NCBI RefSeq assembly: GCF_020859565.1
Contig: NZ_JAJHUO010000011.1
Location: 62,001 to 126,000, forward strand
Source of the DNA: Saccharothrix luteola
GTDB lineage: Bacteria; Actinomycetota; Actinomycetes; Mycobacteriales; Pseudonocardiaceae
DNA length: 64,000 bases
Reading direction: 5' to 3'
Below the pieces are notes generated by a model, which had not been told where the DNA came from, ran no database searches, and worked only from the letters and a program-made list of their open reading frames with translations. Within the stretch, counting starts at the first letter, position 1, and the number at the start of each line of letters is the position of its first letter. A program made the translations under genes and the position numbers. Below, piece by piece: positions 1-64,000 of the stretch.

Positions 1-309
1 GGCGGCTACATCGAATTCCGCATCGGCGACTACGAACACGAGTTCGGCATCGTCAAGAGCGACTACGCACCCCACGACACCCGCACCGCCCCCGCCGGCG
101 CCATCACCTACTGGGCCGTCGACGACCTCCACGCCACCCTCGACCGCCTCACCGAACTCGGCGCCACACCCCACGACGACCCCAAGGTCCGCGGCGAGGG
201 CTACGTCACCGCCAGCGTCCTCGACCCCTTCGGCAACGTCCTCGGCATCATGGCCAACGCCCACTACCACGACATCCTCGACCGCCTGACCACCACCCGA
301 ACCGCCTGA
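1..309 (+). CDS. VOC family (glyoxalase/bleomycin-resistance-like) protein, C-terminal part
   Basis: The frame is open from the first base and ends in TGA at 307-309, giving 102 residues with no start in the window. The sequence has the look of a glyoxalase/VOC fold: an early GGYIEFRIGDYEHEFGI strand, a middle ITYWAVDDLHATLDRLTELG strand-helix unit, and a late VLDPFGNVLGI strand that typically carries the metal-binding Glu or its replacement. Here the last strand has Asn-Val-Leu-Gly where many enzymes have a Glu, so a metal-dependent activity is uncertain. Substrate cannot be inferred. The codons are strongly C-ending, as in the next gene. Confidence 0.8.
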   Translation, partial: GGYIEFRIGDYEHEFGIVKSDYAPHDTRTAPAGAITYWAVDDLHATLDRLTELGATPHDDPKVRGEGYVTASVLDPFGNVLGIMANAHYHDILDRLTTTRTA

Positions 310-330
310 ACCGACACCGAAGCGCGGGGG

Positions 331-358
331 CTGTATCGGTTCCGCGAACCCGATACAG
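331..358. promoter_or_regulatory. Inverted repeat between VOC gene and glycosyltransferase
   Basis: Perfect 9-base arms CTGTATCGG (331-339) and CCGATACAG (350-358) are separated by 10 bases. The repeat begins 22 bases after the VOC stop codon and ends 47 bases before the glycosyltransferase start. No T-run follows, so an operator is as likely as a terminator. Confidence 0.45.
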
Positions 359-405
359 TCCGCTCCTTCCCAGCGCCCGCACCACCAGCGCCCCAAGGAG
401 CCCGG

Positions 406-1617
406 ATGCCGCCGCGGATCTCCGTCGTGATCCCCACCTACAACCGCGCCGAACTCCTCCGCCGCACCCTCGACAGCCTCACCGACCAAACCCTCCCGCC
501 CGACGACTACGAAGTCATCGTCGCCGACGACGGCTCGAACGACCACACCGCCGACGTCGTCAAGACCTTCCACGACCGCCTCCACCTGCACTACCACCAC
601 CAACCCGACCTCGGCCGCCGCGTCGCACACGCCCGCAACGCCGGCGCCCGCCACGCCACCGCGCCCGTCCTCGCCTTCCTCGACTGCGGCACCCTCGCCG
701 GACCCGACCTCACCCGCGCGCACGCCGACGCCCACACCGCACACCCCACCCTCAACCTCGGCTACGTCCACGGCTACCGCCCCTGGGACCCCACACCCGG
801 CCTCGCCGAAGCCATCGCCACCGGAACCCCGAAGCAGGTCCACCACGACTTCCAAGACCACCCCGGCTTCCGCGACATCCGCCACGAACCCCTCGCCGCC
901 GTCGACTTCCAACCCGACCGGCTCGCCTTCCCCTGGCTCTTCGCCTGGGGCATGAACCTCTCCGTGCGCAGCACCGACTTCGACGCCGTCGGCGGCTTCG
1001 ACGAACGCTTCGTCACCTGGGGCACCGAAGACATCGAACTCGGCTACCGCCTGCGCCGACACGGCCTCGCCACCCACTTCGACCTGAGCGCCTGGGCCGT
1101 CGAACCACCACACGAACGCGACACGGGGGAGATGCTCGCCAGCGCCAAGCGCACCATGCGGCAATTCCTCGACAAGACCCACGAGCCGGACGTCGAACTC
1201 GTCTGGGCCTCCCTGGAACGCGACGACCCGCTCATCGCCGAAGCCGAGCACCGCACCCTGACCACCTGGACCGACCAGGCCCGCGACCTCGACGTTCGAA
1301 CGGAGATCGACCAGCACACCGCCGACGCCGGGGGACCGGTGTGCGTCGTCGGCTGCGGCGACGACATCCCGGACACCCTGCCCGAGGGCAGCGTCCTGAT
1401 CGACTTCGACGCCGAACTCCTGGCGAAGGCCGGCGGCACGCACGCGCGACACCACGCGATCGGCCTGCAGATCCCGCTGCCGGACAACGCGGTGCAACGC
1501 GTCGTCGTCACCTCACGGCTCGACGGCATGTGGCGCACGTGGGGCGACACCATCACCGCGGAGGCCAGGCGCGTGGGCAGGGAAGCGCCCCGGACGCTCC
1601 CCGAACGTTCTACTTAA
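406..1617 (+). CDS. Family 2 glycosyltransferase
   Basis: 403 residues. The N-terminal GT-A domain starts with ISVVIPTYNRAELLRRTLDS and continues with the nucleotide-binding VADDGSND. An LDCG stretch sits where the metal-binding DxD is expected. Around residues 195-225, GGFDERFVTWGTEDIELGYR is the classic C-terminal half of the GT2/galactosyltransferase-C domain, with the ED pair that contains the catalytic base. It should transfer a sugar from a nucleotide donor in the cytoplasm; donor and acceptor are unknown. The last 110 or so residues form an extra region I do not recognise. The ATG is preceded by AAGGAG at 394-399. The gene stands alone. Confidence 0.85.
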   Translation: MPPRISVVIPTYNRAELLRRTLDSLTDQTLPPDDYEVIVADDGSNDHTADVVKTFHDRLHLHYHHQPDLGRRVAHARNAGARHATAPVLAFLDCGTLAGPDLTRAHADAHTAHPTLNLGYVHGYRPWDPTPGLAEAIATGTPKQVHHDFQDHPGFRDIRHEPLAAVDFQPDRLAFPWLFAWGMNLSVRSTDFDAVGGFDERFVTWGTEDIELGYRLRRHGLATHFDLSAWAVEPPHERDTGEMLASAKRTMRQFLDKTHEPDVELVWASLERDDPLIAEAEHRTLTTWTDQARDLDVRTEIDQHTADAGGPVCVVGCGDDIPDTLPEGSVLIDFDAELLAKAGGTHARHHAIGLQIPLPDNAVQRVVVTSRLDGMWRTWGDTITAEARRVGREAPRTLPERST

Positions 1618-2393
1618 CATAATGTAGATTATCGGCGTTACGGACAGCCTGGTCGGCAGGGGTCACGGACGCCGCGAGCCGCAGGTCGGCCACACCGGTG
1701 CGACGCGACGTTCACGCGTGACGTTCGCCCGCTCGCCGTCTCACGAACCGTCGTTGCCGCTGTCCGTCCGCACCGTCGTTCATCGGGACGACGCGGCCCA
1801 CGACCTACCGGTGGGAGCCCCCAGGTCGGGAAGGCCGGGACAGCAAAGTCGAGACAGCACCGAGTCGCCGGTGAGCCTGTCACCGTAGAAACGTCACAGT
1901 GACGGATCGCGGGTGGTGTCAGTGGATGTCGGACCAACGCGCATGCCGGGCGCACGTCGGCAGTTGATCATCGAGGCGGGCCGTCAGGGGTCCTCGGCGG
2001 GAACCCCGGTCCGGCTCGCCGGGCTCCCTGGACGCACGGCATCACGGTCGCGCGCATCGCACGCAAATGTGCGTTCCAGGGGCGGATCGGGCCGTCGACG
2101 AAGCCTTCGAGAGTGGCATCCCCCAGCCGGGGCCCGAACCCCTTCCGGATCCCCTTTTGATGGATAATCCCCATTATCCATCAGTCATGGGATTCTCCGT
2201 CGGTTGCCGGCACGAGCTGCGGATCTTGCGGCCCCTGATGTCGACCTGGACGCCCGGATCACCACCGCTCCACTGCACGAAGGGCTTCGCCGCCTGGGCC
2301 GACCACAGCCGTCACCTGCCCCGTTGAAGCGTCCCCGCGGGTAGCCCCCTCCCCCGAGGAAGACGGCGTGGCCCTCCCCTACCACGACACCTA
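1618..2393. other. Intergenic region without a convincing gene
   Basis: About 0.78 kb. Open frames exist on both strands, but none has a good ribosome binding site, a recognisable domain or a codon pattern like the neighbours. Visible signals are an AT-rich patch just after the glycosyltransferase stop (1612-1634), a 13-base palindrome CGTCACAGTGACG at 1892-1904, and the perfect hairpin at 2158-2183. It may be a decayed gene or a regulatory region. Confidence 0.5.
2158..2183. promoter_or_regulatory. Perfect AT-rich hairpin/palindrome
   Basis: Arms TGATGGATAAT (2158-2168) and ATTATCCATCA (2173-2183) match over all 11 bases with a CCCC loop. The arms are far more AT-rich than anything nearby. 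There is no poly-T tail and no adjacent gene end within 200 bases, so an operator or a small-RNA element is more likely than a simple terminator. Confidence 0.55.
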
Positions 2394-2857
2394 TTACGAC
2401 GACTCTCCCGCACGCCGGCGGTACTGCTGCTCGCCGTCCCGGTCCCGGACGGCGAGCCCTTTCGCGCGGAGCTCGTCGAGTGCTTCGGCCGCGGCGCCGG
2501 CCTTCTTGTCGGTGAGGGCGCGGTGGCGGGTGCGGAGCAGGGTGTGGGTGGCCGGGTCGAGGTCGGGTGTGCCGTCGATCCAGCGGGTGAACTCGGTTTC
2601 GTGCGGGTCGGTCGTGCCGTGCCAGGGGTAGCGGAACCGTTCGAACGCCTCGCGCAGTGCTCTGGTCGGGAGGTCGGTGGCCCGGACTCGGGCGAGTTCG
2701 CCCGTGTCGTGGTCCAGGACGACGAGGTCCCGGCCGTCGGTGAAGACGGCGTTGGTCCGGTCGCGCAGCCGAGTGCGGTGCCGCCGGGTCGGAGGAGCCA
2801 GAGCCAGGTGGCGGGCATGGTGACGGTGGCGGTGTCGTGGTCGGTGGTTGTCCCCAT
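2394..2857 (-). pseudogene. Hypothetical protein downstream of TetR, apparent -1 frameshift
   Basis: The gene starts at ATG 2857, overlapping the TetR stop as TGATG, and reads MGTTTDHDTATVTMP then ATWLWLLRPGGT. Near position 2775-2785 the protein-like sequence jumps to the next frame (TRLRDRTNAVFTDGRDLVVL onward). From there it runs cleanly through a charged, helical C-terminal half to TAA at 2394-2396, ending RRRAGESS. The span is 464 bases, one short of a multiple of three, as expected for a single-base deletion. Restored, it would be about 154 residues. I do not recognise the family. It is either a natural disruption or a sequencing indel. Confidence 0.6.
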
Positions 2858-3477
2858 CAGGTGTCCTCCGGGTCCGGCGGTGGTGGTGCGAGGTAGTGGG
2901 TGACGGTGCGGTGGAGTGCGGGGCGGGGGTCGTGGGCGGGGTCGGCGTTGAGGAAGACGGCGTCGACGATCGCGAGGAGCCAGCGGGCGGTGTGGTCGGG
3001 GTCGAGGGCGGGGTCGACGGTTCCGTCCTGGATGCCGCGGGTGATGAGGTGTGCGAGTCCTTCGTGGAGGATGCGGGCGTTGCGGGCGACGATGTCGACG
3101 AGTTCGGGGTCGCGGCCTGCTTGGCGGAGGAGTTCGACGAGCAGGCCGGGTGCGCTGGGGTCTTGGGCGTCGGCGGCGAGTTCGGTGACGAGTGCGGTGA
3201 TGGCGGTGACGGGGTGCGGGGTGTGGGTGTGGCGGGCGACGAGGTCTTGGGATCGGGGTAGGTCGCGTTCGAAGACGGAGCGGAAGACGGCTTGTTTGTC
3301 GGGGAAGTAGTAGAAGACGGTGGCGGGGCTGAGTCCGGCGGCGCGGGCGATCTGGGCGACGGTGGTCTGGTCGAAGCCGTGGGCTGCGAAGAGGCGGGCG
3401 GCGGCGAGGGTGATGGCTTGTCGGCGTTGGGCGACCTGTTGGGTGTCGACGGTGCGTGCCACGGCGCGCCCTTTCAT
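2857..3477 (-). CDS. TetR/AcrR family transcriptional regulator
   Basis: 206 residues from ATG 3477. The N-terminal helix-turn-helix is clear: ITLAAARLFAAHGFDQTTV then IARAAGLSPATVFYYFPDK. The remainder is a helical ligand-binding domain. A TTG at 3492 in the same frame could also start it. I prefer the ATG, although neither has a good Shine-Dalgarno. A perfect inverted repeat covers the start, which points to autoregulation. It is transcribed away from the recombinase gene and is translationally coupled to the frameshifted hypothetical gene, so its likely target is its own operon. Confidence 0.87.
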   Translation of the reverse strand: MKGRAVARTVDTQQVAQRRQAITLAAARLFAAHGFDQTTVAQIARAAGLSPATVFYYFPDKQAVFRSVFERDLPRSQDLVARHTHTPHPVTAITALVTELAADAQDPSAPGLLVELLRQAGRDPELVDIVARNARILHEGLAHLITRGIQDGTVDPALDPDHTARWLLAIVDAVFLNADPAHDPRPALHRTVTHYLAPPPPDPEDT

Positions 3478-3493
3478 TGACTGATCGGTCAAT
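3476..3493. promoter_or_regulatory. Candidate TetR operator
   Basis: ATTGAC-TGATCG-GTCAAT has perfect 6-base arms around a 6-base centre. It lies across the TetR start codon and 60 bases upstream of the divergent recombinase start. The size and position fit a TetR-family operator that controls its own gene and possibly the recombinase. Confidence 0.6.
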
Positions 3494-3554
3494 CGAACTA
3501 TCCTCCGGGGGCGGTCCCCCGGTTTTGTCGGTGGTGTTTGGTAGGAAGATCGAC

Positions 3555-4526
3555 ATGCTGGTGCTTGCCGCTCAGGAGTCGTTCTTCCTCGCTCGTCGGC
3601 CGCGGAAGGATTCGCCGCACACGACGGCGGCGTACCGGCGCGACCTGGCGGGTGTCACGGCGTTGTTGTCGGAGGTGACGGGTACTCCCCCGGAGTCGCT
3701 GGTGATGGCGGAGTTGACGGCGCGGAACCTGCGTGAGGCGTTCGGGGTGTTCGCGGACTCGCACGCGAAGTCGTCGGTGTTGCGGGCGTGGTCGACGTGG
3801 AACCAGTTCCTGACGTTCTGCGTGGCGGAGGAGTTGGTGGCGGGCAATCCGATGGGTGCGGTGGCGCGGCCGAAGACCCCTCCCCTGGTGCCGAAGCCGT
3901 TGCGGGGTGAGGACACGCCGGAGCGGTTGTTGGCGGCGGCGGCGGAGGGTGCGCGTCAGGCTCGTGATCCGTGGCCGGAGCGGGATGTGCTGGTGTTGGC
4001 GTTGGGGTTGGTGGCGGGGTTGCGGTCGGCGGAGATGCGGACGTTGACGCACGGGTCGGTGGTGGGTCGGCCGGGTGAGCGGCGGCTGCACGTGGCGGGG
4101 AAGGGCAATCGGGATCGGTCGGTGCCGATCGAGCCGGCGATGGACCGGATCATCGAGCAGTACGTGGTGTCGTGTCGGCGGCGTTTTCCGCGGGGGCGGT
4201 TCGATCGGGGGTCGGCGTTGTTGCGTGATCGGCATGGCGAGCCGATCGGGCGTGGTGGGTTGGAGTACTTGGTGCGGTCGTGCTTCCGGTGGGCGGGGTT
4301 GCACGACCGGGTGCCGTCGGGGGCGAACCTGCACGCGTTGCGGCACACGTTCGCGACGCGGTTGGCGGAGGACGGCGCGACGGCGTCGGAGATCATGGCG
4401 TTGTTGGGGCACGCGTCGTTGGCGACGTCGCAGAACTACATCGAGGCGACGGCGCGGGAGCGGCGGGCGGCGGTGGCGGGCAATCGGACGTACGCGTCGT
4501 TGGCGCGGTTGCCGCGCGGGGAGTAG
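3555..4526 (+). CDS. Tyrosine recombinase (XerC/D-like integrase)
   Basis: 323 residues. An N-terminal SAM-like core-binding domain (about 1-105; TTAAYRRDLAGVTALLSEV, AWSTWNQFLTFC) is followed by a complete catalytic domain: Arg157 in GLRSAEMR, Lys183 in AGKGNRDRSVPI, His260 and Arg263 in HALRHTFATR, His286 in LLGHASL, and nucleophile Tyr295 in SQNYIEA. It should cut and rejoin DNA at a specific site through a 3'-phosphotyrosine. The ATG at 3555 has GGTAGGAAG upstream; an earlier in-frame start would overlap the TetR operator. No att duplication, tRNA or phage gene is visible, so a chromosomal XerC-type role and an orphan integrase both remain possible. Confidence 0.9.
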   Translation: MLVLAAQESFFLARRPRKDSPHTTAAYRRDLAGVTALLSEVTGTPPESLVMAELTARNLREAFGVFADSHAKSSVLRAWSTWNQFLTFCVAEELVAGNPMGAVARPKTPPLVPKPLRGEDTPERLLAAAAEGARQARDPWPERDVLVLALGLVAGLRSAEMRTLTHGSVVGRPGERRLHVAGKGNRDRSVPIEPAMDRIIEQYVVSCRRRFPRGRFDRGSALLRDRHGEPIGRGGLEYLVRSCFRWAGLHDRVPSGANLHALRHTFATRLAEDGATASEIMALLGHASLATSQNYIEATARERRAAVAGNRTYASLARLPRGE

Positions 4527-4572
4527 GTGTTCGAGCCGGGTGGGGCCGTCGGGTCGACCGTCGCGGGTGCTC

Positions 4573-4627
4573 GGCGGCGTCCGCTCTCCACGTCCGGATC
4601 GCTGGGAGGTGGAGAGCGGACGCCGCC
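4573..4627. terminator. Bidirectional terminator with 19-bp stem
   Basis: Arms 4573-4591 (GGCGGCGTCCGCTCTCCAC) and 4609-4627 are perfectly complementary over 19 bases with a 17-base loop. The stem lies between the recombinase stop and the end of the converging secreted-protein gene. Confidence 0.8.
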
Positions 4628-4644
4628 CGCGTTCGAGGCGGGGA

Positions 4645-5100
4645 TCAGGGCTTCGTTCTGGCCGAAGTAGCGCCGGGCACGGATGTTCGGGACGTTGTCG
4701 AGGTTGCCGGGGTCGCGCCACTCCAGGACGAGCGGGTAGTAGTCGCCCGGCACGTCGGTTCCCCACGGGACGAGGCATCCGCCGAAGGCCCTGTTCCACA
4801 GCATCACCCAGCCGTTCTTGCCCCTTGCGTCCCGGCGACTTTCCACTCCGGTGCAGTCGCCCAGGTCGATCCAGCCCGCAGAACGAGCGACGAGGCAGTT
4901 GCCGGACACGGCGTGTTCCAGCTGGAGGTTGTCGGCCCCGTCGCCGTCCAGGCACCAGCCCGGGTTTCCGACGTTCTCGTAGTGGGTGTCCCGGAGGTGG
5001 CGGACGCCGGGGTGGGGCCGGCTGTCGTCGTCAACGCCGCGGCCAGGACCGCGGTGACCACCAGCCGCCCGAGTTTTCCGATTCGCGACGTTCTGATCAT
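4645..5100 (-). pseudogene. Small secreted protein, reading frame apparently broken
   Basis: ATG 5100 opens an evident Sec signal peptide: MIRTSRIGKLGRLVV, a hydrophobic stretch, then PTPASA as a likely cleavage site. Just after it, near 4985-5030, the protein-like sequence moves to another frame: HYENVGNPGWCLDGDGADNL, ending near NIRARRYFGQ, with three Cys and several Trp. That frame runs through the 19-bp terminator into the recombinase gene. The original frame has a TGA at 4645-4647, just before the terminator, so a second compensating shift near 4650-4680 is plausible. The mature part resembles small actinobacterial secreted domains but matches no family I can name. The boundaries are an inference. 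Confidence 0.45.
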
Positions 5101-5442
5101 TCGCTTCTCCGTTCTCCACCGGCGACGGGTCGGCGCGTCCGCCCGGACATCTCCACCACGAGTGCGTCGAGCCGGGCTTCCAGCCTGACTTTGGGTGTGG
5201 AAGTGGTGACTGCGTGTGCCACCCTGACAGCTCAGTCGCTGGTCGGGGCCGTGTGGGTGACGTCGGTCGGGACCGGTGAGGCCGCGTGTTCGGCAGTCGC
5301 GGGTCCCCGCTGTCGTCACGGTGAGTGATGCCCGGGTGCGTATCGGCTCCAGGTCGTGCCGGTCTGCTCGGGAACGTGCTGCCGGGTAGTCCGTGCGGGT
5401 GACTTGGGTGAGTCGATGTTCGCACAGGTGTACGCAGGGGTC
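5101..5442. other. Divergent intergenic region upstream of ku1
   Basis: About 340 bases separate the secreted-protein gene (leftward) from the first Ku gene (rightward). I see no gene in it. It carries two sequence blocks that recur, in the same order, in the short gap before the second Ku gene. Confidence 0.6.
5323..5402 (+). promoter_or_regulatory. Leader blocks upstream of ku1, repeated before ku2
   Basis: Block 1 (5323-5345, GAGTGATGCCCGGGTGCGTA then TCG) matches 6281-6303 at about 20 of 23 positions. Block 2 (GGGTAGTC within 5392-5402) recurs at 6312-6322. They probably mark a shared control signal or the duplicated end of an ancestral ku upstream region. Confidence 0.5.
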
Positions 5443-6234
5443 ATGAGGGCTGTGTGGCGTGGTTCGGTGTCGTTCGGGTTGGTGGTGTTCCCGGTGCGGT
5501 TGTTCGGGGCCGCGCGGGATCGTGGTGTGCGGTTCCACGAGGTGCACCGGCTGGATGGTGGGCGGGTGCGGCATCGGCGGGTGTGTTCGGTGTGCGGTGC
5601 GGGGGTGGAGTTGTCGGAGGTGGCGAAGGGGTTCGTGTTGCCGGATGGTCGGTTGGTGATGGTGGAGGCGGAGGATTTGGCGGGGTTGTCGGCGGGGGTG
5701 GAGCCGGCGATCGAGGTGGTGCAGTTCGTGGGTGCGGACGAGGTGGATCCGGTGTTGTGGGGTCGGTCGTACTTCGTGGAGCCGGAGCGGGTGGCGGTGG
5801 GGTCGTACGTGGTGTTGCGGGATGTGTTGGTGCGGTTGTCGCGGGTGGCGGTGGTGCGGGCGGGTATGAGGGGTCGGGAGGTGTTGGGTGTGCTGCGGCC
5901 TCGGGGTGGGGGTTTGGTGTTGCAGACGTTGGTGTGGCCGGAGTGGGTGCGGGAGCCGGATTCGGATTTCTCGGGTGTGGTGTCGGGTGGTGCGGAGTTG
6001 GCGGTGGCGGAGTCGTTGGTGGAGTCGATGACGGCGCCGTTCGACGGGTCGGTGTTCTCCGACGGGTACGGGGAGCGGTTGGAGGGGTTGATCGAGGCGA
6101 AGGCGGCGGGTGCGGCGGAGGTGCCGGTGGCGCGGGGGCCGGAGGAGACGGGTGGTGGGGTGGATCTGTTGGGTGCGCTGCGGCGGAGTGTGGAGCGGGT
6201 GCGGTCGGGGCGGTCGCGGCGGGAGGGTGGTTGA
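5443..6234 (+). CDS. ku: Ku domain protein (first copy)
   Basis: 263 residues. Starts MRAVWRGSVSFGLV, the hallmark beginning of bacterial Ku, and continues through VRFHEVHRLDGGRV, a CSVCG metal-knuckle-like pair, and a DEVDPV segment. These make up the ring-forming core that threads onto broken DNA ends. The C-terminus is short (ERVRSGRSRREGG), without the Lys-rich tail of the next copy. Homodimeric Ku binds ends and recruits LigD for non-homologous end joining. ATG 5443 follows CAGGGGTC; longer in-frame starts would add non-Ku sequence. It is less conserved-looking than the second copy. Leu codons are mostly TTG, as in all genes from here to 12.6 kb. Confidence 0.93.
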   Translation: MRAVWRGSVSFGLVVFPVRLFGAARDRGVRFHEVHRLDGGRVRHRRVCSVCGAGVELSEVAKGFVLPDGRLVMVEAEDLAGLSAGVEPAIEVVQFVGADEVDPVLWGRSYFVEPERVAVGSYVVLRDVLVRLSRVAVVRAGMRGREVLGVLRPRGGGLVLQTLVWPEWVREPDSDFSGVVSGGAELAVAESLVESMTAPFDGSVFSDGYGERLEGLIEAKAAGAAEVPVARGPEETGGGVDLLGALRRSVERVRSGRSRREGG

Positions 6235-6280
6235 GGGTTGCGGTGTTTGGTCGCGGAGCCCGCTGATTGTTAGCCCGTTC

Positions 6281-6322
6281 GAGTGACGCCCTGGTGCGGA
6301 TCGCGCTGTTCGCGGGTAGTCA
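6281..6322 (+). promoter_or_regulatory. Leader blocks upstream of ku2
   Basis: GAGTGACGCCCTGGTGCGGA plus TCG (6281-6303) and GCGGGTAGTCA (6312-6322) repeat the two blocks found before ku1. Here they end only 7 bases before the ATG. GGGTAG resembles the -10 box of sigma-B/F-type promoters, but no matching -35 box is convincing. Confidence 0.4.
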
Positions 6323-6328
6323 CGTGGC

Positions 6329-7210
6329 ATGAGGTCCGTGTGGCGTGGCGCGATTTCCTTCGGGTTGGTGACGATCGGTGTCCGGTTGTACACGGCCACG
6401 GAGGAGCACGACGTCCGGTTCCACCAGGTGCACCGTGAGGACGGTGGGCGGGTCCGCTACAAGCGGGTGTGCCAGGTGTGCGGCGAGGAGGTCGCCTACG
6501 CCGACATCTCGAAGGGGTACGAGCTGGACGACGGTCGGGTCGTGGTGATGGAGGCGGAGGACTTCGACAAGTTGCCGGTGAACACCGATCGGGCGATCGA
6601 GGTGTTGGAGTTCGTGCCGGTGGAGGAAGTGGATCCGATCTATCTCCAGAAGTCGTACTACCTGGAGCCGGACAAGGCGGCGACGCGTCCTTACGTGTTG
6701 TTGCGGACGGCGTTGGAGCGCAGTGGGCAGTTGGCGGTGGTGAAGATCGCGATTCGTCAGCGGGAGACGTTGGCGTTGTTGCGGGCGCGGGACGACCTGT
6801 TGGTGATGCACACGATGTTGTGGCCGGACGAGGTGCGCAAGCCGGAGTTCGAGTTCTTGGACGCGGACGTGGAGGTCCGGCCGCAGGAGTTGAAGATGGC
6901 GTCGTCGTTGGTGGAGAGCATGGCGGGGTCGTTCGACCCGGGTGATTTCTCGGATGACTACACGGTGGCGTTGGAGAAGGTGATCGAGGCGAAGGCGGAG
7001 GGTGCGGAGTTGCCGGAGCGGCCGGAGGTGGAGGAGGCCGGTGAGGTGATCGACCTGATGACGGCGTTGGAGCGGAGCGTGGAGCAGGCGAAGTCGGCGC
7101 GGGGTGGGCGGTCGGCGGCGCGGAAGCCGGCGGCGAAGAAGTCCGCGTCGGGGTCGTCGGGTTCGGGGGCGCGGAAGGCTCCGGCGAAGAAGAAGGCGAA
7201 GCCCGCCTGA
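6329..7210 (+). CDS. ku: Ku domain protein (second copy, with Lys/Ala-rich tail)
   Basis: 293 residues. MRSVWRGAISFGLVTIGVRL opens a full Ku core that includes VRFHQVHREDGGRV, CQVCGEEV and EEVDPIYLQKSYYLEP. The last 50 residues or so are a basic Ala/Lys/Ser tail (AARKPAAKKSASG, APAKKKAKPA) of the kind that helps Ku bind DNA and slide inward. It is probably the main end-binding factor. The gene follows ku1 after about 95 bases and is followed 16 bases later by the LigD phosphoesterase-ligase, so the three are likely co-expressed. Two Kus may form homo- or heterodimers. Confidence 0.95.
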   Translation: MRSVWRGAISFGLVTIGVRLYTATEEHDVRFHQVHREDGGRVRYKRVCQVCGEEVAYADISKGYELDDGRVVVMEAEDFDKLPVNTDRAIEVLEFVPVEEVDPIYLQKSYYLEPDKAATRPYVLLRTALERSGQLAVVKIAIRQRETLALLRARDDLLVMHTMLWPDEVRKPEFEFLDADVEVRPQELKMASSLVESMAGSFDPGDFSDDYTVALEKVIEAKAEGAELPERPEVEEAGEVIDLMTALERSVEQAKSARGGRSAARKPAAKKSASGSSGSGARKAPAKKKAKPA

Positions 7211-7226
7211 GGGCGTGGCGGCGGGG

Positions 7227-8693
7227 ATGGGTGGGGATCTTTCGGAGTACCGGCGCAAGCGGGATGCGGGGCGGACGCCGGAGCCGGTGCCGGGTGACGA
7301 TGCGGTGGTGCCCCGCGGTGGTGACGACACGTTCGTGATCCAGGAGCACCACGCGTCGCGGCTGCACTGGGACGTGCGGTTGGAGCGGGGTGGGGTGTTG
7401 GTCTCGTGGGCGGTGCCGAAGGGGTTGCCGCCGGAGCCGGGGACGATCCGGTTGGCGGTGCGGACCGAGGATCACCCGTTGGAGTACGCGTCGTTCTCGG
7501 GGGTGATCCCGAAGGGCGAGTACGGCGCGGGTGAGATGGTGATCTGGGATCGGGGTCGGTACGAGACGGTGAAGTGGTCCGACCGCGAGGTGGACGTGGT
7601 GTTGCACGGTTCGCGGGTGGAGGGCGAGTTCGTGTTCTTCCGCCGTGAGTCGGGCGGCGGGGCGGACGGGGCGGGCAAGGACTGGATGGTGCGGCGGCGG
7701 CACGAGGCGGCGCGCCCGGATTGGGCGCCGTTGCCGGAGTCGCTGTCCCCCATGTTGGCGACGCCCGCGGCGGAGTTGCCGGGGCCGGCGGCGAAGTGGG
7801 CGTTCGAGTTCAAGTGGGACGGGGTGCGGGCGATCGCCCGGGTCGAGGGTGGTCGGGTGCGGTTGACGAGCCGGTTGGGCAACGACGTGACGTCGACGTA
7901 TCCGGAGTTGCAGGGGTTGGGTGCGCAGTTGGGTGTCACGCAGGTGTTGTTGGACGGCGAGATCGTGGCGTTGGAGGGTGGGCGGCCGAGTTTCGGGGCG
8001 TTGCAGCAGCGGATGCACGCCTCGGCGGCGCAGGCGCGGCGGTTGGTGGCGGGGACGCCGGTGACGTTCCTGGTGTTCGACGTGTTGCACCTGGACGGCT
8101 CCCCCACGCTGGAGTTGCCGTACGCGCGGCGTCGTGAGCTGTTGGAGGGGTTGGGGTTGGCGGGGGCCCATTGGTTGACGCCGAAGGCGTTCCCGGGTCA
8201 GGGGGCGGCGGTGTTGGCGGCGAGCCGGGAGCAGGGGTTGGAGGGGGTGGTGGCGAAGCGGCTGGATTCGCGGTACGTGCCGGGTCGGCGGTCGCCGCAG
8301 TGGGTGAAGGTGACGGCGGTGGCGACGCAGGAGGTGGTGATCGGGGGGTGGCGGCCGGGTGAGGGCAAGCGCAAGGGCGTGGTGGGGTCGTTGCTGCTGG
8401 GCATCCCGGACGGGCGGGGCGGGTTGGTGTTCGCGGGGTCGGTGGGCACGGGGTTCGACCAGGCGGAGTTGGAGCGGTTGACGGCGCGGTTGTCGGCGTC
8501 GGGGGTGGCGGGGTCGCCGTTCACGTCGGAGGTGCCGCGGGAGCGGGCGCGGGGTGCGCGGTGGGTGCGTCCGGAGTTGGTGGGTGAGGTGGCGTACCGG
8601 CAGTGGACGGCGGACGGTCGGTTGCGGTTCCCGACGTGGCGGGGGTTGCGGCCGGACCGGCTGCCCGGGGAGGTGCGTCGTGGTGACGGGTGA
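7227..8693 (+). CDS. ligD: LigD-type ATP-dependent DNA ligase with 3'-phosphoesterase domain
   Basis: 488 residues from ATG 7227 (GCGGGG upstream; GTG 7215 is an alternative). Residues 30-155 form the 3'-phosphoesterase domain, with HHASRLHWDVRLE (His41/42, Asp49) and His83 in EDHPLEY. Residues 170-480 form the ATP-dependent ligase: FKWDGVR with adenylated Lys196, then LLDGEIVAL, FLVFDVLHLDG, EGVVAKRLDS and a C-terminal OB fold. It heals 3' ends and seals breaks held by Ku. The polymerase domain found in mycobacterial three-domain LigD is absent here and is encoded by the next, overlapping gene, so LigD activity is split PE-Lig + Pol. Confidence 0.95.
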   Translation: MGGDLSEYRRKRDAGRTPEPVPGDDAVVPRGGDDTFVIQEHHASRLHWDVRLERGGVLVSWAVPKGLPPEPGTIRLAVRTEDHPLEYASFSGVIPKGEYGAGEMVIWDRGRYETVKWSDREVDVVLHGSRVEGEFVFFRRESGGGADGAGKDWMVRRRHEAARPDWAPLPESLSPMLATPAAELPGPAAKWAFEFKWDGVRAIARVEGGRVRLTSRLGNDVTSTYPELQGLGAQLGVTQVLLDGEIVALEGGRPSFGALQQRMHASAAQARRLVAGTPVTFLVFDVLHLDGSPTLELPYARRRELLEGLGLAGAHWLTPKAFPGQGAAVLAASREQGLEGVVAKRLDSRYVPGRRSPQWVKVTAVATQEVVIGGWRPGEGKRKGVVGSLLLGIPDGRGGLVFAGSVGTGFDQAELERLTARLSASGVAGSPFTSEVPRERARGARWVRPELVGEVAYRQWTADGRLRFPTWRGLRPDRLPGEVRRGDG

Positions 8694-9588
8694 GGCGGTG
8701 GTGCGGGTGGAGGGTCGTCGGTTGAAGCTGACGAACCTGGACAAGGTGCTGTACCCGGAGGTGGGGTTCACCAAGGCCGAGGTGATCGACTACTACACGC
8801 GGATCGCGCCGGTGTTGTTGCCGCACGTGGCGGGCCGGCCGATGACGGTGCGGCGGTATCCGGACGGGGTGGACGGGAAGTCGTTCTTCGAGAAGAACGC
8901 GCCGTCGCACGCGCCGGAGTGGGTGCGGACGGTGCGGGTGGGGACGCCGGGGTCGTCGCGGGGCGCGGAGTACGCGGACTTCGTGGTGGTGGACGACCTG
9001 GCGACGGTGGTGTGGTTGGCGAACCTGGCGGCGTTGGAGCTGCACGTGCCGCAGTGGGCGGTGGGTGCGCGGGGTGGGCGGCACTCCCCCGATCTGCTGG
9101 TGTTCGACCTGGATCCGGGTGAGCCGGCGACGGTGGTGCAGTGCTGTCGGGTGGCGTGCCGGGTGCGGGAGGTGCTGGAGGGTGACGGGTTGGTGCCGGT
9201 GGTGAAGACGTCGGGGTCGAAGGGGTTGCAGGTGTACGCGGCGGTGTCGGTGTCGTCGGCGGAGCGGACGTCGGAGTACGCGAAGGGTGTGGCGCAGCGG
9301 TTGGCGCGGGAGTGGCCGGAGGAGGTGGTGTGGCGGATGGCGAAGGCGCAGCGGACGGGGAAGGTGTTGATCGACTGGTCGCAGAACAACCCGGCGAAGA
9401 CGACGGTGGCGCCGTACTCGCTGCGCGCCCGGCCGCGGCCGTCGGTGTCGACGCCGGTGTCGTGGGACGAGGTGGAGGCGTGCCGGGTGGTGGAGGACCT
9501 GGTGTTCCTGGCCGACGAGGTGCGGGAGCGGGTGGACGAGGGGGGTGACCTGTTCGCGGTGGGTGAGCCGTCGCCTCTCCCCCGCTGA
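8680..9588 (+). CDS. LigD-type NHEJ polymerase/primase domain protein
   Basis: 302 residues from GTG 8680, with GGGGAGG 6 bases upstream; it overlaps the ligase stop by 14 bases, and GTG 8683 is also possible. It begins with KLTNLDKVLYPEVGFTKAE, typical of LigD Pol domains. The catalytic acidic pair is in LLVFDLDPGE (Asp143, Asp145), and IDWSQNN follows near the end. This archaeo-eukaryotic primase-fold enzyme adds (ribo)nucleotides to fill gaps at Ku-bound ends. Translational coupling with the ligase gene suggests that the two are made together and act as a split LigD. Confidence 0.93.
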   Translation: MVTGEAVVRVEGRRLKLTNLDKVLYPEVGFTKAEVIDYYTRIAPVLLPHVAGRPMTVRRYPDGVDGKSFFEKNAPSHAPEWVRTVRVGTPGSSRGAEYADFVVVDDLATVVWLANLAALELHVPQWAVGARGGRHSPDLLVFDLDPGEPATVVQCCRVACRVREVLEGDGLVPVVKTSGSKGLQVYAAVSVSSAERTSEYAKGVAQRLAREWPEEVVWRMAKAQRTGKVLIDWSQNNPAKTTVAPYSLRARPRPSVSTPVSWDEVEACRVVEDLVFLADEVRERVDEGGDLFAVGEPSPLPR

Positions 9589-9623
9589 CCACTCGGCCCG
9601 GCCCGGTGCGGGAGGATCCGCGG

Positions 9624-12623
9624 GTGCGGTTCGGGGTGTTGGGTCCGATGGTGGTGCGGCGTGCGGACGGGACGGAGGTCCGGGTCGGTGGGCCGCGGTT
9701 GCGGGCGTTGTTGGCGGTGTTGGTGGTGGACGCGGGCCGGGTGGTGGGTGTCGACCGGCTGAGCGAGGCCCTGTACGGGCCGTGTCCGCCGGCGGGGGTG
9801 GGCAACGCGATCCAGTCGCAGGTGTCGCGGCTGCGGTCGGTGCTCGACGTGGAGGTGGAGCGGTCGGCGGCCGGGTACCGGCTGGTGGTGGATCCGGGTG
9901 AGGTGGACGCGCTGCGGTTCGAGGAGCTGGTGGCGCGGGGGTTGCCGGGTGAGGCGCTGGCGCTGTGGCGTGGTCCGGCGTTGCGGGACGTGGGTGACGC
10001 GCCGTTCGCGGCGGTGTGCGCGGCGCGGTGGGAGGAGTTGCGGCTGCGGGCGGTGGAGGACCACGAGGGCGCGTCGGTGGGGTTGTTGCGGGAGTTGGTG
10101 GCGGCGCACCCGACGCGGGAGCGGTTGGTGGCGCGGTTGGTGCGGGTACTGCACCGGGAGGGGCGGCAGGCGGAGGCGTTGGGGCTGTTCGAGCGGACGC
10201 GCCGGTTGTTGGCCGAGGAGCTGGGCGCGGACCCCTCCCCCGGGTTGCTGGCGGCGCACGGCGAGGTGGTGCGGGGTGAGGGGCCGGTGGCGCGGCGGGT
10301 GTTGCCGGCGCAGTTGACGAGTTTCGTGGGCCGTGAGGAGGAGGTGCGGCTGGTCGGGGCGGCGTTGGGGGCGTCGCGGTTGGTGACGTTGACGGGTCCG
10401 GGTGGTGCGGGCAAGACGCGGTTGGCGGTGGAGGCCGCGGCCCGGGAGCCGGGTGAGGTGTTCTTCGTCGACCTGGCGCCGTTGGCGGTGGGCGGGGACG
10501 TGCCGCGGGCGGTGGTGTCGGCGTTGGGGTTGCGGGAGGACGGGATGCGGCCGGTGACGGCGCCGGTGGCGCGGTTGGTGGCGGCGTTGCGGGACCGGCC
10601 GGTGCTGGTGGTGTTGGACAACTGCGAGCACGTGGTGGACGACGCGGCGGCGTTGGCGGCCGGGTTGTTGGTGCGGTGCGCGGGGTTGCGGGTGTTGGCG
10701 ACGTCGCGGGAGGCGTTGGGGGTGACCGGGGAGGTGGTGCGGCCGGTGCCGCCGTTGGAGTCGGGTGGGGTGGGTTCGGCGGCGGTGCGGTTGTTCGCGG
10801 ACCGGGCGGTGGCGGTGAACCCGTCGTTCCGGCTGGACCCGGGTGCGGCGGAGCTGGTGGTGGGGATCTGCCGGGCGTTGGACGGGTTGCCGTTGGCGAT
10901 CGAGCTGGCGGCGGCGCGGGTGCGGTCGTTGCCGGTGGCGGAGGTCGCGGCGCGGTTGGGCGACCGGTTCCGGTTGTTGTCGCGGGGCAGTCGGGCGGCG
11001 GTGGCGCGGCATCGGACGTTGCACGCGGTGGTGGAGTGGAGTTGGGGGTTGCTGGATGACGACGAGCGGGTGGTGGCGCGGCGGTTGACGGTGTTGCGGG
11101 GCGGGGCGACGTTGGCCGCCGCAGCGGCGGTGTGCGGGGTGGCGGGGGTGGACGAGGTGTTGCCGTCGTTGGCGGACAAGTCGTTGGTGGAGGTGTCCGG
11201 GGACCGGTACCGGATGTCGGAGACGATCCGGGCGTTCTGCGCGGCCCGGTTGGCGGAGTCGGGTGAGGAGCAGGGGGTGTTGCGGGCGCACGCGGAGCAC
11301 TTCGCGCAGGTGGCGGCCGAGGCGGCGCCGCACCTGTACGGGGCGGGGCAGCTGGTGTGGTTGGGGCGGTTGGCGGCGGAGCACGAGAACCTGACGGCGG
11401 CGGTGCGGTGGGCGGCGGGGCGTGATCACGGGTTGGCGTTGCGGTTGGCGGCGGACCTGGGGTGGCCGTGGTGGTTGCGGGGGTTGCGCGCGGAGGGCGC
11501 GTCGTTGGCGGCGGAGGTGGTGCGGGCGGTGGGTCCGACGCCGCCCGCCGGGTTGGCCGAGGAGTACCTGTTGTGCCTGGTGAACGCGTCGTCGACGGGT
11601 GCGGCGGGGTTGCCGGGGTCGCCGTCGCCGCGCGATCCGCTGCCGGCGGGGCTCGCCGGTCCGCCGGCGCGGCCGTACCTGACGGTGCTGTGGGGCATGG
11701 CGCACGGGGTGCCGAAGCTGGACCTGGCGGAGATGGAGGCGTTGCGGGATCGGCTGCTGGGGTCGGATCCGTGGAGTCGGGCGCTGGGCCGGTTGGGGTC
11801 GGGGATGGGGTTGCAGTACTCGGGGCGGGTGCGGGAGGCGTGGGAGGAGCACGCGGCGGCGTTGGCGGGTTTCCGGGCGGTGGGTGAGCGGTGGGGCATG
11901 GCGTTGGCGTTGGCGCAGTTGGCCGAGTTGGCGCGGGCGGCCGGTCGGGTGGCGGAGGCGATGGGGTTCCTGGACGAGGCGTTGGCGTTGTCGCGGTCGT
12001 TCGGGGCGACCGAGCACACGGCGAGCCTGCTGTGCCGCCGGTCGGAGTGGGCGTGCCAGTCCGGTGACCTGGACGGCGCGGCGGCCGACGTGGAGGAGGC
12101 GGCGGTGTTGGCGCGGTCGCAGGGCACGGTGGAGACGTTGGCGCAGGCGTGGCTGGGTGCGGCGGAGGTGGCGCGGCGGCGCGGTGACCTGGCGGGTGCG
12201 CGGCGGTGGTGCGAGGAGGCGTTGCGGGTGTGCCCGCGGGGTTGGTTCGGGCCCGAGGAGGTGCGGGCGTCGATACTGGTGGCGGTGGGCCGGGTGGAGT
12301 CGGCGTGCGGTGACCGCGGGGCGGCGGTGCGGGCGTGGGCGTCCGCGGCGGCGTCGGCCCGGGAGTGGGGCAACCAGGTGGTGTCGGCGCGGGTGGTGGA
12401 GGCGCACGCGGAGTTGGCGGTGGCGGAGGGTGACGGGGTGCGGGCGGCGTTGCTGGTGGGCGCGGCGCGGGGGTTGCGCGGCGAGGTGGCGGTGGTGGAT
12501 CCGGAGGTGCTCGCGGTGGAGGCGGCGGCGCGGGCGGTGCTGGGTGACGCGGTGTTCGGGGAGGTGTCGGCGCGGGGCGCCGGGTTGGGGGCGGACGAGG
12601 TGGCCGCCCTGCTCGACGCGTGA
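9624..12623 (+). CDS. AfsR/SARP-type STAND transcriptional regulator
   Basis: 999 residues. N-terminal winged helix (about 1-90, VRFGVLGPMVVRR), bacterial transcriptional activation domain (about 95-240, ending EELGADPSPGLLAAHGEVVR), NB-ARC ATPase with Walker A GPGGAGKT (258-265) and Walker B-like VLVVLDNCEH, then TPR-like helices to the C-terminus. Such proteins bind direct repeats upstream of target promoters and use ATP as a switch; many control secondary metabolism. The target is unknown, and no biosynthetic cluster lies beside it. GTG 9624 has GGAGG 8 bases upstream; GTG 9606 is an alternative. It starts 36 bases after the polymerase gene and could be read through from it. Confidence 0.92.
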   Translation: MRFGVLGPMVVRRADGTEVRVGGPRLRALLAVLVVDAGRVVGVDRLSEALYGPCPPAGVGNAIQSQVSRLRSVLDVEVERSAAGYRLVVDPGEVDALRFEELVARGLPGEALALWRGPALRDVGDAPFAAVCAARWEELRLRAVEDHEGASVGLLRELVAAHPTRERLVARLVRVLHREGRQAEALGLFERTRRLLAEELGADPSPGLLAAHGEVVRGEGPVARRVLPAQLTSFVGREEEVRLVGAALGASRLVTLTGPGGAGKTRLAVEAAAREPGEVFFVDLAPLAVGGDVPRAVVSALGLREDGMRPVTAPVARLVAALRDRPVLVVLDNCEHVVDDAAALAAGLLVRCAGLRVLATSREALGVTGEVVRPVPPLESGGVGSAAVRLFADRAVAVNPSFRLDPGAAELVVGICRALDGLPLAIELAAARVRSLPVAEVAARLGDRFRLLSRGSRAAVARHRTLHAVVEWSWGLLDDDERVVARRLTVLRGGATLAAAAAVCGVAGVDEVLPSLADKSLVEVSGDRYRMSETIRAFCAARLAESGEEQGVLRAHAEHFAQVAAEAAPHLYGAGQLVWLGRLAAEHENLTAAVRWAAGRDHGLALRLAADLGWPWWLRGLRAEGASLAAEVVRAVGPTPPAGLAEEYLLCLVNASSTGAAGLPGSPSPRDPLPAGLAGPPARPYLTVLWGMAHGVPKLDLAEMEALRDRLLGSDPWSRALGRLGSGMGLQYSGRVREAWEEHAAALAGFRAVGERWGMALALAQLAELARAAGRVAEAMGFLDEALALSRSFGATEHTASLLCRRSEWACQSGDLDGAAADVEEAAVLARSQGTVETLAQAWLGAAEVARRRGDLAGARRWCEEALRVCPRGWFGPEEVRASILVAVGRVESACGDRGAAVRAWASAAASAREWGNQVVSARVVEAHAELAVAEGDGVRAALLVGAARGLRGEVAVVDPEVLAVEAAARAVLGDAVFGEVSARGAGLGADEVAALLDA

Positions 12624-12793
12624 CGTCGACTCCACCCGCAGCCGCGCCACGTGGTCGGCGGGGTGGGATCGGTGGGGCCGGCTGGTGGGAGGGCGGCAGT
12701 GATAGGTGCTGGCGAGGTCGGCGGGCGGTGGCGTGGTGGGCGTGGGTGGTGGCGTCGGGTGCGGTCGGGGCGCTTTCTCCTAGGCTGGTGGGC

Positions 12794-13255
12794 ATGCCGA
12801 GAATCGCCACCGCCGACACCGTGTCCCGTGACGAGTTGGTCGAGTTCCTGCGGCCACGCCACCGCGCCCTGCTGGTCACCGCGCGCGCCGACGGGCGTCC
12901 GCAGGTGTCGCCGGTGACGTGCGGGGTGGACGACGAGGGGCGGGTGGTGGTGTCGACCTATCCGCAGCGGGCGAAGTCGCGCAACGCGCGGCGGGACGAC
13001 CGGGTGACGGTGTGCGTGCTGTCCGACGACTGGGACGGCCCCTACGTCCAGGTGGACGGACGGGCGGAGGTGCTGGACCTGCCGGAGGCGTTGGAGCCGC
13101 TGGTGGACTACTACCGGTGCATCGCGGGTGAGCACCCGGACTGGGACGAGTACCGGGCCGCGATGCGCCGGCAGGGCAAGTCCCTGATCCGCGTCACGAT
13201 CGACCGGTGGGGTCCGATCGCGACCGGCGGGTTCCCGCCCGGGCTGGCCGGCTGA
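12794..13255 (+). CDS. PPOX-class F420/FMN-dependent oxidoreductase
   Basis: 153 residues with a split beta-barrel pattern: LRPRHRALLVTARADGRPQV, SPVTCGVDDEGRVVVSTY, AKSRNARRDDRVTVCVLSDD, YVQVDGRAEV. This is the arrangement of actinobacterial pyridoxamine-oxidase-like proteins that bind F420 or FMN (Rv1155 type). ATG 12794 lies in GTGGGCATG. The gene stands alone between the STAND regulator and a convergent GNAT. Cofactor and substrate cannot be told from sequence alone. Confidence 0.85.
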   Translation: MPRIATADTVSRDELVEFLRPRHRALLVTARADGRPQVSPVTCGVDDEGRVVVSTYPQRAKSRNARRDDRVTVCVLSDDWDGPYVQVDGRAEVLDLPEALEPLVDYYRCIAGEHPDWDEYRAAMRRQGKSLIRVTIDRWGPIATGGFPPGLAG

Positions 13256-13310
13256 CCACTCCCCTGCTCGCCGCTCCCCCGGCGTGCCCGGATCACTGAG
13301 TGCCGGCGGG

Positions 13311-13805
13311 TCACCGCAGGGTGCGGGCCCGCCACACCACCGCGAGCGCGGGGTCCCCGGTGGGGTCCGGTTCGACCCGCCGCACGGTGAAGCCCTCGCG
13401 CTCGTAGAACGCGCCCGCGCGTGCGTTGGCCGCGTAGTGCTCGATCCACAGCCGGTCGGCGTCGGCGGGCAGCCGGCGGGTGATCGCGTCGAGCAGCCGC
13501 GGTCCCAGTCCTCGGCCGCGCAGGGCGGGGTGGACGTAGAGCTTGTAGACGACGTGGTCGGTTCCCAGGCGGCCGCGCTGCCCGACGCCGACCAGTCGTC
13601 CGTCGAGCTCGGCGACGACGAGCAGCCCGTCGGCCACGGCCGCGGCGAGTCGCGTCTCGTCCCACCACAGGCGGACCTGCCCGGACGCGGCTTCGGGGCC
13701 GATCAGCGGGGTGTAGTGGGCGGGGATGTGCTCCTCGCCGAAGCGGCGGACGGCGGCGACGTCGTCGGGTCCGGCGTCCCGCACGACCGGTTCGGTTCCC
13801 GCCAC
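13311..13805 (-). CDS. GNAT family N-acetyltransferase
   Basis: 164 residues from GTG 13805, which has GAGGAG six bases upstream (GTG 13823 is an alternative). The acetyl-CoA-binding motif is VYKLYVHPALRGRGLGPRLL (V/I-x-x-x-x-R/Q-x-x-G-x-G/A form), followed by a C-terminal YEREGFTVRR segment typical of motif B. It should acetylate an amine on a small molecule or protein; the substrate is unknown. It lies 25 bases downstream of the two-domain VOC gene on the same strand, so the two are probably one transcript. Confidence 0.88.
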   Translation of the reverse strand: MAGTEPVVRDAGPDDVAAVRRFGEEHIPAHYTPLIGPEAASGQVRLWWDETRLAAAVADGLLVVAELDGRLVGVGQRGRLGTDHVVYKLYVHPALRGRGLGPRLLDAITRRLPADADRLWIEHYAANARAGAFYEREGFTVRRVEPDPTGDPALAVVWRARTLR

Positions 13806-13830
13806 CGCGCGCTCCTCGCCCACCGCGGTC

Positions 13831-14499
13831 CTAGGCGTGGGCCTGGTGGGCGACGCACCACGCCCCGCCCCAGCCGGCCGGGTTCTCCAGCAGGGCGAAC
13901 ACCGTGCCGGCGGGGTCGGCGACGGCCGCGACGACACCGGTGGGGACGTCCCGGGGGCCGACGAGGACCGTGCCGCCCATGTCGGTGGCCTCGGTGAGGG
14001 CCGCGGCGACGTCGGGGACGGCGAAGTAGCAGGTCCAGCCGCCCTGGGCGGTGAGGCGGCCGGCGACGGGGCGGCGGTCGTCGGCGACGGCGGCGTCGTA
14101 GAGGGTGAACTCGCCGTCGGGGTCGCGGACCTGCCAGCCGAGCGCGCCGGCCCAGTGGTCGTCGTCGGTGGCGGCGCCCATGAGTTCCACCCAGCACGGT
14201 TCGCCGGGGCGTGGTTGCGGCGCCCACGGGCCGTGCAGGACGCGGCCGGCGTCGACGGCGGCGCCGCCGCCGAGGTCGCGGGGTCCGGCGCCGGCGAACA
14301 CGACGCGCCAGGCGGGGTCGCCGGGGTGCACGCGGGCGGCCAGGCGGTCGCCGACCCAGCCGGTGAACGCGCCGTCGGGTTCGGCGATGAGCACCCAGCC
14401 GAGCAGGTGGGCGTAGAACTCGGCGATCGGTTCGGGGCGGGTGGTGCTCAGCTCGACGCGGCGGACACCGCGTGCGGGGCTGTCGGGGGTACCGGGCAC
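13831..14499 (-). CDS. Two-domain VOC family protein
   Basis: 222 residues from GTG 14499. Two tandem glyoxalase-fold units are visible: one opening GVRRVELSTTRPEPIAEFY, the second opening GGWTCYFAVPDVAAAL and closing VADPAGTVFALLENP. The Glu near the end of the second unit could be a metal ligand. Proteins of this layout include antibiotic-resistance and hydroxylase-like members, but no specific substrate is implied. A longer frame to 14562 would overlap the upstream gene, and its extra residues are Arg/Pro-rich, so the GTG was chosen. Confidence 0.82.
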   Translation of the reverse strand: MPGTPDSPARGVRRVELSTTRPEPIAEFYAHLLGWVLIAEPDGAFTGWVGDRLAARVHPGDPAWRVVFAGAGPRDLGGGAAVDAGRVLHGPWAPQPRPGEPCWVELMGAATDDDHWAGALGWQVRDPDGEFTLYDAAVADDRRPVAGRLTAQGGWTCYFAVPDVAAALTEATDMGGTVLVGPRDVPTGVVAAVADPAGTVFALLENPAGWGGAWCVAHQAHA

Positions 14500-14536
14500 G
14501 TCGGTGGCTTCCCATCGGGGGGCGGGGCGGCGGTGA

Positions 14537-16588
14537 TCAGGAACGCGCCCCATCCTCCGCACCGGCCATGCGTGGCGACAATGCGCCGTTCGGCGGCTGC
14601 GACTGGGCCGAGAGGACCTTCTCGAGCGGTTGGGGGCGGCCGAGGTGGAAGCCCTGGCCGCTCTGCACGCCCAGCCGGACGAGGGCGTCGACCTGGGCGG
14701 GCCGCTCGACCCACTCGGCGACGGCGGTCAGGCCGAGGCCCTGGGCGATCTGCACGATGCCGGCGACGAGGACGGCGTCGGTGGAGCGTTCGTCGATGCC
14801 GCGCACGAACTCGCCGTCGATCTTGATGCCGGTGATGGGCAGGTGCTTGAGGTGGACGAACGAGCCGAACCCGGAGCCGAAGTCGTCGAGGATGATGCGG
14901 CAGCCGAACGCGCGCAGCTGCAGCGACAGGGCGCGGGCGGCGTCGAGGTTGGTCACGGCGGCGGTCTCGGTGATCTCCAGGCCGAGCCGGCCGGGCGCGA
15001 CGCCCGCGGTGGCGAGCCGGTCGAGCACGAACCCGCCGAAGTCCTCGTCCTCCAGGGTGCGGCCGGAGATGTTGACGTTGAACCGCAGCCGCGGGTCGGG
15101 GTGGCCTACGAGGGCGTCGATCGCGGTGGACAGCACCCACCGGTCGATGTCGAGCACGAGGTCGGAGCGTTCGGCCTCGGGCAGGAACTCCGCCGGGCCC
15201 AGGTACGGGTCCCGGCCGTCCTCCAGCCGCAGCAGCAGCTCGTGGCCGAGGGTGGTGCCGGTGGCCAGCTGCACCATGGGCATGGCGTGCAGGGCCAGGC
15301 CGCCGCCGTCGAGGGCGGCGCGCAGCCGATCCAGCACGGAGACGCGTTTCGCGGTGTCGGCGTAGTGGCCGGGCTCGTAGACGGTGACGCGGTTGCGGCC
15401 GGCGGCCTTGGAGGCGTAGAGGGCGAGGTCGGCGTTGGCCAGGACGAGTTCCCAGGTGTCGCCGGGCCCGTACTCGGCCACGCCGGTCGAGACGGTGATG
15501 CTGCGGGCGGCGCCGACGAGCGGCAACGCCGCTACGGCATCGCGCAGTCCCTCGGCGACCCGGGCGGCGTCGCCGGGGGTCGCGCCGGGCAGCACGACGG
15601 CGAACTCGTCGCCGCCGAGCCGGCCGATCAGCTGCGACGTCGACAGCCGTGACCGCAGCGTCGAGGCCAGCGCCTTCATCAGCCGGTCGCCGACGGCGTG
15701 GCCGCGCAGGTCGTTGACGTCCTTGAAGTTGTCCAGGTCCAGCAGCAGCATCGCGCCGGGCCCGCCGCCGGCGAGCTGCCGTTCCAGCTCACGGGTCACC
15801 GCACGCCGGTTCGCCAGCCCGGTGAGCGGGTCCTGCTCGGCCAGCGCGAGCAGTTCGTCGTGCACGCGGCGGGCGCGGGTGATGTCGTGCGCGGTGCCCA
15901 GCACCCGCAGCGGCGAGCCGTCCTCGTCGGTGACGACCTCGCCGAAGCACTCGAACCACCGCTCGGTGCGGTCCTGCCCCAGCAGCATGCGGTGGGTGTA
16001 GGAGAACCCGGCGCCCGACCGCATGGCCTCCTCGAGGGTGGCCTGGATCATCGACAGGTCCTCGGGGTGCACCACGGCGGCGTAGCCGTCGAAGTCCAGT
16101 TCCGTGTCGGGGCCGAACCCGAACATCTCCAGCAGCGTGTCCGACCACACCACGCGGTCCTCGGCGATGTGCCACTCCCACGTGCCCATGCGGCCCAGCA
16201 CCTGCGCGCGGCGCAGCGCGTCGGCCTCGTGGGTCGCCTCCAGCTCCCGGTCGCGCCACGCGGTGACGTCCACCACCCGGTACAGCAGCCGCTCCTCGGC
16301 GTCGGGTCCGGTCGCGGCGGCGGGGAGGGTCTGGCAGGTGACCTCCAGCCAGCGGTGCCCCTTGCGGTAGGCGCTGGGGGTCAGCAGCGCCAGCCCGGCC
16401 CGGGGTCGTTCGGGCGCGCCGGGCAGCAGCGCGGGCAGCGACCGGCCGACCACGTGGTCCACCGGCACGCCCAGGATCTCCGCCAGCGCGGGGTTCACCC
16501 AGGCCAGCGTGCCGTTCGCGTCCGTCACACCGAAACCGACGTCGGCCCGGTCGAGCACCTCGCGGTGCAACGCGCCGTTGCCGTTCAC
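14537..16588 (-). CDS. PAS-PAS-GGDEF-EAL cyclic-di-GMP signalling protein
   Basis: 683 residues from GTG 16588 with GAGGAGGAGC upstream. Two PAS domains (about 10-110 and 120-240, each ending in a DVTAWRD- or DITRARR-type linker) precede a diguanylate cyclase domain with intact GGDEF at 325-329 and no RxxD inhibition site directly before it. A phosphodiesterase-type domain follows, in which EAL is replaced by Glu450-Leu-Leu in LGHELLLRL. The domain still has NVNIS, EITET, DDFGSGFGS and KIDGEFV. Loop 6 and EGVE (here EWVE) deviate from consensus. No transmembrane segment is visible, so it is cytoplasmic. It likely makes c-di-GMP, while hydrolysis is doubtful. Confidence 0.92.
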   Translation of the reverse strand: MNGNGALHREVLDRADVGFGVTDANGTLAWVNPALAEILGVPVDHVVGRSLPALLPGAPERPRAGLALLTPSAYRKGHRWLEVTCQTLPAAATGPDAEERLLYRVVDVTAWRDRELEATHEADALRRAQVLGRMGTWEWHIAEDRVVWSDTLLEMFGFGPDTELDFDGYAAVVHPEDLSMIQATLEEAMRSGAGFSYTHRMLLGQDRTERWFECFGEVVTDEDGSPLRVLGTAHDITRARRVHDELLALAEQDPLTGLANRRAVTRELERQLAGGGPGAMLLLDLDNFKDVNDLRGHAVGDRLMKALASTLRSRLSTSQLIGRLGGDEFAVVLPGATPGDAARVAEGLRDAVAALPLVGAARSITVSTGVAEYGPGDTWELVLANADLALYASKAAGRNRVTVYEPGHYADTAKRVSVLDRLRAALDGGGLALHAMPMVQLATGTTLGHELLLRLEDGRDPYLGPAEFLPEAERSDLVLDIDRWVLSTAIDALVGHPDPRLRFNVNISGRTLEDEDFGGFVLDRLATAGVAPGRLGLEITETAAVTNLDAARALSLQLRAFGCRIILDDFGSGFGSFVHLKHLPITGIKIDGEFVRGIDERSTDAVLVAGIVQIAQGLGLTAVAEWVERPAQVDALVRLGVQSGQGFHLGRPQPLEKVLSAQSQPPNGALSPRMAGAEDGARS

Positions 16589-16656
16589 GCGCTCCTCCTC
16601 GCCCACCCGCGGGCCATGATGGTCGAGACCACGCGCGGGGGGCAAGCCGACGGAAT

Positions 16657-17013
16657 TCAGCGCAACCGCTCCAGCCCACGCGCGGTGTCCACCAGTTCCC
16701 CCGCCAGCCGCCGCAACTCCGCGCCGTCGGCGCCGTCCGCGGCGGCGGTGGCGACGTCCTCCGCGGCGCACCGCAGCTGGAACAGCCGGTCCTGCAGGTC
16801 GGCCAACTCCCCCGCGGACAGCACCACGGCGTCCTCTGGCAGCCCGCCCCGCTGCACGGCGGCGCGGCGTTCGTAGGCGCGCTGCCGGCAGGGCTGCGCG
16901 CAGTACCGGCGCGGCCGCCCGATCCGGCCGCTGTCGGGCAGACGGCGTCCGCACCAGGCGCAGTGCCTGGCTTCCTCACGGCGTGCCGCGACGGGCTCGG
17001 TCACCAGCTCCAT
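16657..17013 (-). CDS. Small protein with N-terminal zinc-ribbon-like Cys motif
   Basis: 118 residues from ATG 17013. A putative metal site CAWCGRRLP...RRYCAQPCRQRAY (Cys18, Cys21, Cys38, Cys42) is followed by a helical, Ala/Glu-rich C-terminal half (LSAGELADLQDRLFQLRCAA) that could form a coiled coil. I do not recognise the family. The Cys-Arg pattern resembles nucleic-acid-binding ribbons. It lies 68 bases upstream of the GGDEF/EAL gene on the same strand and is divergent from the GDPD gene, with starts 68 bases apart. Confidence 0.7.
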   Translation of the reverse strand: MELVTEPVAARREEARHCAWCGRRLPDSGRIGRPRRYCAQPCRQRAYERRAAVQRGGLPEDAVVLSAGELADLQDRLFQLRCAAEDVATAAADGADGAELRRLAGELVDTARGLERLR

Positions 17014-17080
17014 GGCGCGCGACGGTATCCCGCTACCCACCGGTCACCGCCGCGCCACGCCGCCAGGGCAGACTCCGGGT

Positions 17081-17857
17081 GTGACCGCGAAGCACCCGTA
17101 CCTGTCCGGACCGCACCCGCGCGCGTTCGCGCACCGGGGCTGGCACCTCGACGAGCTGTCGGGGATGGAGAACTCGCTGGCCGCGTTCCGCCGCGCCCAC
17201 CAGGAGGGCTACCGGTACCTGGAGACCGACGTGCACGCCACGTCCGACGGCGTGGTGGTGGTCCACCACGACGCGACCCTGGACCGCACCACCGACGCGA
17301 CCGGGCCGGTGGCCGCGCAGCCGTGGTCGGCGGTGCGGCGGGCCAACGTGGGCGGGCGCGAGCCGGTCACCAGGCTGGAGGACCTGCTGGAGGACCTGCC
17401 GGACGCGTGGGTGAACATCGACGTCAAGGCCGACTCGGCGGTGGTGCCGGTGCTGGAGGCGCTGCGTCGCACCGACTCGCTGCACCGGGTGTGCCTGGCG
17501 TCGTTCTCGGAGAAGCGGCTGGCCCGGCTGCGGCGCCTGGGCGGCCCGGGGTTGCTGACCTCGATGGGGCCGCGGTCGGCGGGCGCGCTGTGGGCGGCCG
17601 GGCGGGTGCCGCTGGTGGGGCTGCCGGTGCGGGGCATGGTCGCGCAGGTGCCGGTGCGGCAGGGCCGGCTGCTGGTGGTCGACGGCCGGTTCGTGGCCGC
17701 CGCGCACCGCCGCGGCCTGGAGGTGCACGTGTGGACCATCGACGACGAGCGGGAGATGCGGCGGCTGCTGGACCTGGGCGTCGACGGGCTGGTCACCGAC
17801 CGGCCCGACCGGCTGCGCGACGTGCTGGTCGACCGCCGCGCCTGGGCGGGCGGCTGA
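17081..17857 (+). CDS. Glycerophosphodiester phosphodiesterase family protein
   Basis: 258 residues from GTG 17081. The GDPD TIM barrel is clear: AFAHRGWHLDELSGMENS (catalytic His and the Glu-Asn pair), LETDVHATSDGVVVVHHD (Glu-x-Asp metal ligands and second catalytic His) and VNIDVKAD. Later strands include HVWTIDDEREMRRLLDLGVD and GLVTDRPDRL. It hydrolyses glycerophosphodiesters to glycerol-3-phosphate and an alcohol. No signal peptide is visible, so it is cytosolic. Confidence 0.93.
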   Translation: MTAKHPYLSGPHPRAFAHRGWHLDELSGMENSLAAFRRAHQEGYRYLETDVHATSDGVVVVHHDATLDRTTDATGPVAAQPWSAVRRANVGGREPVTRLEDLLEDLPDAWVNIDVKADSAVVPVLEALRRTDSLHRVCLASFSEKRLARLRRLGGPGLLTSMGPRSAGALWAAGRVPLVGLPVRGMVAQVPVRQGRLLVVDGRFVAAAHRRGLEVHVWTIDDEREMRRLLDLGVDGLVTDRPDRLRDVLVDRRAWAGG

Positions 17858-17945
17858 CGCGCCGCGTGGCGTGCGGGCGGACGGTTGGCAACAGCTTGGT
17901 GGTGATCACCACCCACGGATGGCGGGCGATATACAGTCCGCCCCC

Positions 17946-19343
17946 ATGAGCGTGGCCGACAGCACCGCACCCGCCGTGGACCGCAAGCGGGAACAGCGCG
18001 GGTGGACCTGGTACGACTGGGCGAACTCGGTGTTCCCCACCTCGGTGGTCACCGTGTTCCTCTCCGGCTACCTCACCGCGGTCGCCAAGGAGGCCGCGGT
18101 CGCCGACACCGCCCGCAACGGCCCGAACGCGTGTGCGGACGGGTCGCTGCGGCAGTGCGACATCTCCCTGTTCGGCGCCTACTTCCCCGCCGGGTCCCTG
18201 TGGGGCTACCTGCTGTCCATCGCCACCCTCGTGCAGGTCGTGGTGCTGCCGGTGATGGGCGCGATCGCCGACCGCACCCAGAACAAGCGCCGCATGCTCG
18301 GCGGGCTGGCGTTCACCGGGTCGGTCGCCACGGTCGCGCTGGCCGCGGTCGGCGGCGACGACTGGCACCTCGGCGTCGCGCTGTTCGTGCTGGGCAATAT
18401 CTGCTACGGCGCGTCGGTCGTCGTGTACTACGCGTTCCTGCCGGAGATCGCGGCCCCCGACGAGCGCGACGCGGTGTCCACCCGCGGCTGGGCGTTCGGC
18501 TACCTCGGCGGCGGGTTGGCGTTGGCGGTGCAGTTGGCGCTGTTCGTGGGCCACGACGCGGTCGGGTTGAGCGAGGGCGCGGCGGTGCGGGTCGGGTTCG
18601 TGTTCTCGGGTCTGTGGTGGGCGGGGTTCACGCTCATCCCGCTGGCGCGGCTCAAGCGGCACCAGCCGCCCCACGGCTCGGAGTCGGGCGCGTCGGTGAT
18701 CACCGCCGGGTTCGCCGAGCTGCGCCAGACGATCCGGCAGGCGCGGCTGTTCCCGCTGACGCTGGCGTTCCTGGGCACCTACCTCATCTACACCGACGGC
18801 ATCGCCACCGTCGCGAACGTCTCGGCCCAGTACGGGCGCGACGAGCTGCTGCTCGACGAGACGGTGCTGATCACCACGATCCTGATCGTGCAGTTCGTCG
18901 CGTTCCTGGGCGGGATGCTGCACGGGCGGGTGGCGAAGTCATGGGGCGCGAAGCGCACGATCATGGTGAGCCTGTGCGTGTGGATCGTGGTGGTCGGGGC
19001 GGCGTTCTTCGTGCAGGCCGGCCAGCAGCTGCAGTTCTACGGGCTCGCGGTGGGCATCGGGCTGGTGCTGGGCGGCACGAACGCGTTGTCGCGGTCGCTG
19101 TTCAGCCAGATGATCCCGCCCGGCCGCGAGGCCCAGTACTTCTCGCTCTACGAGGTCGGCGAGCGGTCCACGTCGTGGCTGGGCCCGATGGTGTTCGCCG
19201 GTGTCGGCCAGGCCACCGGGTCGTTCCGGCTGGCGATCATCTCGCTGGTGATCTTCTTCGTGGCCGGGTTCGTGCTGATGATCTTCGTGCCGGTGCGCAA
19301 GGCGATCGCCGCCTCGGGCAACCCGGTGCCCGCCAAGGTGTGA
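17946..19343 (+). CDS. Atg22/UMF1-type major facilitator transporter
   Basis: 465 residues with about 11-12 predicted membrane segments. WTWYDWANSVFPTSV at the start is the signature of the Atg22-like/UMF1 branch of the MFS, and the inter-helix ADRTQNKRRML is a typical MFS loop. Yeast Atg22 exports amino acids from the vacuole; bacterial substrates are mostly unknown, so only a transport role is claimed. ATG 17946 follows ATACAGTCCGCCCCC. A strong hairpin terminates the gene. Confidence 0.88.
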   Translation: MSVADSTAPAVDRKREQRGWTWYDWANSVFPTSVVTVFLSGYLTAVAKEAAVADTARNGPNACADGSLRQCDISLFGAYFPAGSLWGYLLSIATLVQVVVLPVMGAIADRTQNKRRMLGGLAFTGSVATVALAAVGGDDWHLGVALFVLGNICYGASVVVYYAFLPEIAAPDERDAVSTRGWAFGYLGGGLALAVQLALFVGHDAVGLSEGAAVRVGFVFSGLWWAGFTLIPLARLKRHQPPHGSESGASVITAGFAELRQTIRQARLFPLTLAFLGTYLIYTDGIATVANVSAQYGRDELLLDETVLITTILIVQFVAFLGGMLHGRVAKSWGAKRTIMVSLCVWIVVVGAAFFVQAGQQLQFYGLAVGIGLVLGGTNALSRSLFSQMIPPGREAQYFSLYEVGERSTSWLGPMVFAGVGQATGSFRLAIISLVIFFVAGFVLMIFVPVRKAIAASGNPVPAKV

Positions 19344-19349
19344 CCGACC

Positions 19350-19380
19350 CCCGCCCGGGGCCGCACCGGCCCCGGGCGGG
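19350..19380. terminator. Terminator hairpin after the Atg22-like transporter
   Basis: Perfect 13-base arms CCCGCCCGGGGCC (19350-19362) and 19368-19380 with a 5-base loop. It lies between the transporter stop and the end of the converging PadR-operon membrane protein (stop at 19389), so it can serve both. Confidence 0.8.
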
Positions 19381-19388
19381 CGCGTGGT

Positions 19389-20120
19389 TCAGGTGGCGGG
19401 CACGGGCGTGCGGGCCGACCAGGGCCGGAACGCCGCCGCCACGACCGCGGCGATCAGCCACGCCGCCAGCAGCGTCCCCGTCGACAGCCACGGCGTGAAC
19501 ACCACCGACGCCACGCCCGCCGCCACCGCGACCGGCGCGACCGCCCACCACACCCGTGACGGGGCCGGCGCCTCCCGGTGGAACGCGGCCACCGCCACGA
19601 CCGCCGTCACCAGCGCGGGCGCGTGCCAGGCCAGCGCGAGCCACGCCGGGGCCCCCGACACCACCGCCCACACCACCGGCGCCAGCGACACCACACCCGA
19701 CACCGCGGCCGCGACCCGGCCCAGGGCACGCCGGCCCGCGACCAGCGCCGCGAACGCCACCAGGGCCGCCACGTCGTACCACCAGCCCTGCACGTCGACG
19801 GCCGGGCCGAGCCGGGCGATCACCGTCCACGACTGCGCCGAGGACACCAGCTGCCCGAGCAGCCCGGTCAACGCCAGCACCCGCAGGACGGTGCCCGCGG
19901 CGCGCCGCGCACCCAGCCGCACCCGCACCGCCAGCGCCAGCGTCGCGCCCGCCTCGCCCCAGCCCGGCCAGCCGTGCTCCAGGTCCAGGTCGTCGCCGCG
20001 GCCGGCCAGGAAGATGCCGACCATCTCCTCCTCCCGCTCCGCCCGGTACCGGGCGGGCAGCACCCGCAGCAACGCCCGGTACCGGCGTTCCAGGTTCGAC
20101 TTCCCGGCGTCCGATCTCAC
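19389..20120 (-). CDS. Integral membrane protein of a PadR operon
   Basis: 243 residues from GTG 20120. A cytoplasmic N-terminal part of about 65 residues (SNLERRYRALLRVLPARYRA, then REEEMVGIFLAGRGDDL) precedes 6-7 hydrophobic segments. This layout is common for actinobacterial membrane proteins encoded just after a PadR repressor. Function is unknown. The start overlaps the PadR stop as GTGA, so expression is coupled to PadR. Confidence 0.8.
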   Translation of the reverse strand: MRSDAGKSNLERRYRALLRVLPARYRAEREEEMVGIFLAGRGDDLDLEHGWPGWGEAGATLALAVRVRLGARRAAGTVLRVLALTGLLGQLVSSAQSWTVIARLGPAVDVQGWWYDVAALVAFAALVAGRRALGRVAAAVSGVVSLAPVVWAVVSGAPAWLALAWHAPALVTAVVAVAAFHREAPAPSRVWWAVAPVAVAAGVASVVFTPWLSTGTLLAAWLIAAVVAAAFRPWSARTPVPAT

Positions 20121-20431
20121 AGCGCACCCCTCGCCTTCAGCACCGACGACGCGGCGCGCACGTTGGCCGACAACCGGGCCACCTCCGCCGACAACACCCG
20201 CACCCCGGCGTCGGTCAGCCGGTAGTAGCGGCGCAGCCGGCCCTGGTGGACCTCCTCGCGGTCCCGCTCGGCCAGTCCTTCGGCGACCAGTCGGTCCAGC
20301 ACCCCGTACAGCGTGCCGACCCGCAACCGCATCCGGCCCTCCGACAGCCCGTCGACCGCGCGCACGATCGCGTAACCGTGCAACGGCTCCTCCGCCAACG
20401 CGGTGAGCACCAGGAACACCTGCTCCGACAT
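20117..20431 (-). CDS. PadR family transcriptional regulator
   Basis: 104 residues from ATG 20431. The winged helix is recognisable: VFLVLTALAEEPLHGYAIVR, then LRVGTLYGVLDRLVAEGLAE and a wing GRLRRYYRLTDAGVRVLS, as in PadR proteins. A short C-terminal helix would give the dimer interface. It probably represses its own operon with the downstream membrane protein. The upstream sequence has ATACCGCttcGCGATAT at 20451-20467 (one arm mismatch), a possible operator. Confidence 0.9.
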   Translation of the reverse strand: MSEQVFLVLTALAEEPLHGYAIVRAVDGLSEGRMRLRVGTLYGVLDRLVAEGLAERDREEVHQGRLRRYYRLTDAGVRVLSAEVARLSANVRAASSVLKARGAL

Positions 20432-20450
20432 ACCTCTCACACCGCACGTT

Positions 20451-20467
20451 ATACCGCTTCGCGATAT
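20451..20467. promoter_or_regulatory. Imperfect palindrome upstream of padR
   Basis: ATACCGC-TTC-GCGATAT has 7-base arms with one mismatch, 20 bases upstream of the padR start, in a locally AT-rich promoter-like stretch. It is a candidate PadR operator. Confidence 0.4.
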
Positions 20468-20481
20468 ATCTCGGCAATAAA

Positions 20482-20502
20482 CCTGGATATGGGATGTCCA
20501 GG
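20482..20502. promoter_or_regulatory. Candidate Rrf2 operator
   Basis: CCTGGATAT-GGG-ATGTCCAGG has 9-base arms with one mismatch around a 3-base centre. It ends 20 bases before the Rrf2 start, which fits autoregulation by a dimeric Rrf2 protein. Confidence 0.55.
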
Positions 20503-20522
20503 ATTTGGGTAGGGTGGCGACC

Positions 20523-20972
20523 GTGAAGATGGCCGAGGGCGTCGAATGGGCCCTGCACTGCTGCCTGGACCTGTCGTGGGCGGGCGACACCCCCGTCCCC
20601 GCCGCCCGCCTCGCCGCGCTGCACGGCCTGCCCGCCGCCTACCTGACCAAGCAGTTGCAGGCCCTCGGCCGCGCCGGCATCGTGCGCTCCACCCCCGGCC
20701 CGCGCGGCGGCTACCTGCTCGACCGGCCGCCGCACGCCGTGACCCTCCTGGACGTCGTCACGGCCGTCGACGGCGCCGACCCCGCGTTCCGCTGCACCGA
20801 GATCCGCGCCGGCGGCCCCCACACCACCCGCTGCGCCATCGACTCCGCCATGACCCGCGCCGACCTGGCCTGGCGGCGCGAGCTGGCCGGCCGCACCCTC
20901 GCCGACCTCGACGCCGACGTGCGCCGCGCCGACCCCGACGCCCCGGCCGCCACCCGCGCCCGACTCACCTGA
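20523..20972 (+). CDS. Rrf2 family transcriptional regulator
   Basis: 149 residues from GTG 20523 (ATG 20529 two codons later is possible). Typical Rrf2 order: KMAEGVEWALHCCLDL, VPAARLAALHGLPAAYLTKQ (recognition region), GPRGGYLLDRPPHAVTLLDV (wing and dimer helix). The C-terminal FRCTEIR and TRCAIDSAM Cys pair could ligate an Fe-S cluster or sense redox state. Only two of the usual three cluster Cys are visible. It is followed 37 bases later by a RidA gene, probably in one transcript. Confidence 0.9.
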   Translation: MKMAEGVEWALHCCLDLSWAGDTPVPAARLAALHGLPAAYLTKQLQALGRAGIVRSTPGPRGGYLLDRPPHAVTLLDVVTAVDGADPAFRCTEIRAGGPHTTRCAIDSAMTRADLAWRRELAGRTLADLDADVRRADPDAPAATRARLT

Positions 20973-21009
20973 CACAGACAACAGCCCCGACCGACGGAAG
21001 AGGACGACC

Positions 21010-21402
21010 GTGCCGCACACCCTGAGCAACCCCGACGAGCTGCACGACCCCACCGGCTACGGCTACAGCCACGTCGCCGCCACCACCGGCGACCTGGTGT
21101 TCGTCGCGGGCCAGTACGGCTCCGGCCCCGACGGTCGCGTCGTGTCCGACGACTTCGCCGACCAGGTCGCCCGCTCCTTCGCCAACCTCGGCGTCGCGCT
21201 GCGCGCCGCGGGCCTGGACTACCGGCACGTCGCCCGCCTGGGCACCTACGTCGTCGACCACGACGCCGACCGGCTCGCCGTGCTGCTGGAGCACGTCACC
21301 CGCATCTGGGGCGACCGGCCGCCCGCGCAGACCCTGCTCGGCGTCGCCACCCTCGCCCTGCCGGGGATGCTGTTCGAGGTCGACGCCGTCGCCGTGCGCT
21401 GA
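21010..21402 (+). CDS. RidA/YjgF/UK114 family protein
   Basis: 130 residues, the normal size for the family, starting at GTG 21010 after GGAAGAGGAC. Family features: GYGYSHVAATTGDLVFVAGQ, FANLGVALRAAGLDYRHV and RPPAQTLLGVATLALPGMLF, with the conserved Arg before the PPA segment. Members hydrolyse reactive enamines/imines from PLP enzymes, though many subfamilies differ. Pairing with an Rrf2 regulator suggests stress-controlled expression. Confidence 0.85.
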   Translation: MPHTLSNPDELHDPTGYGYSHVAATTGDLVFVAGQYGSGPDGRVVSDDFADQVARSFANLGVALRAAGLDYRHVARLGTYVVDHDADRLAVLLEHVTRIWGDRPPAQTLLGVATLALPGMLFEVDAVAVR

Positions 21403-21413
21403 CCGCACGGCGA

Positions 21414-21434
21414 CGGCGCCACCCCGCGGCGCCG
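21414..21434. terminator. Short hairpin between convergent ridA-like and secreted-protein genes
   Basis: CGGCGCC (21414-21420) and GGCGCCG (21428-21434) pair with a 7-base loop in the gap between the two stop codons. Short but well placed. Confidence 0.4.
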
Positions 21435-21435
21435 C

Positions 21436-21957
21436 CTACGGGCAGCGCGCCGCCGTCACACCCCAGTGCAGCAACGTCGACGTGGACGTGGTGGTGCGCC
21501 AGTACCGCCACGTCGTGCCGAACGCCGTGCGGCTGCCGACGTGGGCGTAGGAGGTGGTGCCCGCCGTGAACGCCGCCGTGCCGCACCGCAGGTCGAACGA
21601 CGTCAGCGTCTGCTCGGGGGTGCGGGTGAGGTCCACCTCGGCGCCGGCGGTGCCGTCGGGGGCGCAGCGCACCGCGTAGGCGCCCTCGTAGACGGCGAAC
21701 AGCCCGCCGTCGGCCCGGTAGGTCACGTGCCAGATGCGGTAGCTGCCGACGCCGGCCATCGCCGAGCCGACGTAGCCGTGGTGGTAGGTGCCGACCGGCT
21801 CCAGGTAGCCGTTGCCGTTCGGCGCCCACTTGAGCTGCTCGATGGTGGTGGTCGACGTGCACGCCCCGGCGGGCGCGGCACCGGCGGTCCCCGGTGACAG
21901 CACGGCGAACCCCAGCACCGCCAGGGGTGACGCGAGCAACGCGACGATCCTGCGCAT
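21436..21957 (-). CDS. Small secreted protein of unknown function
   Basis: 173 residues from ATG 21957 with AGGAGT upstream. The signal peptide is MRRIVALLASPLAVLGFAVL followed by a small-residue stretch and likely cleavage after AAPAGA. The mature part has Cys near the start, in the middle and at the end (ACTSTTT, AVRCAPDGT, FDLRCGTAA, AARCP), consistent with two disulfides, and many aromatic residues (YRIWHVTYRADGG). I do not recognise a domain. It is divergent from the thymidine kinase gene. Confidence 0.75.
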   Translation of the reverse strand: MRRIVALLASPLAVLGFAVLSPGTAGAAPAGACTSTTTIEQLKWAPNGNGYLEPVGTYHHGYVGSAMAGVGSYRIWHVTYRADGGLFAVYEGAYAVRCAPDGTAGAEVDLTRTPEQTLTSFDLRCGTAAFTAGTTSYAHVGSRTAFGTTWRYWRTTTSTSTLLHWGVTAARCP

Positions 21958-22096
21958 GACTCCTCCTCGGACGTCGTCGACCGGCCCGGCGCGGACCGGC
22001 CGCCGGTGTCGGGCCGCCCCTCGCCGGGCCGGTTCCCCCACCGCACGGAGGAGGTCGCGGCGGCCGCGCTGATACCGCGCACTAGGGTGGCCCGCC

Positions 22097-22816
22097 GTGG
22101 AACCGATCACTCCCTCCCCCGACCCGACCGACGCGCTGTCCTCCGTGCCCGCCGCCGGCGCCGGTCGCGGTCTGACGCCCACGGGGCGGCTGCGGTTCTT
22201 CTTCGGGCCGATGGACTGCGGCAAGTCGACGCTGGCCCTGCAGATCGACCACAACCAGGCCCGGCAGGGCCGCCGCGGGCTGCTGCTCGTGCGCCACGAC
22301 CGCTCCGGCACCCCCACCATCTCCAGCCGCATGGGCCTGGTCCGCCACGCGCTGGAGGTCCACGAGGGCATGGACCTGTGCGCGCTGGTGCGGGAGCACT
22401 GGTCGCGGGGCAGCCGGGTCGACTACGTCATCGTCGACGAGGCCCAGTTCCTCTCCGCCGAGCAGGTCGACCAGCTCGCCGAGCTCGCCGACGACGCCCA
22501 CCTGGAGGTGTACTGCTTCGGCCTGGCCACCGACTTCCGCAGCTGCCTGTTCCCGGGGTCGCGGCGGCTGTTCGAGCTGGCCGACGAGCTCAACGCGATC
22601 CAGGTCGAGGTGCTGTGCTGGTGCGGGCGGCCGGGCCGGTTCAACGCCCGCGTCCACGACGGCGACGTGGTGCGCGCCGGGGACACGGTGCTGGTCGCCG
22701 ACACGGTCGCGGCGGACACCGCGGAGGTCCGCTACCAGGTGCTGTGCCGCACGCACTACCGCACCGGCGACCTCGGCCCGCACACCGTGGACGACCGGCA
22801 GCTCAGCCTCACCTGA
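22097..22816 (+). CDS. tdk: Thymidine kinase (type II)
   Basis: 239 residues from GTG 22097. Walker A FFGPMDCGKST (Gly37-Thr45 region), IVDEAQFLS (Asp114-Phe118) and late Cys pairs (CWCGRPGRFNAR and VLCRTHYR) that form the zinc ribbon identify a type II thymidine kinase. The first 28 residues or so are an extra low-complexity extension. It phosphorylates thymidine (ATP donor) in nucleotide salvage. The canonical MFSGKST is MDCGKST here, an uncommon variant of the P-loop. Confidence 0.92.
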   Translation: MEPITPSPDPTDALSSVPAAGAGRGLTPTGRLRFFFGPMDCGKSTLALQIDHNQARQGRRGLLLVRHDRSGTPTISSRMGLVRHALEVHEGMDLCALVREHWSRGSRVDYVIVDEAQFLSAEQVDQLAELADDAHLEVYCFGLATDFRSCLFPGSRRLFELADELNAIQVEVLCWCGRPGRFNARVHDGDVVRAGDTVLVADTVAADTAEVRYQVLCRTHYRTGDLGPHTVDDRQLSLT

Positions 22817-22823
22817 CCCGGCT

Positions 22824-22846
22824 GGACGCCCGCCCTCCCGGCGTCC
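22824..22846. terminator. Weak hairpin after thymidine kinase gene
   Basis: GGACGCC (22824-22830) pairs with GGCGTCC (22840-22846) across a 9-base loop, 8 bases after the tdk stop and 40 bases before the next start. Confidence 0.4.
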
Positions 22847-22885
22847 CACAATGGGCAATCCCTGTTGCCGGACCCGGGACGAGCC

Positions 22886-23473
22886 ATGAGCGACGACACC
22901 GCCGACGACCCGACCGACGAGGTGCTGGACAAGGTCGGCGAGCGGCTGCGCCACATCCGCACGAGCCGCGGCGCGACGCTGGCCGACCTGGCGGAGGCGA
23001 CGGGGATCTCCAAGAGCACCCTGTCACGCCTGGAGTCGGGGCAGCGGCGGCCGAGCCTGGAACTGCTGCTGCCGATCGCGCGGGCGCACCGCGTGCCGCT
23101 GGACGAGCTGGTGGGCGCGCCGCCGGTCGGCGATCCGCGGATCAGGCCGGTGCCGATCCGCCGCAACGGCATGACGGTGCTGCCGCTGACGCAGCAGCCG
23201 GGCGGCCTGCAGGCGTTCAAGATGATCATCCCGGACCGGGGCGAGCCGGATCCGCGCACGCACACCGGCTACGAGTGGCTCTACGTGCTGTCGGGGCGGC
23301 TGCGGCTGATCCTGGCCGACCACGACGTGGTGCTGGGGCCCGGCGAGGCGGCGGAGTTCGACACGCGGCTGCCGCACTGGTTCGGCCCGGCGGGTCCGGA
23401 GCCGGTGGAGATCCTGAGCCTGTTCGGCAAGCAGGGCGAGCAGATCCACATGCGCACGGGGCGTCGGGCGTGA
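22886..23473 (+). CDS. XRE family regulator with C-terminal cupin domain
   Basis: 195 residues. HTH_3 at about 20-75: VGERLRHIRTSRGATLADLA then GISKSTLSRLESGQRRPSLE. A cupin barrel follows at about 105-190 (HTGYEWLYVLSGRLRLIL, FDTRLPHWFGPAGPEPVEIL). XRE-cupin proteins are ligand-responsive repressors of nearby small-molecule metabolism genes. It is followed by a NUDIX hydrolase that overlaps it by GTGA, so that enzyme is the nearest candidate partner. Confidence 0.9.
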   Translation: MSDDTADDPTDEVLDKVGERLRHIRTSRGATLADLAEATGISKSTLSRLESGQRRPSLELLLPIARAHRVPLDELVGAPPVGDPRIRPVPIRRNGMTVLPLTQQPGGLQAFKMIIPDRGEPDPRTHTGYEWLYVLSGRLRLILADHDVVLGPGEAAEFDTRLPHWFGPAGPEPVEILSLFGKQGEQIHMRTGRRA

Positions 23474-23940
23474 CGGGCGGGCGCAGTGCCGGGATCCTGC
23501 TGCACCGGGTGGTCGACGGCGAGCGGCAGGTGCTGCTGGGGCACATGGGCGGCCCGTTCTGGGCGCGCAAGGACGAGGGCGCGTGGTCGATCCCGAAGGG
23601 CGAGCCGGAGGGCGACGAGGACCTGGAGGCGACGGCCCGCCGGGAGTTCGCCGAGGAGCTGGGGCTGCCGGTGCCCGAGGGCGAACTGGTGCCGTTGGGC
23701 GAGGTGCGGCAGTCCGGCGGCAAGGTCGTGACCGCATGGGCCCTGGAAGGCGATCTGGACCCCGAACGGGTGGTTCCGGGGACGTTCACCCTGGAGTGGC
23801 CGCGCGGGTCCGGGACGGTGCGGGAGTTCCCCGAGGTGGACCGGGTGGCCTGGTTTCCTCTCGTCCAGGCGCGGGTAAAGCTGGTGAAGGCCCAACGCGA
23901 GCTGCTCGACCGACTCGTCGAAAAGCACTCTTTCGGGTGA
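23470..23940 (+). CDS. NUDIX hydrolase
   Basis: 156 residues from GTG 23470, overlapping the XRE-cupin stop by 4 bases. The NUDIX box reads GEPEGDEDLEATARREFAEE then LG, matching GX5EX7REUXEEXGU. The N-terminal SAGILLHRVVDGERQVLLGH and FWARKDEGAWSIPKGE fit the diadenosine-polyphosphate/MutT-like branch with the SIPKGE loop. It hydrolyses a nucleoside diphosphate linked to another group; the substrate is not inferable. Confidence 0.9.
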   Translation: MTGGRSAGILLHRVVDGERQVLLGHMGGPFWARKDEGAWSIPKGEPEGDEDLEATARREFAEELGLPVPEGELVPLGEVRQSGGKVVTAWALEGDLDPERVVPGTFTLEWPRGSGTVREFPEVDRVAWFPLVQARVKLVKAQRELLDRLVEKHSFG

Positions 23941-23959
23941 CACTGAAGTCATCGAACGG
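23939..23959 (+). repeat. GACACTGAAG element, copy 1
   Basis: GACACTGAAGTCATCGAACG lies at the NUDIX stop codon and opens the long gap before rbpA. Related copies are at 47322-47342 and 50143-50163; see the findings. Confidence 0.45.
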
Positions 23960-24410
23960 ATAAAGCGTCCGATTGGACGTTTGGGTGCGGTCCGGACGGG
24001 TGATTCATCCTCATGTCCGCCACCGAGCACACTCGTCCGGCCACCCAGAGTGGTGAGGTCCCCCGAACTTTATGAAATAACTTTGCGTAACCGTAACCAT
24101 GATGGACGTCACTACCGGCGAGTTAAACCCGCCGTAACGTCGCCCTGTGTGGTCGGTCTAAGCTGTCGCAGCCGCACGACTTCTGCCAGGACTGCTCCAT
24201 CAGTGTGATGGGGTCGCCCGGTAGCTTGATAACGCGTCACGATCCGGCCGCGATTGCATCCCTTAGGAGGAAGCCTTCGTTGACGGGTGAAAGACGTCAC
24301 TGTGGGCGACGATGACCGTGAAGCCGGGAACGAACGGAGCAGTCCGATCGTTGCACTCGGTGAGCAACAAGCCTGGGCCCCGGCCCTGAGCCGAGCGAAA
24401 GGACACCGCC
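23941..24410. other. Long untranslated region upstream of rbpA
   Basis: About 470 bases. It contains the ACACTGAAG element, an AT-rich stretch at 24063-24100 (TTTATGAAATAACTTTGCG) that could be a promoter, an isolated strong AGGAGG at 24265-24270 followed 9 bases on by a 12-codon frame (TTG 24280 to TGA 24315), and the sigma-R-type promoter at 24326-24352. No RNA gene is recognisable. A second, housekeeping promoter for rbpA may lie here. Confidence 0.5.
24326..24352 (+). promoter_or_regulatory. Sigma-R-type promoter of rbpA
   Basis: GGGAAC (24326-24331), an 18-base spacer, then GTT (24350-24352). This fits the GGGAAY-N18-GTT consensus of SigR/SigH thiol-stress promoters. It lies 58 bases before the rbpA start. 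rbpA is a known member of the sigma-R regulon in Streptomyces, which supports the assignment. Confidence 0.75.
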
Positions 24411-24755
24411 ATGGCCGACCGCGTTCTACGGGGTAGCCGGCTCGGAGCAGTCAGCTACGAGACCGACCGCAATCACGACCTCGCCCCGCGCCGGTCGGTG
24501 CGGTACGCCTGCCCCAAGGGCCACGACTTCGAGGTCCCGTTCTCCGACGACGCCGAGATCCCGCACACCTGGGAGTGCCGTCTGCACGGCCAGGAGTCGA
24601 AGATCATCGACGGCGCCGAGCCGGAGGCGAAGAAGGTCAAGCCGCCGCGCACGCACTGGGACATGCTCCTGGAGCGGCGCACGATCCCGGAGCTCGAGGA
24701 GCTGCTGGACGAGCGGCTGGAGGAGCTGAAGGGGCGGCGCACCCGCACCGCCTGA
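24411..24755 (+). CDS. rbpA: RNA polymerase-binding protein RbpA
   Basis: 114 residues, the family length. MADRVLRGSRLGAVSYETDR, then the zinc-related core RYACPKGHDFEVPFSDDAEI and HTWECRLHG (two Cys), the basic linker PEAKKVKPPRTHWDMLLERR, and the sigma-interaction helices IPELEELLDERLEELKGRR. RbpA binds primary sigma factor and core polymerase and stabilises the open complex in actinobacteria. ATG 24411 follows GAAAGGACACCGCC. A sigma-R-type promoter and a strong terminator flank it, so it is a single-gene unit. Confidence 0.97.
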   Translation: MADRVLRGSRLGAVSYETDRNHDLAPRRSVRYACPKGHDFEVPFSDDAEIPHTWECRLHGQESKIIDGAEPEAKKVKPPRTHWDMLLERRTIPELEELLDERLEELKGRRTRTA

Positions 24756-24769
24756 CCGCGTCGACGTGC

Positions 24770-24805
24770 GAGGGGCCCGCCGGAATCCGTTCCGGCGGGC
24801 CCCTC
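24770..24805. terminator. Bidirectional terminator between rbpA and ppm1
   Basis: Perfect 16-base arms GAGGGGCCCGCCGGAA (24770-24785) and 24790-24805 with a 4-base loop, between two convergent stop codons. Confidence 0.88.
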
Positions 24806-24836
24806 CGCGTGCGCGGGGTCCAGCGGTTGCCGCGTC

Positions 24837-25631
24837 TCAGCGGTTGCTGGGGGTCTTCGCCTTCTTGGGGGCGATGAGGTCCCGCAGTTGGGTGCCGCGG
24901 CGGCGCAGGCCCCACTTGGTGACGCGGATGAGCGCTTCGCGGACGATGTCGCCGCTCATCTTGGACACGCCGATCTCACGCTCGGTGAACGTGATGGGCA
25001 CTTCGACGACCCGGTAGCCGAGTTCGATGGTGCGCCAGCCGAGGTCGATCTGGAAGCAGTAGCCGGCCGAGGCGACGTTGTGCAGGTTGAGGTTGCGCAG
25101 CACGTCGGTGCGGTAGGCGCGGAAGCCCGCGGTGATGTCCTTGACCGACGCGCCCAGCGCGAGCCTCGAGTACAGGTTGGCGCCGCGGGAGAGGAACTCG
25201 CGCTTCTTGGGCCAGTTGACCACGGTGCCGCCGGGCACGTAGCGGGAGCCGATCACGAGGTCGGCGTCGTGCAGGGCGTCGAGCATGCGGGGCAGGTCCT
25301 CGGGGGCGTGGGAGCCGTCGGCGTCCATCTCCACGAGGACCTGGTAGCCGCGTTCCATCCCCCAGCCGAAGCCGGCGATGTAGGCCGCGCCGAGTCCGGC
25401 TTTCTCCGTGCGGTGCAGCACGTGCACGCGGTCGTCGGCGGCGGCCAGCTCGTCGGCCAGCTGTCCTGTGCCGTCCGGGCTGCCGTCGTCGACCACGAGG
25501 GCGTGCACCTGCGGCAGCGCGGTGTGCAGCCGCTGCACGATCTTCCCGATGTTGTCCCGCTCGTTGTAGGTCGGGATCACCACCAGCACCGGCCCGAGCT
25601 CGCGGTCAGGCTGCGCCTGCTGGTCCGCCAT
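24837..25631 (-). CDS. ppm1: Polyprenol monophosphomannose synthase (GT2)
   Basis: 264 residues from ATG 25631, overlapping the end of lnt. GT2 dolichol-phosphate-mannose-synthase features: [52 protein letters not shown] (DxD) and [10 protein letters not shown]. The C-terminal basic tail ([18 protein letters not shown]) has no transmembrane anchors. It moves mannose from GDP-mannose to polyprenyl phosphate for lipoglycan and glycoprotein mannosylation. Coupling to lnt matches the arrangement known in mycobacteria, where the two activities are fused or adjacent and also links lipoprotein acylation with mannosylation. Confidence 0.93.
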
Positions 25632-27213
25632 CCGTGTCCTCCTCGCCGACTCCCGCACCAGGGGTCGGACGCGTCCGTCGTCGTGTCACTGTCAAGGCGA
25701 TCGCCACGGCCATCAGGCCCAGAGCGGTCATCACCCACTCGGGCCATGCGCCGAGCCGGGTGGCCAGCGTAGCCTCCCCCCGCAGCGGGACCGTGGCCAC
25801 CAGCGCGTCGGCGGTGAACAGGCCGGTCCGCTGGGTGACGGACCCGTCCGGCCGCACGATGGCGGACACGCCGCTCGTGGCGGAGACGATCACGGATTTG
25901 CCGTGTTCGACGGCGCGGACGCGGGACATGGCCAGTTGCTGGTAGGTCATCTCGGTGTAGCCGAAGGTGGCGTTGTTGGTGGGGATGGCGATGAGGTTCG
26001 CGCCTTCGGTGATGGAGTCGCGCACCACGCCGTCGAACGCGACCTCGTAGCAGGTGTCGATGGCGACCTTGGCGGGGCCCATGGTGAAGCCCTCGGGGTC
26101 GGTGCCGGGTTGGAACGTGCCGGCGCGGTCGACGGTGTCGGTGAAGATCCGGAAGAACTCGCGGTAGGGCATGGTCTCGCCGAAGGGCTGCAGCTGTCGT
26201 TTGGTGTAGGTGTCGGTGGGGCCGACGCCGGGTTCGTAGAGCACGACGGTGTTGCGGGGCAGCTTGTCGTCGGGGTCGATGACGACGGCGCCGACGGCGA
26301 TGGGCGCGCCGATGGCCTCGGTGGCGCGTTGGATCTGGTTGGCGGCGTCGACGTTGCGGAAGGGGTCGATGTCGGAGGAGTTCTCGGGCCAGATGACCAG
26401 GTCGGGCTGCTCGGCGCGGCCGGCGCGGATGTCCTCGGCGAGTTGCAGGGTGCGGGCGACGTGGTTGTCGAGCACGGCGCGGCGTTGGGCGTTGAAGTCG
26501 AGGCCGGCGCGGGGCACGTTGCCCTGGATGGCGGCGACGGTGGCGGTGCCCTGGTCGGGGTCGGTGTGCACGAGGGCGGTGGCGGCGATGCCGGCGGCCA
26601 GCGGCAGCACGAGGGCGGGCACGCCGAGCTTCCAGTTCCGGAGCAGGTGGGCGGCGCCGAGGCCGGTGAGGGCGACGGCGAACCCGATCAGGGGCGCGCC
26701 GCCGAGGGAGGCCAGCGGCAGGTACCAGCCTTCGGGTTGGCCGAAGGCGATCTTGCCCCAGGGGAAGCCGCCGAAGGGCACGACGGCGCGCAGGGCCTCG
26801 TCGGCGACCCACACCAGCGCCATCCACACCGGCGCGCCGGGCAGCCGGGACACCGCGGCCATGGCGGCCGTGCCGACGGCGACGAGGACCGCGCACAGCA
26901 GGGCGAGCGGGAGCCAGGCGATGAGGCCGACGAACTCGCCGGTCCAGCGCAGCAGGGGCGCCATGAACGCCAGCCCCCAGACCAGGCCGAGGCCGAACCC
27001 GGCGCGGGCGCGGCGGCCGTGCAGGAGCAGGCCGAGGACGGCGAACCCGAGGGGCGCGAGCCACCAGGTGGTGCGCGGGGGGAAGCTGAGGAACACCGCG
27101 GCTCCGCCCGCGGCGGCGGCGAGCGTGCGCAGCAGCGTGCCGCGCACGTCCCGGCGGCGGGCGGGGGGCGTGTCGGCGACGGGTTGATCCGGCGTCACGG
27201 GGGCTGCGACCAC
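25606..27213 (-). CDS. lnt: Apolipoprotein N-acyltransferase
   Basis: 535 residues from GTG 27213. The N-terminal half has about 6-7 membrane segments ([35 protein letters not shown]). The nitrilase-like domain follows with the Glu-Lys-Cys triad visible as [19 protein letters not shown] and [12 protein letters not shown], plus a final membrane helix near the C-terminus. It N-acylates the lipid-modified Cys of lipoproteins on the outer face of the membrane. It is co-transcribed with ppm1. Confidence 0.93.
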
Positions 27214-27279
27214 CGGATCAGCCTACGAGCCGCCGGTCACGAACCGGCAGCCCGGTCACCGACCGCCGCCCGGCCCGCG

Positions 27280-28362
27280 TCACCCGACGCGGTACCGGTA
27301 GGACAGGGGCGTGAGGTCCTCCCCCGCCACCGCCCACGGCTGCACGACCCGCATCCGGCCGCCGGTGGCGCGTGGCGGTGTCGTGCTCCGGTCCAGTGCG
27401 ATGTCGGCGACGACGACGAGCATGGTGTGCGGGTAGCGGTCGGCGTTGAGCCGGACCTCGTTGCGGGTGAGGACGACCTCGCCGCCGGTCGAGGTGGTGC
27501 CTTTGACCTCGACGTAGAGCCGTTCGCCGGGTCGGGTGGCGTCGAGGTCATAGGACTCGGTCGCGCCGACGTCGAGGACGGTGAAGCCCTGGGCCTGCAG
27601 GTATCGGCGGGCGCGGGCCACGGCGTGGGTCTCGATCGCGACGCGTTCGGCCTGGCCGAGCCCGAAACCCTGGCCGGTGTCGCGGCGGCCGGCGGCGCGT
27701 GCGGCGGAGGCGACGGCGTCGGCGACCTCGGGCGCCTGCTCGTCCTCGGGGTGGGTGGTGGCTTCTTCCACCGCGTGCAGCCGTCCCAGCACGGAGACGA
27801 GGAACCTCAGGTCGGTGTCCAGGACATCGTCGGTCGGGAGGGCGTCGCGCCGGTAGTCGAACGCCGCCACGGTGCCGTGCTCGTAGCCTCGTGCGCGTTT
27901 GCCGCGGCTGCCGTTGAGTGCGATCGCGGGCAGCAGGTCGGGTCGTCTGGCCAGTTCGCGGGCGAGCGCGGCGCGGGCCCGGTCAGCGCGGGCGCGCAGT
28001 TCGGCGACGGGGCGGTCGACGGGCGAGTTGCCGTTCCAGGTGGTGGTGCCCTGCATGAGGGTGAGGTAGACGCTCTCGCCGCGGGCGTCGAACAGGTACA
28101 CGACGTACCAGCCGTCGCGGGGTTTGGGTGAGCGGCTCGCGGAGTGGACGCGGGCCCAGGGGATCTCGGCGCGGCGGCCGATGCCGTCACTGGCGTCGAC
28201 GTCGAGGTCGTCGACCGACACGGCGCGCAGGTCGGGCAGGCGGGCCCGCAGCCAGGCGGTCATCCGGTCGCGGACGAGTTCGCCGCGTCGCCGCATCGTG
28301 TCGGTGTACTCGTCGGTGAATTCCCGTTGGGCGTCGAGCACGCCCTGCAAGACCTCGCGCAC
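27280..28362 (-). CDS. MrcB-like N-terminal domain/DUF3883 protein, possible nuclease
   Basis: 360 residues from GTG 28362. The N-terminal half (EIPWARVHSASRSPKPRDGW, YVVYLFDARGESVYLTLMQG) resembles the MrcB/DUF3578 DNA-binding module of McrBC-type restriction proteins. The C-terminal part (about 225-345) is DUF3883-like: VDVG-type strand, YDLDA (Asp272/274), then LYVEVKGTTSTGGEVVLT with Glu285-x-Lys287 and NEV. This Asp...Glu-x-Lys pattern is what PD-(D/E)xK nucleases carry. No partner GTPase, methylase or helicase is adjacent. A defence or DNA-repair role is inference. Confidence 0.7.
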   Translation of the reverse strand: MREVLQGVLDAQREFTDEYTDTMRRRGELVRDRMTAWLRARLPDLRAVSVDDLDVDASDGIGRRAEIPWARVHSASRSPKPRDGWYVVYLFDARGESVYLTLMQGTTTWNGNSPVDRPVAELRARADRARAALARELARRPDLLPAIALNGSRGKRARGYEHGTVAAFDYRRDALPTDDVLDTDLRFLVSVLGRLHAVEEATTHPEDEQAPEVADAVASAARAAGRRDTGQGFGLGQAERVAIETHAVARARRYLQAQGFTVLDVGATESYDLDATRPGERLYVEVKGTTSTGGEVVLTRNEVRLNADRYPHTMLVVVADIALDRSTTPPRATGGRMRVVQPWAVAGEDLTPLSYRYRVG

Positions 28363-28514
28363 CCCCGAAGCATCACACGGACGGGTGACCGTGTGGGTGG
28401 GGGTGACGTGTGAGGGCGGCCGGGGTTGCCCGGGGATTGGGTTGTGGCTGGTGGGGGTAGGAAATCAGGGTTCCCACCGATGTGGGGTGGGGCGGGCGCG
28501 GGGAGGGTGGAGGC

Positions 28515-28700
28515 ATGACCACGTTGACCAGGCCTCAGGACCGGAAGATCATCGCGGGTGTGTGTGCGGGGCTGGCGGCCCGCTACGGGTGGAGGGCGAG
28601 CACGGTGCGGTGGGTGTTCGTGTTGTCCTGCCTGTTGCCGGGGCCGCAGTTCCTGATCTACCTGGTGTTGTGGGTGATGATGCCGAAGCGGCCTTATTGA
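28515..28700 (+). CDS. PspC domain small membrane protein
   Basis: 61 residues from ATG 28515 with GGAGG directly upstream. LTRPQDRKIIAGVCAGLAAR opens a PspC domain, followed by one hydrophobic segment (VRWVFVLSCLLPGPQFLIYL). PspC proteins sit in the inner membrane and take part in envelope-stress sensing; stand-alone short forms are common in actinobacteria. It is convergent with, and overlaps by 7 bases, the end of the TetR gene. Confidence 0.9.
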   Translation: MTTLTRPQDRKIIAGVCAGLAARYGWRASTVRWVFVLSCLLPGPQFLIYLVLWVMMPKRPY

Positions 28701-29449
28701 CGGCTGTCGACGAGGGCCTGGATGCCGTCCAGGACGCGGTCCAGGCCGAAGGTGAAGGCGTGGTCGCCGTCGTAGGCGGCGCCGTGGGACTCGCCGGCGG
28801 CGGCGCCGACGCGGGCGGCGACGGGGAACCGCGCGGGGTCGAGGACCTGGGCGAGCAGCGGCGCGGCGGTCTGCCACCACTGGTCGTCGGTGAGGCCGGT
28901 GCGGTCGCGGGTGCGGTCGGCGTCGACGGTGATCTGGACGGCGGCGCGGACGTGGGCCAGGACGAGGGTGAGGACGGAGTCCATCTCCAGGTCGGTGAGG
29001 CCGATGCCGTCGACGGCGCGCAGTTCGTAGTCGTACTTGGCGACGACGTGGGGTCCGAGGACGGCGCGGTTGGCGGGGACCTGGAGCAGCCAGGGGTGGC
29101 GCAGGTGCAGGTCGCGGTTGTCGCGGGCGATGCGGGCGAGTCGGCCGCGCCACCCGCCGGGCACGTCGGCGGGGCGGGGTGTCTCGCCGTGCACGGCGTC
29201 GACCATGGCGTCGAGGAGTTCGGCTTTGCCGGGGACGTGGGTGTAGAGGGACATGGTGCCGACGCCGAGGGCGTCGGCGACGCGGCGCATGGACAGCGCG
29301 GCGAGTCCTTCGGTGTCGGCGAGGTGGACGGCGGCGGCGACGATGCGGTCCACGCCGAGGTCCTTGCGGCCGCGGTGGGCGCCGGTGCGCCACAGCACCG
29401 CGAGGGTCCGGGCGGGGTCGCCGGCGGGTTCGGTGGCCACGCGCGTCAC
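28694..29449 (-). CDS. TetR family regulator with tetracycline-repressor-type C-terminal domain
   Basis: 251 residues from GTG 29449. The HTH is DRIVAAAVHLADTEGLAALS then MRRVADALGVGTMSLYTHVP, the KxELxDAM form typical of the TetR_C_1 branch (tetracycline-repressor-like). The long C-terminal domain carries YDYELRAVDGIGLTDLEMDS and ends FGLDRVLDGIQALVDS. Members usually repress a divergent efflux or oxidoreductase gene; none is adjacent. It starts one base after the GntR gene ends, so the two regulators form an operon. Confidence 0.88.
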   Translation of the reverse strand: MTRVATEPAGDPARTLAVLWRTGAHRGRKDLGVDRIVAAAVHLADTEGLAALSMRRVADALGVGTMSLYTHVPGKAELLDAMVDAVHGETPRPADVPGGWRGRLARIARDNRDLHLRHPWLLQVPANRAVLGPHVVAKYDYELRAVDGIGLTDLEMDSVLTLVLAHVRAAVQITVDADRTRDRTGLTDDQWWQTAAPLLAQVLDPARFPVAARVGAAAGESHGAAYDGDHAFTFGLDRVLDGIQALVDSRQ

Positions 29450-29450
29450 C

Positions 29451-29816
29451 CTACGGGTGGTGGGTGTCGGTGAGGGCGGCGCGGACGATGTCGAGCGCTT
29501 CGTCGCCGGTGAGGCCTTGTTCGCGGGCGGTGGCGGCGTAGGCGCGGGCGGCGCGCAGGACGCGTTCGCGGCCGCGTTGGCCGGCGGCGCTGACGACGGT
29601 GCCGGCGCGGCCGCGGGTTTCGATGAGGCCGGCTTCCTCGAGTTCGCGGTAGGCGCGGGCGACGGTGTTGACGGCGAGGCCGAGGTCGGCGGCCAGGGCG
29701 CGCACGGTGGGCAGGCGGGTGCCCACGGCCAGGTCGCGGTCGGTGATCCGGCGGGCGAACTGGGACCGCACCTGTTCGTAGGGCGGCACGGGCGAGGCCG
29801 GGTCGATGCTGATCAC
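29451..29816 (-). CDS. GntR family regulator, YtrA type
   Basis: 121 residues from GTG 29816. Short YtrA-style protein: SPVPPYEQVRSQFARRITDR, LPTVRALAADLGLAVNTVAR, then AYRELEEAGLIETRGRAGTV and a short C-terminal helix pair with no large ligand domain. YtrA regulators typically control ABC-transporter operons, but here the downstream partner is another regulator (TetR). Confidence 0.9.
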   Translation of the reverse strand: MISIDPASPVPPYEQVRSQFARRITDRDLAVGTRLPTVRALAADLGLAVNTVARAYRELEEAGLIETRGRAGTVVSAAGQRGRERVLRAARAYAATAREQGLTGDEALDIVRAALTDTHHP

Positions 29817-29911
29817 GGGTCGATAGTGGCAGAGGTCGGGGCGGGGGCGCGTGCGGGCGTGGGGTGACGTCGGGTCGCCGGTCGGGCACGGGGCGTGGCA
29901 GGGTGGTGGTC

Positions 29912-30340
29912 GTGTCGCGCGGACCGCTGCTGCCGACCGTGGCCTTGGCGTTGGTCACGGGTGTGGTCGTGGCGTCGGCGTTGTTCGCGCCGGGCCGTCA
30001 CGTCCCGGGCTCCCCGTCGCCGCAGTGCGCGGCGTTGCAGGTGTTGTTGGACACCGACGAGGAGATGCGGCGGGTGGCGGGCGAGTTGCGCGGTGACGCT
30101 CGGGTGCGCGAGGTGCTCGACGAGCGGACGCAGGCGGACAACCACGCCCGGTTGACCGCGCAGTTGCGGGCGTCGGGGCGGGACGACCTGGCGGACGCGG
30201 CGCGGGTGGAGGGGACACCGGCGTCGTTGCGGGTGGTGGAGGCGTTCGGGGTGGACGCCGCGGAGTTGGCCGAGGAGTTGCGGCTGGAGCACCGGGTGAA
30301 CCTGGTGGACGTGTGCGCGGACCCCGGGGACGGCGACTGA
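29912..30340 (+). CDS. Membrane-anchored or secreted small protein of unknown function
   Basis: 142 residues from GTG 29912, the last of several in-frame GTGs. A single N-terminal hydrophobic segment (LLPTVALALVTGVVVASALF) is followed by a charged helical domain with many Arg/Glu (DEEMRRVAGELRGDARVREV, LDERTQADNHARLTAQL) and two Cys (SPQCAAL and VDVCADP). It could be an anchored extracytoplasmic domain with a disulfide. Not recognised. It is convergent with kal. Confidence 0.6.
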   Translation: MSRGPLLPTVALALVTGVVVASALFAPGRHVPGSPSPQCAALQVLLDTDEEMRRVAGELRGDARVREVLDERTQADNHARLTAQLRASGRDDLADAARVEGTPASLRVVEAFGVDAAELAEELRLEHRVNLVDVCADPGDGD

Positions 30341-30374
30341 GGGGACGGTCACCCCGCGTGGTCGCCGAGCCTGG

Positions 30375-30779
30375 TCACCGGGAGTGGTCGGTGGGTTTCT
30401 TGGGGGCGACGACGGTGCCGCGGGCGCGGGTGACGACGAGGGGCGGGTCGAGGACGTCGGCGGCCGAGGGGCCGCGGTCGGGGGCGCTGCGGCACACGAC
30501 GCGGGCTTCGAAGTCGATCTCGCGGGAGCGGGTGCCGACGCGGACGAGGGTGGCGGTGGCCTCGATGACGTCGCCGGCGTGGACGGGTGCGAGGAACTCG
30601 ACGGCGGAGTAGGCGGCGAAGAGCCCTTCGTCGCCGTCGGTGCGGATGAGCAGTTCGGTGGCGACGTCGCCGAACAGGCCGAGCCCGTAGGCGCCGTCGA
30701 CGAGGGCGCCGCCGTAGTGGGCGTGGGAGTGGGGCACGTAGCGGCGGTGGGTGACGGTGAATCCCTCGGTGAGGCTCAC
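30375..30779 (-). CDS. kal: 3-aminobutyryl-CoA ammonia-lyase
   Basis: 134 residues from GTG 30779, overlapping the kamE stop by 4 bases. The small hot-dog-fold protein has [39 protein letters not shown] and [20 protein letters not shown], the pattern of Kal enzymes from lysine fermenters. It removes ammonia from 3-aminobutyryl-CoA to give crotonyl-CoA, the last dedicated step of the pathway. It is the final gene of the kdd operon. Confidence 0.88.
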
Positions 30780-31558
30780 GCGTTCTCCTTGCGTGCGGCG
30801 GTGGTCCGCGCGGTCGTGGTGTGGGTGGTGGTTCTGGTCCGGATGGCGTGGGTGAGGTAGCTGGCGACCTCGCCGGGGGTGGTGCCGCGGCCGAAGACGC
30901 GGTCCACGCCCAGTTCGGCCGCCATGAGCGGGTCGAAGCGGGGTCCGCCGGCGATGAGCAGCGGTCGCCGCTCCCCCATGGCCTCGCGGAACGCGGCGGA
31001 CATCTCGCGGGTGTTGAGGATGTGCGCGTCGCGTTGGGTGACGACCTGGGAGACGAGGACGGCGTCGGCTTTCTCGGCGCGGGCGCGGCGGACGAGGTCG
31101 GGCACGGAGACCTGCGCGCCGAGGTTCACGACCTTGAGCTCGCGGTAGTACTCGAGGCCTTTCTCACCGGCGAAGCCCTTGATGTTGAGGATGGCGTCGA
31201 TGCCGACGGTGTGGGCGTCGGTGCCGATGCAGGCGCCGACGACGACGAGTTTGCGGCGCAGCAGCTTCTTGAGGGTGGTGTTGATCTCGGCGGGTGGCAG
31301 CAGCGGGTATTCGCGTTCGACGACGCGCACGTCGTCGAGGTCGACGATGTGGCGGACGGAGCCGTAGACGACGAAGAAGGTGAAGTCGTCGCCGATGGGG
31401 TGGGAGTGCACGACCATGGCGGGGTCGATGCCCATCTTGTTCGCCAGTTGCTGGGCGGCGCCGTCGGCGTGGGGTCCGGCGGGGATGGGCAGGGTGAACG
31501 AGGTCTGCACCATGCCGTCGCCGGTGGTGTCGCCGTAGGGGCGGACGTGGCGCTTCAC
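30776..31558 (-). CDS. kamE: Lysine 5,6-aminomutase beta subunit
   Basis: 260 residues from GTG 31558, overlapping the kamD stop by 4 bases. The B12-binding motif DxHxxG is present as [13 protein letters not shown] (Asp114, His116, Gly119), followed by a Rossmann-like cobalamin domain ([44 protein letters not shown]). In the clostridial enzyme the PLP-binding Lys144 is on this subunit; Lys142 in RELKVVNLG aligns well. With KamD it migrates the terminal amino group of beta-lysine to C5, giving 3,5-diaminohexanoate. Confidence 0.94.
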
Positions 31559-33123
31559 GGGTGTGCCTCCAGCAGGTCCGCGGCGGGGTTGAGGTAGTCG
31601 TCGGCTTTCTCCACGACGCCGTCGGCGCCCTTGCCGCCGTGGGCGGGGCGTTTCATGAGGCCGAAGGTGCCGTCGGCGATGGCGTCGAGCAGGCCGTCGT
31701 CGACGATGCGGGCGAGCAGGTCGACGGCTTCGCCGAGGACCTGGTGGGCGCGTGTGACGATGAGCCCGTCGGGTGCGGGCCGGAAGTCCTCGCGCAGTCC
31801 GCCGGCGGCGTCGAGGACGTAGCGGACGTTGCGCAGGGCGAGGTCGCGGTCGGACAGGAACGGGGTGACGACGGCTTCGGTCATCATGCCGACGAGCAGG
31901 ATGGACTGGCCGGTGAGCAGGCCCGCGAGGGTGAAGAACCCGTCGAGCAGGTAGCCGTGGAACACGTCGCCGGTCATGTGCTTGGTGGGTGGCATCCACT
32001 TCAGCGGCGCGTCGGGGAACAGTTCGCGGGCGAGCAGGGCGTGGGCGAGTTCGAGGCGGAACGACTCGGGCACGGCGGGGTTGATCTCGAAGGCGTGGCC
32101 GAGTCCGAGGAGGTGGTCGGGCAGGCCGGCTTCGTGGGCGAAGTGCTCGTTGAGCAGTTGGGACACGGTGACGGTGTGGGCGGCGTCGACGGCGTCGGCG
32201 GTGGTGAGGTAGTTGTCCTCGCCGGTGTTGATGACGATGCCGGCGCGGGCGTGGACCTGCCGGGAGAAGCGCTGGTCGACGAAGGTGCGGATCGGGTTGA
32301 TGTCGCGGAACAGGATGCCGTACATGGAGTCGTTGAGCATCATGTCTAGGCGTTGCAGGCCGGCGAGGACGGCGATCTCGGGCATGCACAGCCCGGAGGC
32401 GTAGTTGGTGAGCCGCACGTACCGGCCGACTTCGCGGGACACCTCGTCGAGGGCCGCGCGCATGATGCGGAAGTTCTCCTGGGTGGCGTAGGTGCCGGCG
32501 AAGCCGTGGTGGGTGGCGCCTTCGGGGACGTAGTCGAGCAGGGACTGGCCGGTGGAGCGGATGACGGCGATGATGTCGGCGCCGGCGCGGGCGGCGTTGC
32601 GGGCCTGCACGACGTCCTCGTCGATGTCGCCGGTGGCGACGATGAGGTAGATCCAGGGCCGTCGGGGCGGGTCGCCGAGCCTGGCGACGAGCTTGTCGCG
32701 TTGGGCGCGGTTGCGGTCGACGGTGCGCAGGCCGGTGGTGACGGCGGCGGTGGCGGCTTTGCGGGCCCGTTCCCGGTCGCGGCCGGTGGGCAGGGTGTAG
32801 CGGACCTGTCCGGCGGCGGTGGCCTCGGCGAGGTCGGTGAGGGTGGCGAGGTCGTGGTGGCGCAGGGCGTGGAAGACGGGCAGGGCGACGCCGTGTTCGA
32901 GGCCGCAGTGCTCCCGCACGGTGTCGACGACCCGGTTGACCCAGGGGACGTCGCCGGCGCGGTGGGTGGTGTCGGCGCCGGTGATGCCGGCCAGGCGGAG
33001 CGTGGCGCGCTCGACGGCCACCGTGGTGTGGGCCTTGGCGATGGCCACCACCGGTTCGGCGGCCTTGGCGGCGAGTTCCCGCGCCGTGGCGACCACCTTC
33101 GGGTCGAGGTCGAGCAACGCCAT
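31555..33123 (-). CDS. kamD: Lysine 5,6-aminomutase alpha subunit
   Basis: 522 residues from ATG 33123 with AGGAGTGAACCCG upstream. Characteristic segments are PWIYLIVATGDIDEDVVQAR, IAVIRSTGQSLLDYVPEGAT, YATQENFRIMRAALDEVSRE, LMLNDSMYGILFRDIN-type region near 245-265 (here DMMLNDSMYGILFRDIN) and PPTKHMTGDVFHGYLLDGFF. It forms the TIM barrel of the adenosylcobalamin/PLP enzyme and pairs with KamE. Fourth gene of the operon; the start lies 5 bases after the TIR-fusion stop. Confidence 0.95.
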   Translation of the reverse strand: MALLDLDPKVVATARELAAKAAEPVVAIAKAHTTVAVERATLRLAGITGADTTHRAGDVPWVNRVVDTVREHCGLEHGVALPVFHALRHHDLATLTDLAEATAAGQVRYTLPTGRDRERARKAATAAVTTGLRTVDRNRAQRDKLVARLGDPPRRPWIYLIVATGDIDEDVVQARNAARAGADIIAVIRSTGQSLLDYVPEGATHHGFAGTYATQENFRIMRAALDEVSREVGRYVRLTNYASGLCMPEIAVLAGLQRLDMMLNDSMYGILFRDINPIRTFVDQRFSRQVHARAGIVINTGEDNYLTTADAVDAAHTVTVSQLLNEHFAHEAGLPDHLLGLGHAFEINPAVPESFRLELAHALLARELFPDAPLKWMPPTKHMTGDVFHGYLLDGFFTLAGLLTGQSILLVGMMTEAVVTPFLSDRDLALRNVRYVLDAAGGLREDFRPAPDGLIVTRAHQVLGEAVDLLARIVDDGLLDAIADGTFGLMKRPAHGGKGADGVVEKADDYLNPAADLLEAHP

Positions 33124-33128
33124 CGGGT

Positions 33129-33932
33129 TCACTCCTGTTCTTCGGGGCGGTTCTGGGCGCGGATCTCCGCTCGTGCGCGCACGAGTTGCGGGTACACGGC
33201 GGAGGGGGAGATGCCGAGGGTCGCCGCGACCTCGGCCACGGACAGTCCTTCGATCTCGCGCAGCACGTAGACCGCGCGCAGGCCGGGCCGCAGCCGGTCG
33301 AGGGCCCGGGTCTCGGCCTCGGTGGGAGCGTGGGGGCGCGTGCTGGGCACGGTCGGCAGTGGGACCGGTGTGGCGCGTCGGAGTCCGCGGGTCAGTTCGA
33401 GGATCTCGTTGAGCACGTCGCGGTCGGAGCGGACCGGCCCGTGGCCGGGTGCGGTGGCGCGGAAGTCCGCCACGGTGGCGGTGAAGTCGTCCCACTCGCG
33501 GTCGAGGAACCTGCCGAGGCGTGGCGCGGCGAGGGGTTCGGGCAGTGCGGCGTTGACCGCGTCGAGCAGGGCGAGGACGTCGGTCTTCTCCCCCGCGTCG
33601 ACGGCCTGGAACTGGCTGAGCGGCCCGGTGACGTCGGTCTTGGCGAGATCCAGCAGCAGCGGGATCACCTTGGCCTGGCCGACGCTCTTGGAGAGGGCGC
33701 CTGCTTCGAAGTTGATCCACGGCGAGTGCTGGTTGGCCGCGGACAGCACGACGATCCCGAAGCTGGTGCCGTCGAGCGCGCCGCCGAGTTCGGCCATGCT
33801 CAGCGAGCCCTTGGCGATGTCCTTGTCCGACATCCACGGTTTGACGGCCTGGACGACCAGCTGCAGCCATTCCCGCAGGAACAGCGCGAACCGCCGTTCG
33901 GCCTCCCCCGACCAGGAGAGGAAGACCTTCAC
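33129..33932 (-). CDS. TIR-domain protein fused to a sigma-70 region 4 helix-turn-helix
   Basis: 267 residues from GTG 33932. Residues 1-150 are a bacterial TIR-type domain: VKVFLSWSGEAERRFALFL, KPWMSDKDIAKGS, VVLSAANQHSPWINFEAGAL with Glu76 at the usual catalytic position of TIR NADases, and GPLSQFQAVD. A linker of about 55 residues leads to a clear sigma-70 region 4/ECF-like HTH (207-258): LDRLRPGLRAVYVLREIEGL, SVAEVAATLGISPSAVYPQL, VRARAEIR. No region 2 is present, so it cannot be a complete sigma factor. It sits inside the lysine operon, one base after the amidohydrolase gene and five before kamD. Role unknown; a regulator sensing NAD+/nucleotides or metabolic state is possible. Confidence 0.85.
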   Translation of the reverse strand: MKVFLSWSGEAERRFALFLREWLQLVVQAVKPWMSDKDIAKGSLSMAELGGALDGTSFGIVVLSAANQHSPWINFEAGALSKSVGQAKVIPLLLDLAKTDVTGPLSQFQAVDAGEKTDVLALLDAVNAALPEPLAAPRLGRFLDREWDDFTATVADFRATAPGHGPVRSDRDVLNEILELTRGLRRATPVPLPTVPSTRPHAPTEAETRALDRLRPGLRAVYVLREIEGLSVAEVAATLGISPSAVYPQLVRARAEIRAQNRPEEQE

Positions 33933-33933
33933 C

Positions 33934-35523
33934 TCACGCCTCCCTCTCGTAGACGGTGCGGCCGCGCAGGACGGTGCGCAGGCACGTCGGGGCGGGGCCG
34001 TCCAGGGCGGGCAGGGCGGGGACGCGGGAGCGCGGGTCGGTGGACCAGCGCTGCACGCGGCTGTCGGGGGCGGCGACCTCCAGCTCCCCCGCCTCCCACA
34101 CGGCGTAGGTGGCGGGCGCGCCGGGTTGCAGGGTGCCGGTGACGCCGTCGTCGACGCCGGCGGCGCGCCAGCCGCCGCGGGTGTGGGCGGTGAACGCGGC
34201 ACGCGGGGAGAGGCCGTGGCCGTCGGTGCGGTGGTGCACGGCGGCCTTGATCGCGGCCCAGGGGTCGACGGCGGTGACGGGGGCGTCGGAGCCCAGGGCG
34301 AGGATCATGCCGGCGGCGGCGAGGCGGGAGAACGGGTTGAGCGCGGTCCCCCGCTCGACGCCGAGGCGCTGGGCGTACATGCCGTCCGCCCCGCCCCATT
34401 CGCGGTCGAACAGGGGTTGCACGGAGGCGACGACGCCCCAGGAGGCCAGGCGCGCGGCCTGCTCGCCGGTGATCATCTCGAGGTGTTCGAGGCGGTGCCT
34501 GCGGGCCGCCAGGGCGGGGACGCCGACGGTCGCGGCGGCTTTGGCGAAGCCGTCGACGACGGCGGCGACGGCGGCGTCGCCGATGACGTGGAACCCGCCC
34601 TGGATGCCGGCGCGGGTGCAGGTGATCAGGTGCTCGGCGACGGCGTCGGCGTCGAGGTAGAGGGCGCCGGTGGTGTCGGCGTCGGCGTAGGGCTCGCACA
34701 GGGCGGCGGTGCGGGAGCCGAGCGCGCCGTCGACGAACAGGTCGCCGGCCAGGCCGCGCACGGGCAGGTCTATCGGGTCGGGGCCGCCCCAGTAGCCGGC
34801 GACGTCGAGCAGGTCGGTGGCGAGCAGGTCGGCGAGGTCGTCGCGGCTGGAGATGTCGGGTCCGGCGCATTCGTGCACCGACGCGATGCCGCGTGACGCG
34901 GCGTGCCGCAGGAACGCCTGCTGGGCGGCGCGGCGCCGGTGCACGGGGATGGCGTCCTTCGCGGCGCGGCGCACGTGGTGGTGCGCGGCGCGCGAGAGGG
35001 GCCCGTCGGGGTGCCAGCCGTCGGCGTCGCGGGCGTCGGGGGCGAGGTCGAGCAGCGCGGTGGACGCCAGGGCGGAGTGCACGTCGATGCGGGAGAGGTA
35101 GACCCGGGCGCCGCGGGCGGCGTCGTCGAGTTCGGCGCGGGTCGGGGGCCGGTTCTCCGGCCAGCGTGTCTCGTCCCAGCCGTGTCCCCAGATCAGCGGG
35201 CCCTCCGCCGCGCGCACGGCGTCGAGCAGGTCCGTCAGCGACCGGCAGCCGGTGAGGTCCAGGCCGGTGAGCAGCAGCCCGGCGGAGGTGGCGTGCACGT
35301 GGGCGTCGACGAACGCGGGGGCGACGAACGCGCCGTCCAGGTCGACGACCTCGGCGTCGGGGTGCAGGGCGCGGCCCGCGCCGTCCTGGCCCAGCCACAC
35401 CACGGTGCCGTCGGTGATCGCCATCGCGGTGGCGTCGGGAGCGGTCGGGGAGTGGATCCGTCCACCCACGAGCAGGCGCGTCGACGGGGGCGTCGACGCC
35501 GGGTCGCCGTTCACTGTAGTCAC
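33934..35523 (-). CDS. YtcJ-like amidohydrolase
   Basis: 529 residues from GTG 35523, overlapping the kdd stop by 4 bases. The metal-dependent amidohydrolase fold of the YtcJ/exoenzyme-regulatory branch is shown by APAFVDAHVHATS (HxH), LIWGHGWDETRWPENRPPTR, a middle GIASVHECAGPDIS, GGFHVIGDAAVAAVVDGFA, RHRLEHLEMI and LALGSDAPV (metal Asp). It should hydrolyse a C-N bond of an amide, lactam or related compound. Being second gene of the operon, it may act on a lysine-derived cyclic or acylated compound; that is inference. Confidence 0.87.
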   Translation of the reverse strand: MTTVNGDPASTPPSTRLLVGGRIHSPTAPDATAMAITDGTVVWLGQDGAGRALHPDAEVVDLDGAFVAPAFVDAHVHATSAGLLLTGLDLTGCRSLTDLLDAVRAAEGPLIWGHGWDETRWPENRPPTRAELDDAARGARVYLSRIDVHSALASTALLDLAPDARDADGWHPDGPLSRAAHHHVRRAAKDAIPVHRRRAAQQAFLRHAASRGIASVHECAGPDISSRDDLADLLATDLLDVAGYWGGPDPIDLPVRGLAGDLFVDGALGSRTAALCEPYADADTTGALYLDADAVAEHLITCTRAGIQGGFHVIGDAAVAAVVDGFAKAAATVGVPALAARRHRLEHLEMITGEQAARLASWGVVASVQPLFDREWGGADGMYAQRLGVERGTALNPFSRLAAAGMILALGSDAPVTAVDPWAAIKAAVHHRTDGHGLSPRAAFTAHTRGGWRAAGVDDGVTGTLQPGAPATYAVWEAGELEVAAPDSRVQRWSTDPRSRVPALPALDGPAPTCLRTVLRGRTVYEREA

Positions 35524-36536
35524 GTCCGGTGAGTCTGCCGGTGCTCGAACAGGGCCCGCACGGCAGGTTCGCCGCGCAGCAGGTCCAGGGCGAACGCGGC
35601 GTGACCGGGCACGTAGCCGTTGCCGACGAGCATCTCCACGTCGGCGGCGAGCCCTTCGGCGCCCAGCGCGGCGGCGGGGAACGAGGTGGCCATGGAGAAG
35701 AACACGACGGTGCCGCCGTCGGCGGTGGCCAGGATCGCGCCGTGCTCGCAGCCGGGCACGTCCACGCACACCACGGTCACGTCCACGCGGTCGCCGACCG
35801 CCTCGGCCACGGCGACGGGGTCGCGGGCGTCGGCGACGACCACGGTGTCGGCCAGGCCCGCGGCGCGGACGGCGTCGGCCTCGCGCGCGGTGGGGACGAG
35901 GGCGACGAGCCGGGACGCGCCGGCGCGGCGGGCGGCGGCCAGCGACAGCGACCCCGACTTGCCGCCGCCGCCCAGGACCAGCACCGACGGCGCGGGGCGG
36001 CGGCGCACGACCCGGTCGGTCAGCGCGGGCGCGCCGCACACGTCCAGCACCGACAGGGCGAGCTGCTCGGGCAGGTCGTCGGGCAGCACGGCGGCGATGG
36101 AGCGGCCGAACAGCACCGCGGTGCCCTCGCACGGCGCCTGCTCGTCGGTCCCGTCCCACGCGGCGAGGCCGTCGGTGATGCGCAGCGGCGTGAGGGTGAG
36201 CGAGACCAGCGTCGCGATCCGGTCGCCGACGCGCAGGCCCAGCGGCGAGTCGGGGCCGACCTCGCGGACGGCGCCCAGCAGCATGCCGCCCGATCCGGTG
36301 ACGGGGTTCTGCATCTTGCCGCGGGCGGCGACGATGTCCAGCACTGCGCGGCGGACGCCAGCGACGCCGTGCTCCTCGCGCAGCTGCCGGTAGGAGGCGG
36401 CGTCGAGGTTGAGCCGGGAGACGTCGACCAGGACCTCGTCGGGTCCGCACACGGGGGTGGCGTCCAGCCGGTGGGCCTGCTGCGGCAGCACCCCGGCGGG
36501 TTCGAGGACGCGGTGCAGACCGTACGGCGACGTCAT
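35520..36536 (-). CDS. kdd: L-erythro-3,5-diaminohexanoate dehydrogenase
   Basis: 338 residues from ATG 36536 with GGAGGATTTCC upstream. The Kdd family is recognised by SPYGLHRVLEPAGVLPQQAH, RLNLDAASYRQLREEHG, GKMQNPVTGSGGMLLGAVRE and VGDRIATLVSLTLTPL, followed by a Rossmann segment SVLVLGGGGKSGSLSLAAAR. It oxidatively deaminates 3,5-diaminohexanoate with NAD(P)+ to 5-amino-3-oxohexanoate. First gene of a six-gene operon (kdd, amidohydrolase, TIR fusion, kamD, kamE, kal) with gaps of 5 bases or less. Confidence 0.93.
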   Translation of the reverse strand: MTSPYGLHRVLEPAGVLPQQAHRLDATPVCGPDEVLVDVSRLNLDAASYRQLREEHGVAGVRRAVLDIVAARGKMQNPVTGSGGMLLGAVREVGPDSPLGLRVGDRIATLVSLTLTPLRITDGLAAWDGTDEQAPCEGTAVLFGRSIAAVLPDDLPEQLALSVLDVCGAPALTDRVVRRRPAPSVLVLGGGGKSGSLSLAAARRAGASRLVALVPTAREADAVRAAGLADTVVVADARDPVAVAEAVGDRVDVTVVCVDVPGCEHGAILATADGGTVVFFSMATSFPAAALGAEGLAADVEMLVGNGYVPGHAAFALDLLRGEPAVRALFEHRQTHRT

Positions 36537-36570
36537 GGAAATCCTCCGGTCGACAGGGCTCTTGACCGGG

Positions 36571-36581
36571 ATATCTTCACG
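36571..36581. promoter_or_regulatory. ATATCTTCACG motif upstream of kdd
   Basis: ATATCTTCACG reads on the plus strand 35-45 bases upstream of the leftward kdd start. The identical 11-mer lies upstream of kamA at 45792-45802. Candidate shared operator of the lysine genes. Confidence 0.5.
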
Positions 36582-36631
36582 TGAACGGGCGAGATTCCGC
36601 AAGGGACACGCTCCCAGGGGCCGGACGTGAC

Positions 36632-36669
36632 CGTGCCCGACCCAAGGGGGTTCCACCGTGCCGGGCACG
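36632..36669. terminator. Possible terminator hairpin after tctA
   Basis: CGTGCCCG (36632-36639) and CGGGCACG (36662-36669) pair with a 22-base loop, starting 10 bases beyond the tctA stop (leftward) and before the kdd promoter region. Moderate strength only. Confidence 0.4.
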
Positions 36670-36679
36670 CGGACACCGG

Positions 36680-38161
36680 TCAGACCCTGCGGCGGACCCG
36701 CAGCACCGCCGTCGACACCAGCGCCACCGCCAGCACCCCGTAGGCCACCGCCGCGAACGGGCTCGCCACCAGCGCCACCGGGTCGCCCTCGCCGATCTGC
36801 AACGTCCGACGCACCTGCTCCTCGGCCATCGGCCCCAGGATGAGCCCCACCACCAGCGGCGCGACCGGGTAGCCGTGCCGGCGCATGAAGAACCCCGCCA
36901 CGCCGATGACCAGCAGCACCACCAGGTCCTCGACGACGAAGTTCACCGCGTAGGTGCCCAACGCGGCGAACAGCAGGATCCCCGCGTACAGGTAGGGCCG
37001 CGGGATCCGCAGCACCTTCACCCAGATCCTCGCCAGCGGCAGGTTCAGCACCAGCAGCATCACGTTGCCGATGTACAGCGACGCGATCAGCGCCCACACC
37101 AGTTCCGAGTCGGTGGTGAACAGCAGCGGACCCGGTTGGATGCCGTAGCTCTGGAACCCGGCCACGATCACCGCCGCCGTCGCCGTGGTCGGCAGGCCCA
37201 GCGTCAGCAGCGGCACCAGCACCCCGGCCGCCGCGGCGTTGTTCGCCGCCTCCGGCCCGGCCACCCCCTCGATCGCGCCCTTCCCGAACTCCTCCGGCCG
37301 CTTCGCGAGCTTCTTCTCCACCGCGTAGGACAGGAACGTGGACACGTCCGCGCCACCCGCGGGGATGGTGCCGACGGGGAAGCCGATGGCGGTGCCGCGC
37401 AGCCACGGCTTCCACGACCGCCGCCAGAACTCGCCGGTCATCCACTTCCCGCCCACCGGCACCACCTCGACCGGGCCGTGCCGCATCCGGGCCGCCACGT
37501 ACAGGGCCTCCCCGACCGCGAACACCCCCACCGCGACCACGACCACGTCGATGCCGTCCGACAGCGTCGGCACACCCAGCGTGAACCGCTGCTGCCCGGT
37601 GAGGGTGTCGGTGCCGACCAGCCCGACGAACAACCCCAGGCCCAGCGACGCCAACCCGCGCACCGGCGACGCGCCCAGCAGCGCCGCGACCGTCGTGAAC
37701 GCCACCACCATCAACGCCACGTAGTCCGCCGGCCCCAGCGTGACCGCCACCTCGGCGATCGTCGGCGCCAACGCGGTGAGCAGGACCGTGGCGATCGTGC
37801 CCGCGACGAACGAGCCGATCGCCGCCGTCGCCAACGCCGCCGCGCCCCGTCCGGCACGCGCCATCCGGTTGCCCTCCAGCGCCGTCACCACCGACGACGA
37901 CTCGCCCGGCGTGTTGAGCAGGATCGACGTGGTCGACCCGCCGTACATGCCGCCGTAGTAGATGCCCGCGAAGATGATCAACGCGGCGGTGGGTTCCAGC
38001 GAGTACGTCAACGGCAGCAGCAACGCCACCGTCATCGCCGGGCCGATACCGGGCAGCACGCCGACGGCGGTGCCGAGGGTGACGCCCAGCAGGGCATAGA
38101 GCAGGTACTCGGGCTGCGCGGCGGTCGCGAAACCCTCCCACAGGGCGGCGAGGCTACCCAT
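36680..38161 (-). CDS. tctA: Tripartite tricarboxylate transporter, large membrane subunit TctA
   Basis: 493 residues with about 11-12 membrane segments. Signature stretches: [60 protein letters not shown] and [20 protein letters not shown]. It is the permease of a secondary TTT system driven by an ion gradient. The start overlaps the end of tctB by 8 bases. It is encoded upstream of the lysine operon on the same strand, so it may import a carboxylate or amino-acid-derived substrate of that pathway. Confidence 0.95.
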
Positions 38162-38684
38162 CGAGCAACGGCACCCCCTCGAACACCCCGGCCGGCAGCG
38201 ACAGGCCCAGCCCCGAGGCGAACAGCACCTGCACCACCAGCGCCAGCACCACCGCGACGAGCAGCGCCTTCCACCACACCGCGCCCAACGTCCACGCCGC
38301 GCCGAAGAACACCACCGCCCCCGCGACCGGCCACCCGGCCACGTCGATCAACGCCAGGTGCGCCACCAGCACCGCGACCAGCTTCGCCACCGTCACCCAG
38401 TCGGTGCGCACGGTGGTGTCCACGTCCTCGGCGTCCTGCGCCGCGCCCAGCCGGCCGCGCGCGGTCGCGACGATCGCCGCCACCCCCGTCACCACCAGCA
38501 GCACACCCACCGCGTAGGGGAACGCGCGCGGACCCACCGCGCCCAGCGAGCCCCGCGTCGCGATCGTGGACGCGTCCACCAGCGTGAACACCCCCAACGC
38601 CACCACCAGGCCGCCGAAGACGTACTCCTCCACCCGCGCCGACCGCGCCTGGGTCGGGGTCGGGGTCGTGTCCGCGGAGGTCAC
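38154..38684 (-). CDS. tctB: Tripartite tricarboxylate transporter small subunit TctB
   Basis: 176 residues from GTG 38684, overlapping the tctC stop by 4 bases. Four hydrophobic segments in the TctB pattern: [80 protein letters not shown]. Sequence conservation in this subunit is normally low; context makes the call firm. Confidence 0.9.
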
Positions 38685-39655
38685 TGGACCAGGCCGATCT
38701 CCTGCAACACCGGCTTGATCCGGCCGATCTCCATCGTCAGGAACGTCGAGAAGTCGTGCCCGGTCTGGAACGTGTCCGTCCAACCCTTCTTCGTCAACTC
38801 CTGCTGCCACTGCGGGCTCGCGTGCATGTCCGTGACCAACTTGACCAGCCGGTCCTTCGCCGCCACCGAGATCGACCCCGGCGCCACCACACCACGCCAG
38901 TTGATCAACTCCACGCCCGTGCCCAGGTTCTTGAACGTCGGCACCTTCAACTCCGGGTGCTCCTTCGGCCCCGACGTGCCCAACGCCCGCAGCTTGCCCG
39001 CCTTGATCTGCTCCACGTACTCGCCCACACCCGAGATCCCCGCGTCGACCTTCCCGCCCAACAACGCCGCCAACGACTCACCACCACCGGAATACGGCAC
39101 GTAGTTCAGCTTCGCCGGATCGATCTCCAACGCCTGCAACAACATCCCGGCCAGGATGTGGTCCGTGCCGCCCGCCGAACCACCCGTGATCGTCACCCCC
39201 TGCCCCTCGGCGTCCACCGCCGCCAACAGGTCCTCGATCGTCCGGTACGGCGACTCCGCCGGCACGACCACCACCTCGTCCTCGGCGGTCAACCGGGCGA
39301 TCGGCGTCGTGTCCTCCAACCGCTTGTCCGCCCCGTTGGTCTCCACCGCGCCGACCATCACCAGCCCGGTCACCATCAGGTAGCTCTCCGACCGCTCGGT
39401 GGCCAACTTCTGCAACCCCACCGTGCCGCCCGCGCCACCCACGTTGCTGACCTGCACCGAATCGGCCAACCCCGCGCCGTCGATCGCCGCCTGCATCGCC
39501 CGCGCCGTCTGATCCCAACCACCGCCCGGATCCGCCGGCGCCATGATCTCCAACCGGCCGACCTCACCCCCCGCACCGCCGCCGCCCCCACACCCCGCGA
39601 GCACCACGCCCGCGGCGGCCACCACCGCGAGAAGTCGGGTGTGCCGTCCTGCCAT
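38681..39655 (-). CDS. tctC: Tripartite tricarboxylate transporter substrate-binding lipoprotein TctC
   Basis: 324 residues from ATG 39655 with GGAGGATCTG upstream. A lipoprotein signal ends in the lipobox VLAGC, followed by a Gly-rich linker and a Bug/TctC fold: LEIMAPADPGGGWDQTARAM, VSNVGGAGGTVGLQKLATE, ITGGSAGGTDHILAGMLLQA, WRGVVAPGSISVAAKDRLVK. It captures the substrate outside the cell for TctAB. Family members bind carboxylates such as citrate, tricarballylate or aromatic acids; the ligand here is unknown. Confidence 0.95.
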   Translation of the reverse strand: MAGRHTRLLAVVAAAGVVLAGCGGGGGAGGEVGRLEIMAPADPGGGWDQTARAMQAAIDGAGLADSVQVSNVGGAGGTVGLQKLATERSESYLMVTGLVMVGAVETNGADKRLEDTTPIARLTAEDEVVVVPAESPYRTIEDLLAAVDAEGQGVTITGGSAGGTDHILAGMLLQALEIDPAKLNYVPYSGGGESLAALLGGKVDAGISGVGEYVEQIKAGKLRALGTSGPKEHPELKVPTFKNLGTGVELINWRGVVAPGSISVAAKDRLVKLVTDMHASPQWQQELTKKGWTDTFQTGHDFSTFLTMEIGRIKPVLQEIGLVQ

Positions 39656-39750
39656 CAGATCCTCCACCGCATGTCCGACCGAACCCCGCGGCGCCGTCGC
39701 CCCGGTGCGCCGGAACGCTAGGAGCACACCCGCCACCCGACCCGGCAAAG

Positions 39751-39783
39751 GTCGTAAAAGCCGTATTGGTCGTTTAGGTCGTG
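39751..39783. promoter_or_regulatory. Direct repeats between tctC and the sensor kinase gene
   Basis: GGTCGTAAA (39751), GCCGTATT (39761), GGTCGTTTA (39769) and GGTCGTGGC (39778) recur with spacings of 10, 8 and 9 bases in the divergent gap. Helical-turn phasing fits a response-regulator binding site controlling tctCBA and possibly the kinase operon. Confidence 0.5.
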
Positions 39784-39819
39784 GCCCGGCTCACACGCGT
39801 TAGGCCAGAATGCTCAGCC

Positions 39820-41391
39820 ATGCGCCGCCGCTCCATACCCCTCGGTGTCACCCTGCTCGTCCTGCAGGTGGTCATCGTCCTCGCCACCACCTGCGCGGCG
39901 GGCCTGCTGGCGGCCAAGATGCAAAGCGACCGCATCCGCGAGGCCTACAAGGACCGCATGCTGTCCGTCGCCGACAGCGTCGCCCGCCTCCCCACCGTCG
40001 TCGACGCCTTCGACTCACCCGACCCCGCCGCCACCATCCAGCCCCTCGCCGGACTCCTCCGCCACGCCTCCGGCGTCACCTACGTCGTCGTCACCGACCG
40101 CGACGGCGTCCGCTACGCCCACCCCGACCCCCACCGCATCGGCGAACGCGTCTCCACCGACCCCAGCGGCGCCCTCTCCGGCCACGTCTTCGTCGGCACC
40201 GAGACCGGCACCCTCGGCACCTCCCTGCGCGCCAAAGTCCCCGTCCGCTCCCCCGCCGGCGACATCATCGGCATGGCGTCGGTCGGCATCCTCGAAAGCG
40301 AACTCGACGCCGACCTCGCCGAAGACCTCCCCGAACTCATCGGCTGGCTCGCCGCCGCCGCCCTCGTCGGCGTCCTCGGCGCCGCCCTCGTCACCCGCAT
40401 GGTCCGCAAACGCACCTTCCGCCTCGAACCCGACGAGATCGCCCACCTCCTCGAAACCCGCCACGCCATGCTCCACGGCATCCGCGAAGGCGTCGTCGCC
40501 CTCGACGAGAACGAACGCCTCGTCCTCGTCAACGACGAAGCCCTCCGCCTCCTCGGCCTCACCGACGACCCCACCGGCCACCCCGCCGACACCGTCCTCG
40601 AAGACGGCGGCCTGCTCGACCTCGCCCGCACCCACGACGACGTCGCCGACCGCCTCGTCCTCGCCGGCGAACGCGTCCTCGTCGCCAACCGCACCACCGC
40701 CAGGACCCACGGCCGCCCCGTCGGCGTCGTCCTCACCCTCCGCGACCGCACCGAACTCCACGACGCCCTGCGCGAACTCGACGGCCAACGCACCGTCACC
40801 GAAGTCCTCCGCGCCCAAGCCCACGAATTCACCAACCACCTGCACGTCATCAGCGGCCTCGTCGAACTCGACCGCCGCGACGACGCCGTCGCCTACATCG
40901 AACGCGTCGGCGGCGCCGGCACCCACACCTCCGACATCATCGGCGGCGCCGGCACCGACCCCGCCCTCGCCGCCCTCCTGCTCGCCAAATCCTCCACCGC
41001 CCACGAACGCGGCGTCGCCCTCCGCCTCGACCCCGCCTCCACCATCGACACCCGCACCGGCGACGACGCCCTCACCGTCCTGGGCAACCTCCTCGACAAC
41101 GCCGTCGACGCCGTCCACCCCGGCGGCGCCGTCACCGTCCTCGTCCACGCCGACACCACCGGCGTCCGCGTCGTGGTCGACGACGACGGACCCGGCGTCG
41201 ACCACGCCGAACGCGACCGCATCTTCACCCTCGGCGTCAGCACCAAAGCACCCCGCGGCGCACACGGACGCGGCATCGGACTCGCCCTCGTCTCCCGCGT
41301 CGTCACCCGACGCGGCGGACACGTCCACCTCACCGACTCCGCACTCGGCGGCGCCTCGTTCGACGTCTGGCTCCCGGAGGCCGCCCGATGA
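39820..41391 (+). CDS. CitA/DcuS-type sensor histidine kinase
   Basis: 523 residues from ATG 39820. Membrane helix about 8-31, an extracytoplasmic PAS-like sensor (38-170; GVTYVVVTDRDGVRYAHPDP), second helix about 174-195, cytoplasmic PAS (210-310; GIREGVVALDENERLVLVND), phosphoacceptor His335 in QAHEFTNHLHVISG, and a HATPase with NLLDNAVDAV and DDDGPGV. The first half matches carboxylate sensors of the CitA/DcuS/DctB-like class. It likely senses the TctC ligand outside the cell. Its stop overlaps the regulator start as ATGA. Confidence 0.94.
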   Translation: MRRRSIPLGVTLLVLQVVIVLATTCAAGLLAAKMQSDRIREAYKDRMLSVADSVARLPTVVDAFDSPDPAATIQPLAGLLRHASGVTYVVVTDRDGVRYAHPDPHRIGERVSTDPSGALSGHVFVGTETGTLGTSLRAKVPVRSPAGDIIGMASVGILESELDADLAEDLPELIGWLAAAALVGVLGAALVTRMVRKRTFRLEPDEIAHLLETRHAMLHGIREGVVALDENERLVLVNDEALRLLGLTDDPTGHPADTVLEDGGLLDLARTHDDVADRLVLAGERVLVANRTTARTHGRPVGVVLTLRDRTELHDALRELDGQRTVTEVLRAQAHEFTNHLHVISGLVELDRRDDAVAYIERVGGAGTHTSDIIGGAGTDPALAALLLAKSSTAHERGVALRLDPASTIDTRTGDDALTVLGNLLDNAVDAVHPGGAVTVLVHADTTGVRVVVDDDGPGVDHAERDRIFTLGVSTKAPRGAHGRGIGLALVSRVVTRRGGHVHLTDSALGGASFDVWLPEAAR

Positions 41392-42056
41392 CCATCCGCA
41401 CCCTCGTCGTCGACGACGACTTCGCCGTCGCCGCCGTCCACCGCGGCTTCCTCGACGCACTACCCGACTTCACCGTCGTCGGCGAAGCACACGGCGGCGG
41501 CGAAGCCCTCCGCGCCGTCGACACCCTCCACCCCGACCTCGTCCTGCTCGACATCCACCTCCCCGACATCTCCGGACTGGAGGTGCTGGCACGGCTGCGC
41601 GCCAGGTCCGGACCACCCGTCGACGTCATCGCCGTCACCGCCGCCCGCGAGCGCGACACCGTCCGCCAAGCCATGTCCCGCGGCGTCGACCACTACCTCG
41701 TCAAACCCTTCACCCGCGCCGCGTTCCTCGACCGCATGCGCGAATACCTCGCCCGCCGCACCGAGGTCCAACGCCTCGGCCCCTGGCTCGACCAGGACGA
41801 AGTCGACCACCTCCTGCACCACCGACCACGAGCCGCCCTCCCCAAAGGACTCTCACCCCTCACCCTCAAACTCGTCGTCGACGCCCTCAAGACCACCCAC
41901 CACGACCTCTCCGCCCAAGAAGTCGCCGACCGCGCCGGCCTCTCCCGCGTCAGCGCACGCCGCTACCTCGAACACCTCGTCACCACCGGCAAAGCCGAAG
42001 TCCTCCCCCGCTACGGCATGGCCAACCGGCCCGCCCACGGCTACCGGCTCACCTGA
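41388..42056 (+). CDS. CitB/DctR-type response regulator
   Basis: 222 residues. The receiver domain has VVDDDFAV (acidic pocket), phosphoacceptor Asp55 in LVLLDIHLPD, VTAARERDT, and Lys in HYLVKPFTR. The C-terminal HTH (LSAQEVADRAGLSRVSARRY then LEHLVTTGKAEVLPRYG) is the CitB/DpiA type. It is translated with the kinase and should control tctCBA across the divergent gap. It ends in a 16-base convergent overlap with the GH13 gene. Confidence 0.93.
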   Translation: MTIRTLVVDDDFAVAAVHRGFLDALPDFTVVGEAHGGGEALRAVDTLHPDLVLLDIHLPDISGLEVLARLRARSGPPVDVIAVTAARERDTVRQAMSRGVDHYLVKPFTRAAFLDRMREYLARRTEVQRLGPWLDQDEVDHLLHHRPRAALPKGLSPLTLKLVVDALKTTHHDLSAQEVADRAGLSRVSARRYLEHLVTTGKAEVLPRYGMANRPAHGYRLT

Positions 42057-43588
42057 CGGAACCACCGACACCCGTACGGACCCAGCTCCACCGTCGCCGT
42101 GCCGTCCTTCTTCGGCGTCACCGTGCCGTCCACCAACAGGTCGGTGAGCACACCCTCCACCTTCGGCACCTGCACCACCACGTCCCGATCGGCGAAGTTG
42201 TGCACCGCGATCACCGTCCCACCGTCGATCTCGCACCGGTGCGCGAACACCGCCGGATCCGCCGTGTCGATCGTCGAGAACGACCCCCACGCCAACTCCG
42301 GGCACTCCCGATACCGCTCCACCAACAACCGGGTCCACCCCAACAACGACTCCGGATCACGACGCTGCCCGTCCACCGCGTCCCACCACATCGGCGTCCG
42401 CACCGCCAACCTGCCCTCCAACGACAGGTCCTCGGTCATCCCGACCTCCTCGCCGTAGAACAACACCGGAGTCCCCGGCAACGAGAACAACAAGCTGTAC
42501 ACCATCTTGATCCGACCCAAATCCCCCTCGAGCATCGACGGCAACCGCCGCCGCAGACCACGCCCGTACAGCTGCATGTCCTCCTCCGGACCGAACGCCG
42601 CGAACACCTCCTGCCGCTCCGGCTCCGTCAACTTGTCCAACGTCAACTCGTCGTGATTGCGCACGAACGTCGCCCAATGACAATCCCGCGGCGGCTCCGG
42701 CCGCTCCTTCAACGCATGCGTCAGAGGACTCGCGTCCCCACGCGCCAACGACAAGTACATCTGCTGCATCCCGACGAAGTCGAAACACATGTGCAACTCG
42801 TCGCCCACACCGTCCGCCCCGCCGAAGAACGCCATCGCCTCGGTGTACGGCAGGTTCACCTCACCCAACAGGATCGCCTCACCGTTGCGCCGCGACAGGA
42901 ACGCCCGCAGATCCGCCAGGTAGTCGTGCGGATCCGGCAACGCCTCGATCGGCGCCTCCAACAGGAACGGCACCGCGTCCACCCGGAACCCCGACAACCC
43001 CAACTCCATCCAGAACCCCATCACCCGCGCGATCTCGTCCCGCACCGCCGGGTTCGCCACGTTCAGATCAGGCTGGTGCCGGTAGAACCGGTGCAGGTAG
43101 TACCGCTTCGCCTTCCGGTCATACGTCCACAGCGACTTCTCCTTGTCCGGGAACACCACCCCCTCCCCCGCGTCCGCCGGCGGCTCGTCCGCCCACACGT
43201 ACCAGTCGTGGAACGGGCTCTCCCGATCACGCGCCGCCTGGAACCACGGGTGCTGATCCGACGTGTGGTTCACCACCAGGTCCGCGATCACCCGCATCCC
43301 CCGGTCACGCGCCGTGCGCACGAACTCCACGAAATCACCCAACGTCCCCAACCGCGGGTCCACCCCGTAGAAATCCGTGATGTCGTACCCGTCATCCCGA
43401 TCCGGCGTCGGGAAGAACGGCATCAACCACACACACGTCACACCCAACTGGTGCAAGTGGTCGATCTTGTCGATCAACCCCCGGAAATCACCGTGCCCGT
43501 CACCGTTCGAATCGTGGAACGTCTCCACGTCCAAGCAGTACACGACAGCGTTCTTCCACCACAGGTCCGCGGTCCTGGTCAACTTCAC
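42041..43588 (-). CDS. GH13 family glycosidase (trehalose synthase/amylase-like)
   Basis: 515 residues from GTG 43588, overlapping the oxidoreductase stop by GTGA. GH13 regions: VYCLDVETFHDSNGDGHGDF, ADLVVNHTSDQHPWF (region I), GFRVDAVPFLLE (nucleophile Asp), LLGEVNLPYTEAMAFF (acid/base Glu), FVRNHDELT (third Asp). Closest in style to trehalose synthase/maltose glucosylmutase-like enzymes but shorter, without a kinase domain. Cytoplasmic, no signal peptide. It is paired with a flavin oxidoreductase gene, a recurrent combination. Confidence 0.9.
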   Translation of the reverse strand: MKLTRTADLWWKNAVVYCLDVETFHDSNGDGHGDFRGLIDKIDHLHQLGVTCVWLMPFFPTPDRDDGYDITDFYGVDPRLGTLGDFVEFVRTARDRGMRVIADLVVNHTSDQHPWFQAARDRESPFHDWYVWADEPPADAGEGVVFPDKEKSLWTYDRKAKRYYLHRFYRHQPDLNVANPAVRDEIARVMGFWMELGLSGFRVDAVPFLLEAPIEALPDPHDYLADLRAFLSRRNGEAILLGEVNLPYTEAMAFFGGADGVGDELHMCFDFVGMQQMYLSLARGDASPLTHALKERPEPPRDCHWATFVRNHDELTLDKLTEPERQEVFAAFGPEEDMQLYGRGLRRRLPSMLEGDLGRIKMVYSLLFSLPGTPVLFYGEEVGMTEDLSLEGRLAVRTPMWWDAVDGQRRDPESLLGWTRLLVERYRECPELAWGSFSTIDTADPAVFAHRCEIDGGTVIAVHNFADRDVVVQVPKVEGVLTDLLVDGTVTPKKDGTATVELGPYGCRWFRQVSR

Positions 43589-44544
43589 GACCGCACCCCC
43601 GGCAGCACCCGCTCGCCGAACACGTCCAGGAACCGCTCCTGCTCACGACCCACGTGATGCAGGTAGACCTCCTCGAACCCCAACTCCACGTACTCCCGGA
43701 TCGTCTTCGCGTGCCACCCCAGGTCCGACGACACGTTCACCACCCCGGCCACCCGCTCCACCGACACGTCCTCCGACACCACGTCGAAGTGCTCCGCCGT
43801 CTCCAAGTCCCAGCACACCGGCGGCCCGAACACGTTGCTCCGCCACTGCTCGTGCGCGACCGACCGCGCCTCGTCATCGGTCTCCGCCCAACTCAAATGC
43901 ACCTGCAGGCGCAACGTCCCCCGCCCACCCGCGTCCCGGTACGCCCCCACCACCCGCTCCAACCGCTCCGGCGGCGCGTTCACCGTGATCAACCCATCAG
44001 CCCACTCCGCACACCACCGCGCCGTCGCCTCACTCACCGCCGCACCGATCAACAACGGAGGCTCCTCCGGCCGGGTCCACAACCGCGCCCGATCCACCGT
44101 CACCAGACCGTCGTGACTGACCTCCTCCCCCGCCAACAACGCCCGGATCACATCCACGCACTCACGCAACCGGGCGTTGCGCACCTCCTTGCGCGGCCAC
44201 GCACCACCCGTGATGTGCTCGTTGCTCGCCTCACCACTGCCCAACGCCGCCCAGAACCGACCCGGGTACATCGCACCCAACGTCCCGATCGCCTGCGCGA
44301 TGATCGCCGGGTGATACCGCTGACCAGGCGCGTTCACCACCCCGAACGGCAACCCCGTCGCCTCCAACGCGGCACCCAACCACGACCACGCGAATCCGCT
44401 CTGCCCCTGCCGCGCACTCCACGGCGAGAAGTGGTCCGAACTCATCCCCGCGTCGAACCCCACCTCCTCCGCCCGCCGCACCGCAGCCAACAACGCGGAA
44501 GGGTGAACCTGCTCATGAGACGCGTGCACACCGATGACGGTCAT
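43585..44544 (-). CDS. LLM-class flavin oxidoreductase (TIGR03885-like, probably non-F420)
   Basis: 319 residues from ATG 44544. Luciferase-like TIM barrel: HASHEQVHPSALLAAVRRAE, FDAGMSSDHFSPWSARQGQS, ALGSGEASNEHITGGAWPRK, VYLHHVGREQERFLDVFGE. The branch resembles the TIGR03885 subfamily, described as probable non-F420 flavin oxidoreductases, which is typically found beside a GH13 gene as here. Substrate unknown. First gene of a two-gene operon. Confidence 0.85.
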   Translation of the reverse strand: MTVIGVHASHEQVHPSALLAAVRRAEEVGFDAGMSSDHFSPWSARQGQSGFAWSWLGAALEATGLPFGVVNAPGQRYHPAIIAQAIGTLGAMYPGRFWAALGSGEASNEHITGGAWPRKEVRNARLRECVDVIRALLAGEEVSHDGLVTVDRARLWTRPEEPPLLIGAAVSEATARWCAEWADGLITVNAPPERLERVVGAYRDAGGRGTLRLQVHLSWAETDDEARSVAHEQWRSNVFGPPVCWDLETAEHFDVVSEDVSVERVAGVVNVSSDLGWHAKTIREYVELGFEEVYLHHVGREQERFLDVFGERVLPGVRS

Positions 44545-44594
44545 GCCGTCTCACGTACCCAAGCCACCCCCCGACGACACCACCACCCGACCGC

Positions 44595-45140
44595 TCAGCC
44601 CTCGCTGAGCATCCGCGCGCCCTTCACCGACCCGTCCTCCGCGGTGAAGAAACCCCGCACGTTCGTCAAGAACTCCGCCCGATCCACCCGCCCGTTCCCA
44701 TCCACGTCCATCCCCGCGAACGCGATCGCCGCCACCTGCGGATCCGTCACCCCCGACCCCCGGTAGATCCCCGCGAACTCACTCCCGTCCAGAAAACCGT
44801 CACCATCCCGATCCGCCACCTCGAAATTCCGACCCGCCACCACCAACCACTTCTCCACCAACTCACCGGTCGACAACCGCCCCGACTCGTGAGCACCCCG
44901 GAACTCCGCCCGACTCACCGAACCATCCGCGTCCAGATCCGCCCCGACGATGTACCCCCACACCGCCCGATACGCCCCCACCAAGGCCCTGACCTCCGAC
45001 GACTCCACCCCCAACCCGAACTCCCGCCCCACACCCCGAGCCGCCGCCGAGAAATCCTCCCAGCTGATCCCACCATCACCGTCCACGTCGAACACCGCGA
45101 AAGCCCGATCGACGTTGTCCATCCGCAGATCACCCGACAT
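44595..45140 (-). CDS. Calerythrin-like EF-hand calcium-binding protein
   Basis: 181 residues from ATG 45140. Four EF-hand loops: DVDGDGGISWED (18-29, Asp instead of Glu at position 12), DLDADGSVSRAE (68-79), DRDGDGFLDGSE (110-121) and DVDGNGRVDRAE (145-156). Size, loop spacing and lack of a signal peptide match calerythrin of Saccharopolyspora erythraea, a cytosolic sarcoplasmic-calcium-binding-type buffer or sensor. The second loop is better preserved than in many relatives, so all four may bind calcium. Confidence 0.92.
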   Translation of the reverse strand: MSGDLRMDNVDRAFAVFDVDGDGGISWEDFSAAARGVGREFGLGVESSEVRALVGAYRAVWGYIVGADLDADGSVSRAEFRGAHESGRLSTGELVEKWLVVAGRNFEVADRDGDGFLDGSEFAGIYRGSGVTDPQVAAIAFAGMDVDGNGRVDRAEFLTNVRGFFTAEDGSVKGARMLSEG

Positions 45141-45229
45141 GACCACACCTCTCCCTAGGAACAAAACCCGGGGCGAAGCGTAGGAACAGCACAACCACCC
45201 GGCAGCGCGAAACCCGCCACCACACCCGA

Positions 45230-45724
45230 TCAGGTCAACTCCGGCCGAGTCGACGGCGACTCCGGCCGCACATCCACCACATCACCCTCGACCACCGCAC
45301 CGTCCACCACCACACCACCCGCCATCGGGTGCTGCCCGTACCGCACGTTCAACGCCATCGCCCGCTCCCGCTCCTCCGCACGCCGCGCGATTCGCCTGCT
45401 CATCAACCGCCGCGTCGGCGGGAACAGCAGGAACAACCCCACCACGTCGCTCACGAACCCCGGCACGATGATCAAGAACGCCGCCGCCGCGATCAACACA
45501 CCGTCCGCGAGCTCCTGGTGCGGCGCACGACGCGTCCGCACCGCCTCCGAGAACGCCGCCACGGTCCGCGCGCCCTCACGACGCAGCAACACCGAACCCA
45601 CCACCCCGCCCAGCACCAGCAGCCCCAGGGTCGGCAACAGACCCCACGCCCCGAACGCCGCCACCAGAGCGGTGACCTCCACAGCCAAGCCCACCAGCAG
45701 TACCGCGAACACACGCATACCCAT
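45230..45724 (-). CDS. fxsA: FxsA family membrane protein
   Basis: 164 residues from ATG 45724 (ATG 45718 possible). FxsA pattern: VFAVLLVGLAVEVTALVAAF, LLPTLGLLVLGGVVGSVLLR, a polar middle, and ADGVLIAAAAFLIIVPGFVS with DVVGLFLLFPPTRRLMSRRI; the C-terminus is charged and cytoplasmic. FxsA of E. coli lessens phage F exclusion by PifA; the role in actinobacteria is unknown. Divergent from kamA. Confidence 0.9.
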   Translation of the reverse strand: MGMRVFAVLLVGLAVEVTALVAAFGAWGLLPTLGLLVLGGVVGSVLLRREGARTVAAFSEAVRTRRAPHQELADGVLIAAAAFLIIVPGFVSDVVGLFLLFPPTRRLMSRRIARRAEERERAMALNVRYGQHPMAGGVVVDGAVVEGDVVDVRPESPSTRPELT

Positions 45725-45756
45725 CCCAACGCACGAACGACCCGAAACGCTCCCTG

Positions 45757-45771
45757 CCGTAATATTTACGG
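45757..45771. promoter_or_regulatory. Perfect palindrome in the fxsA-kamA gap
   Basis: CCGTAA-TAT-TTACGG, perfect 6-base arms, AT-rich centre, 56 bases upstream of kamA. Possible operator or part of a promoter. Confidence 0.45.
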
Positions 45772-45791
45772 CCAACCGGCCATCTGGCAGC

Positions 45792-45802
45792 ATATCTTCA
45801 CG
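45792..45802. promoter_or_regulatory. ATATCTTCACG motif upstream of kamA
   Basis: ATATCTTCACG lies 25-35 bases before the kamA start; an identical copy precedes kdd at 36571-36581. Candidate shared control site. Confidence 0.5.
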
Positions 45803-45826
45803 CCACTCGACCGACAGGGAGCATGG

Positions 45827-47215
45827 ATGACTGCGCTGCACGAGGTCACCCCCACGCACCACAGGGCTGACCTCCAGCCCTACACCTACGTGCGCCAAGA
45901 GCTGGTCGAACCCGACTGGCGCCGCTTCCCCGGCTGGCGCGACACCACCGACGCCCAATGGCGCGACGCCCAGTGGCAACGCGCCAACTGCGTCAAGAAC
46001 CCCAAACAACTCCGCACCCTCATGGGCGACCTGCTCACCGACCGGTTCTACGACGACCTGGCCGCCGACCAGCAGCAATCCGCCACCATGTCCATGCTCG
46101 TGCCACCCCAGATGCTCAACACCATGGCACCCGACGCCCCGCTCGACCCCGAGGCGTTCACCGAAGCCTTCTTCGCCGACCCCATCCGCCGCTACATGAT
46201 CCCCGTGCGATCCGACCGCGACCCGGACTGGCCCAGCCACCCCCACTCCGCCCGCGACTCGCTGCACGAAGCCGAGATGTGGGTCGTCGAAGGCCTCACC
46301 CACCGCTACCCCACCAAAGTCCTCGCCGAACTCGTCTCCACCTGCCCCCAGTACTGCGGCCACTGCACCCGCATGGACCTCGTCGGCAACTCCACCCCCC
46401 AGGTCCAGAAGCACAAGCTCGCGCTCAAACCGGTCGACCGCCAAGAACAGATGATCGACTACCTCAAGCGCACACCCGGCGTCCGCGACGTCGTCGTCTC
46501 CGGCGGCGACGTCGCCAACGTCCCCTGGCCCCAACTCGAGTCGTTCCTCATGCGACTGCTCGACATCGACACCGTCCGCGACGTCCGCCTCGCCACCAAA
46601 GCCCTCGCCGGACTACCCCAGCACTGGCTGCAACCCAAAGTCGTCGAAGGCCTCGAACGCGTCGCCCGCACCGCCGGCCGCCGCGGCGTCAACCTCGCCA
46701 TCCACACCCACGTCAACCACGTGCAGACCGTCACGCCGCTCGTCGCCGAAGCCGCCCGCACCGCCCTCGAAGTCGGCGTCCGCGACGTCCGCAACCAGGG
46801 CGTGCTCATGAAGGGCGTCAACGCCACCCCGGAAGACCTGCTCGACCTCTGCTTCGCGCTCCAAGGCGAAGCGAACATCCTGCCGTACTACTTCTACATG
46901 TGCGACATGATCCCCAACGCCGAGCACTGGCGCGTCGCCGTCTGGGAAGCCCAGGAACTCCAGCACGCGATCATGGGCTACCTGCCCGGCTACGCCACCC
47001 CGCGCATCGTCTGCGACGTCCCCTACGTCGGCAAGAGGTGGGTCCACCAGCTCCACGAGTACGACCGCGAACTCGGCATCTCCTACTGGACCAAGAACTA
47101 CCGCACCGGCATCGAACTCGAAGACCCCGAAGCCCTCGACCGCCGCTACCCCTACTACGACCCGATCTCCACCCTGCCCGAAACCGGCCGCCGCTGGTGG
47201 TCCGAGCAGCCGTAG
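45827..47215 (+). CDS. kamA: Lysine 2,3-aminomutase-type radical SAM enzyme
   Basis: 462 residues from ATG 45827 (GACAGGGAGC upstream). The radical-SAM cluster motif CX3CX2C is CPQYCGHC (Cys173, Cys177, Cys180), preceded by LHEAEMWVVEGLTHRYPTKV and followed by RDVVVSGGDVANV. Later segments ILPYYFYMCDMIPNAEHWRV and VCDVPYVGKRWV would contain the PLP-binding Lys region. It belongs to the KamA/aminomutase family; with kamDE nearby, conversion of L-lysine to L-beta-lysine is the best assignment. CPQYCGHCTRMD differs from the usual CSMYCRHCTRR, so the substrate is not certain. A Rho-independent terminator follows. Confidence 0.88.
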   Translation: MTALHEVTPTHHRADLQPYTYVRQELVEPDWRRFPGWRDTTDAQWRDAQWQRANCVKNPKQLRTLMGDLLTDRFYDDLAADQQQSATMSMLVPPQMLNTMAPDAPLDPEAFTEAFFADPIRRYMIPVRSDRDPDWPSHPHSARDSLHEAEMWVVEGLTHRYPTKVLAELVSTCPQYCGHCTRMDLVGNSTPQVQKHKLALKPVDRQEQMIDYLKRTPGVRDVVVSGGDVANVPWPQLESFLMRLLDIDTVRDVRLATKALAGLPQHWLQPKVVEGLERVARTAGRRGVNLAIHTHVNHVQTVTPLVAEAARTALEVGVRDVRNQGVLMKGVNATPEDLLDLCFALQGEANILPYYFYMCDMIPNAEHWRVAVWEAQELQHAIMGYLPGYATPRIVCDVPYVGKRWVHQLHEYDRELGISYWTKNYRTGIELEDPEALDRRYPYYDPISTLPETGRRWWSEQP

Positions 47216-47236
47216 CCCGACCAGGAGAGCCCCGGC

Positions 47237-47263
47237 GCCCGGACCAGGTCCCCTGGTCCGGGC
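47237..47263 (+). terminator. Rho-independent terminator of kamA
   Basis: GCCCGGACCAGG (47237-47248) and CCTGGTCCGGGC (47252-47263) pair perfectly over 12 bases with a 3-base loop, followed by TGCTTTT. Confidence 0.9.
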
Positions 47264-47321
47264 TGCTTTTGCGGTTTCGGTGTTGACGGGTGATGACGGG
47301 TGGCGTAGGTTAATTTTGGTC

Positions 47322-47342
47322 GACACTGAAGTTATCGAGATA
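47322..47342 (+). repeat. GACACTGAAG element, copy 2
   Basis: GACACTGAAGTTATCGAGAT lies 84 bases upstream of the P450 start, in a locally AT-rich promoter-like stretch that begins TTAATTTTGGTC at 47310. Related to copies at 23939 and 50143. Confidence 0.5.
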
Positions 47343-47425
47343 CTCGAAGTACGAAGATTGCTCGACTACGCCATTCCGCTGATGATCGTGGTCCGCCGTC
47401 ATGGCGGCGGGACAGACTGGCCGCC

Positions 47426-48643
47426 ATGAGCGATTCAGCCGTTGCCGTCCAGTCCTACGACCTGTTCGCGCCAGAGGTGACGGCGAACCCGATGCCGCTG
47501 CTGCACCGCATCCGCGCCGAGAGCCCGGTCAGCCACCTCCCCCAGCTCGACGCCTACCTGCTCACCCGGCACGCCGACATCATGGCCGCGCTCAAGGACC
47601 GCCGCCTCTCCCCCGCCAACATGGCCCAGGCCCTGTCCACGTTCACCCAGGACGAGCAGGACCGACTGCTCCCGCTGCGCGACTCCATGCACCGCTGGAT
47701 GGGGCACACCGTCGAAGCCGACCACGTGCGGTTCCAGCAGCTGCTCAAGCGCTACTTCACCCCCGCCACCGTCAACGGCTTACGGCCCAGGATCCGCGAG
47801 CTCACCACCGAGCTGCTCGACGCCGCGGCGGAACGCGGCCGGATGGACGTCGTCGCCGACCTCGCGTACCCGTTGCCCGCCAACGTGATCGCCGAGATGC
47901 TCGGCATGCCCACGTCGGAACGCGAGCAGCTCCAGGTGTGGTCGCGCGACATCCTGGCGATCTTCCAGCTCGCCGGCTTCGAGCAGTTGCTGCAGTCCCA
48001 GCGCAGCGTGCTGGAGATGGAGGAGTACGTCCGCGGCCTCGTCCGGCAACGTCGCGCGGAGCCGCGCGAAGACCTGATCAGCATGTTCGTCGACGCCGAG
48101 CGCGAGGGTCTGGTCGACGAGGACGAGATCGTGGCCAACTGCGTGCTGCTGCTGTTCGCGGGGCACGAGACGACCGCGGGCCTCATCGCCAACGGCCTCG
48201 TGCTGCTGCTGGAGCACCCCGACGAGCTGGCCCGGCTCAAGGCCGACCCGGACCTCACCCCCGCCGCGGTCGAGGAGATGTTGCGCTGCGACGGGCCGGC
48301 GTCCCTGATCGTCCGCGTGAGCACCGCGCCGGTCGAGGTCGGCGGCCACGAGCTGCCCGCGGGCAAGCGGCTCTACCTGGCGATGATGGCGGGCAACCGC
48401 GACCCCGAGGTGTTCGACGACCCGGACCGGTTCGACATCACCCGCAGGCCCAACCGCCACACCGCGTTCGGGCTCGGCGCGTTCTACTGCCTCGGCGCGG
48501 CCCTGGCCCGGACCGAGGCCGACGAGTGCTTCCGCGCCCTGCTCGACCGCTTCCCCGACATCCGCCCCGCCTACGACGTGCTCGACCGCTCCCCCGTGCC
48601 ACCGCTCGGACACCGGCTGCACTCGTTGAACGTGGAGTTCTGA
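47426..48643 (+). CDS. Cytochrome P450
   Basis: 405 residues. Heme-binding FGLGAFYCLG with Cys355, I-helix AGHETT (245-250), K-helix EEMLR (Glu284-x-x-Arg287) and a PDRFDITRRPNRHTAFG stretch make a complete bacterial class I P450. It would need a ferredoxin and reductase from elsewhere. No biosynthetic partners are adjacent; substrate unknown. ATG 47426 sits in CTGGCCGCCATG. Confidence 0.95.
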   Translation: MSDSAVAVQSYDLFAPEVTANPMPLLHRIRAESPVSHLPQLDAYLLTRHADIMAALKDRRLSPANMAQALSTFTQDEQDRLLPLRDSMHRWMGHTVEADHVRFQQLLKRYFTPATVNGLRPRIRELTTELLDAAAERGRMDVVADLAYPLPANVIAEMLGMPTSEREQLQVWSRDILAIFQLAGFEQLLQSQRSVLEMEEYVRGLVRQRRAEPREDLISMFVDAEREGLVDEDEIVANCVLLLFAGHETTAGLIANGLVLLLEHPDELARLKADPDLTPAAVEEMLRCDGPASLIVRVSTAPVEVGGHELPAGKRLYLAMMAGNRDPEVFDDPDRFDITRRPNRHTAFGLGAFYCLGAALARTEADECFRALLDRFPDIRPAYDVLDRSPVPPLGHRLHSLNVEF

Positions 48644-48649
48644 CGCGGT

Positions 48650-48689
48650 GGCGTCCCGTGCCCGACCACCCTGTCCGGCACGGGACGCC
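48650..48689. terminator. Bidirectional terminator between P450 and the secreted Gly-rich protein
   Basis: GGCGTCCCGTGCC (48650-48662) and its exact complement (48677-48689) with a 14-base loop, between convergent stops. Confidence 0.82.
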
Positions 48690-48695
48690 GTCCGA

Positions 48696-50051
48696 CTACC
48701 TCACCGCCACCGACGCGGCCCGTGCCACGTGGGAGCGGTCTTCGGCCTGGCGGCCCTGACCAGCCACGTTCCCGGTGCTCCGCTGAGCCCGGACGGTGAC
48801 CGGGACGTTGGTGCAACCGGGCACGTCGGCCACGGTGGCGCAGTTGTTCGGCCGGTTGGCGGTCACCACGGTCCCGTTGACCAGCGTGACCTGCGCGTAC
48901 AAGGTGTCGATACCGCCGCCGGAGCCCGGCCAGGGTGACGAACCCGCGCCGGCCTCGCCCGCGGCGTTGTCGCTGACCCAACTGCGGGCGAGGGTGAGGG
49001 TTTCGCGGTACACCGCGACGCCGCCACCGCCGCCGCCGAAACCGGCCCACCCGGCGTAGCCGCCAGGCCCCGCGGGGCCGGCGTCACCACCCCGGCCCGC
49101 CCGGTTGCCCGTGATCCGGACGCTGGTGACGGACGGGCTCAACGACTGGCCCTCACGGCCGCCGACGTCCACCCCACCGCCGGTGCCACCACTGCCGCCG
49201 TCTCCTCCCCCACCGCCGTCGAGGCCACCGGACCCGCCCACGCCACCGTCGGCGGCGACGTTCCCGCGGACGATGCCGCCGCTGATGCGCAGCGCGGCAC
49301 CGGCGACGGTGTGCACGCCACCACCGAAACCGCCCGAGCCACCCCGGCCGCCCGCCACCTTGCCGATGCCGTTGCCGCCCCGACCACCGGGGCCGCTGGC
49401 GTTGCCGGTGATCGTGCTGTCGGTGATGATCAGCGTCGACGAAGTGGTGCTGTAGGAGGAGATGGCACCACCGGAACCGCCGAGCCCGCCGCGACCCGCC
49501 TGCGCGGTCGTGGCGGTGGCGTCCGCGCCGGGAGCTCCCGCACCGGCGGCGTTGCCGGTGAGCACGCTGTCGCTGATGGTCAGCGGACCCCAGTTCTGGA
49601 TGGCCCCGCCGGAGTCGCCCTGGTTCCCCTCCCCGTAGGAGTCAGTGCCGACCGCATCCGGGGCGCGGCCACCGGTGAGCGTGACGTGGTCGAGGCTCAG
49701 GTCGCCCCAGTTGGAGATGAGCCGGAACGGCGGCGCGTCCGCGGCCCGGGCGATGGTGGCGCCGTTGCCGTGGATCGTGAGCTTCCCGGAGATGGCGGGC
49801 AGCCCGTCCTCTCCCCCGGCGACGGCGGGCGCGGTGAGCGTGTAGACGCAGTTCGCGGCCAGGGACAAGGTGTCCGGAACCGTCGATGCGTTGGCCGCGG
49901 CGACCGCTGCGACCAGCGCGGACGGATCACAGGGCACGTCGGTGTCGGCGGCGTTGGCCGGTGGGGCGATCAGGACGAGCGCGCCCAGCGTGGTGACGGC
50001 GGTGGCGACGGGCACGGGGGAACGTCTCAGTAACGCGCGGTTTCGTGGCAT
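48696..50051 (-). CDS. Secreted Gly-rich parallel beta-helix-like protein
   Basis: 451 residues from ATG 50051. Signal peptide: basic start (PRNRALLRR), hydrophobic core, PPANAADT cleavage region. The mature part begins CDPSALVAAVAAANAST and LSLAANCVYTLTAP, the opening of many polymorphic/right-handed beta-helix proteins, then repeats of the form LTISDSVLTGN or LIITDSTITGNASG separated by long Gly-rich segments. The closing part has two more Cys (NNCATVADVPGC). It is an exported, probably cell-surface or extracellular protein; no catalytic residues can be assigned. Confidence 0.83.
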   Translation of the reverse strand: MPRNRALLRRSPVPVATAVTTLGALVLIAPPANAADTDVPCDPSALVAAVAAANASTVPDTLSLAANCVYTLTAPAVAGGEDGLPAISGKLTIHGNGATIARAADAPPFRLISNWGDLSLDHVTLTGGRAPDAVGTDSYGEGNQGDSGGAIQNWGPLTISDSVLTGNAAGAGAPGADATATTAQAGRGGLGGSGGAISSYSTTSSTLIITDSTITGNASGPGGRGGNGIGKVAGGRGGSGGFGGGVHTVAGAALRISGGIVRGNVAADGGVGGSGGLDGGGGGDGGSGGTGGGVDVGGREGQSLSPSVTSVRITGNRAGRGGDAGPAGPGGYAGWAGFGGGGGGVAVYRETLTLARSWVSDNAAGEAGAGSSPWPGSGGGIDTLYAQVTLVNGTVVTANRPNNCATVADVPGCTNVPVTVRAQRSTGNVAGQGRQAEDRSHVARAASVAVR

Positions 50052-50142
50052 GGAGCAGCCTTTCCTGGAGCTGGTTGGGTGGTATGAGTCGATCACGTTC
50101 CTTATATCGCGAAGCACGCGGGGACAGCTTCTGATTTTCAGT

Positions 50143-50163
50143 CAACACTGAAGCTACAGAGGT
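50143..50163 (+). repeat. ACACTGAAG element, copy 3
   Basis: CAACACTGAAGCTACAGAGG, upstream of the PfkB gene and in the divergent gap with the secreted protein. About 16 of 21 positions match copy 2 from ACACTGAAG onward. Confidence 0.4.
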
Positions 50164-50237
50164 AAGCATGATAGAACTTGCAGCGGGGACCCGGACGTCG
50201 TTGGCCGATGTGTTGATCACCCCTCACACTGGCGCGC

Positions 50238-51083
50238 ATGCACAAGCCGAAGGTGTTCGTCGCGGGGCCGGTGTCGTGGAACCGACTGGTGACGCTGGAC
50301 CGGTTGCCGCAGGCCAGGCCGCACACCGTGTTCGCGACCGGCCACCGCGTCGCGGTCGGCGGCACGTCGGCGGGCAAGGCGCTGAACCTCGCCTCGCTCG
50401 GCGCGGACGTCACGCTGCGGACCGTCGTCGGTGACGACGAGGCCGGCCGGTCGGTGCTCGACGTGCTCGACCGGGCCGGGGTCGAGGTGATCGCCGAAGT
50501 GGTCGACACGGCTACCGAGCAGCACCTCAACCTGATGGACCCCCACGGCGGGCGGGTGTCGATCTACCTCGAACTCCCCCGGCTGCGCCAGGCCGAGCAC
50601 GACGACCGCGCGCTGGCCGCGTTGGCGGCGGCCGACGCGGCGGTGATCGACCTCGCCGACCACGCCCGTCCCCTGCTATCGGCCGCACGGGCGGCCGGCG
50701 TGCCCGTGTGGTGCGACCTGCACGACTACGACGGTGCCGCCGAGTTCCACCGCGACTTCCTCGACGCGGCCGACCGCGTGTTCCTCAACGACGACGCCTT
50801 CGCCGACCGCGACGCGCTGCTGGTGTTCCTCAAGTCGCTCGACAAGCCCGCGGTCGCCACGCTCGGCGCTGAGGGCGCGGTTGCCGTGGGGGGGGGGGGC
50901 GGCCACCAACTCCCCCCCCAACCGCTACAGGAGATAGTCCACAACAAAACCGCGGGTGACGCCTTCTTCTCCGGCTTCCTGGTCGCCCACCTCGCGGGCG
51001 CCGACTTGGCCGAGGCGATGGCCGCCGGAGCCCGGCAGGCCGCCCTCTGCCTCGGTTCAGCGGGGTTGGCGCCGGAAATGTGA
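50238..51083 (+). CDS. PfkB family carbohydrate kinase
   Basis: 281 residues from ATG 50238. Ribokinase-fold features: KVFVAGPVSWNRLVTLDRLP, VAVGGTSAGKALNLASLGAD, VVGDDEAGRSVLDVLDRAG, and the catalytic NKTAGDAFFSGFLVAHL near 235-250. It phosphorylates a sugar or related alcohol with ATP. A run of 12 G and one of 8 C interrupt a normally moderately conserved loop just before the catalytic motif (VGGGGGHQLPPQP) without breaking the frame. It lies upstream of a LacI gene (77-base gap), suggesting sugar control. Confidence 0.9.
   Translation: MHKPKVFVAGPVSWNRLVTLDRLPQARPHTVFATGHRVAVGGTSAGKALNLASLGADVTLRTVVGDDEAGRSVLDVLDRAGVEVIAEVVDTATEQHLNLMDPHGGRVSIYLELPRLRQAEHDDRALAALAAADAAVIDLADHARPLLSAARAAGVPVWCDLHDYDGAAEFHRDFLDAADRVFLNDDAFADRDALLVFLKSLDKPAVATLGAEGAVAVGGGGGHQLPPQPLQEIVHNKTAGDAFFSGFLVAHLAGADLAEAMAAGARQAALCLGSAGLAPEM
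50888..50919. repeat. G12 and C8 homopolymer runs inside the PfkB gene
   Basis: Twelve consecutive G (50888-50899) and eight consecutive C (50912-50919), 12 bases apart, which can pair as a hairpin. Such runs are rare in protein genes and prone to slippage or sequencing error. Confidence 0.75.
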
Positions 51084-51093
51084 CTGTCAAGGG

Positions 51094-51114
51094 CTTGCTG
51101 AAAGCCTTTGCAAG
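51094..51114. promoter_or_regulatory. Candidate LacI operator upstream of its own gene
   Basis: CTTGC...GCAAG inverted ends (51094-51098 and 51110-51114) enclose GAAAGCCTTT. The right part CTTTGCAAGG (51106-51115) is identical to 10 bases at 57118-57127 upstream of the amylase gene. Confidence 0.55.
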
Positions 51115-51159
51115 GACTTTCCTTCGGGTGCGCATGTCGCCGCGACGGAAGGGACCCAC

Positions 51160-52185
51160 ATGGACGGCGTGACCGCCCGGTTGAGCGACATCGCCGCGCA
51201 GGCCGGGGTCAGCGAGGCGACCGTCAGCCGGGTCTTCAACGGCAAGTCCGGGGTGTCGTCGGCCACCCGCCAGGCGGTGGTGGCGGCGATGGACCTGCTC
51301 GGCTACGAACGGCCGGCACGGTTGCGGCAGCGCAGCGCGGGCCTCATCGGGCTGATCACGCCCGAACTGGGCAACCCGATCTTCCCCGCCCTCGCGCAGG
51401 TCGTGGAACAGGTGCTGACCAGCGCGGGCTACACGCCGCTGCTGTGCACGCAGACGCCGGGCGGGTCGACCGAGGACCAGCTCACCGAGATGCTGGTGGA
51501 CCGGGGCGTGGCCGGGATCGTGTTCGTCTCCGGCCTGCACGCCGATTCCACCGCCGACATGGGCCGCTACACCAAGCTCGCCGGCCGCGGCATCCCGTTC
51601 GTCATGATCAACGGCTACACGGAGAAGATCTCCGCGCCGTTCATGTCCACCGACGACCGCGCGGCCATGCGACTGGCGGTTTCGCACCTGGTGGAACTGG
51701 GGCACGAGCGCATCGGCCTGGCGGTCGGACCGCGCCGGTTCGTGCCCGTGCTGCGCAAGATCGAGGGTTTCGTCCAGCACATGCGCACCGCGCTGCCCTA
51801 CACCGCCGAGCAGGCCGAGTCGCTCGTGCAGCACTCCCTGTTCACCGTCGAGGGCGGCCAGTCCGCGGCCACGGCGCTGCTGGACAAGGGGTGCACGGCG
51901 ATCGTGTGCGGCAGCGACCTGATGGCGTTCGGCGCGATCCGGGCGGCCCGGCAACGCGGGTTGAGCGTGCCGCAGGACGTGTCCGTCGTCGGGTTCGACG
52001 ACTCCCCGCTGATCGTGTTCGCCGACCCTCCGCTGACCACGTTGCGCCAGCCCGTCGAGGCAATGGGCCAGGCCGCGGTCAACGCGCTGCTGGAGGAGAT
52101 CGGCGGCACGCCCGCTCCCCACGCCGAGTTCGTCTTCCTGCCCGAGCTCGTGGTGCGCGGCTCGACGGGCGCGGGGCCCAGGTGA
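51160..52185 (+). CDS. LacI family transcriptional regulator
   Basis: 341 residues from ATG 51160 (GAAGGGACCCAC upstream). DNA-binding domain RLSDIAAQAGVSEATVSRVF then NGKSGVSSATRQAV, hinge, and a periplasmic-binding-protein-like effector domain (SAGLIGLITPELGNPIFPAL, GIVFVSGLHADS, VPQDVSVVGFDDSPL). It probably represses sugar-use genes; shared GCAAGG-containing sites point to itself, the amylase and a secreted protein as targets. Its stop overlaps the next start by GTGA. Confidence 0.93.
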   Translation: MDGVTARLSDIAAQAGVSEATVSRVFNGKSGVSSATRQAVVAAMDLLGYERPARLRQRSAGLIGLITPELGNPIFPALAQVVEQVLTSAGYTPLLCTQTPGGSTEDQLTEMLVDRGVAGIVFVSGLHADSTADMGRYTKLAGRGIPFVMINGYTEKISAPFMSTDDRAAMRLAVSHLVELGHERIGLAVGPRRFVPVLRKIEGFVQHMRTALPYTAEQAESLVQHSLFTVEGGQSAATALLDKGCTAIVCGSDLMAFGAIRAARQRGLSVPQDVSVVGFDDSPLIVFADPPLTTLRQPVEAMGQAAVNALLEEIGGTPAPHAEFVFLPELVVRGSTGAGPR

Positions 52186-53144
52186 CCGCGGGTCGGGCGA
52201 GGGCGCTGCGCATGCGGGCGCAACGACTGACGACCCCCGCCCACTCGCTGCCCGAACTGCTGCACGACGTGCTCGCGGTGCAGGCGCAGGACACCACGGC
52301 GGCCGGTCTCGCCGTGCGGGCCCGCACCACCGGCGTCTCCCACGCAGACCTGCGCGCCGCGCTGGAGGCGGGCGACGTCGTGCGGACGTGCGCGATGCGC
52401 GGCGCGGTGCACCTGCTGCGCCGGGAGGACGTCGGCTGGCTGGTGGCGCTGCTCGGCCCGGTGAACGTGGTCCGGTCCCGGCGTCGGCGGCGGGAACTCG
52501 GCCTGACCGACGACGTGTGCGCGCGGGCCTTGGACGCCCTGCGGGAAGTGCTGACCGAACCCCTGACCAGGCCGCAGGTCGTCGCCCGGCTCGCCGACGT
52601 CGGCGTGGCGCTCGACCCGGCCACCGCCGCGCCCGCCTACCTGCTGGCCTACGCCGCCAACAAGGGCGTGGTCTGCGCGGGCGAGTCGACCTACCGGCTG
52701 CTCCCCCGCGTCGACGACGAGCCGCGCGGCGTCGCCGAGCTGGTCCGCCGCTACCTGCGCGCCCACGGCCCCGCGACGGTCGAGGACTTCACCGCGTGGA
52801 GCGGCCTGCCGGAGGTCGAGGTGCGCGCCGCGTTCCCGTTCGACGAGCTGGTGGAGGGCGAGCACGGCTGGCAGCTGCCGACGACCGACGCCGCCGACCT
52901 CGACGGCACGGTCCGCCTCCTCGGCCCGTTCGACACGTTCCTGCTCGGCTACTCCGACCGCACCCTGCTGCTGGATCCCCGGCACGCGCCCTTGGTGCAG
53001 CCCGTGGGTCCGCACGTCGTCGTGGACGGCCAGGTGCGCGGCACGTGGCGGCGACGGGACGGCCGGGTCGTGGTGGAGCAGTTCGGCCACATCCCGGTGT
53101 CCGAGCTCGACGTCGAGGTGGAGTCGGTGCTGGCCTGGAGCTGA
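52182..53144 (+). CDS. Winged-helix DNA-binding domain protein (HTH_42/AlkX-YcaQ type)
   Basis: 320 residues from GTG 52182. The HTH_42 (PF06224) family look: ALRMRAQRLTTPAHSLPELL, DVLAVQAQDTTAAGLAVRAR, RTCAMRGAVHLLRREDVGWL, HGPATVEDFTAWSGLPEVEV and LLGPFDTFLLGYSDRTLLLD. Some members are DNA glycosylases that open interstrand crosslinks; others are uncharacterised. It is co-translated with LacI, though a functional link is not obvious. A hairpin terminator follows. Confidence 0.87.
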   Translation: MTAGRARALRMRAQRLTTPAHSLPELLHDVLAVQAQDTTAAGLAVRARTTGVSHADLRAALEAGDVVRTCAMRGAVHLLRREDVGWLVALLGPVNVVRSRRRRRELGLTDDVCARALDALREVLTEPLTRPQVVARLADVGVALDPATAAPAYLLAYAANKGVVCAGESTYRLLPRVDDEPRGVAELVRRYLRAHGPATVEDFTAWSGLPEVEVRAAFPFDELVEGEHGWQLPTTDAADLDGTVRLLGPFDTFLLGYSDRTLLLDPRHAPLVQPVGPHVVVDGQVRGTWRRRDGRVVVEQFGHIPVSELDVEVESVLAWS

Positions 53145-53161
53145 CCGCGTCGTGCGGCGAC

Positions 53162-53191
53162 GAGGTGACCCCGGCTGACCGGGGCCACCTC
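53162..53191. terminator. Terminator after the winged-helix gene
   Basis: GAGGTGACCCCGG (53162-53174) pairs with CCGGGGCCACCTC (53179-53191), one G-T pair, 4-base loop, between convergent genes. Confidence 0.8.
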
Positions 53192-53208
53192 CGCGGGTCA
53201 CCGCATGA

Positions 53209-53847
53209 TCACGACCATTCGACGCACTCCGCTCGGTCCCGGCCGCCGGTCAGGTCCGGTGACGCGGCCGAGTAGCCGATCAGCGGGCCCGTGCAGTTCG
53301 AGAAGTCCCACATCCGCTGCAAGCAGTTGTTGAAGCCGCTCTGGAAGGACCGGATGTTGTTGTTCCAGTCGACCGTGTGGCCGGTGTCGTTCAGCAGGGG
53401 CGCGGAGCGGTAGTCGACGTCGCTGGTGGGGCTGGTGCACGTCACCGGACCCGAGTGGGTCAGCGTGTACGCGGGGGTGTGCAGGGTCCCGTCCGGGTGC
53501 CGGTTGTAGTCCTGCCAGTAGTACTGGATGCCGATGACGAACTCCGCGGCCGTCGACGGGCCGCCGTTGAGCTTCGCGGTCGTCGTGCCGTCGACGGTGC
53601 CCGTGGTGGCGCTGAGGCGGGCGTCGGTGACGCGGCCGGCGGTCGCGTGCTCGATCGACTCCCGGAACGTGTCGAAGCACTCCGTGACACCCGTGGTCAC
53701 CTCGACCGCGCAGTGCCGCTCTCCCGTGGCCGCGGTAGCCGCCTTGTCCGGCGCCGGGCCACTCGTCGCGGTCGCGCTCGGCGCCACTGCCGCGGTCAGG
53801 GCCAAGGCCAGGGCGACGAGGCCGCCGGCGATCCTGATTCTTCGCAT
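53209..53847 (-). CDS. Secreted protein of unknown function
   Basis: 212 residues from ATG 53847 with GGGAAG upstream (ATG 53862 also in frame). Signal peptide MRRIRIAGGLVALALALTAA with cleavage near TATSG. Mature part: HCAVEVTTGVTECFDTFRES (Cys pair), IGIQYYWQDYNRHPDGTLH, and a C-terminal NNCLQRMWDFSNCTGPLIGY with further Cys, likely three disulfides. I do not recognise the family. CCTTGC repeats at 53923-53939 resemble the sites before the amylase, so it may belong to the same regulon. Confidence 0.75.
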   Translation of the reverse strand: MRRIRIAGGLVALALALTAAVAPSATATSGPAPDKAATAATGERHCAVEVTTGVTECFDTFRESIEHATAGRVTDARLSATTGTVDGTTTAKLNGGPSTAAEFVIGIQYYWQDYNRHPDGTLHTPAYTLTHSGPVTCTSPTSDVDYRSAPLLNDTGHTVDWNNNIRSFQSGFNNCLQRMWDFSNCTGPLIGYSAASPDLTGGRDRAECVEWS

Positions 53848-53922
53848 CTGTCGACTTCCCATCGTGAAGGTGATCCGGGGTGGATCAGCGGCCTCACGAT
53901 GGCTGGACGACCTGCTCACGGA

Positions 53923-53939
53923 CCTTGCGCCGACCTTGC
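53923..53939. promoter_or_regulatory. GCAAGG direct repeat upstream of the secreted-protein gene
   Basis: CCTTGC at 53923-53928 and 53934-53939 (GCAAGG on the coding strand), 11 bases apart, about 80-90 bases before the start. Similar to the amylase and lacI sites. Confidence 0.4.
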
Positions 53940-54017
53940 GAGCGCTTTCCGGGCAGCGGAACGCGGGTCGGACCCGGCGGGCGGGCGGTGGGAGAGAGCG
54001 CGCCCGCCCGCCGGAGG

Positions 54018-57011
54018 TCACTTCAGGTACGGGCCGTCGACGCCGACCTTGCCCGGCGCCGGGTTGCCCGGCAGGTCCAGGACGTAGACGCGGACGTCGC
54101 CCTTGCCGCCGGGGTTCGCGGTCAGCGAGCCGGTGGTGACGGTCCTCGCCTCACCGGTGACGGCGTCGCGGTAGGTGCCGTTCGGGACGCCGGTGAACGT
54201 GGCCGGACCCGAGATCGCGACCAGCGCGAAGCTGTCCACCGAGCCGGACGCGTAGCGGCGCTTGAACGCCATCCCGCCGGACACGCCCTCCGTCGAGTAC
54301 TGGCCCTTCTGCAGCGCGGGCACCGCACGGCGGATCTGGTTGAGCCGCTGCACGTGCTTGACCAGCGGTTTCTGCAACGTGGTCGCGACCTGACCGGACG
54401 CGGACGACACCACGCCGTAGTCCGACGCCGTGACCTGGCCCGCGAGGTGGTCGCCGTAGTACGCCCGACCGGTCGTCGCCAACGGGCACGTCGGGCCGCA
54501 GTCGATCGGTTTGCCCGCCTGGAACTCGATCTCCGAGCCGTAGTAGAGCGTCGGGATGCCGCGGAACGTCCACATCAGGCTCATGTTCTCCGCCCACGCG
54601 TCCGTGCCGCCCGCGTACCGCACGCTCGACTTGTTCGGCCCGAAGTCGTGCGAGTCCACGTAGGTCACGTTGTAGGTGGCGTCGTTGGTGGAGTCGTCGG
54701 AGTCCTTCGCGTTCCAGAACGCGTTGTTCGCGTCGCCGAAGTTCATGTGCAGACGCATGTCGATGATGTTCATGCCGGAGGACTTCGAGTGGTCCGGTTC
54801 GCGGTAGGCGTTGCCGTCGAGGAACGCGTTGCGGCTCGTCGGCTGCCCGCCCGTGCCCATCCCCTGCTCGTAGGAGTACTGCTCCAGCGACGCGGTGGCG
54901 TCGTCGGCGCTGTACTCGCGGCGCTCCTTCCAGGTGAAGAACTGCGCCGAGTGGTTGACCGAACCCCGGTTCCACTTGTCGTTGACGAACGCGGCGACCT
55001 CGCCGAACACGAAGAAGTCCCGGCCCTTGTCGCCGAACTTCGCGGTGGCGTGCTGCTGGATCGCGGGCAGGAACCGGCGGTTCCACGTCACGCGCGGGAT
55101 GTGCACGGCGGTGTCCACCCGGAACCCGTCCACGCCCATGTCGATGAACCGGTTGTAGGCGTCGATCAGGTACTTCTGCACGATCGGGTTCTCGGTGTTG
55201 AAGTCGGCCAGGTCCTCGTGCAGCCAGCACGACCGCGAGTCCTCGCCCTCCCAGTTGCCGATCCAGCACCGGTGGTAGAGCTGGGCGGGGAACATCCCGG
55301 ACGTGGGGCTCGGCCACTGGCAGCCGTAGATCCGGTAGCCCTCCGGGCTGGAGTGCTGGGTCGGCTTGCCCCAGTCGACGCACGTGTTCCCGGCGGGCTC
55401 CGTGGTCGACCACAGGTCGCCGTTGTAGTAGGACTTGCCGGTGGTCGGGTCGATGGTCAGGCCGTCGTACTCGAAGCCCTGGACCGGTTGGTCGTAGTAC
55501 CAGGACCACTGGTTGTCTCGGATGCCGAACACCTTCGCCTGGAACAGGCCCTTCGCGCCCCACCGGGAACTGTGGTTGTAGACGACGTCCTGGTAGATCT
55601 TCAGGCCCTTGGCGTGCGCCTTGTTGATCAGGTCCTGGTAGGTCGCGCCGGGCGTTTCCAGGCGCGGGTCGACGCGGTGGAAGTCCCAGCCGTGGTAGCC
55701 GTGGAAGTCGTAGTCCGAGCGGTTGAGCACGACCGGCGTGATCCAGATCGCGGAGAAGCCCAGGCCCTTGATGTAGTCGAGCTTGTCGACCAGGCCCTGG
55801 AAGTCGCCGCGGAACATCGGGTCGTCGTTGGCCGCGTTGCCGGAGCGCACGTGCCGGCTGCCACCCCGGTTGTTCGCCGTGACGCCGTCGTTGAAGCGGG
55901 CGGTCATCACGAAGTAGATCGAGTCCTCGCGCGGGTCGCCGCCCAACGGCGTGCCGCCCGGTGGCGCCGGCGGCGCGTCGCCCGTGGTCACCGCGACGGA
56001 CGCGGTGGAGCCGGACTTGTTGCCCGCCGCGTCGTAGGCCTTGAGCGCGTAGGTGTAGGTCGTGTTCGCGGTGAGCGGGCCGTCGGCGAAGCCCACCGCG
56101 CCGGTGTTGCGCACGACGACGCCCAGCGCGCCACCCGTGCGGGTGACCTCGTAGCCCGCGACCGCGACGTTGTCGGTGGACGCCGTCCACGTCAGCGAGA
56201 CGGTGAGCCCGGACGCGGTGGCCCGCAGGCCGGTGGGCACGCCCGGCGCGACGGTGTCCTGCGGGGCAGGGGGTCCGCAGGGGTCCGTCGCGTTCGGCGT
56301 GACCACGCCGTCCTTCACGGTGCTGCGCCCGGTCCGCAGCGCGTAGTCGGCGCCGTTGTTGTTGTCCCACTGGCCGGAGCCGTTGTTGAACGCCGCCTTG
56401 AGGCCGGTGGCCTGGCCGAGGTCGACCGAGGCGCGCGCCCAGTCCGGGCACACCTGTTCCATCGGCACGCCCGGCACGGCCGTCCACGTGCCGCCGTTCG
56501 GCTGGTAGTGGATCCGGGTCGCGGTCCAGTTCCGGGTCTTGGTGGAGTAGTAGACCTCCGCGTGGTTCGTCGGACCGGGATCCGGGTCGGGGTCGGTCCC
56601 GCACGGGTCGCCGACGCCGATCACGCCCGCGGCGACGGTGACGTCGCCCGTGCCCAGGCCGTAGTTCTGCCCGTTGTTGTTGTCCCAGGTGCCGGCGCCG
56701 TTGTTGAACACCGCGACGAGGCCGGTGGCGTCTCCGAGCGGCACGGTCCGGCGCACCCAGCCCGCGCACGCCGCCGGTTCCATGCGTTCGCCCGGCACGG
56801 CGGTCCACGGGCCGTTGCGCGGTTGGTAGTGCACGTTGGCGACCGGCCACCCCGAAGGCAGGCGGTAGAAGACCGTAGTGCTGTTCGCCGCCGCGGCGGC
56901 GGCCGGTGTCGTGGTCCCGCTCTGGGCGGAACTGCCCGGCGCGGTCCACGCCGCCCCGGTCAGGCCGAGGGCCACGAGAAAGGCGGTCAGTCGTCGCGAT
57001 CTCGCTCGCAT
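54018..57011 (-). CDS. Secreted multidomain alpha-amylase (GH13) with two starch-binding modules
   Basis: 997 residues from ATG 57011 (GGGAGC upstream). Signal peptide (1-30), two CBM25/26-like starch-binding modules (about 44-133 and 150-240, each with FNNGxGxWDNNNGxxY), a fibronectin type III domain (255-343), then the GH13 barrel: VVYNHSS (region I), GFRVDTAVH (nucleophile Asp633), FVFGEVAAF (acid Glu671), YVDSHDFG (Asp789), and a C-terminal beta domain. It degrades starch outside the cell. Several GCAAGG repeats upstream suggest LacI control. Confidence 0.95.
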   Translation of the reverse strand: MRARSRRLTAFLVALGLTGAAWTAPGSSAQSGTTTPAAAAAANSTTVFYRLPSGWPVANVHYQPRNGPWTAVPGERMEPAACAGWVRRTVPLGDATGLVAVFNNGAGTWDNNNGQNYGLGTGDVTVAAGVIGVGDPCGTDPDPDPGPTNHAEVYYSTKTRNWTATRIHYQPNGGTWTAVPGVPMEQVCPDWARASVDLGQATGLKAAFNNGSGQWDNNNGADYALRTGRSTVKDGVVTPNATDPCGPPAPQDTVAPGVPTGLRATASGLTVSLTWTASTDNVAVAGYEVTRTGGALGVVVRNTGAVGFADGPLTANTTYTYALKAYDAAGNKSGSTASVAVTTGDAPPAPPGGTPLGGDPREDSIYFVMTARFNDGVTANNRGGSRHVRSGNAANDDPMFRGDFQGLVDKLDYIKGLGFSAIWITPVVLNRSDYDFHGYHGWDFHRVDPRLETPGATYQDLINKAHAKGLKIYQDVVYNHSSRWGAKGLFQAKVFGIRDNQWSWYYDQPVQGFEYDGLTIDPTTGKSYYNGDLWSTTEPAGNTCVDWGKPTQHSSPEGYRIYGCQWPSPTSGMFPAQLYHRCWIGNWEGEDSRSCWLHEDLADFNTENPIVQKYLIDAYNRFIDMGVDGFRVDTAVHIPRVTWNRRFLPAIQQHATAKFGDKGRDFFVFGEVAAFVNDKWNRGSVNHSAQFFTWKERREYSADDATASLEQYSYEQGMGTGGQPTSRNAFLDGNAYREPDHSKSSGMNIIDMRLHMNFGDANNAFWNAKDSDDSTNDATYNVTYVDSHDFGPNKSSVRYAGGTDAWAENMSLMWTFRGIPTLYYGSEIEFQAGKPIDCGPTCPLATTGRAYYGDHLAGQVTASDYGVVSSASGQVATTLQKPLVKHVQRLNQIRRAVPALQKGQYSTEGVSGGMAFKRRYASGSVDSFALVAISGPATFTGVPNGTYRDAVTGEARTVTTGSLTANPGGKGDVRVYVLDLPGNPAPGKVGVDGPYLK

Positions 57012-57032
57012 CGCTGCTCCCGTCACGCTTCG

Positions 57033-57061
57033 TTGCGCAAGGTGGTGCAATTGTTTGCAGG
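57033..57061. promoter_or_regulatory. GCAAGG-type repeats in the amylase promoter, proximal cluster
   Basis: TTGCGCAAGGTGGTGCAATT then GTTTGCAGG: three GCA(A/G)(G/T)(G/T) units spaced 10 bases apart, 20-50 bases upstream of the leftward amylase start. Confidence 0.5.
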
Positions 57062-57117
57062 CTAGACCTGGCTCCACACCGGTGTAAACGGCGTGACGAG
57101 CCCGAACGTAGAGCGAT

Positions 57118-57137
57118 CTTTGCAAGGGTTTGCAAGG
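57118..57137. promoter_or_regulatory. Tandem TTTGCAAGG repeat upstream of the amylase
   Basis: CTTTGCAAGGGTTTGCAAGG: two perfect TTTGCAAGG copies (57119-57127, 57129-57137), one helical turn apart. CTTTGCAAGG also occurs before lacI (51106-51115). Confidence 0.6.
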
Positions 57138-57205
57138 TGGTTCGCCCACGCGTTGCTTTGTCGATCTCACGGGACGCGCACGGCCCGATGTCGTACGGTG
57201 TCCGG

Positions 57206-59506
57206 ATGACCGAGCGGGCAGCGGGAGGCGGTGTGGTGCCGCGGGCGCTGAGTTCGTTCGTCGGCCGCAAGGATCTGCTGGCCGAGCTGCGCCGGCGGAT
57301 GGGTGCCGCGCCGCTCATCACGCTCACCGGCGTGGGTGGCGGCGGCAAGACCCGGCTGGCGCTGGAACTCGCGGCGCAGGTGCACCGCGCTTACGACGAC
57401 GGCGTGCGGGTGGTCGAGCTGGCGTCCGCGCGCGGCGGCGACCCCGAGTTGTTGGCACAGGTGGTATTGAGCACCGTCGGCGTGCCCGACCAGGCGACCA
57501 CGACGCCGTTGGAGACGTTGGTCGACTACCTGCGGCCGCGGCAGGTGCTGCTGGTCCTGGACAACTGCGAGCACCTCGTGGAACCGGTGGCGCGGCTGGT
57601 CCGCGCGGTGCTCGGCGCCGCGCCCGGCGTGCGGGTCCTGGCCACCAGCCGGGCCCGGCTGCGGGTGCCCGGCGAGGTGCTGGTGATGGTGCCGCCGCTG
57701 GACGTGCCCGCCGAGGACGCGCCGCTCGACCTCGGCTACGAGTCCGTGGCGCTGCTGGTGGACCGGGCCGAGGCGAGCGTGCCGGGCTGGCGGGTCACGC
57801 CGGAGAACTGGCCGCACGTGGTGCGCGTGCTGCGCCGCGTGTCGGGCATCCCGCTGGCCATCGAGCAGGCCGTGGTGCGGATGCGGTCCATGCCGGTGTC
57901 CTTGCTGGCCGACCGGCTCGACGACGTGATGCGCGTGCTCACCGCCAACGACACCACCGCGGTCGAGCACCACCAGACCATGGCCGCGCTCATCGACTGG
58001 AGCCACGCCCACTGCACGCCCGCCGAACGCCTCCTGTGGGCGCGGTTGTCGGTGTTCGAGGGCGGGTTCAGCCTGACCGCGGCCGAGGACGTGTGCGCGG
58101 GCGGCGGACTGGCCGCCGACCAGGTCGCCGACGCGCTGGCCGGGCTGCTGGACAAGTCGATCGCGCTGCCGTCCGCCGACCGCAGCCGCTACCACCTGCT
58201 CGAACCGATCCGGCAGCACGGCGCGGCCGAGCTGCGGTCCGCCGGCGAGGTCGAGCACGTGCGGCAGCGGCACCAGGACTACTTCCGGCGCGAGGCGGCG
58301 CGGCTGGCCGCGTCGTTCGCCGGGCACAACGAGGCCGCGCTGCTCGCGGCGGTCGACGCCGACATGGCCAACCACCGCGTGGTGCTCAACGACCTGATCC
58401 GCAACCCCGACACCGCGCACGCCGGCCTCCTGATGAGCGTCGACCTGGCCCGCACCCGCTGGTACACCTACGCCGGTCGATTACCCGAAGAACGGCTGTG
58501 GCTGGGACGCGCGCTCGCCGCCACACCGCCGACCGCGGACCCGTTGCGGGCCAGTGCCATCGCCCTCGACGCGTGGATCGCGCTGTGCCTGGGCGTGGAG
58601 CGGGAGCTCGTCGCCCGACGGGTGGACGAGGCCGACGCCATGGCCCGCGAGGTGGGCGGGCCGGTGCCCGCGGTGACGTTCGTGCGCGGCGCGTACGCCG
58701 TGCTGGCGTTGGGCGCGGTCGACGGTGTCGAGTTGTTGCGGCAGGCGCACGAGGAGTTCGGCGCGCTCGGACCCGCGTTCGCGGTGGACCACCACCTCGC
58801 GCACATCATGCTGACCGTGTCGCTGGTGCTGCTCGGTTCCCGCGAGCAGGCCGAGCCCGCGGCGGAGGAGTTCTACGCCGAGTGCGAGCGGCTTGGCGCG
58901 CTGTGGGGCATCAGCTGGGCGCACTGGTGCCGCGGCGTGGTGCAGACGCGGTGGGGCGACCCGGTCGGCGCGCTGGACGTGCTGATGGAAGGCCTGCGGG
59001 TGCAGCGGGAGATCCGCGACAAGTGGGGTCCCCTGTGGTCGATCGAGGCCTTGGGGTGGGCGCACTCCCGGGCCGGTGACGGCTCCGCCGCCGCCCGGAT
59101 GCTGGGGCTGGCGCACGGGTTGCACCGGGTGACCGGTGTCCGGGTGGACGGTCTGGTGCCGTTCGCGTGGGTCACCGCGCAGGCCGTGGCGCGGGCCAAG
59201 GCGGTGCTCGGCGAGGACGAGTACGCGCGGGCGTACGCGGGCCCGGCGGAGTCGGTGGAGCAGGCGCTGGCCGTCGTGCTCGACGAGGTGCCGACGCCGG
59301 AGCCCGACCGCCGTCCGGGCGGCCTGACCCCGGCCGAGTGGAACGTGGCCAAGCTGGTCGGCGACGGGCTGTCCAACCCGGAGGTGGCCACCAGGCTGGT
59401 GATCTCGCCGGCGACCGTCCACACGCACCTGACCCGGATCTACCGCAAGCTCGAGATCAGCAGCCGCCACCAGCTGATCTCGCTCCTGGCGGGCATGGCC
59501 GACTAG
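57206..59506 (+). CDS. STAND ATPase regulator with LuxR-type helix-turn-helix
   Basis: 766 residues from ATG 57206 (ATG 57188 also possible). N-terminal AAA/NB-ARC ATPase: LSSFVGRKDLLAELRRRMGA, Walker A TGVGGGGKTR (42-50), Walker B VLLVLDNCEH, then GIPLAIEQAVVRMRSMPV. TPR-like helices follow, and a LuxR HTH ends it (LTPAEWNVAKLVGDGLSNPE, then VATRLVISPATVHTHLTRIY). These ATP-switching activators often control secretion or metabolism. It is divergent from the amylase gene with starts 195 bases apart, so the amylase is one possible target. It converges on merR 5 bases apart. Confidence 0.92.
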   Translation: MTERAAGGGVVPRALSSFVGRKDLLAELRRRMGAAPLITLTGVGGGGKTRLALELAAQVHRAYDDGVRVVELASARGGDPELLAQVVLSTVGVPDQATTTPLETLVDYLRPRQVLLVLDNCEHLVEPVARLVRAVLGAAPGVRVLATSRARLRVPGEVLVMVPPLDVPAEDAPLDLGYESVALLVDRAEASVPGWRVTPENWPHVVRVLRRVSGIPLAIEQAVVRMRSMPVSLLADRLDDVMRVLTANDTTAVEHHQTMAALIDWSHAHCTPAERLLWARLSVFEGGFSLTAAEDVCAGGGLAADQVADALAGLLDKSIALPSADRSRYHLLEPIRQHGAAELRSAGEVEHVRQRHQDYFRREAARLAASFAGHNEAALLAAVDADMANHRVVLNDLIRNPDTAHAGLLMSVDLARTRWYTYAGRLPEERLWLGRALAATPPTADPLRASAIALDAWIALCLGVERELVARRVDEADAMAREVGGPVPAVTFVRGAYAVLALGAVDGVELLRQAHEEFGALGPAFAVDHHLAHIMLTVSLVLLGSREQAEPAAEEFYAECERLGALWGISWAHWCRGVVQTRWGDPVGALDVLMEGLRVQREIRDKWGPLWSIEALGWAHSRAGDGSAAARMLGLAHGLHRVTGVRVDGLVPFAWVTAQAVARAKAVLGEDEYARAYAGPAESVEQALAVVLDEVPTPEPDRRPGGLTPAEWNVAKLVGDGLSNPEVATRLVISPATVHTHLTRIYRKLEISSRHQLISLLAGMAD

Positions 59507-59511
59507 AGCGG

Positions 59512-60297
59512 TCAGCGGGGATCCGTCCGGGGGATGTAGACGCCGGCGGCGCGGAGCTTGGTCTCGAAGAGCGTGGCCAGCCGTGCCGCGGCGGGCGTCC
59601 GCTCGTCGCCGTGGTGGGCGATCAGCGCGTACCGGGTCGCGGCGTCGGTGCGGGCTTGCAGGCCGGTCACGGTCTTCAGCAGCGCGGGGTCGGCGAGGTA
59701 GTGGTCGGCCGCGGCGGTGGCGAGCTCGTCGAGGCGGGGGTCGTCCGGGTCCCAGGCCGCGGCCTCGACCGCCCGCCGGGCCAGGGTGACGAGGCCGGGG
59801 TCCTCGATGGCGTGCTCGAACTGGGTGAGGTAGTCGTCGAAGCCCTCCGGGACCAGCGCCCGGGCCAGCACCCACCCCTCCCTCGTGGCCGCCACCTCCG
59901 CCGCCGGGAACCGGAGGTCGCGCATCCGCTCCAGCAGCGCGACCGCGCGGTCGGGCAGCAGCGCCCGGTCGCCGTCGGCGAGCCGGTGCAGCGTGTCGCG
60001 CCGCGTGGTCAACTCCTCGATCCGCTCGGTGAGCTGCCGCTCCACGTCCGCGAGCGCGGCGGTGAACCGCGCGGCGTCGGCGTCGAGCAGGGGTCCGATC
60101 CCGGCCAGCGGCACACCGGCGGCGGCCAGCGTCCGGACCTGCACCAGCCGCAACAGCTCGGCCGAGCCGTACCTGCGGTAGCCGGAGCCGTCGCGTTCGG
60201 GCTCCTCGACCAGGCCGAGCTTGTGGTAGTGCCGCACCGCCTTCACCGTGACGCCGACGAACGCCGCCGCCTGCCCGATCGTGACCCCGTTCCTCAT
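59512..60297 (-). CDS. MerR family transcriptional regulator
   Basis: 261 residues from ATG 60297. MerR HTH: GVTIGQAAAFVGVTVKAVRH, YHKLGLVEEPERDGSGYRRY, LVQVRTLAAAGVPLAGIGPL, a long coiled-coil helix (ERQLTERIEELTTRRDTLH) and a C-terminal domain of about 140 residues rich in Ala/Asp that may bind a ligand. It starts 4 bases after the serine-hydrolase stop on the same strand, so the two are one operon. Confidence 0.92.
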   Translation of the reverse strand: MRNGVTIGQAAAFVGVTVKAVRHYHKLGLVEEPERDGSGYRRYGSAELLRLVQVRTLAAAGVPLAGIGPLLDADAARFTAALADVERQLTERIEELTTRRDTLHRLADGDRALLPDRAVALLERMRDLRFPAAEVAATREGWVLARALVPEGFDDYLTQFEHAIEDPGLVTLARRAVEAAAWDPDDPRLDELATAAADHYLADPALLKTVTGLQARTDAATRYALIAHHGDERTPAAARLATLFETKLRAAGVYIPRTDPR

Positions 60298-60301
60298 CCG
60301 C

Positions 60302-61468
60302 TCAGCCTGCCTTGTGGTCCGCGTCGGCCCGCACGCCGCCGAACACCTCGTCGACGAGCCGTCGCTGGGCGTCCCGGAACGCGGTGGCGATGGACAGGTC
60401 GGCGTCGTCGACGCAGTTCAGCGCGGCGGTCAGGGTCCTGCTGCCGTCGGGGGTGGCGCACATCAGCGCCGCGTGGCCGATGGCGGCGCCGTTGTGGCAG
60501 ATGACGGTGCCGCCACCGGTCGTGGTCAGCACGAACACGCCCAGGCCGTAGTCCATGTCCGGGATGCCCGTCGGGTGCGGCGCGCACATCTCGGCCAGCA
60601 GCGCGGCCGGCAGGAGTTCGCCGCCCAGCAGCGCGGAGAAGAACGTGTGGAGGTCCCGGGTGGTCGAGATCATGTCGCCGCCGCTGGAGATCCAGGACGG
60701 GTTCTGGCGGGTGACGTCGACCGTCTTGCGCTCGCCCCCGTCCACGTAGCGGTAGTAGGCGTGGGCGTGCGGCTCGGGGATCTCCGGCGAGGCGTCCGGC
60801 ACCGCGGTACCCGTCAGCCCGAGCGGGCCCAGGACGTGTCGCCGCAGCTCCTCGGCGACCGGGCGGCCGGTGACGTGCTCGATCAGCAGCCGGGCCAGCA
60901 CGTAGTTGGTGTTGGAGTAGCTCCAGCCCGTGCCCGGTTCGAACCGCGCCGGCTTGGCCAACGCCGGCGCCACCAGGTCACGCGGCCGGTAGGTCGTGAA
61001 CCGGTTGGTCAGCCACTCCTGACCCGTGGGGCCGTAGGCGATGGGGATGCCCGGCACGATCGTGCCGTCGGCGTCGACCTCGCCGCTGAAGTTGAACAGC
61101 CCGCTGGTGTGCTGCAACAACATCCGCACCGTGATGCGCCCGTCCAGCCCGAACCCGGGCAGGTGGTGCGCCGCCGGGGTGTCCAGCCCGATCTCGCCCT
61201 CGGCCACCAACCGCAGCACCAGGGTCGCGATGAAGGTCTTGGTGTTGCTGCCGATCCGGACGTGCCCGTTCGTCGGCGGCGTCGCGGTGCCGCCCAGCTC
61301 GGCCGCCCCGGCGCTGCCGACCCACTCGCCGCGCTCGTCGTTCACGCGCAGTGACACGCCGAGGAAACCGGAGTCGACGATCTCCGCGATCGCCTTCCGC
61401 AGCTCCGGGCGATCGTGCGCGGCGGTCCGCGGGGTGCTGGTGTCCTGGCCGGAAAGGGTGGTGTGCAT
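60302..61468 (-). CDS. Serine hydrolase of the beta-lactamase/PBP4-like (class C) family
   Basis: 388 residues from ATG 61468. The SxxK motif is RIGSNTKTF (Ser74, Lys77), the YxN motif is SYSNTNY, and a late HNGAAIGHAALM segment stands where KTG/HxG is expected. No signal peptide is apparent, so it may be cytoplasmic. Family members are D-aminopeptidases, esterases or DD-peptidases; no resistance claim is made. It is upstream of, and co-transcribed with, merR. Confidence 0.9.
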   Translation of the reverse strand: MHTTLSGQDTSTPRTAAHDRPELRKAIAEIVDSGFLGVSLRVNDERGEWVGSAGAAELGGTATPPTNGHVRIGSNTKTFIATLVLRLVAEGEIGLDTPAAHHLPGFGLDGRITVRMLLQHTSGLFNFSGEVDADGTIVPGIPIAYGPTGQEWLTNRFTTYRPRDLVAPALAKPARFEPGTGWSYSNTNYVLARLLIEHVTGRPVAEELRRHVLGPLGLTGTAVPDASPEIPEPHAHAYYRYVDGGERKTVDVTRQNPSWISSGGDMISTTRDLHTFFSALLGGELLPAALLAEMCAPHPTGIPDMDYGLGVFVLTTTGGGTVICHNGAAIGHAALMCATPDGSRTLTAALNCVDDADLSIATAFRDAQRRLVDEVFGGVRADADHKAG

Positions 61469-61534
61469 GGTGGTCCGCTCCTGTGGTCCCGCTGTTCCCG
61501 GTCGGCGTCGTGCCGCTGCGACGAGCCTGCACCC

Positions 61535-61547
61535 TGACCTCGGGTCA
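61535..61547. promoter_or_regulatory. Candidate MerR operator
   Basis: TGACC-TCG-GGTCA, a perfect palindrome 67 bases upstream of the serine hydrolase start. On the coding strand TTGACC overlaps its left part and could be a -35 box, as in MerR-type promoters. Confidence 0.45.
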
Positions 61548-61703
61548 ACCTCCGCCATGATCCAGATCACACCGGCGCACGCCTTGTCCCCCGCGCGAGC
61601 TACACGCGGATGTCCACCGCGCGGTGATGATCCGACGACGCCGGCTCCGTAGCGTCCGTCCGGTCCTCGGCCGAACGGTCGTGGACCGGACGGAGGAGTC
61701 TTC

Positions 61704-62540
61704 ATGCGCCTGCTACTGCAATTCCTGGCCGTCGCCGCGGTCGCCCTGGTCGGCAGCCAGGGCGCCGCCGCCGCGCAGGGCAACCCCTGGCTCACGCTGA
61801 CGATCGGCATCGCGACCGCCGTGCTCGCCGTGGTCGTCTACACGTGGGTGGTGCGGCGCACCGAGCGCCGCGCGCCCGTGGAGTTGGCCCGCAGCGGCGC
61901 GATCGGCGCGACCGGTCGGGGGCTGCTGATCGGTGTCGCGATGTGCGGGGCCGTCATCGCCAACATCGCGTGGCTCGGCGGCTACTCGGTCGCCGGCCTG
62001 GGCTCGGTGACGGGAATGCTGGCGTTGGTCGGCTTCATGGCCGCCGCCGCCGTGACCGAGGAACTGCTCTTCCGCGGCGTCCTGTTCCGGATCGTCGAGG
62101 AACGCACCGGCACGTGGATCGCGCTGCTGCTGACCGGCGTGGTGTTCGGCCTGGCGCACATGGCCAACCCGAACGCGAGCCTCTGGGGCGCGACCGCCAT
62201 CGCGATCGGGGCGGGCTTCATGCTCGCCGCCGCCTACGCCGCCACCCGCACCCTGTGGCTGCCGATCGGGCTGCACTTCGGCTGGAACTTCGCCCTCGCG
62301 GGCATCTTCGCCGCCGAGGTCTCGGGCAACGACACGACGGAGGGCCTGCTGGACTCGACGCTCTCGGGTCCGACCCTGCTCTCCGGCGGCGACTTCGGCC
62401 CCGAGGCGAGCGGGTACGCCGTGGCGTCCGGCGCGCTGCTGACGGTCGCGTTCCTGTGGCTGGCCCGCCGTCGCGGCCACATCGTCCCCCGCCGCCGCCG
62501 CGCGGACCGCGACCTCGCGCCAGCTACGCTCGCCGGGTGA
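61704..62540 (+). CDS. CPBP family intramembrane metalloprotease
   Basis: 278 residues from ATG 61704 (GGAGGAG upstream). About 7 hydrophobic segments; CPBP motifs are TEELLFRGVLF (Glu119, Glu120, Arg124), GVVFGLAHM and GLHFGWNFALA. Such proteases cleave within membranes or protect against bacteriocins. The start of the sensor kinase overlaps its stop as GTGA, so protease and two-component system are co-expressed. Confidence 0.92.
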   Translation: MRLLLQFLAVAAVALVGSQGAAAAQGNPWLTLTIGIATAVLAVVVYTWVVRRTERRAPVELARSGAIGATGRGLLIGVAMCGAVIANIAWLGGYSVAGLGSVTGMLALVGFMAAAAVTEELLFRGVLFRIVEERTGTWIALLLTGVVFGLAHMANPNASLWGATAIAIGAGFMLAAAYAATRTLWLPIGLHFGWNFALAGIFAAEVSGNDTTEGLLDSTLSGPTLLSGGDFGPEASGYAVASGALLTVAFLWLARRRGHIVPRRRRADRDLAPATLAG

Positions 62541-63685
62541 TCGACGTCCGCGCGGTGGGGGACCTGTGGCGGCGGTCCGACGTCGTGGTGCGGGACCTCC
62601 CGTTCGCCCTGCTGCTCGCCGCCACGGCGTTCCTGCCGGGGCTGAACAACTACGGGACCCAGCTCGGCGCCCTCCCGCACCGCCCGTTCGAGGCCCTGAC
62701 CGTCGTGGTGATCGCGCTCGAATCCCTCCCGCTGGCCGTGCGCCGGCGGTGGCCGGCCGTCTGCCTCGTCCTGGTGTCGCTCGGCTTCGCGGTCGACCAG
62801 CTCCGCGGCTACCACACCGTGGCGGGCACCGCGCTGCCCATCGCGCTGATCAGCGCGGGCGCCCACCTGGCACACCACCGGTGGACCGCCGCCGTGCTGC
62901 TGTCCGCGGCGTACGTGCCGCTGGCGGTGGCCGTCGAACGGCTCGCGCCGGGCGAGGGGGTGGTCGGGCTCACGACGTTCTACCTCACGCTGGCCATCGC
63001 GTGGGGCGTCGGGTCGTGGCTGCGGCTGTCCCGGGTGGCCGAGGCCGAACGCCGCCGCCACGTCGCCGAGACCACCCGCCTCGCCGAACGCACGCGCATC
63101 GCGCGCGAGCTTCACGACGTCGTGACCCACCACGTGACGGCGATGGTCGTGCAGGCCGAATCCGCGCGTTACCTGACCGCCTCACCCGAACGCCTCGACC
63201 AGGCGCTCGACGCCGTGACCGACACCGGCCGCCGGGCCATCGGCGACCTGCGGCACCTGCTCGACCTGCTGAACCCCGGCCACGACCCGGACCCGGGCAC
63301 GCAGCCCGTCGGCGAACTGCGCGCCCTCGTCGAGCAGACCCGGCTGGCCGGCCAACCGGTCGAGTTCAGCCAGGAGGGCCGCCCGCCCGAGGAGACCGGC
63401 AGCGCCGAGGTCGCCGCCTACCGGGTCGTGCAGGAGGCGCTGACGAACGCGCTCAAGCACGCGCACGGCAGCCGCACCGTCGTCAACGTGCTGCACGGCG
63501 AGGAGGAGATCACCGTGGAGGTGACCACCGAAGGCCCCCGCACCCCGTCGCCGGGCGGGAGCGGGCGCGGCCTGACCGGGTTGCGCGACCGGGTCGGCGT
63601 GCTCGGCGGCCGGTTCGACGCGCGCGGGCGACCCGGTGGCGGCTTCGTCGTCCAGGCCAGCATCCCGGCGGGCAGGCCGTCGTGA
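62537..63685 (+). CDS. NarL-type sensor histidine kinase
   Basis: 382 residues from GTG 62537. Five or so membrane segments (25-160), then the HisKA_3 dimerisation helix with RIARELHDVVTHHVTAMV (His193) and a HATPase part with EALTNALKHAHGS and GRGLTGLRDRVGVLGG. It autophosphorylates and passes the phosphate to the next gene product. Stimulus unknown; the membrane-embedded sensor and the coupled CPBP gene suggest an envelope signal. Confidence 0.93.
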   Translation: MIDVRAVGDLWRRSDVVVRDLPFALLLAATAFLPGLNNYGTQLGALPHRPFEALTVVVIALESLPLAVRRRWPAVCLVLVSLGFAVDQLRGYHTVAGTALPIALISAGAHLAHHRWTAAVLLSAAYVPLAVAVERLAPGEGVVGLTTFYLTLAIAWGVGSWLRLSRVAEAERRRHVAETTRLAERTRIARELHDVVTHHVTAMVVQAESARYLTASPERLDQALDAVTDTGRRAIGDLRHLLDLLNPGHDPDPGTQPVGELRALVEQTRLAGQPVEFSQEGRPPEETGSAEVAAYRVVQEALTNALKHAHGSRTVVNVLHGEEEITVEVTTEGPRTPSPGGSGRGLTGLRDRVGVLGGRFDARGRPGGGFVVQASIPAGRPS

Positions 63686-64000
63686 CCGCCCCGATCCGGG
63701 TCCTGGTCTGCGACGACCAGGCACTCATCCGCACCGGCTTCGCGACGATCATCGACGCCCAGCCCGACCTCGAGGTGGTCGGCGAGTGCGGTGACGGGCG
63801 GACCGCGGTCGACCTCGCCGCCCGCCTGCGCCCCGACGTGGTGGTGATGGACGTGCGGATGCCCGTCCTCGACGGCATCAAGGCCACCCGCCTGCTGGCC
63901 GGCGCCGGCGTGGCCGATCCCGTCAAGGTGCTCGTGGTGACGACGTTCAACCTCGACGAGTACGTGTACGAGGCGCTGCGCGCGGGAGCGGGCGGGTTCC
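63682..64000 (+). CDS. NarL-type response regulator, N-terminal part (runs off the window)
   Basis: 106 residues are visible from GTG 63682, overlapping the kinase stop by 4 bases. Receiver domain: IRVLVCDDQALIRTGF with the acidic pair, phosphoacceptor Asp57 in VVVMDVRMPVLDG, VTTFNLDEYV and the start of LRAGAGGF. The DNA-binding LuxR HTH would lie beyond the window. It pairs with the upstream kinase. Confidence 0.93.
   Translation, partial: MTAPIRVLVCDDQALIRTGFATIIDAQPDLEVVGECGDGRTAVDLAARLRPDVVVMDVRMPVLDGIKATRLLAGAGVADPVKVLVVTTFNLDEYVYEALRAGAGGF

What the first reader, a model, noticed from the sequence alone, without database searches (positions are those of the whole stretch)
33129..33932. 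TIR domain fused to a sigma-70 region 4 helix-turn-helix, inside a lysine-degradation operon
The protein joins a TIR-type domain (SWSGEAERR, SPWINFEAGAL with Glu76) to an ECF-like region 4 (RLRPGLRAVYVLREIEGL, VAEVAATLGISPSAVY) and has no sigma region 2. Bacterial TIR domains are known mostly as NAD+-consuming defence enzymes. Placement between an amidohydrolase and kamD, with gaps of 1 and 5 bases, ties it to a catabolic operon. It could be a regulator that couples NAD+ or nucleotide state to the pathway; Kdd, the first gene product, uses a nicotinamide cofactor. This is the best candidate here for an undescribed arrangement.
Basis: partly seen in the sequence, partly recalled or inferred. 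Interest (0 to 1): 0.72.

Follow-up and report, generated by a model that had tools for sequence, protein, structure and literature searches.

The report
TIR–sigma4 protein in lysine operon
A gene that joins an immunity-type TIR enzyme domain to a piece of a sigma factor really does sit inside a lysine-breakdown operon, but related genomes suggest it is a swappable, easily lost immunity-type gene parked there rather than a regulator of lysine breakdown.

Summary
Window 33129-33932 (-) encodes 267 aa: a TIR_2 domain (aa 2-114, Glu76) joined to sigma-70 region 4 (aa 208-255), no region 2, 1 base after an amidohydrolase gene and 5 bases before kamD. The proposed role as kam regulator is not supported. 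Of 102 kam operons in the family, four hold an intact TIR here, two a truncated one, 96 none; only this one has region 4. In two near-identical operons (flanking genes 97-99% aa identical, dS 0.02-0.07) the slot TIR is 64% identical with dS 0.65, and identity steps at the ORF ends. TIR plus linker matches the TIR of a published anti-phage system of phage AC1. The region-4 recognition helix has Tyr-Pro where 41 and 39 of 46 ECF copies have Lys/Arg and Ser. Best reading: a swappable defence-type TIR effector hosted by a catabolic operon, whose tail was replaced here by a region-4 module that more likely meets a protein than promoter DNA.

The parts
33129..33932 (-). gene of the TIR–sigma region 4 protein, 267 aa, GTG start
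   Evidence: open frame and start shared with homologues
33591..33929 (-). TIR_2 domain, aa 2-114
   Evidence: Pfam PF13676 E 2.1e-10; PADLOC TIR-TM E 7.4e-48 over aa 1-183
33705..33707 (-). Glu76, putative catalytic residue in WINFEAG
   Evidence: motif in 30 of 32 homologues, missing in the two truncated slot copies; aligns with AbTIR, an NAD+ hydrolase
33387..33431 (-). linker stretch aa 168-182 (RSDRDVLNEILELTR), shared by many homologues
   Evidence: alignment A2, R168 and R182 invariant in 13 rows
33168..33311 (-). sigma-70 region 4, aa 208-255
   Evidence: Pfam PF08281 E 7.3e-13; ungapped alignment with sigma-E region 4, entry 2h27
33186..33194 (-). Tyr247-Pro248-Gln249 in the recognition helix, where sigma-E has Arg-Ser-Arg
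   Evidence: 46 ECF copies compared
33124..33140 (-). end of the gene, which doubles as the leader (AGGAGTGA) of kamD
   Evidence: leader comparison
33934..35433 (-). amidohydrolase gene, upstream border of the slot (start not fixed)
   Evidence: found next to kamD in all 101 loci and in L016
31555..33123 (-). kamD, lysine 5,6-aminomutase alpha subunit, downstream border of the slot
   Evidence: NF052384, 686.5 bits, cut-off 600
30776..31558 (-). kamE
   Evidence: NF052385, 344.6 bits, cut-off 280
30375..30779 (-). kal
   Evidence: NF052388, 193.9 bits, cut-off 160
35520..36536 (-). kdd (start not fixed)
   Evidence: NF052381, 252.2 bits, cut-off 200

Best explanation
The gene is a defence-type TIR effector that occupies a variable slot between two genes of a lysine-breakdown operon. 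Shown: TIR and linker belong to the sequence family of the TIR of the phage AC1 anti-phage system; in the kam slot this TIR is present, truncated or absent among relatives, and in one pair of operons it is far more divergent than its flanks; homologues keep TIR and linker but differ in their tails; only this copy has sigma region 4. Inferred: when the tail meets its trigger the TIR consumes NAD+ (or makes an ADP-ribose signal) and stops the infected cell; the operon keeps the gene expressed; alleles are exchanged by recombination in the conserved flanking genes; the region-4 tail replaced an earlier short tail and acts as a docking or sensing module for a protein of the transcription machinery more likely than as a promoter-binding domain.
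For: PADLOC TIR-TM match E 7.4e-48 and the same model at 2.7e-118 for the TIR of phage AC1, whose two neighbours match the partner models; published protection by the three cloned AC1 genes (PMC9122126, passages). Relatives alone in a lambdoid phage, a prophage-like stretch and small plasmids. Slot: 4 intact, 2 truncated, 96 without, of 102; at least 5 changes on the tree of flanking genes. G143/G219: flanks dS 0.019-0.069, TIR dS 0.652, step at the ORF ends. Tails vary faster than TIR in the 3 clearest of 5 pairs. Glu motif kept in 30 of 32. Recognition-helix changes.
Against: No partner TM genes here, so the AC1 system as such is absent. No NADase or anti-phage test. Region 4 is known from one genome, so selection on it cannot be measured. 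The excess of TIR dS is strong in one pair only; in own/G143, own/G219, own/G319 and G143/G319 the TIR dS (0.51-1.13) is 1.2-fold or more above the highest flank. The spacers called scars hold no recognisable TIR beyond the kamD leader. Six of 11 family copies lie in the kam slot, which a chance landing does not explain without shared descent or recombination.
Confidence: 0.58

Rival explanations
1. A regulator of the lysine pathway: region 4 binds promoter DNA or RNA polymerase at kam promoters and the TIR senses or consumes NAD+ to tune the operon.
For: Position and spacing inside the operon, leader shared with kamD; 6 of 11 family copies in this slot; region 4 retains its core.
Against: Missing from 96 of 102 operons; region 4 absent from the other three intact slot copies; different history from the flanks; Tyr-Pro in the recognition helix; no region 2.
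Confidence: 0.08
2. Dispensable cargo on its way out: the TIR has lost its use in this lineage and the region-4 tail is a chance capture without function.
For: In the group of 12 operons around it the other 11 have a truncated TIR or a spacer; truncated copies in G088 and G017; one genome only has the tail.
Against: The frame is intact over 267 codons, Glu76 is kept, the region-4 core scores like working ECF factors although its best copies in the genus are only 53-56% identical, and intact slot TIRs show dN below dS.
Confidence: 0.2
3. Anti-sigma sponge: the tail mimics a sigma factor, as PhyR does, and a host anti-sigma protein gates the TIR.
For: Weak matches to PhyR models (NF006623 E 3.2e-5; PF22233 E 0.0042, below cut-off); loss of DNA-contact residues fits protein binding.
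Against: PhyR has both sigma regions (recalled); matches to ordinary ECF models are better; no anti-sigma gene was noticed in the operon, though none was searched for.
Confidence: 0.07

Closest known systems
TIR of the three-gene anti-phage system of P2-like phage AC1 (PADLOC TIR-TM with 1TM-TIR and 2TM-TIR; PMC9122126)
   Same: Same TIR-plus-linker family over aa 1-183, with the Glu motif.
   Different: No membrane partner genes, other tail, host operon instead of a phage hotspot.
TIR fused to a PcrA/UvrD tudor domain in genome G471 (L185)
   Same: Same TIR family with a known tail domain; that tudor domains of this kind bind RNA polymerase is recalled.
   Different: Other tail; no match to the kam queries in the 1.5-kb flanks held.
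Saccharothrix yanglingensis TIR in the same slot (L118, genome G143)
   Same: Same slot, 62-63% identical over aa 1-201 or 1-189.
   Different: Short tail, no region 4.
TRADD-N systems with TIR or ECF-like HTH effector domains (PMC8195603, passages)
   Same: TIR and ECF-like HTH appear in one kind of conflict system.
   Different: There they are alternatives at one end of a TRADD-N protein; here they are fused. TRADD-N was not tested for here beyond the Pfam scan.
ECF sigma factors (SigE family)
   Same: Region 4 core.
   Different: No region 2; recognition helix altered.

Membership tests
PADLOC TIR-TM family | match to the TIR-TM profile | tested here: met
   E 7.4e-48, but only positions 1-190 of 293
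2TM-1TM-TIR system of phage AC1 | two membrane-protein partner genes beside the TIR | tested here: not met
   neighbours are the amidohydrolase and kamD; the whole genome was not scanned for the partners
2TM-1TM-TIR system of phage AC1 | protection against phage | not testable with these tools
   needs experiments
TIR NAD+ hydrolases | catalytic Glu in place | tested here: met
   Glu76 aligns with AbTIR; 30 of 32 homologues keep the motif
TIR NAD+ hydrolases | NAD+ cleavage | not testable with these tools
   needs an assay
ECF sigma factor | region 4 | tested here: met
   PF08281 E 7.3e-13
ECF sigma factor | region 2 | tested here: not met
   no region-2 model among the Pfam matches up to E 10
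ECF sigma factor | Lys/Arg-Ser at the DNA-facing positions of the recognition helix | tested here: not met
   Tyr-Pro here; Lys/Arg in 41 and Ser in 39 of 46 copies (5 are second copies of one gene); that they face DNA is recalled
Core gene of the kam operon | regular presence with kam genes | tested here: not met
   intact in 4 of 102 family operons; 0 of 25 loci examined outside the family

The most novel reading that the evidence does not exclude
The region-4 tail is an integrated bait: a copy of the part of sigma factors that docks on RNA polymerase and that some phage anti-sigma proteins seize (recalled), fused to a TIR effector so that phage takeover of host transcription sets off NAD+ destruction, much like the integrated decoys of plant TIR immune receptors. 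The UvrD-tudor tail of a cousin would be a second polymerase-facing bait, and the kam operon a natural slot in which immune alleles are swapped.
Probability: 0.15. Interest if true: 0.86.

Novelty: new variant of a known kind. Interest (0 to 1): 0.55.

Why it matters
If the reading is right, defence-type genes can live as swappable cassettes inside an ordinary catabolic operon, outside prophages and defence islands, and so escape searches that rely on defence neighbourhoods. The tail change suggests that a bacterial TIR effector can take part of the transcription machinery as its sensor, which can be tested by swapping tails in laboratory strains.

Tried and rejected
Rejected: region 4 as a chance match in high-GC sequence (48-51 bits; third-position GC is high in this frame). 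Rejected: a regular kam gene. Rejected: recent capture of region 4 from an ECF gene of the 25 genus genomes; the best copies are only 53-56% identical. Searched for and not found: a second TIR–region 4 fusion. The tail query hit only the window's own locus among 34 TIR loci, 32 of them distinct. Of 11 plasmid records with a match (of 72,556) and 4 phage records (of 50,697) none covers 80% of the protein; 4 and 2 of these were fetched. TIR matches were few: 11 of 390 family, 11 of 397 order and 4 of 396 phylum genomes, own genome included. The scan of species genomes by short patterns gave 7 loci.

Led nowhere: viral contigs (27 pattern hits, no relative); TIR remains in the spacers (only the kamD leader, a short chance-like match in L100, and the real truncated copy in L021); papers on kam genes in actinobacteria (listing only); the Actinobacteria defence paper PMC10482375 (passages: its three 'TIR' hits mean terminal inverted repeats).

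Full report
What is there. The ORF at 33129-33932 on the minus strand is open and starts with GTG at the residue where homologues start. Pfam finds TIR_2 at aa 2-114 and Sigma70_r4_2 at aa 208-255, both above cut-off. The gaps to the amidohydrolase stop and the kamD start are 1 and 5 bases. kdd, kamD, kamE and kal pass their NCBIfam cut-offs; a KamA-like gene in the ORF 45329-47215 on the other strand is below the cut-offs of its models.

The slot. kamD was found in 102 of 390 family genomes. For all 102 the stretch from the amidohydrolase stop to the kamD start was read (101 loci; G017). Intact TIR genes are in four: own, G143 and G219 of the same genus, G319 of another genus. Truncated ones are in two: G088 (95 aa) and G017 (144 aa, TIR similarity ends near aa 67). 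The other 96 have none; 77 of them have a gap under 36 bases and 19 a longer spacer. In the order, 51 of 190 genomes have kamD, five of them in the family. Of the 46 outside, 25 came as loci; none matched the TIR queries, and 20 have an amidohydrolase match upstream.

Tails. G143 and G219 end in a short tail (SGPV..LRDP..T..INF); the G088 copy keeps the same pattern; G319 has another tail; only the window's copy has region 4. The simplest account is that the short tail is older in the genus and region 4 replaced it. This rests on three sequences.

History of the slot. On a tree of the flanking genes the presence of TIR, truncated copies included, changes at least 5 times (such counts cannot tell gain from loss). 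The own operon lies in a weakly drawn group of 12 (SH-aLRT 87) whose other 11 rows have a truncated TIR or a spacer of 28-241 bases; of the nine other TIR-less rows of the genus clade six have 2-3 bases and three 14-22. The spacers carry no recognisable TIR beyond the kamD leader, so calling them scars is inference. The kamD leader (AGGAGTGA type) is mostly the end of whatever precedes kamD, TIR, amidohydrolase or spacer; the G319 TIR ends in the leader seen in its TIR-less relatives.

The sharpest result is G143 against G219. Six operon genes are 96.9-98.8% identical in protein with dS 0.019-0.069; the TIR between them is 63.8% identical with dS 0.652 and dN 0.271. In 60-base steps identity is 0.95-1.00 up to the TIR, 0.58-0.82 through it, 1.00 at its very end, and 0.85-1.00 in kamD. 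Raised dS points to replacement by a divergent allele rather than to selection alone. In the other four pairs with two TIRs the excess is smaller: own/G143 0.506 against 0.292-0.433, own/G219 0.572 against 0.292-0.415, own/G319 1.125 against 0.568-0.899, G143/G319 1.078 against 0.430-0.737. No gene in these comparisons had an in-frame stop.

What the TIR is. TIR plus linker matches PADLOC TIR-TM at E 7.4e-48. The TIR of phage AC1 matches the same model at 2.7e-118 and its two neighbours match 2TM-TIR and 1TM-TIR. The paper on that phage reports that the three cloned genes protect E. coli C against lambda, LF82_P8 and P2 (PMC9122126, passages only). Relatives sit alone between antitermination Q and holin genes in phage mEp390 and in a prophage-like stretch of an E. 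coli record, and on small plasmids. In the family 11 of 390 genomes have a match at E 1e-12: six in the kam slot, five elsewhere with no match to kam queries in the flanks held. In the order 11 of 397 and in the phylum 4 of 396 match at E 1e-15, own genome included. The Glu motif is present in 30 of 32 homologues and missing in the two truncated slot copies. By profile, Glu76 aligns with the motif of AbTIR, named an NAD+ hydrolase.

Constant TIR, variable tail. L129/L130 share 155 of 185 positions in TIR plus linker and 19 of 71 in the tail; L175/L178 128 of 190 against 27 of 81; L187/L188 110 of 184 against 11 of 50. Two other pairs differ little: L183/L184 152 of 186 against 47 of 66, L126/L127 117 of 184 against 24 of 40. 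Of ten homologues scanned with Pfam one has a known tail, PcrA/UvrD tudor.

The region-4 part. It aligns with sigma-E region 4 of entry 2h27 without gaps. In the recognition helix it has Tyr-Pro-Gln where sigma-E has Arg-Ser-Arg. In 46 ECF copies (30 best of the own genome, 7 more of it, 9 of other genus genomes; 5 are second copies of one gene) the first position is Lys/Arg in 41, the second Ser in 39 and Pro in none; Gln at the third is common (21). That these positions contact the -35 element is recalled from the sigma-E structure paper, which is not held. So ordinary promoter reading looks unlikely; folding was not tested.

How it most likely works. Inferred: a TIR enzyme held inactive until the tail meets its trigger, then consuming NAD+; hosted and co-expressed by the kam operon; swapped between strains by recombination in the conserved flanking genes. 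The region-4 tail would be the sensor, facing RNA polymerase or a protein that binds region 4. There is no evidence yet for the trigger; it is a proposal.

Print. Searches for TIR with sigma factor, region 4 or anti-sigma listed no paper on such a fusion; most listed papers were not opened. PMC8195603 (passages) describes TIR and ECF-like HTH as alternative domains of TRADD-N proteins. PMC7075850 (passages) notes diverse architectures in prokaryotic TIR groups. The searches cover open-licence papers only.

Noticed in passing
L185 (genome G471), 1027-2082 minus strand: The same TIR family fused to a PcrA/UvrD tudor domain (PF21196 E 6.6e-13), a second tail linked with transcription (recalled).
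   Followed up: partly
L175 (phage mEp390) 3001-3819; L178 (E. coli record CP099174) 3001-3816: A lone TIR gene of this family, facing the other way, between antitermination Q and holin genes; looks like a defence cargo gene.
   Followed up: no
L177, 14.4-kb plasmid pGT2 of Acidithiobacillus ferriphilus: Three genes annotated as TIR proteins in the 6.6 kb shown of one small plasmid.
   Followed up: no
L016 (genome G017), about 8770-9205 minus strand: Truncated slot TIR whose frame goes on into an unrelated tail that resembles a SHOCT domain by eye (recalled label).
   Followed up: no
L066 (genome G030), spacer of 265 bases before kamD: Spacer without TIR whose translations look repetitive.
   Followed up: no
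L015 (genome G113) 9120-10019: TIR relative outside the kam slot with third-position GC 0.56 among neighbours at 0.76-0.95, suggesting recent arrival.
   Followed up: partly
L129 and L130 (genomes G202, G201): The same TIR site between two conserved genes in two genomes, TIR 84% identical but tails 27%.
   Followed up: partly
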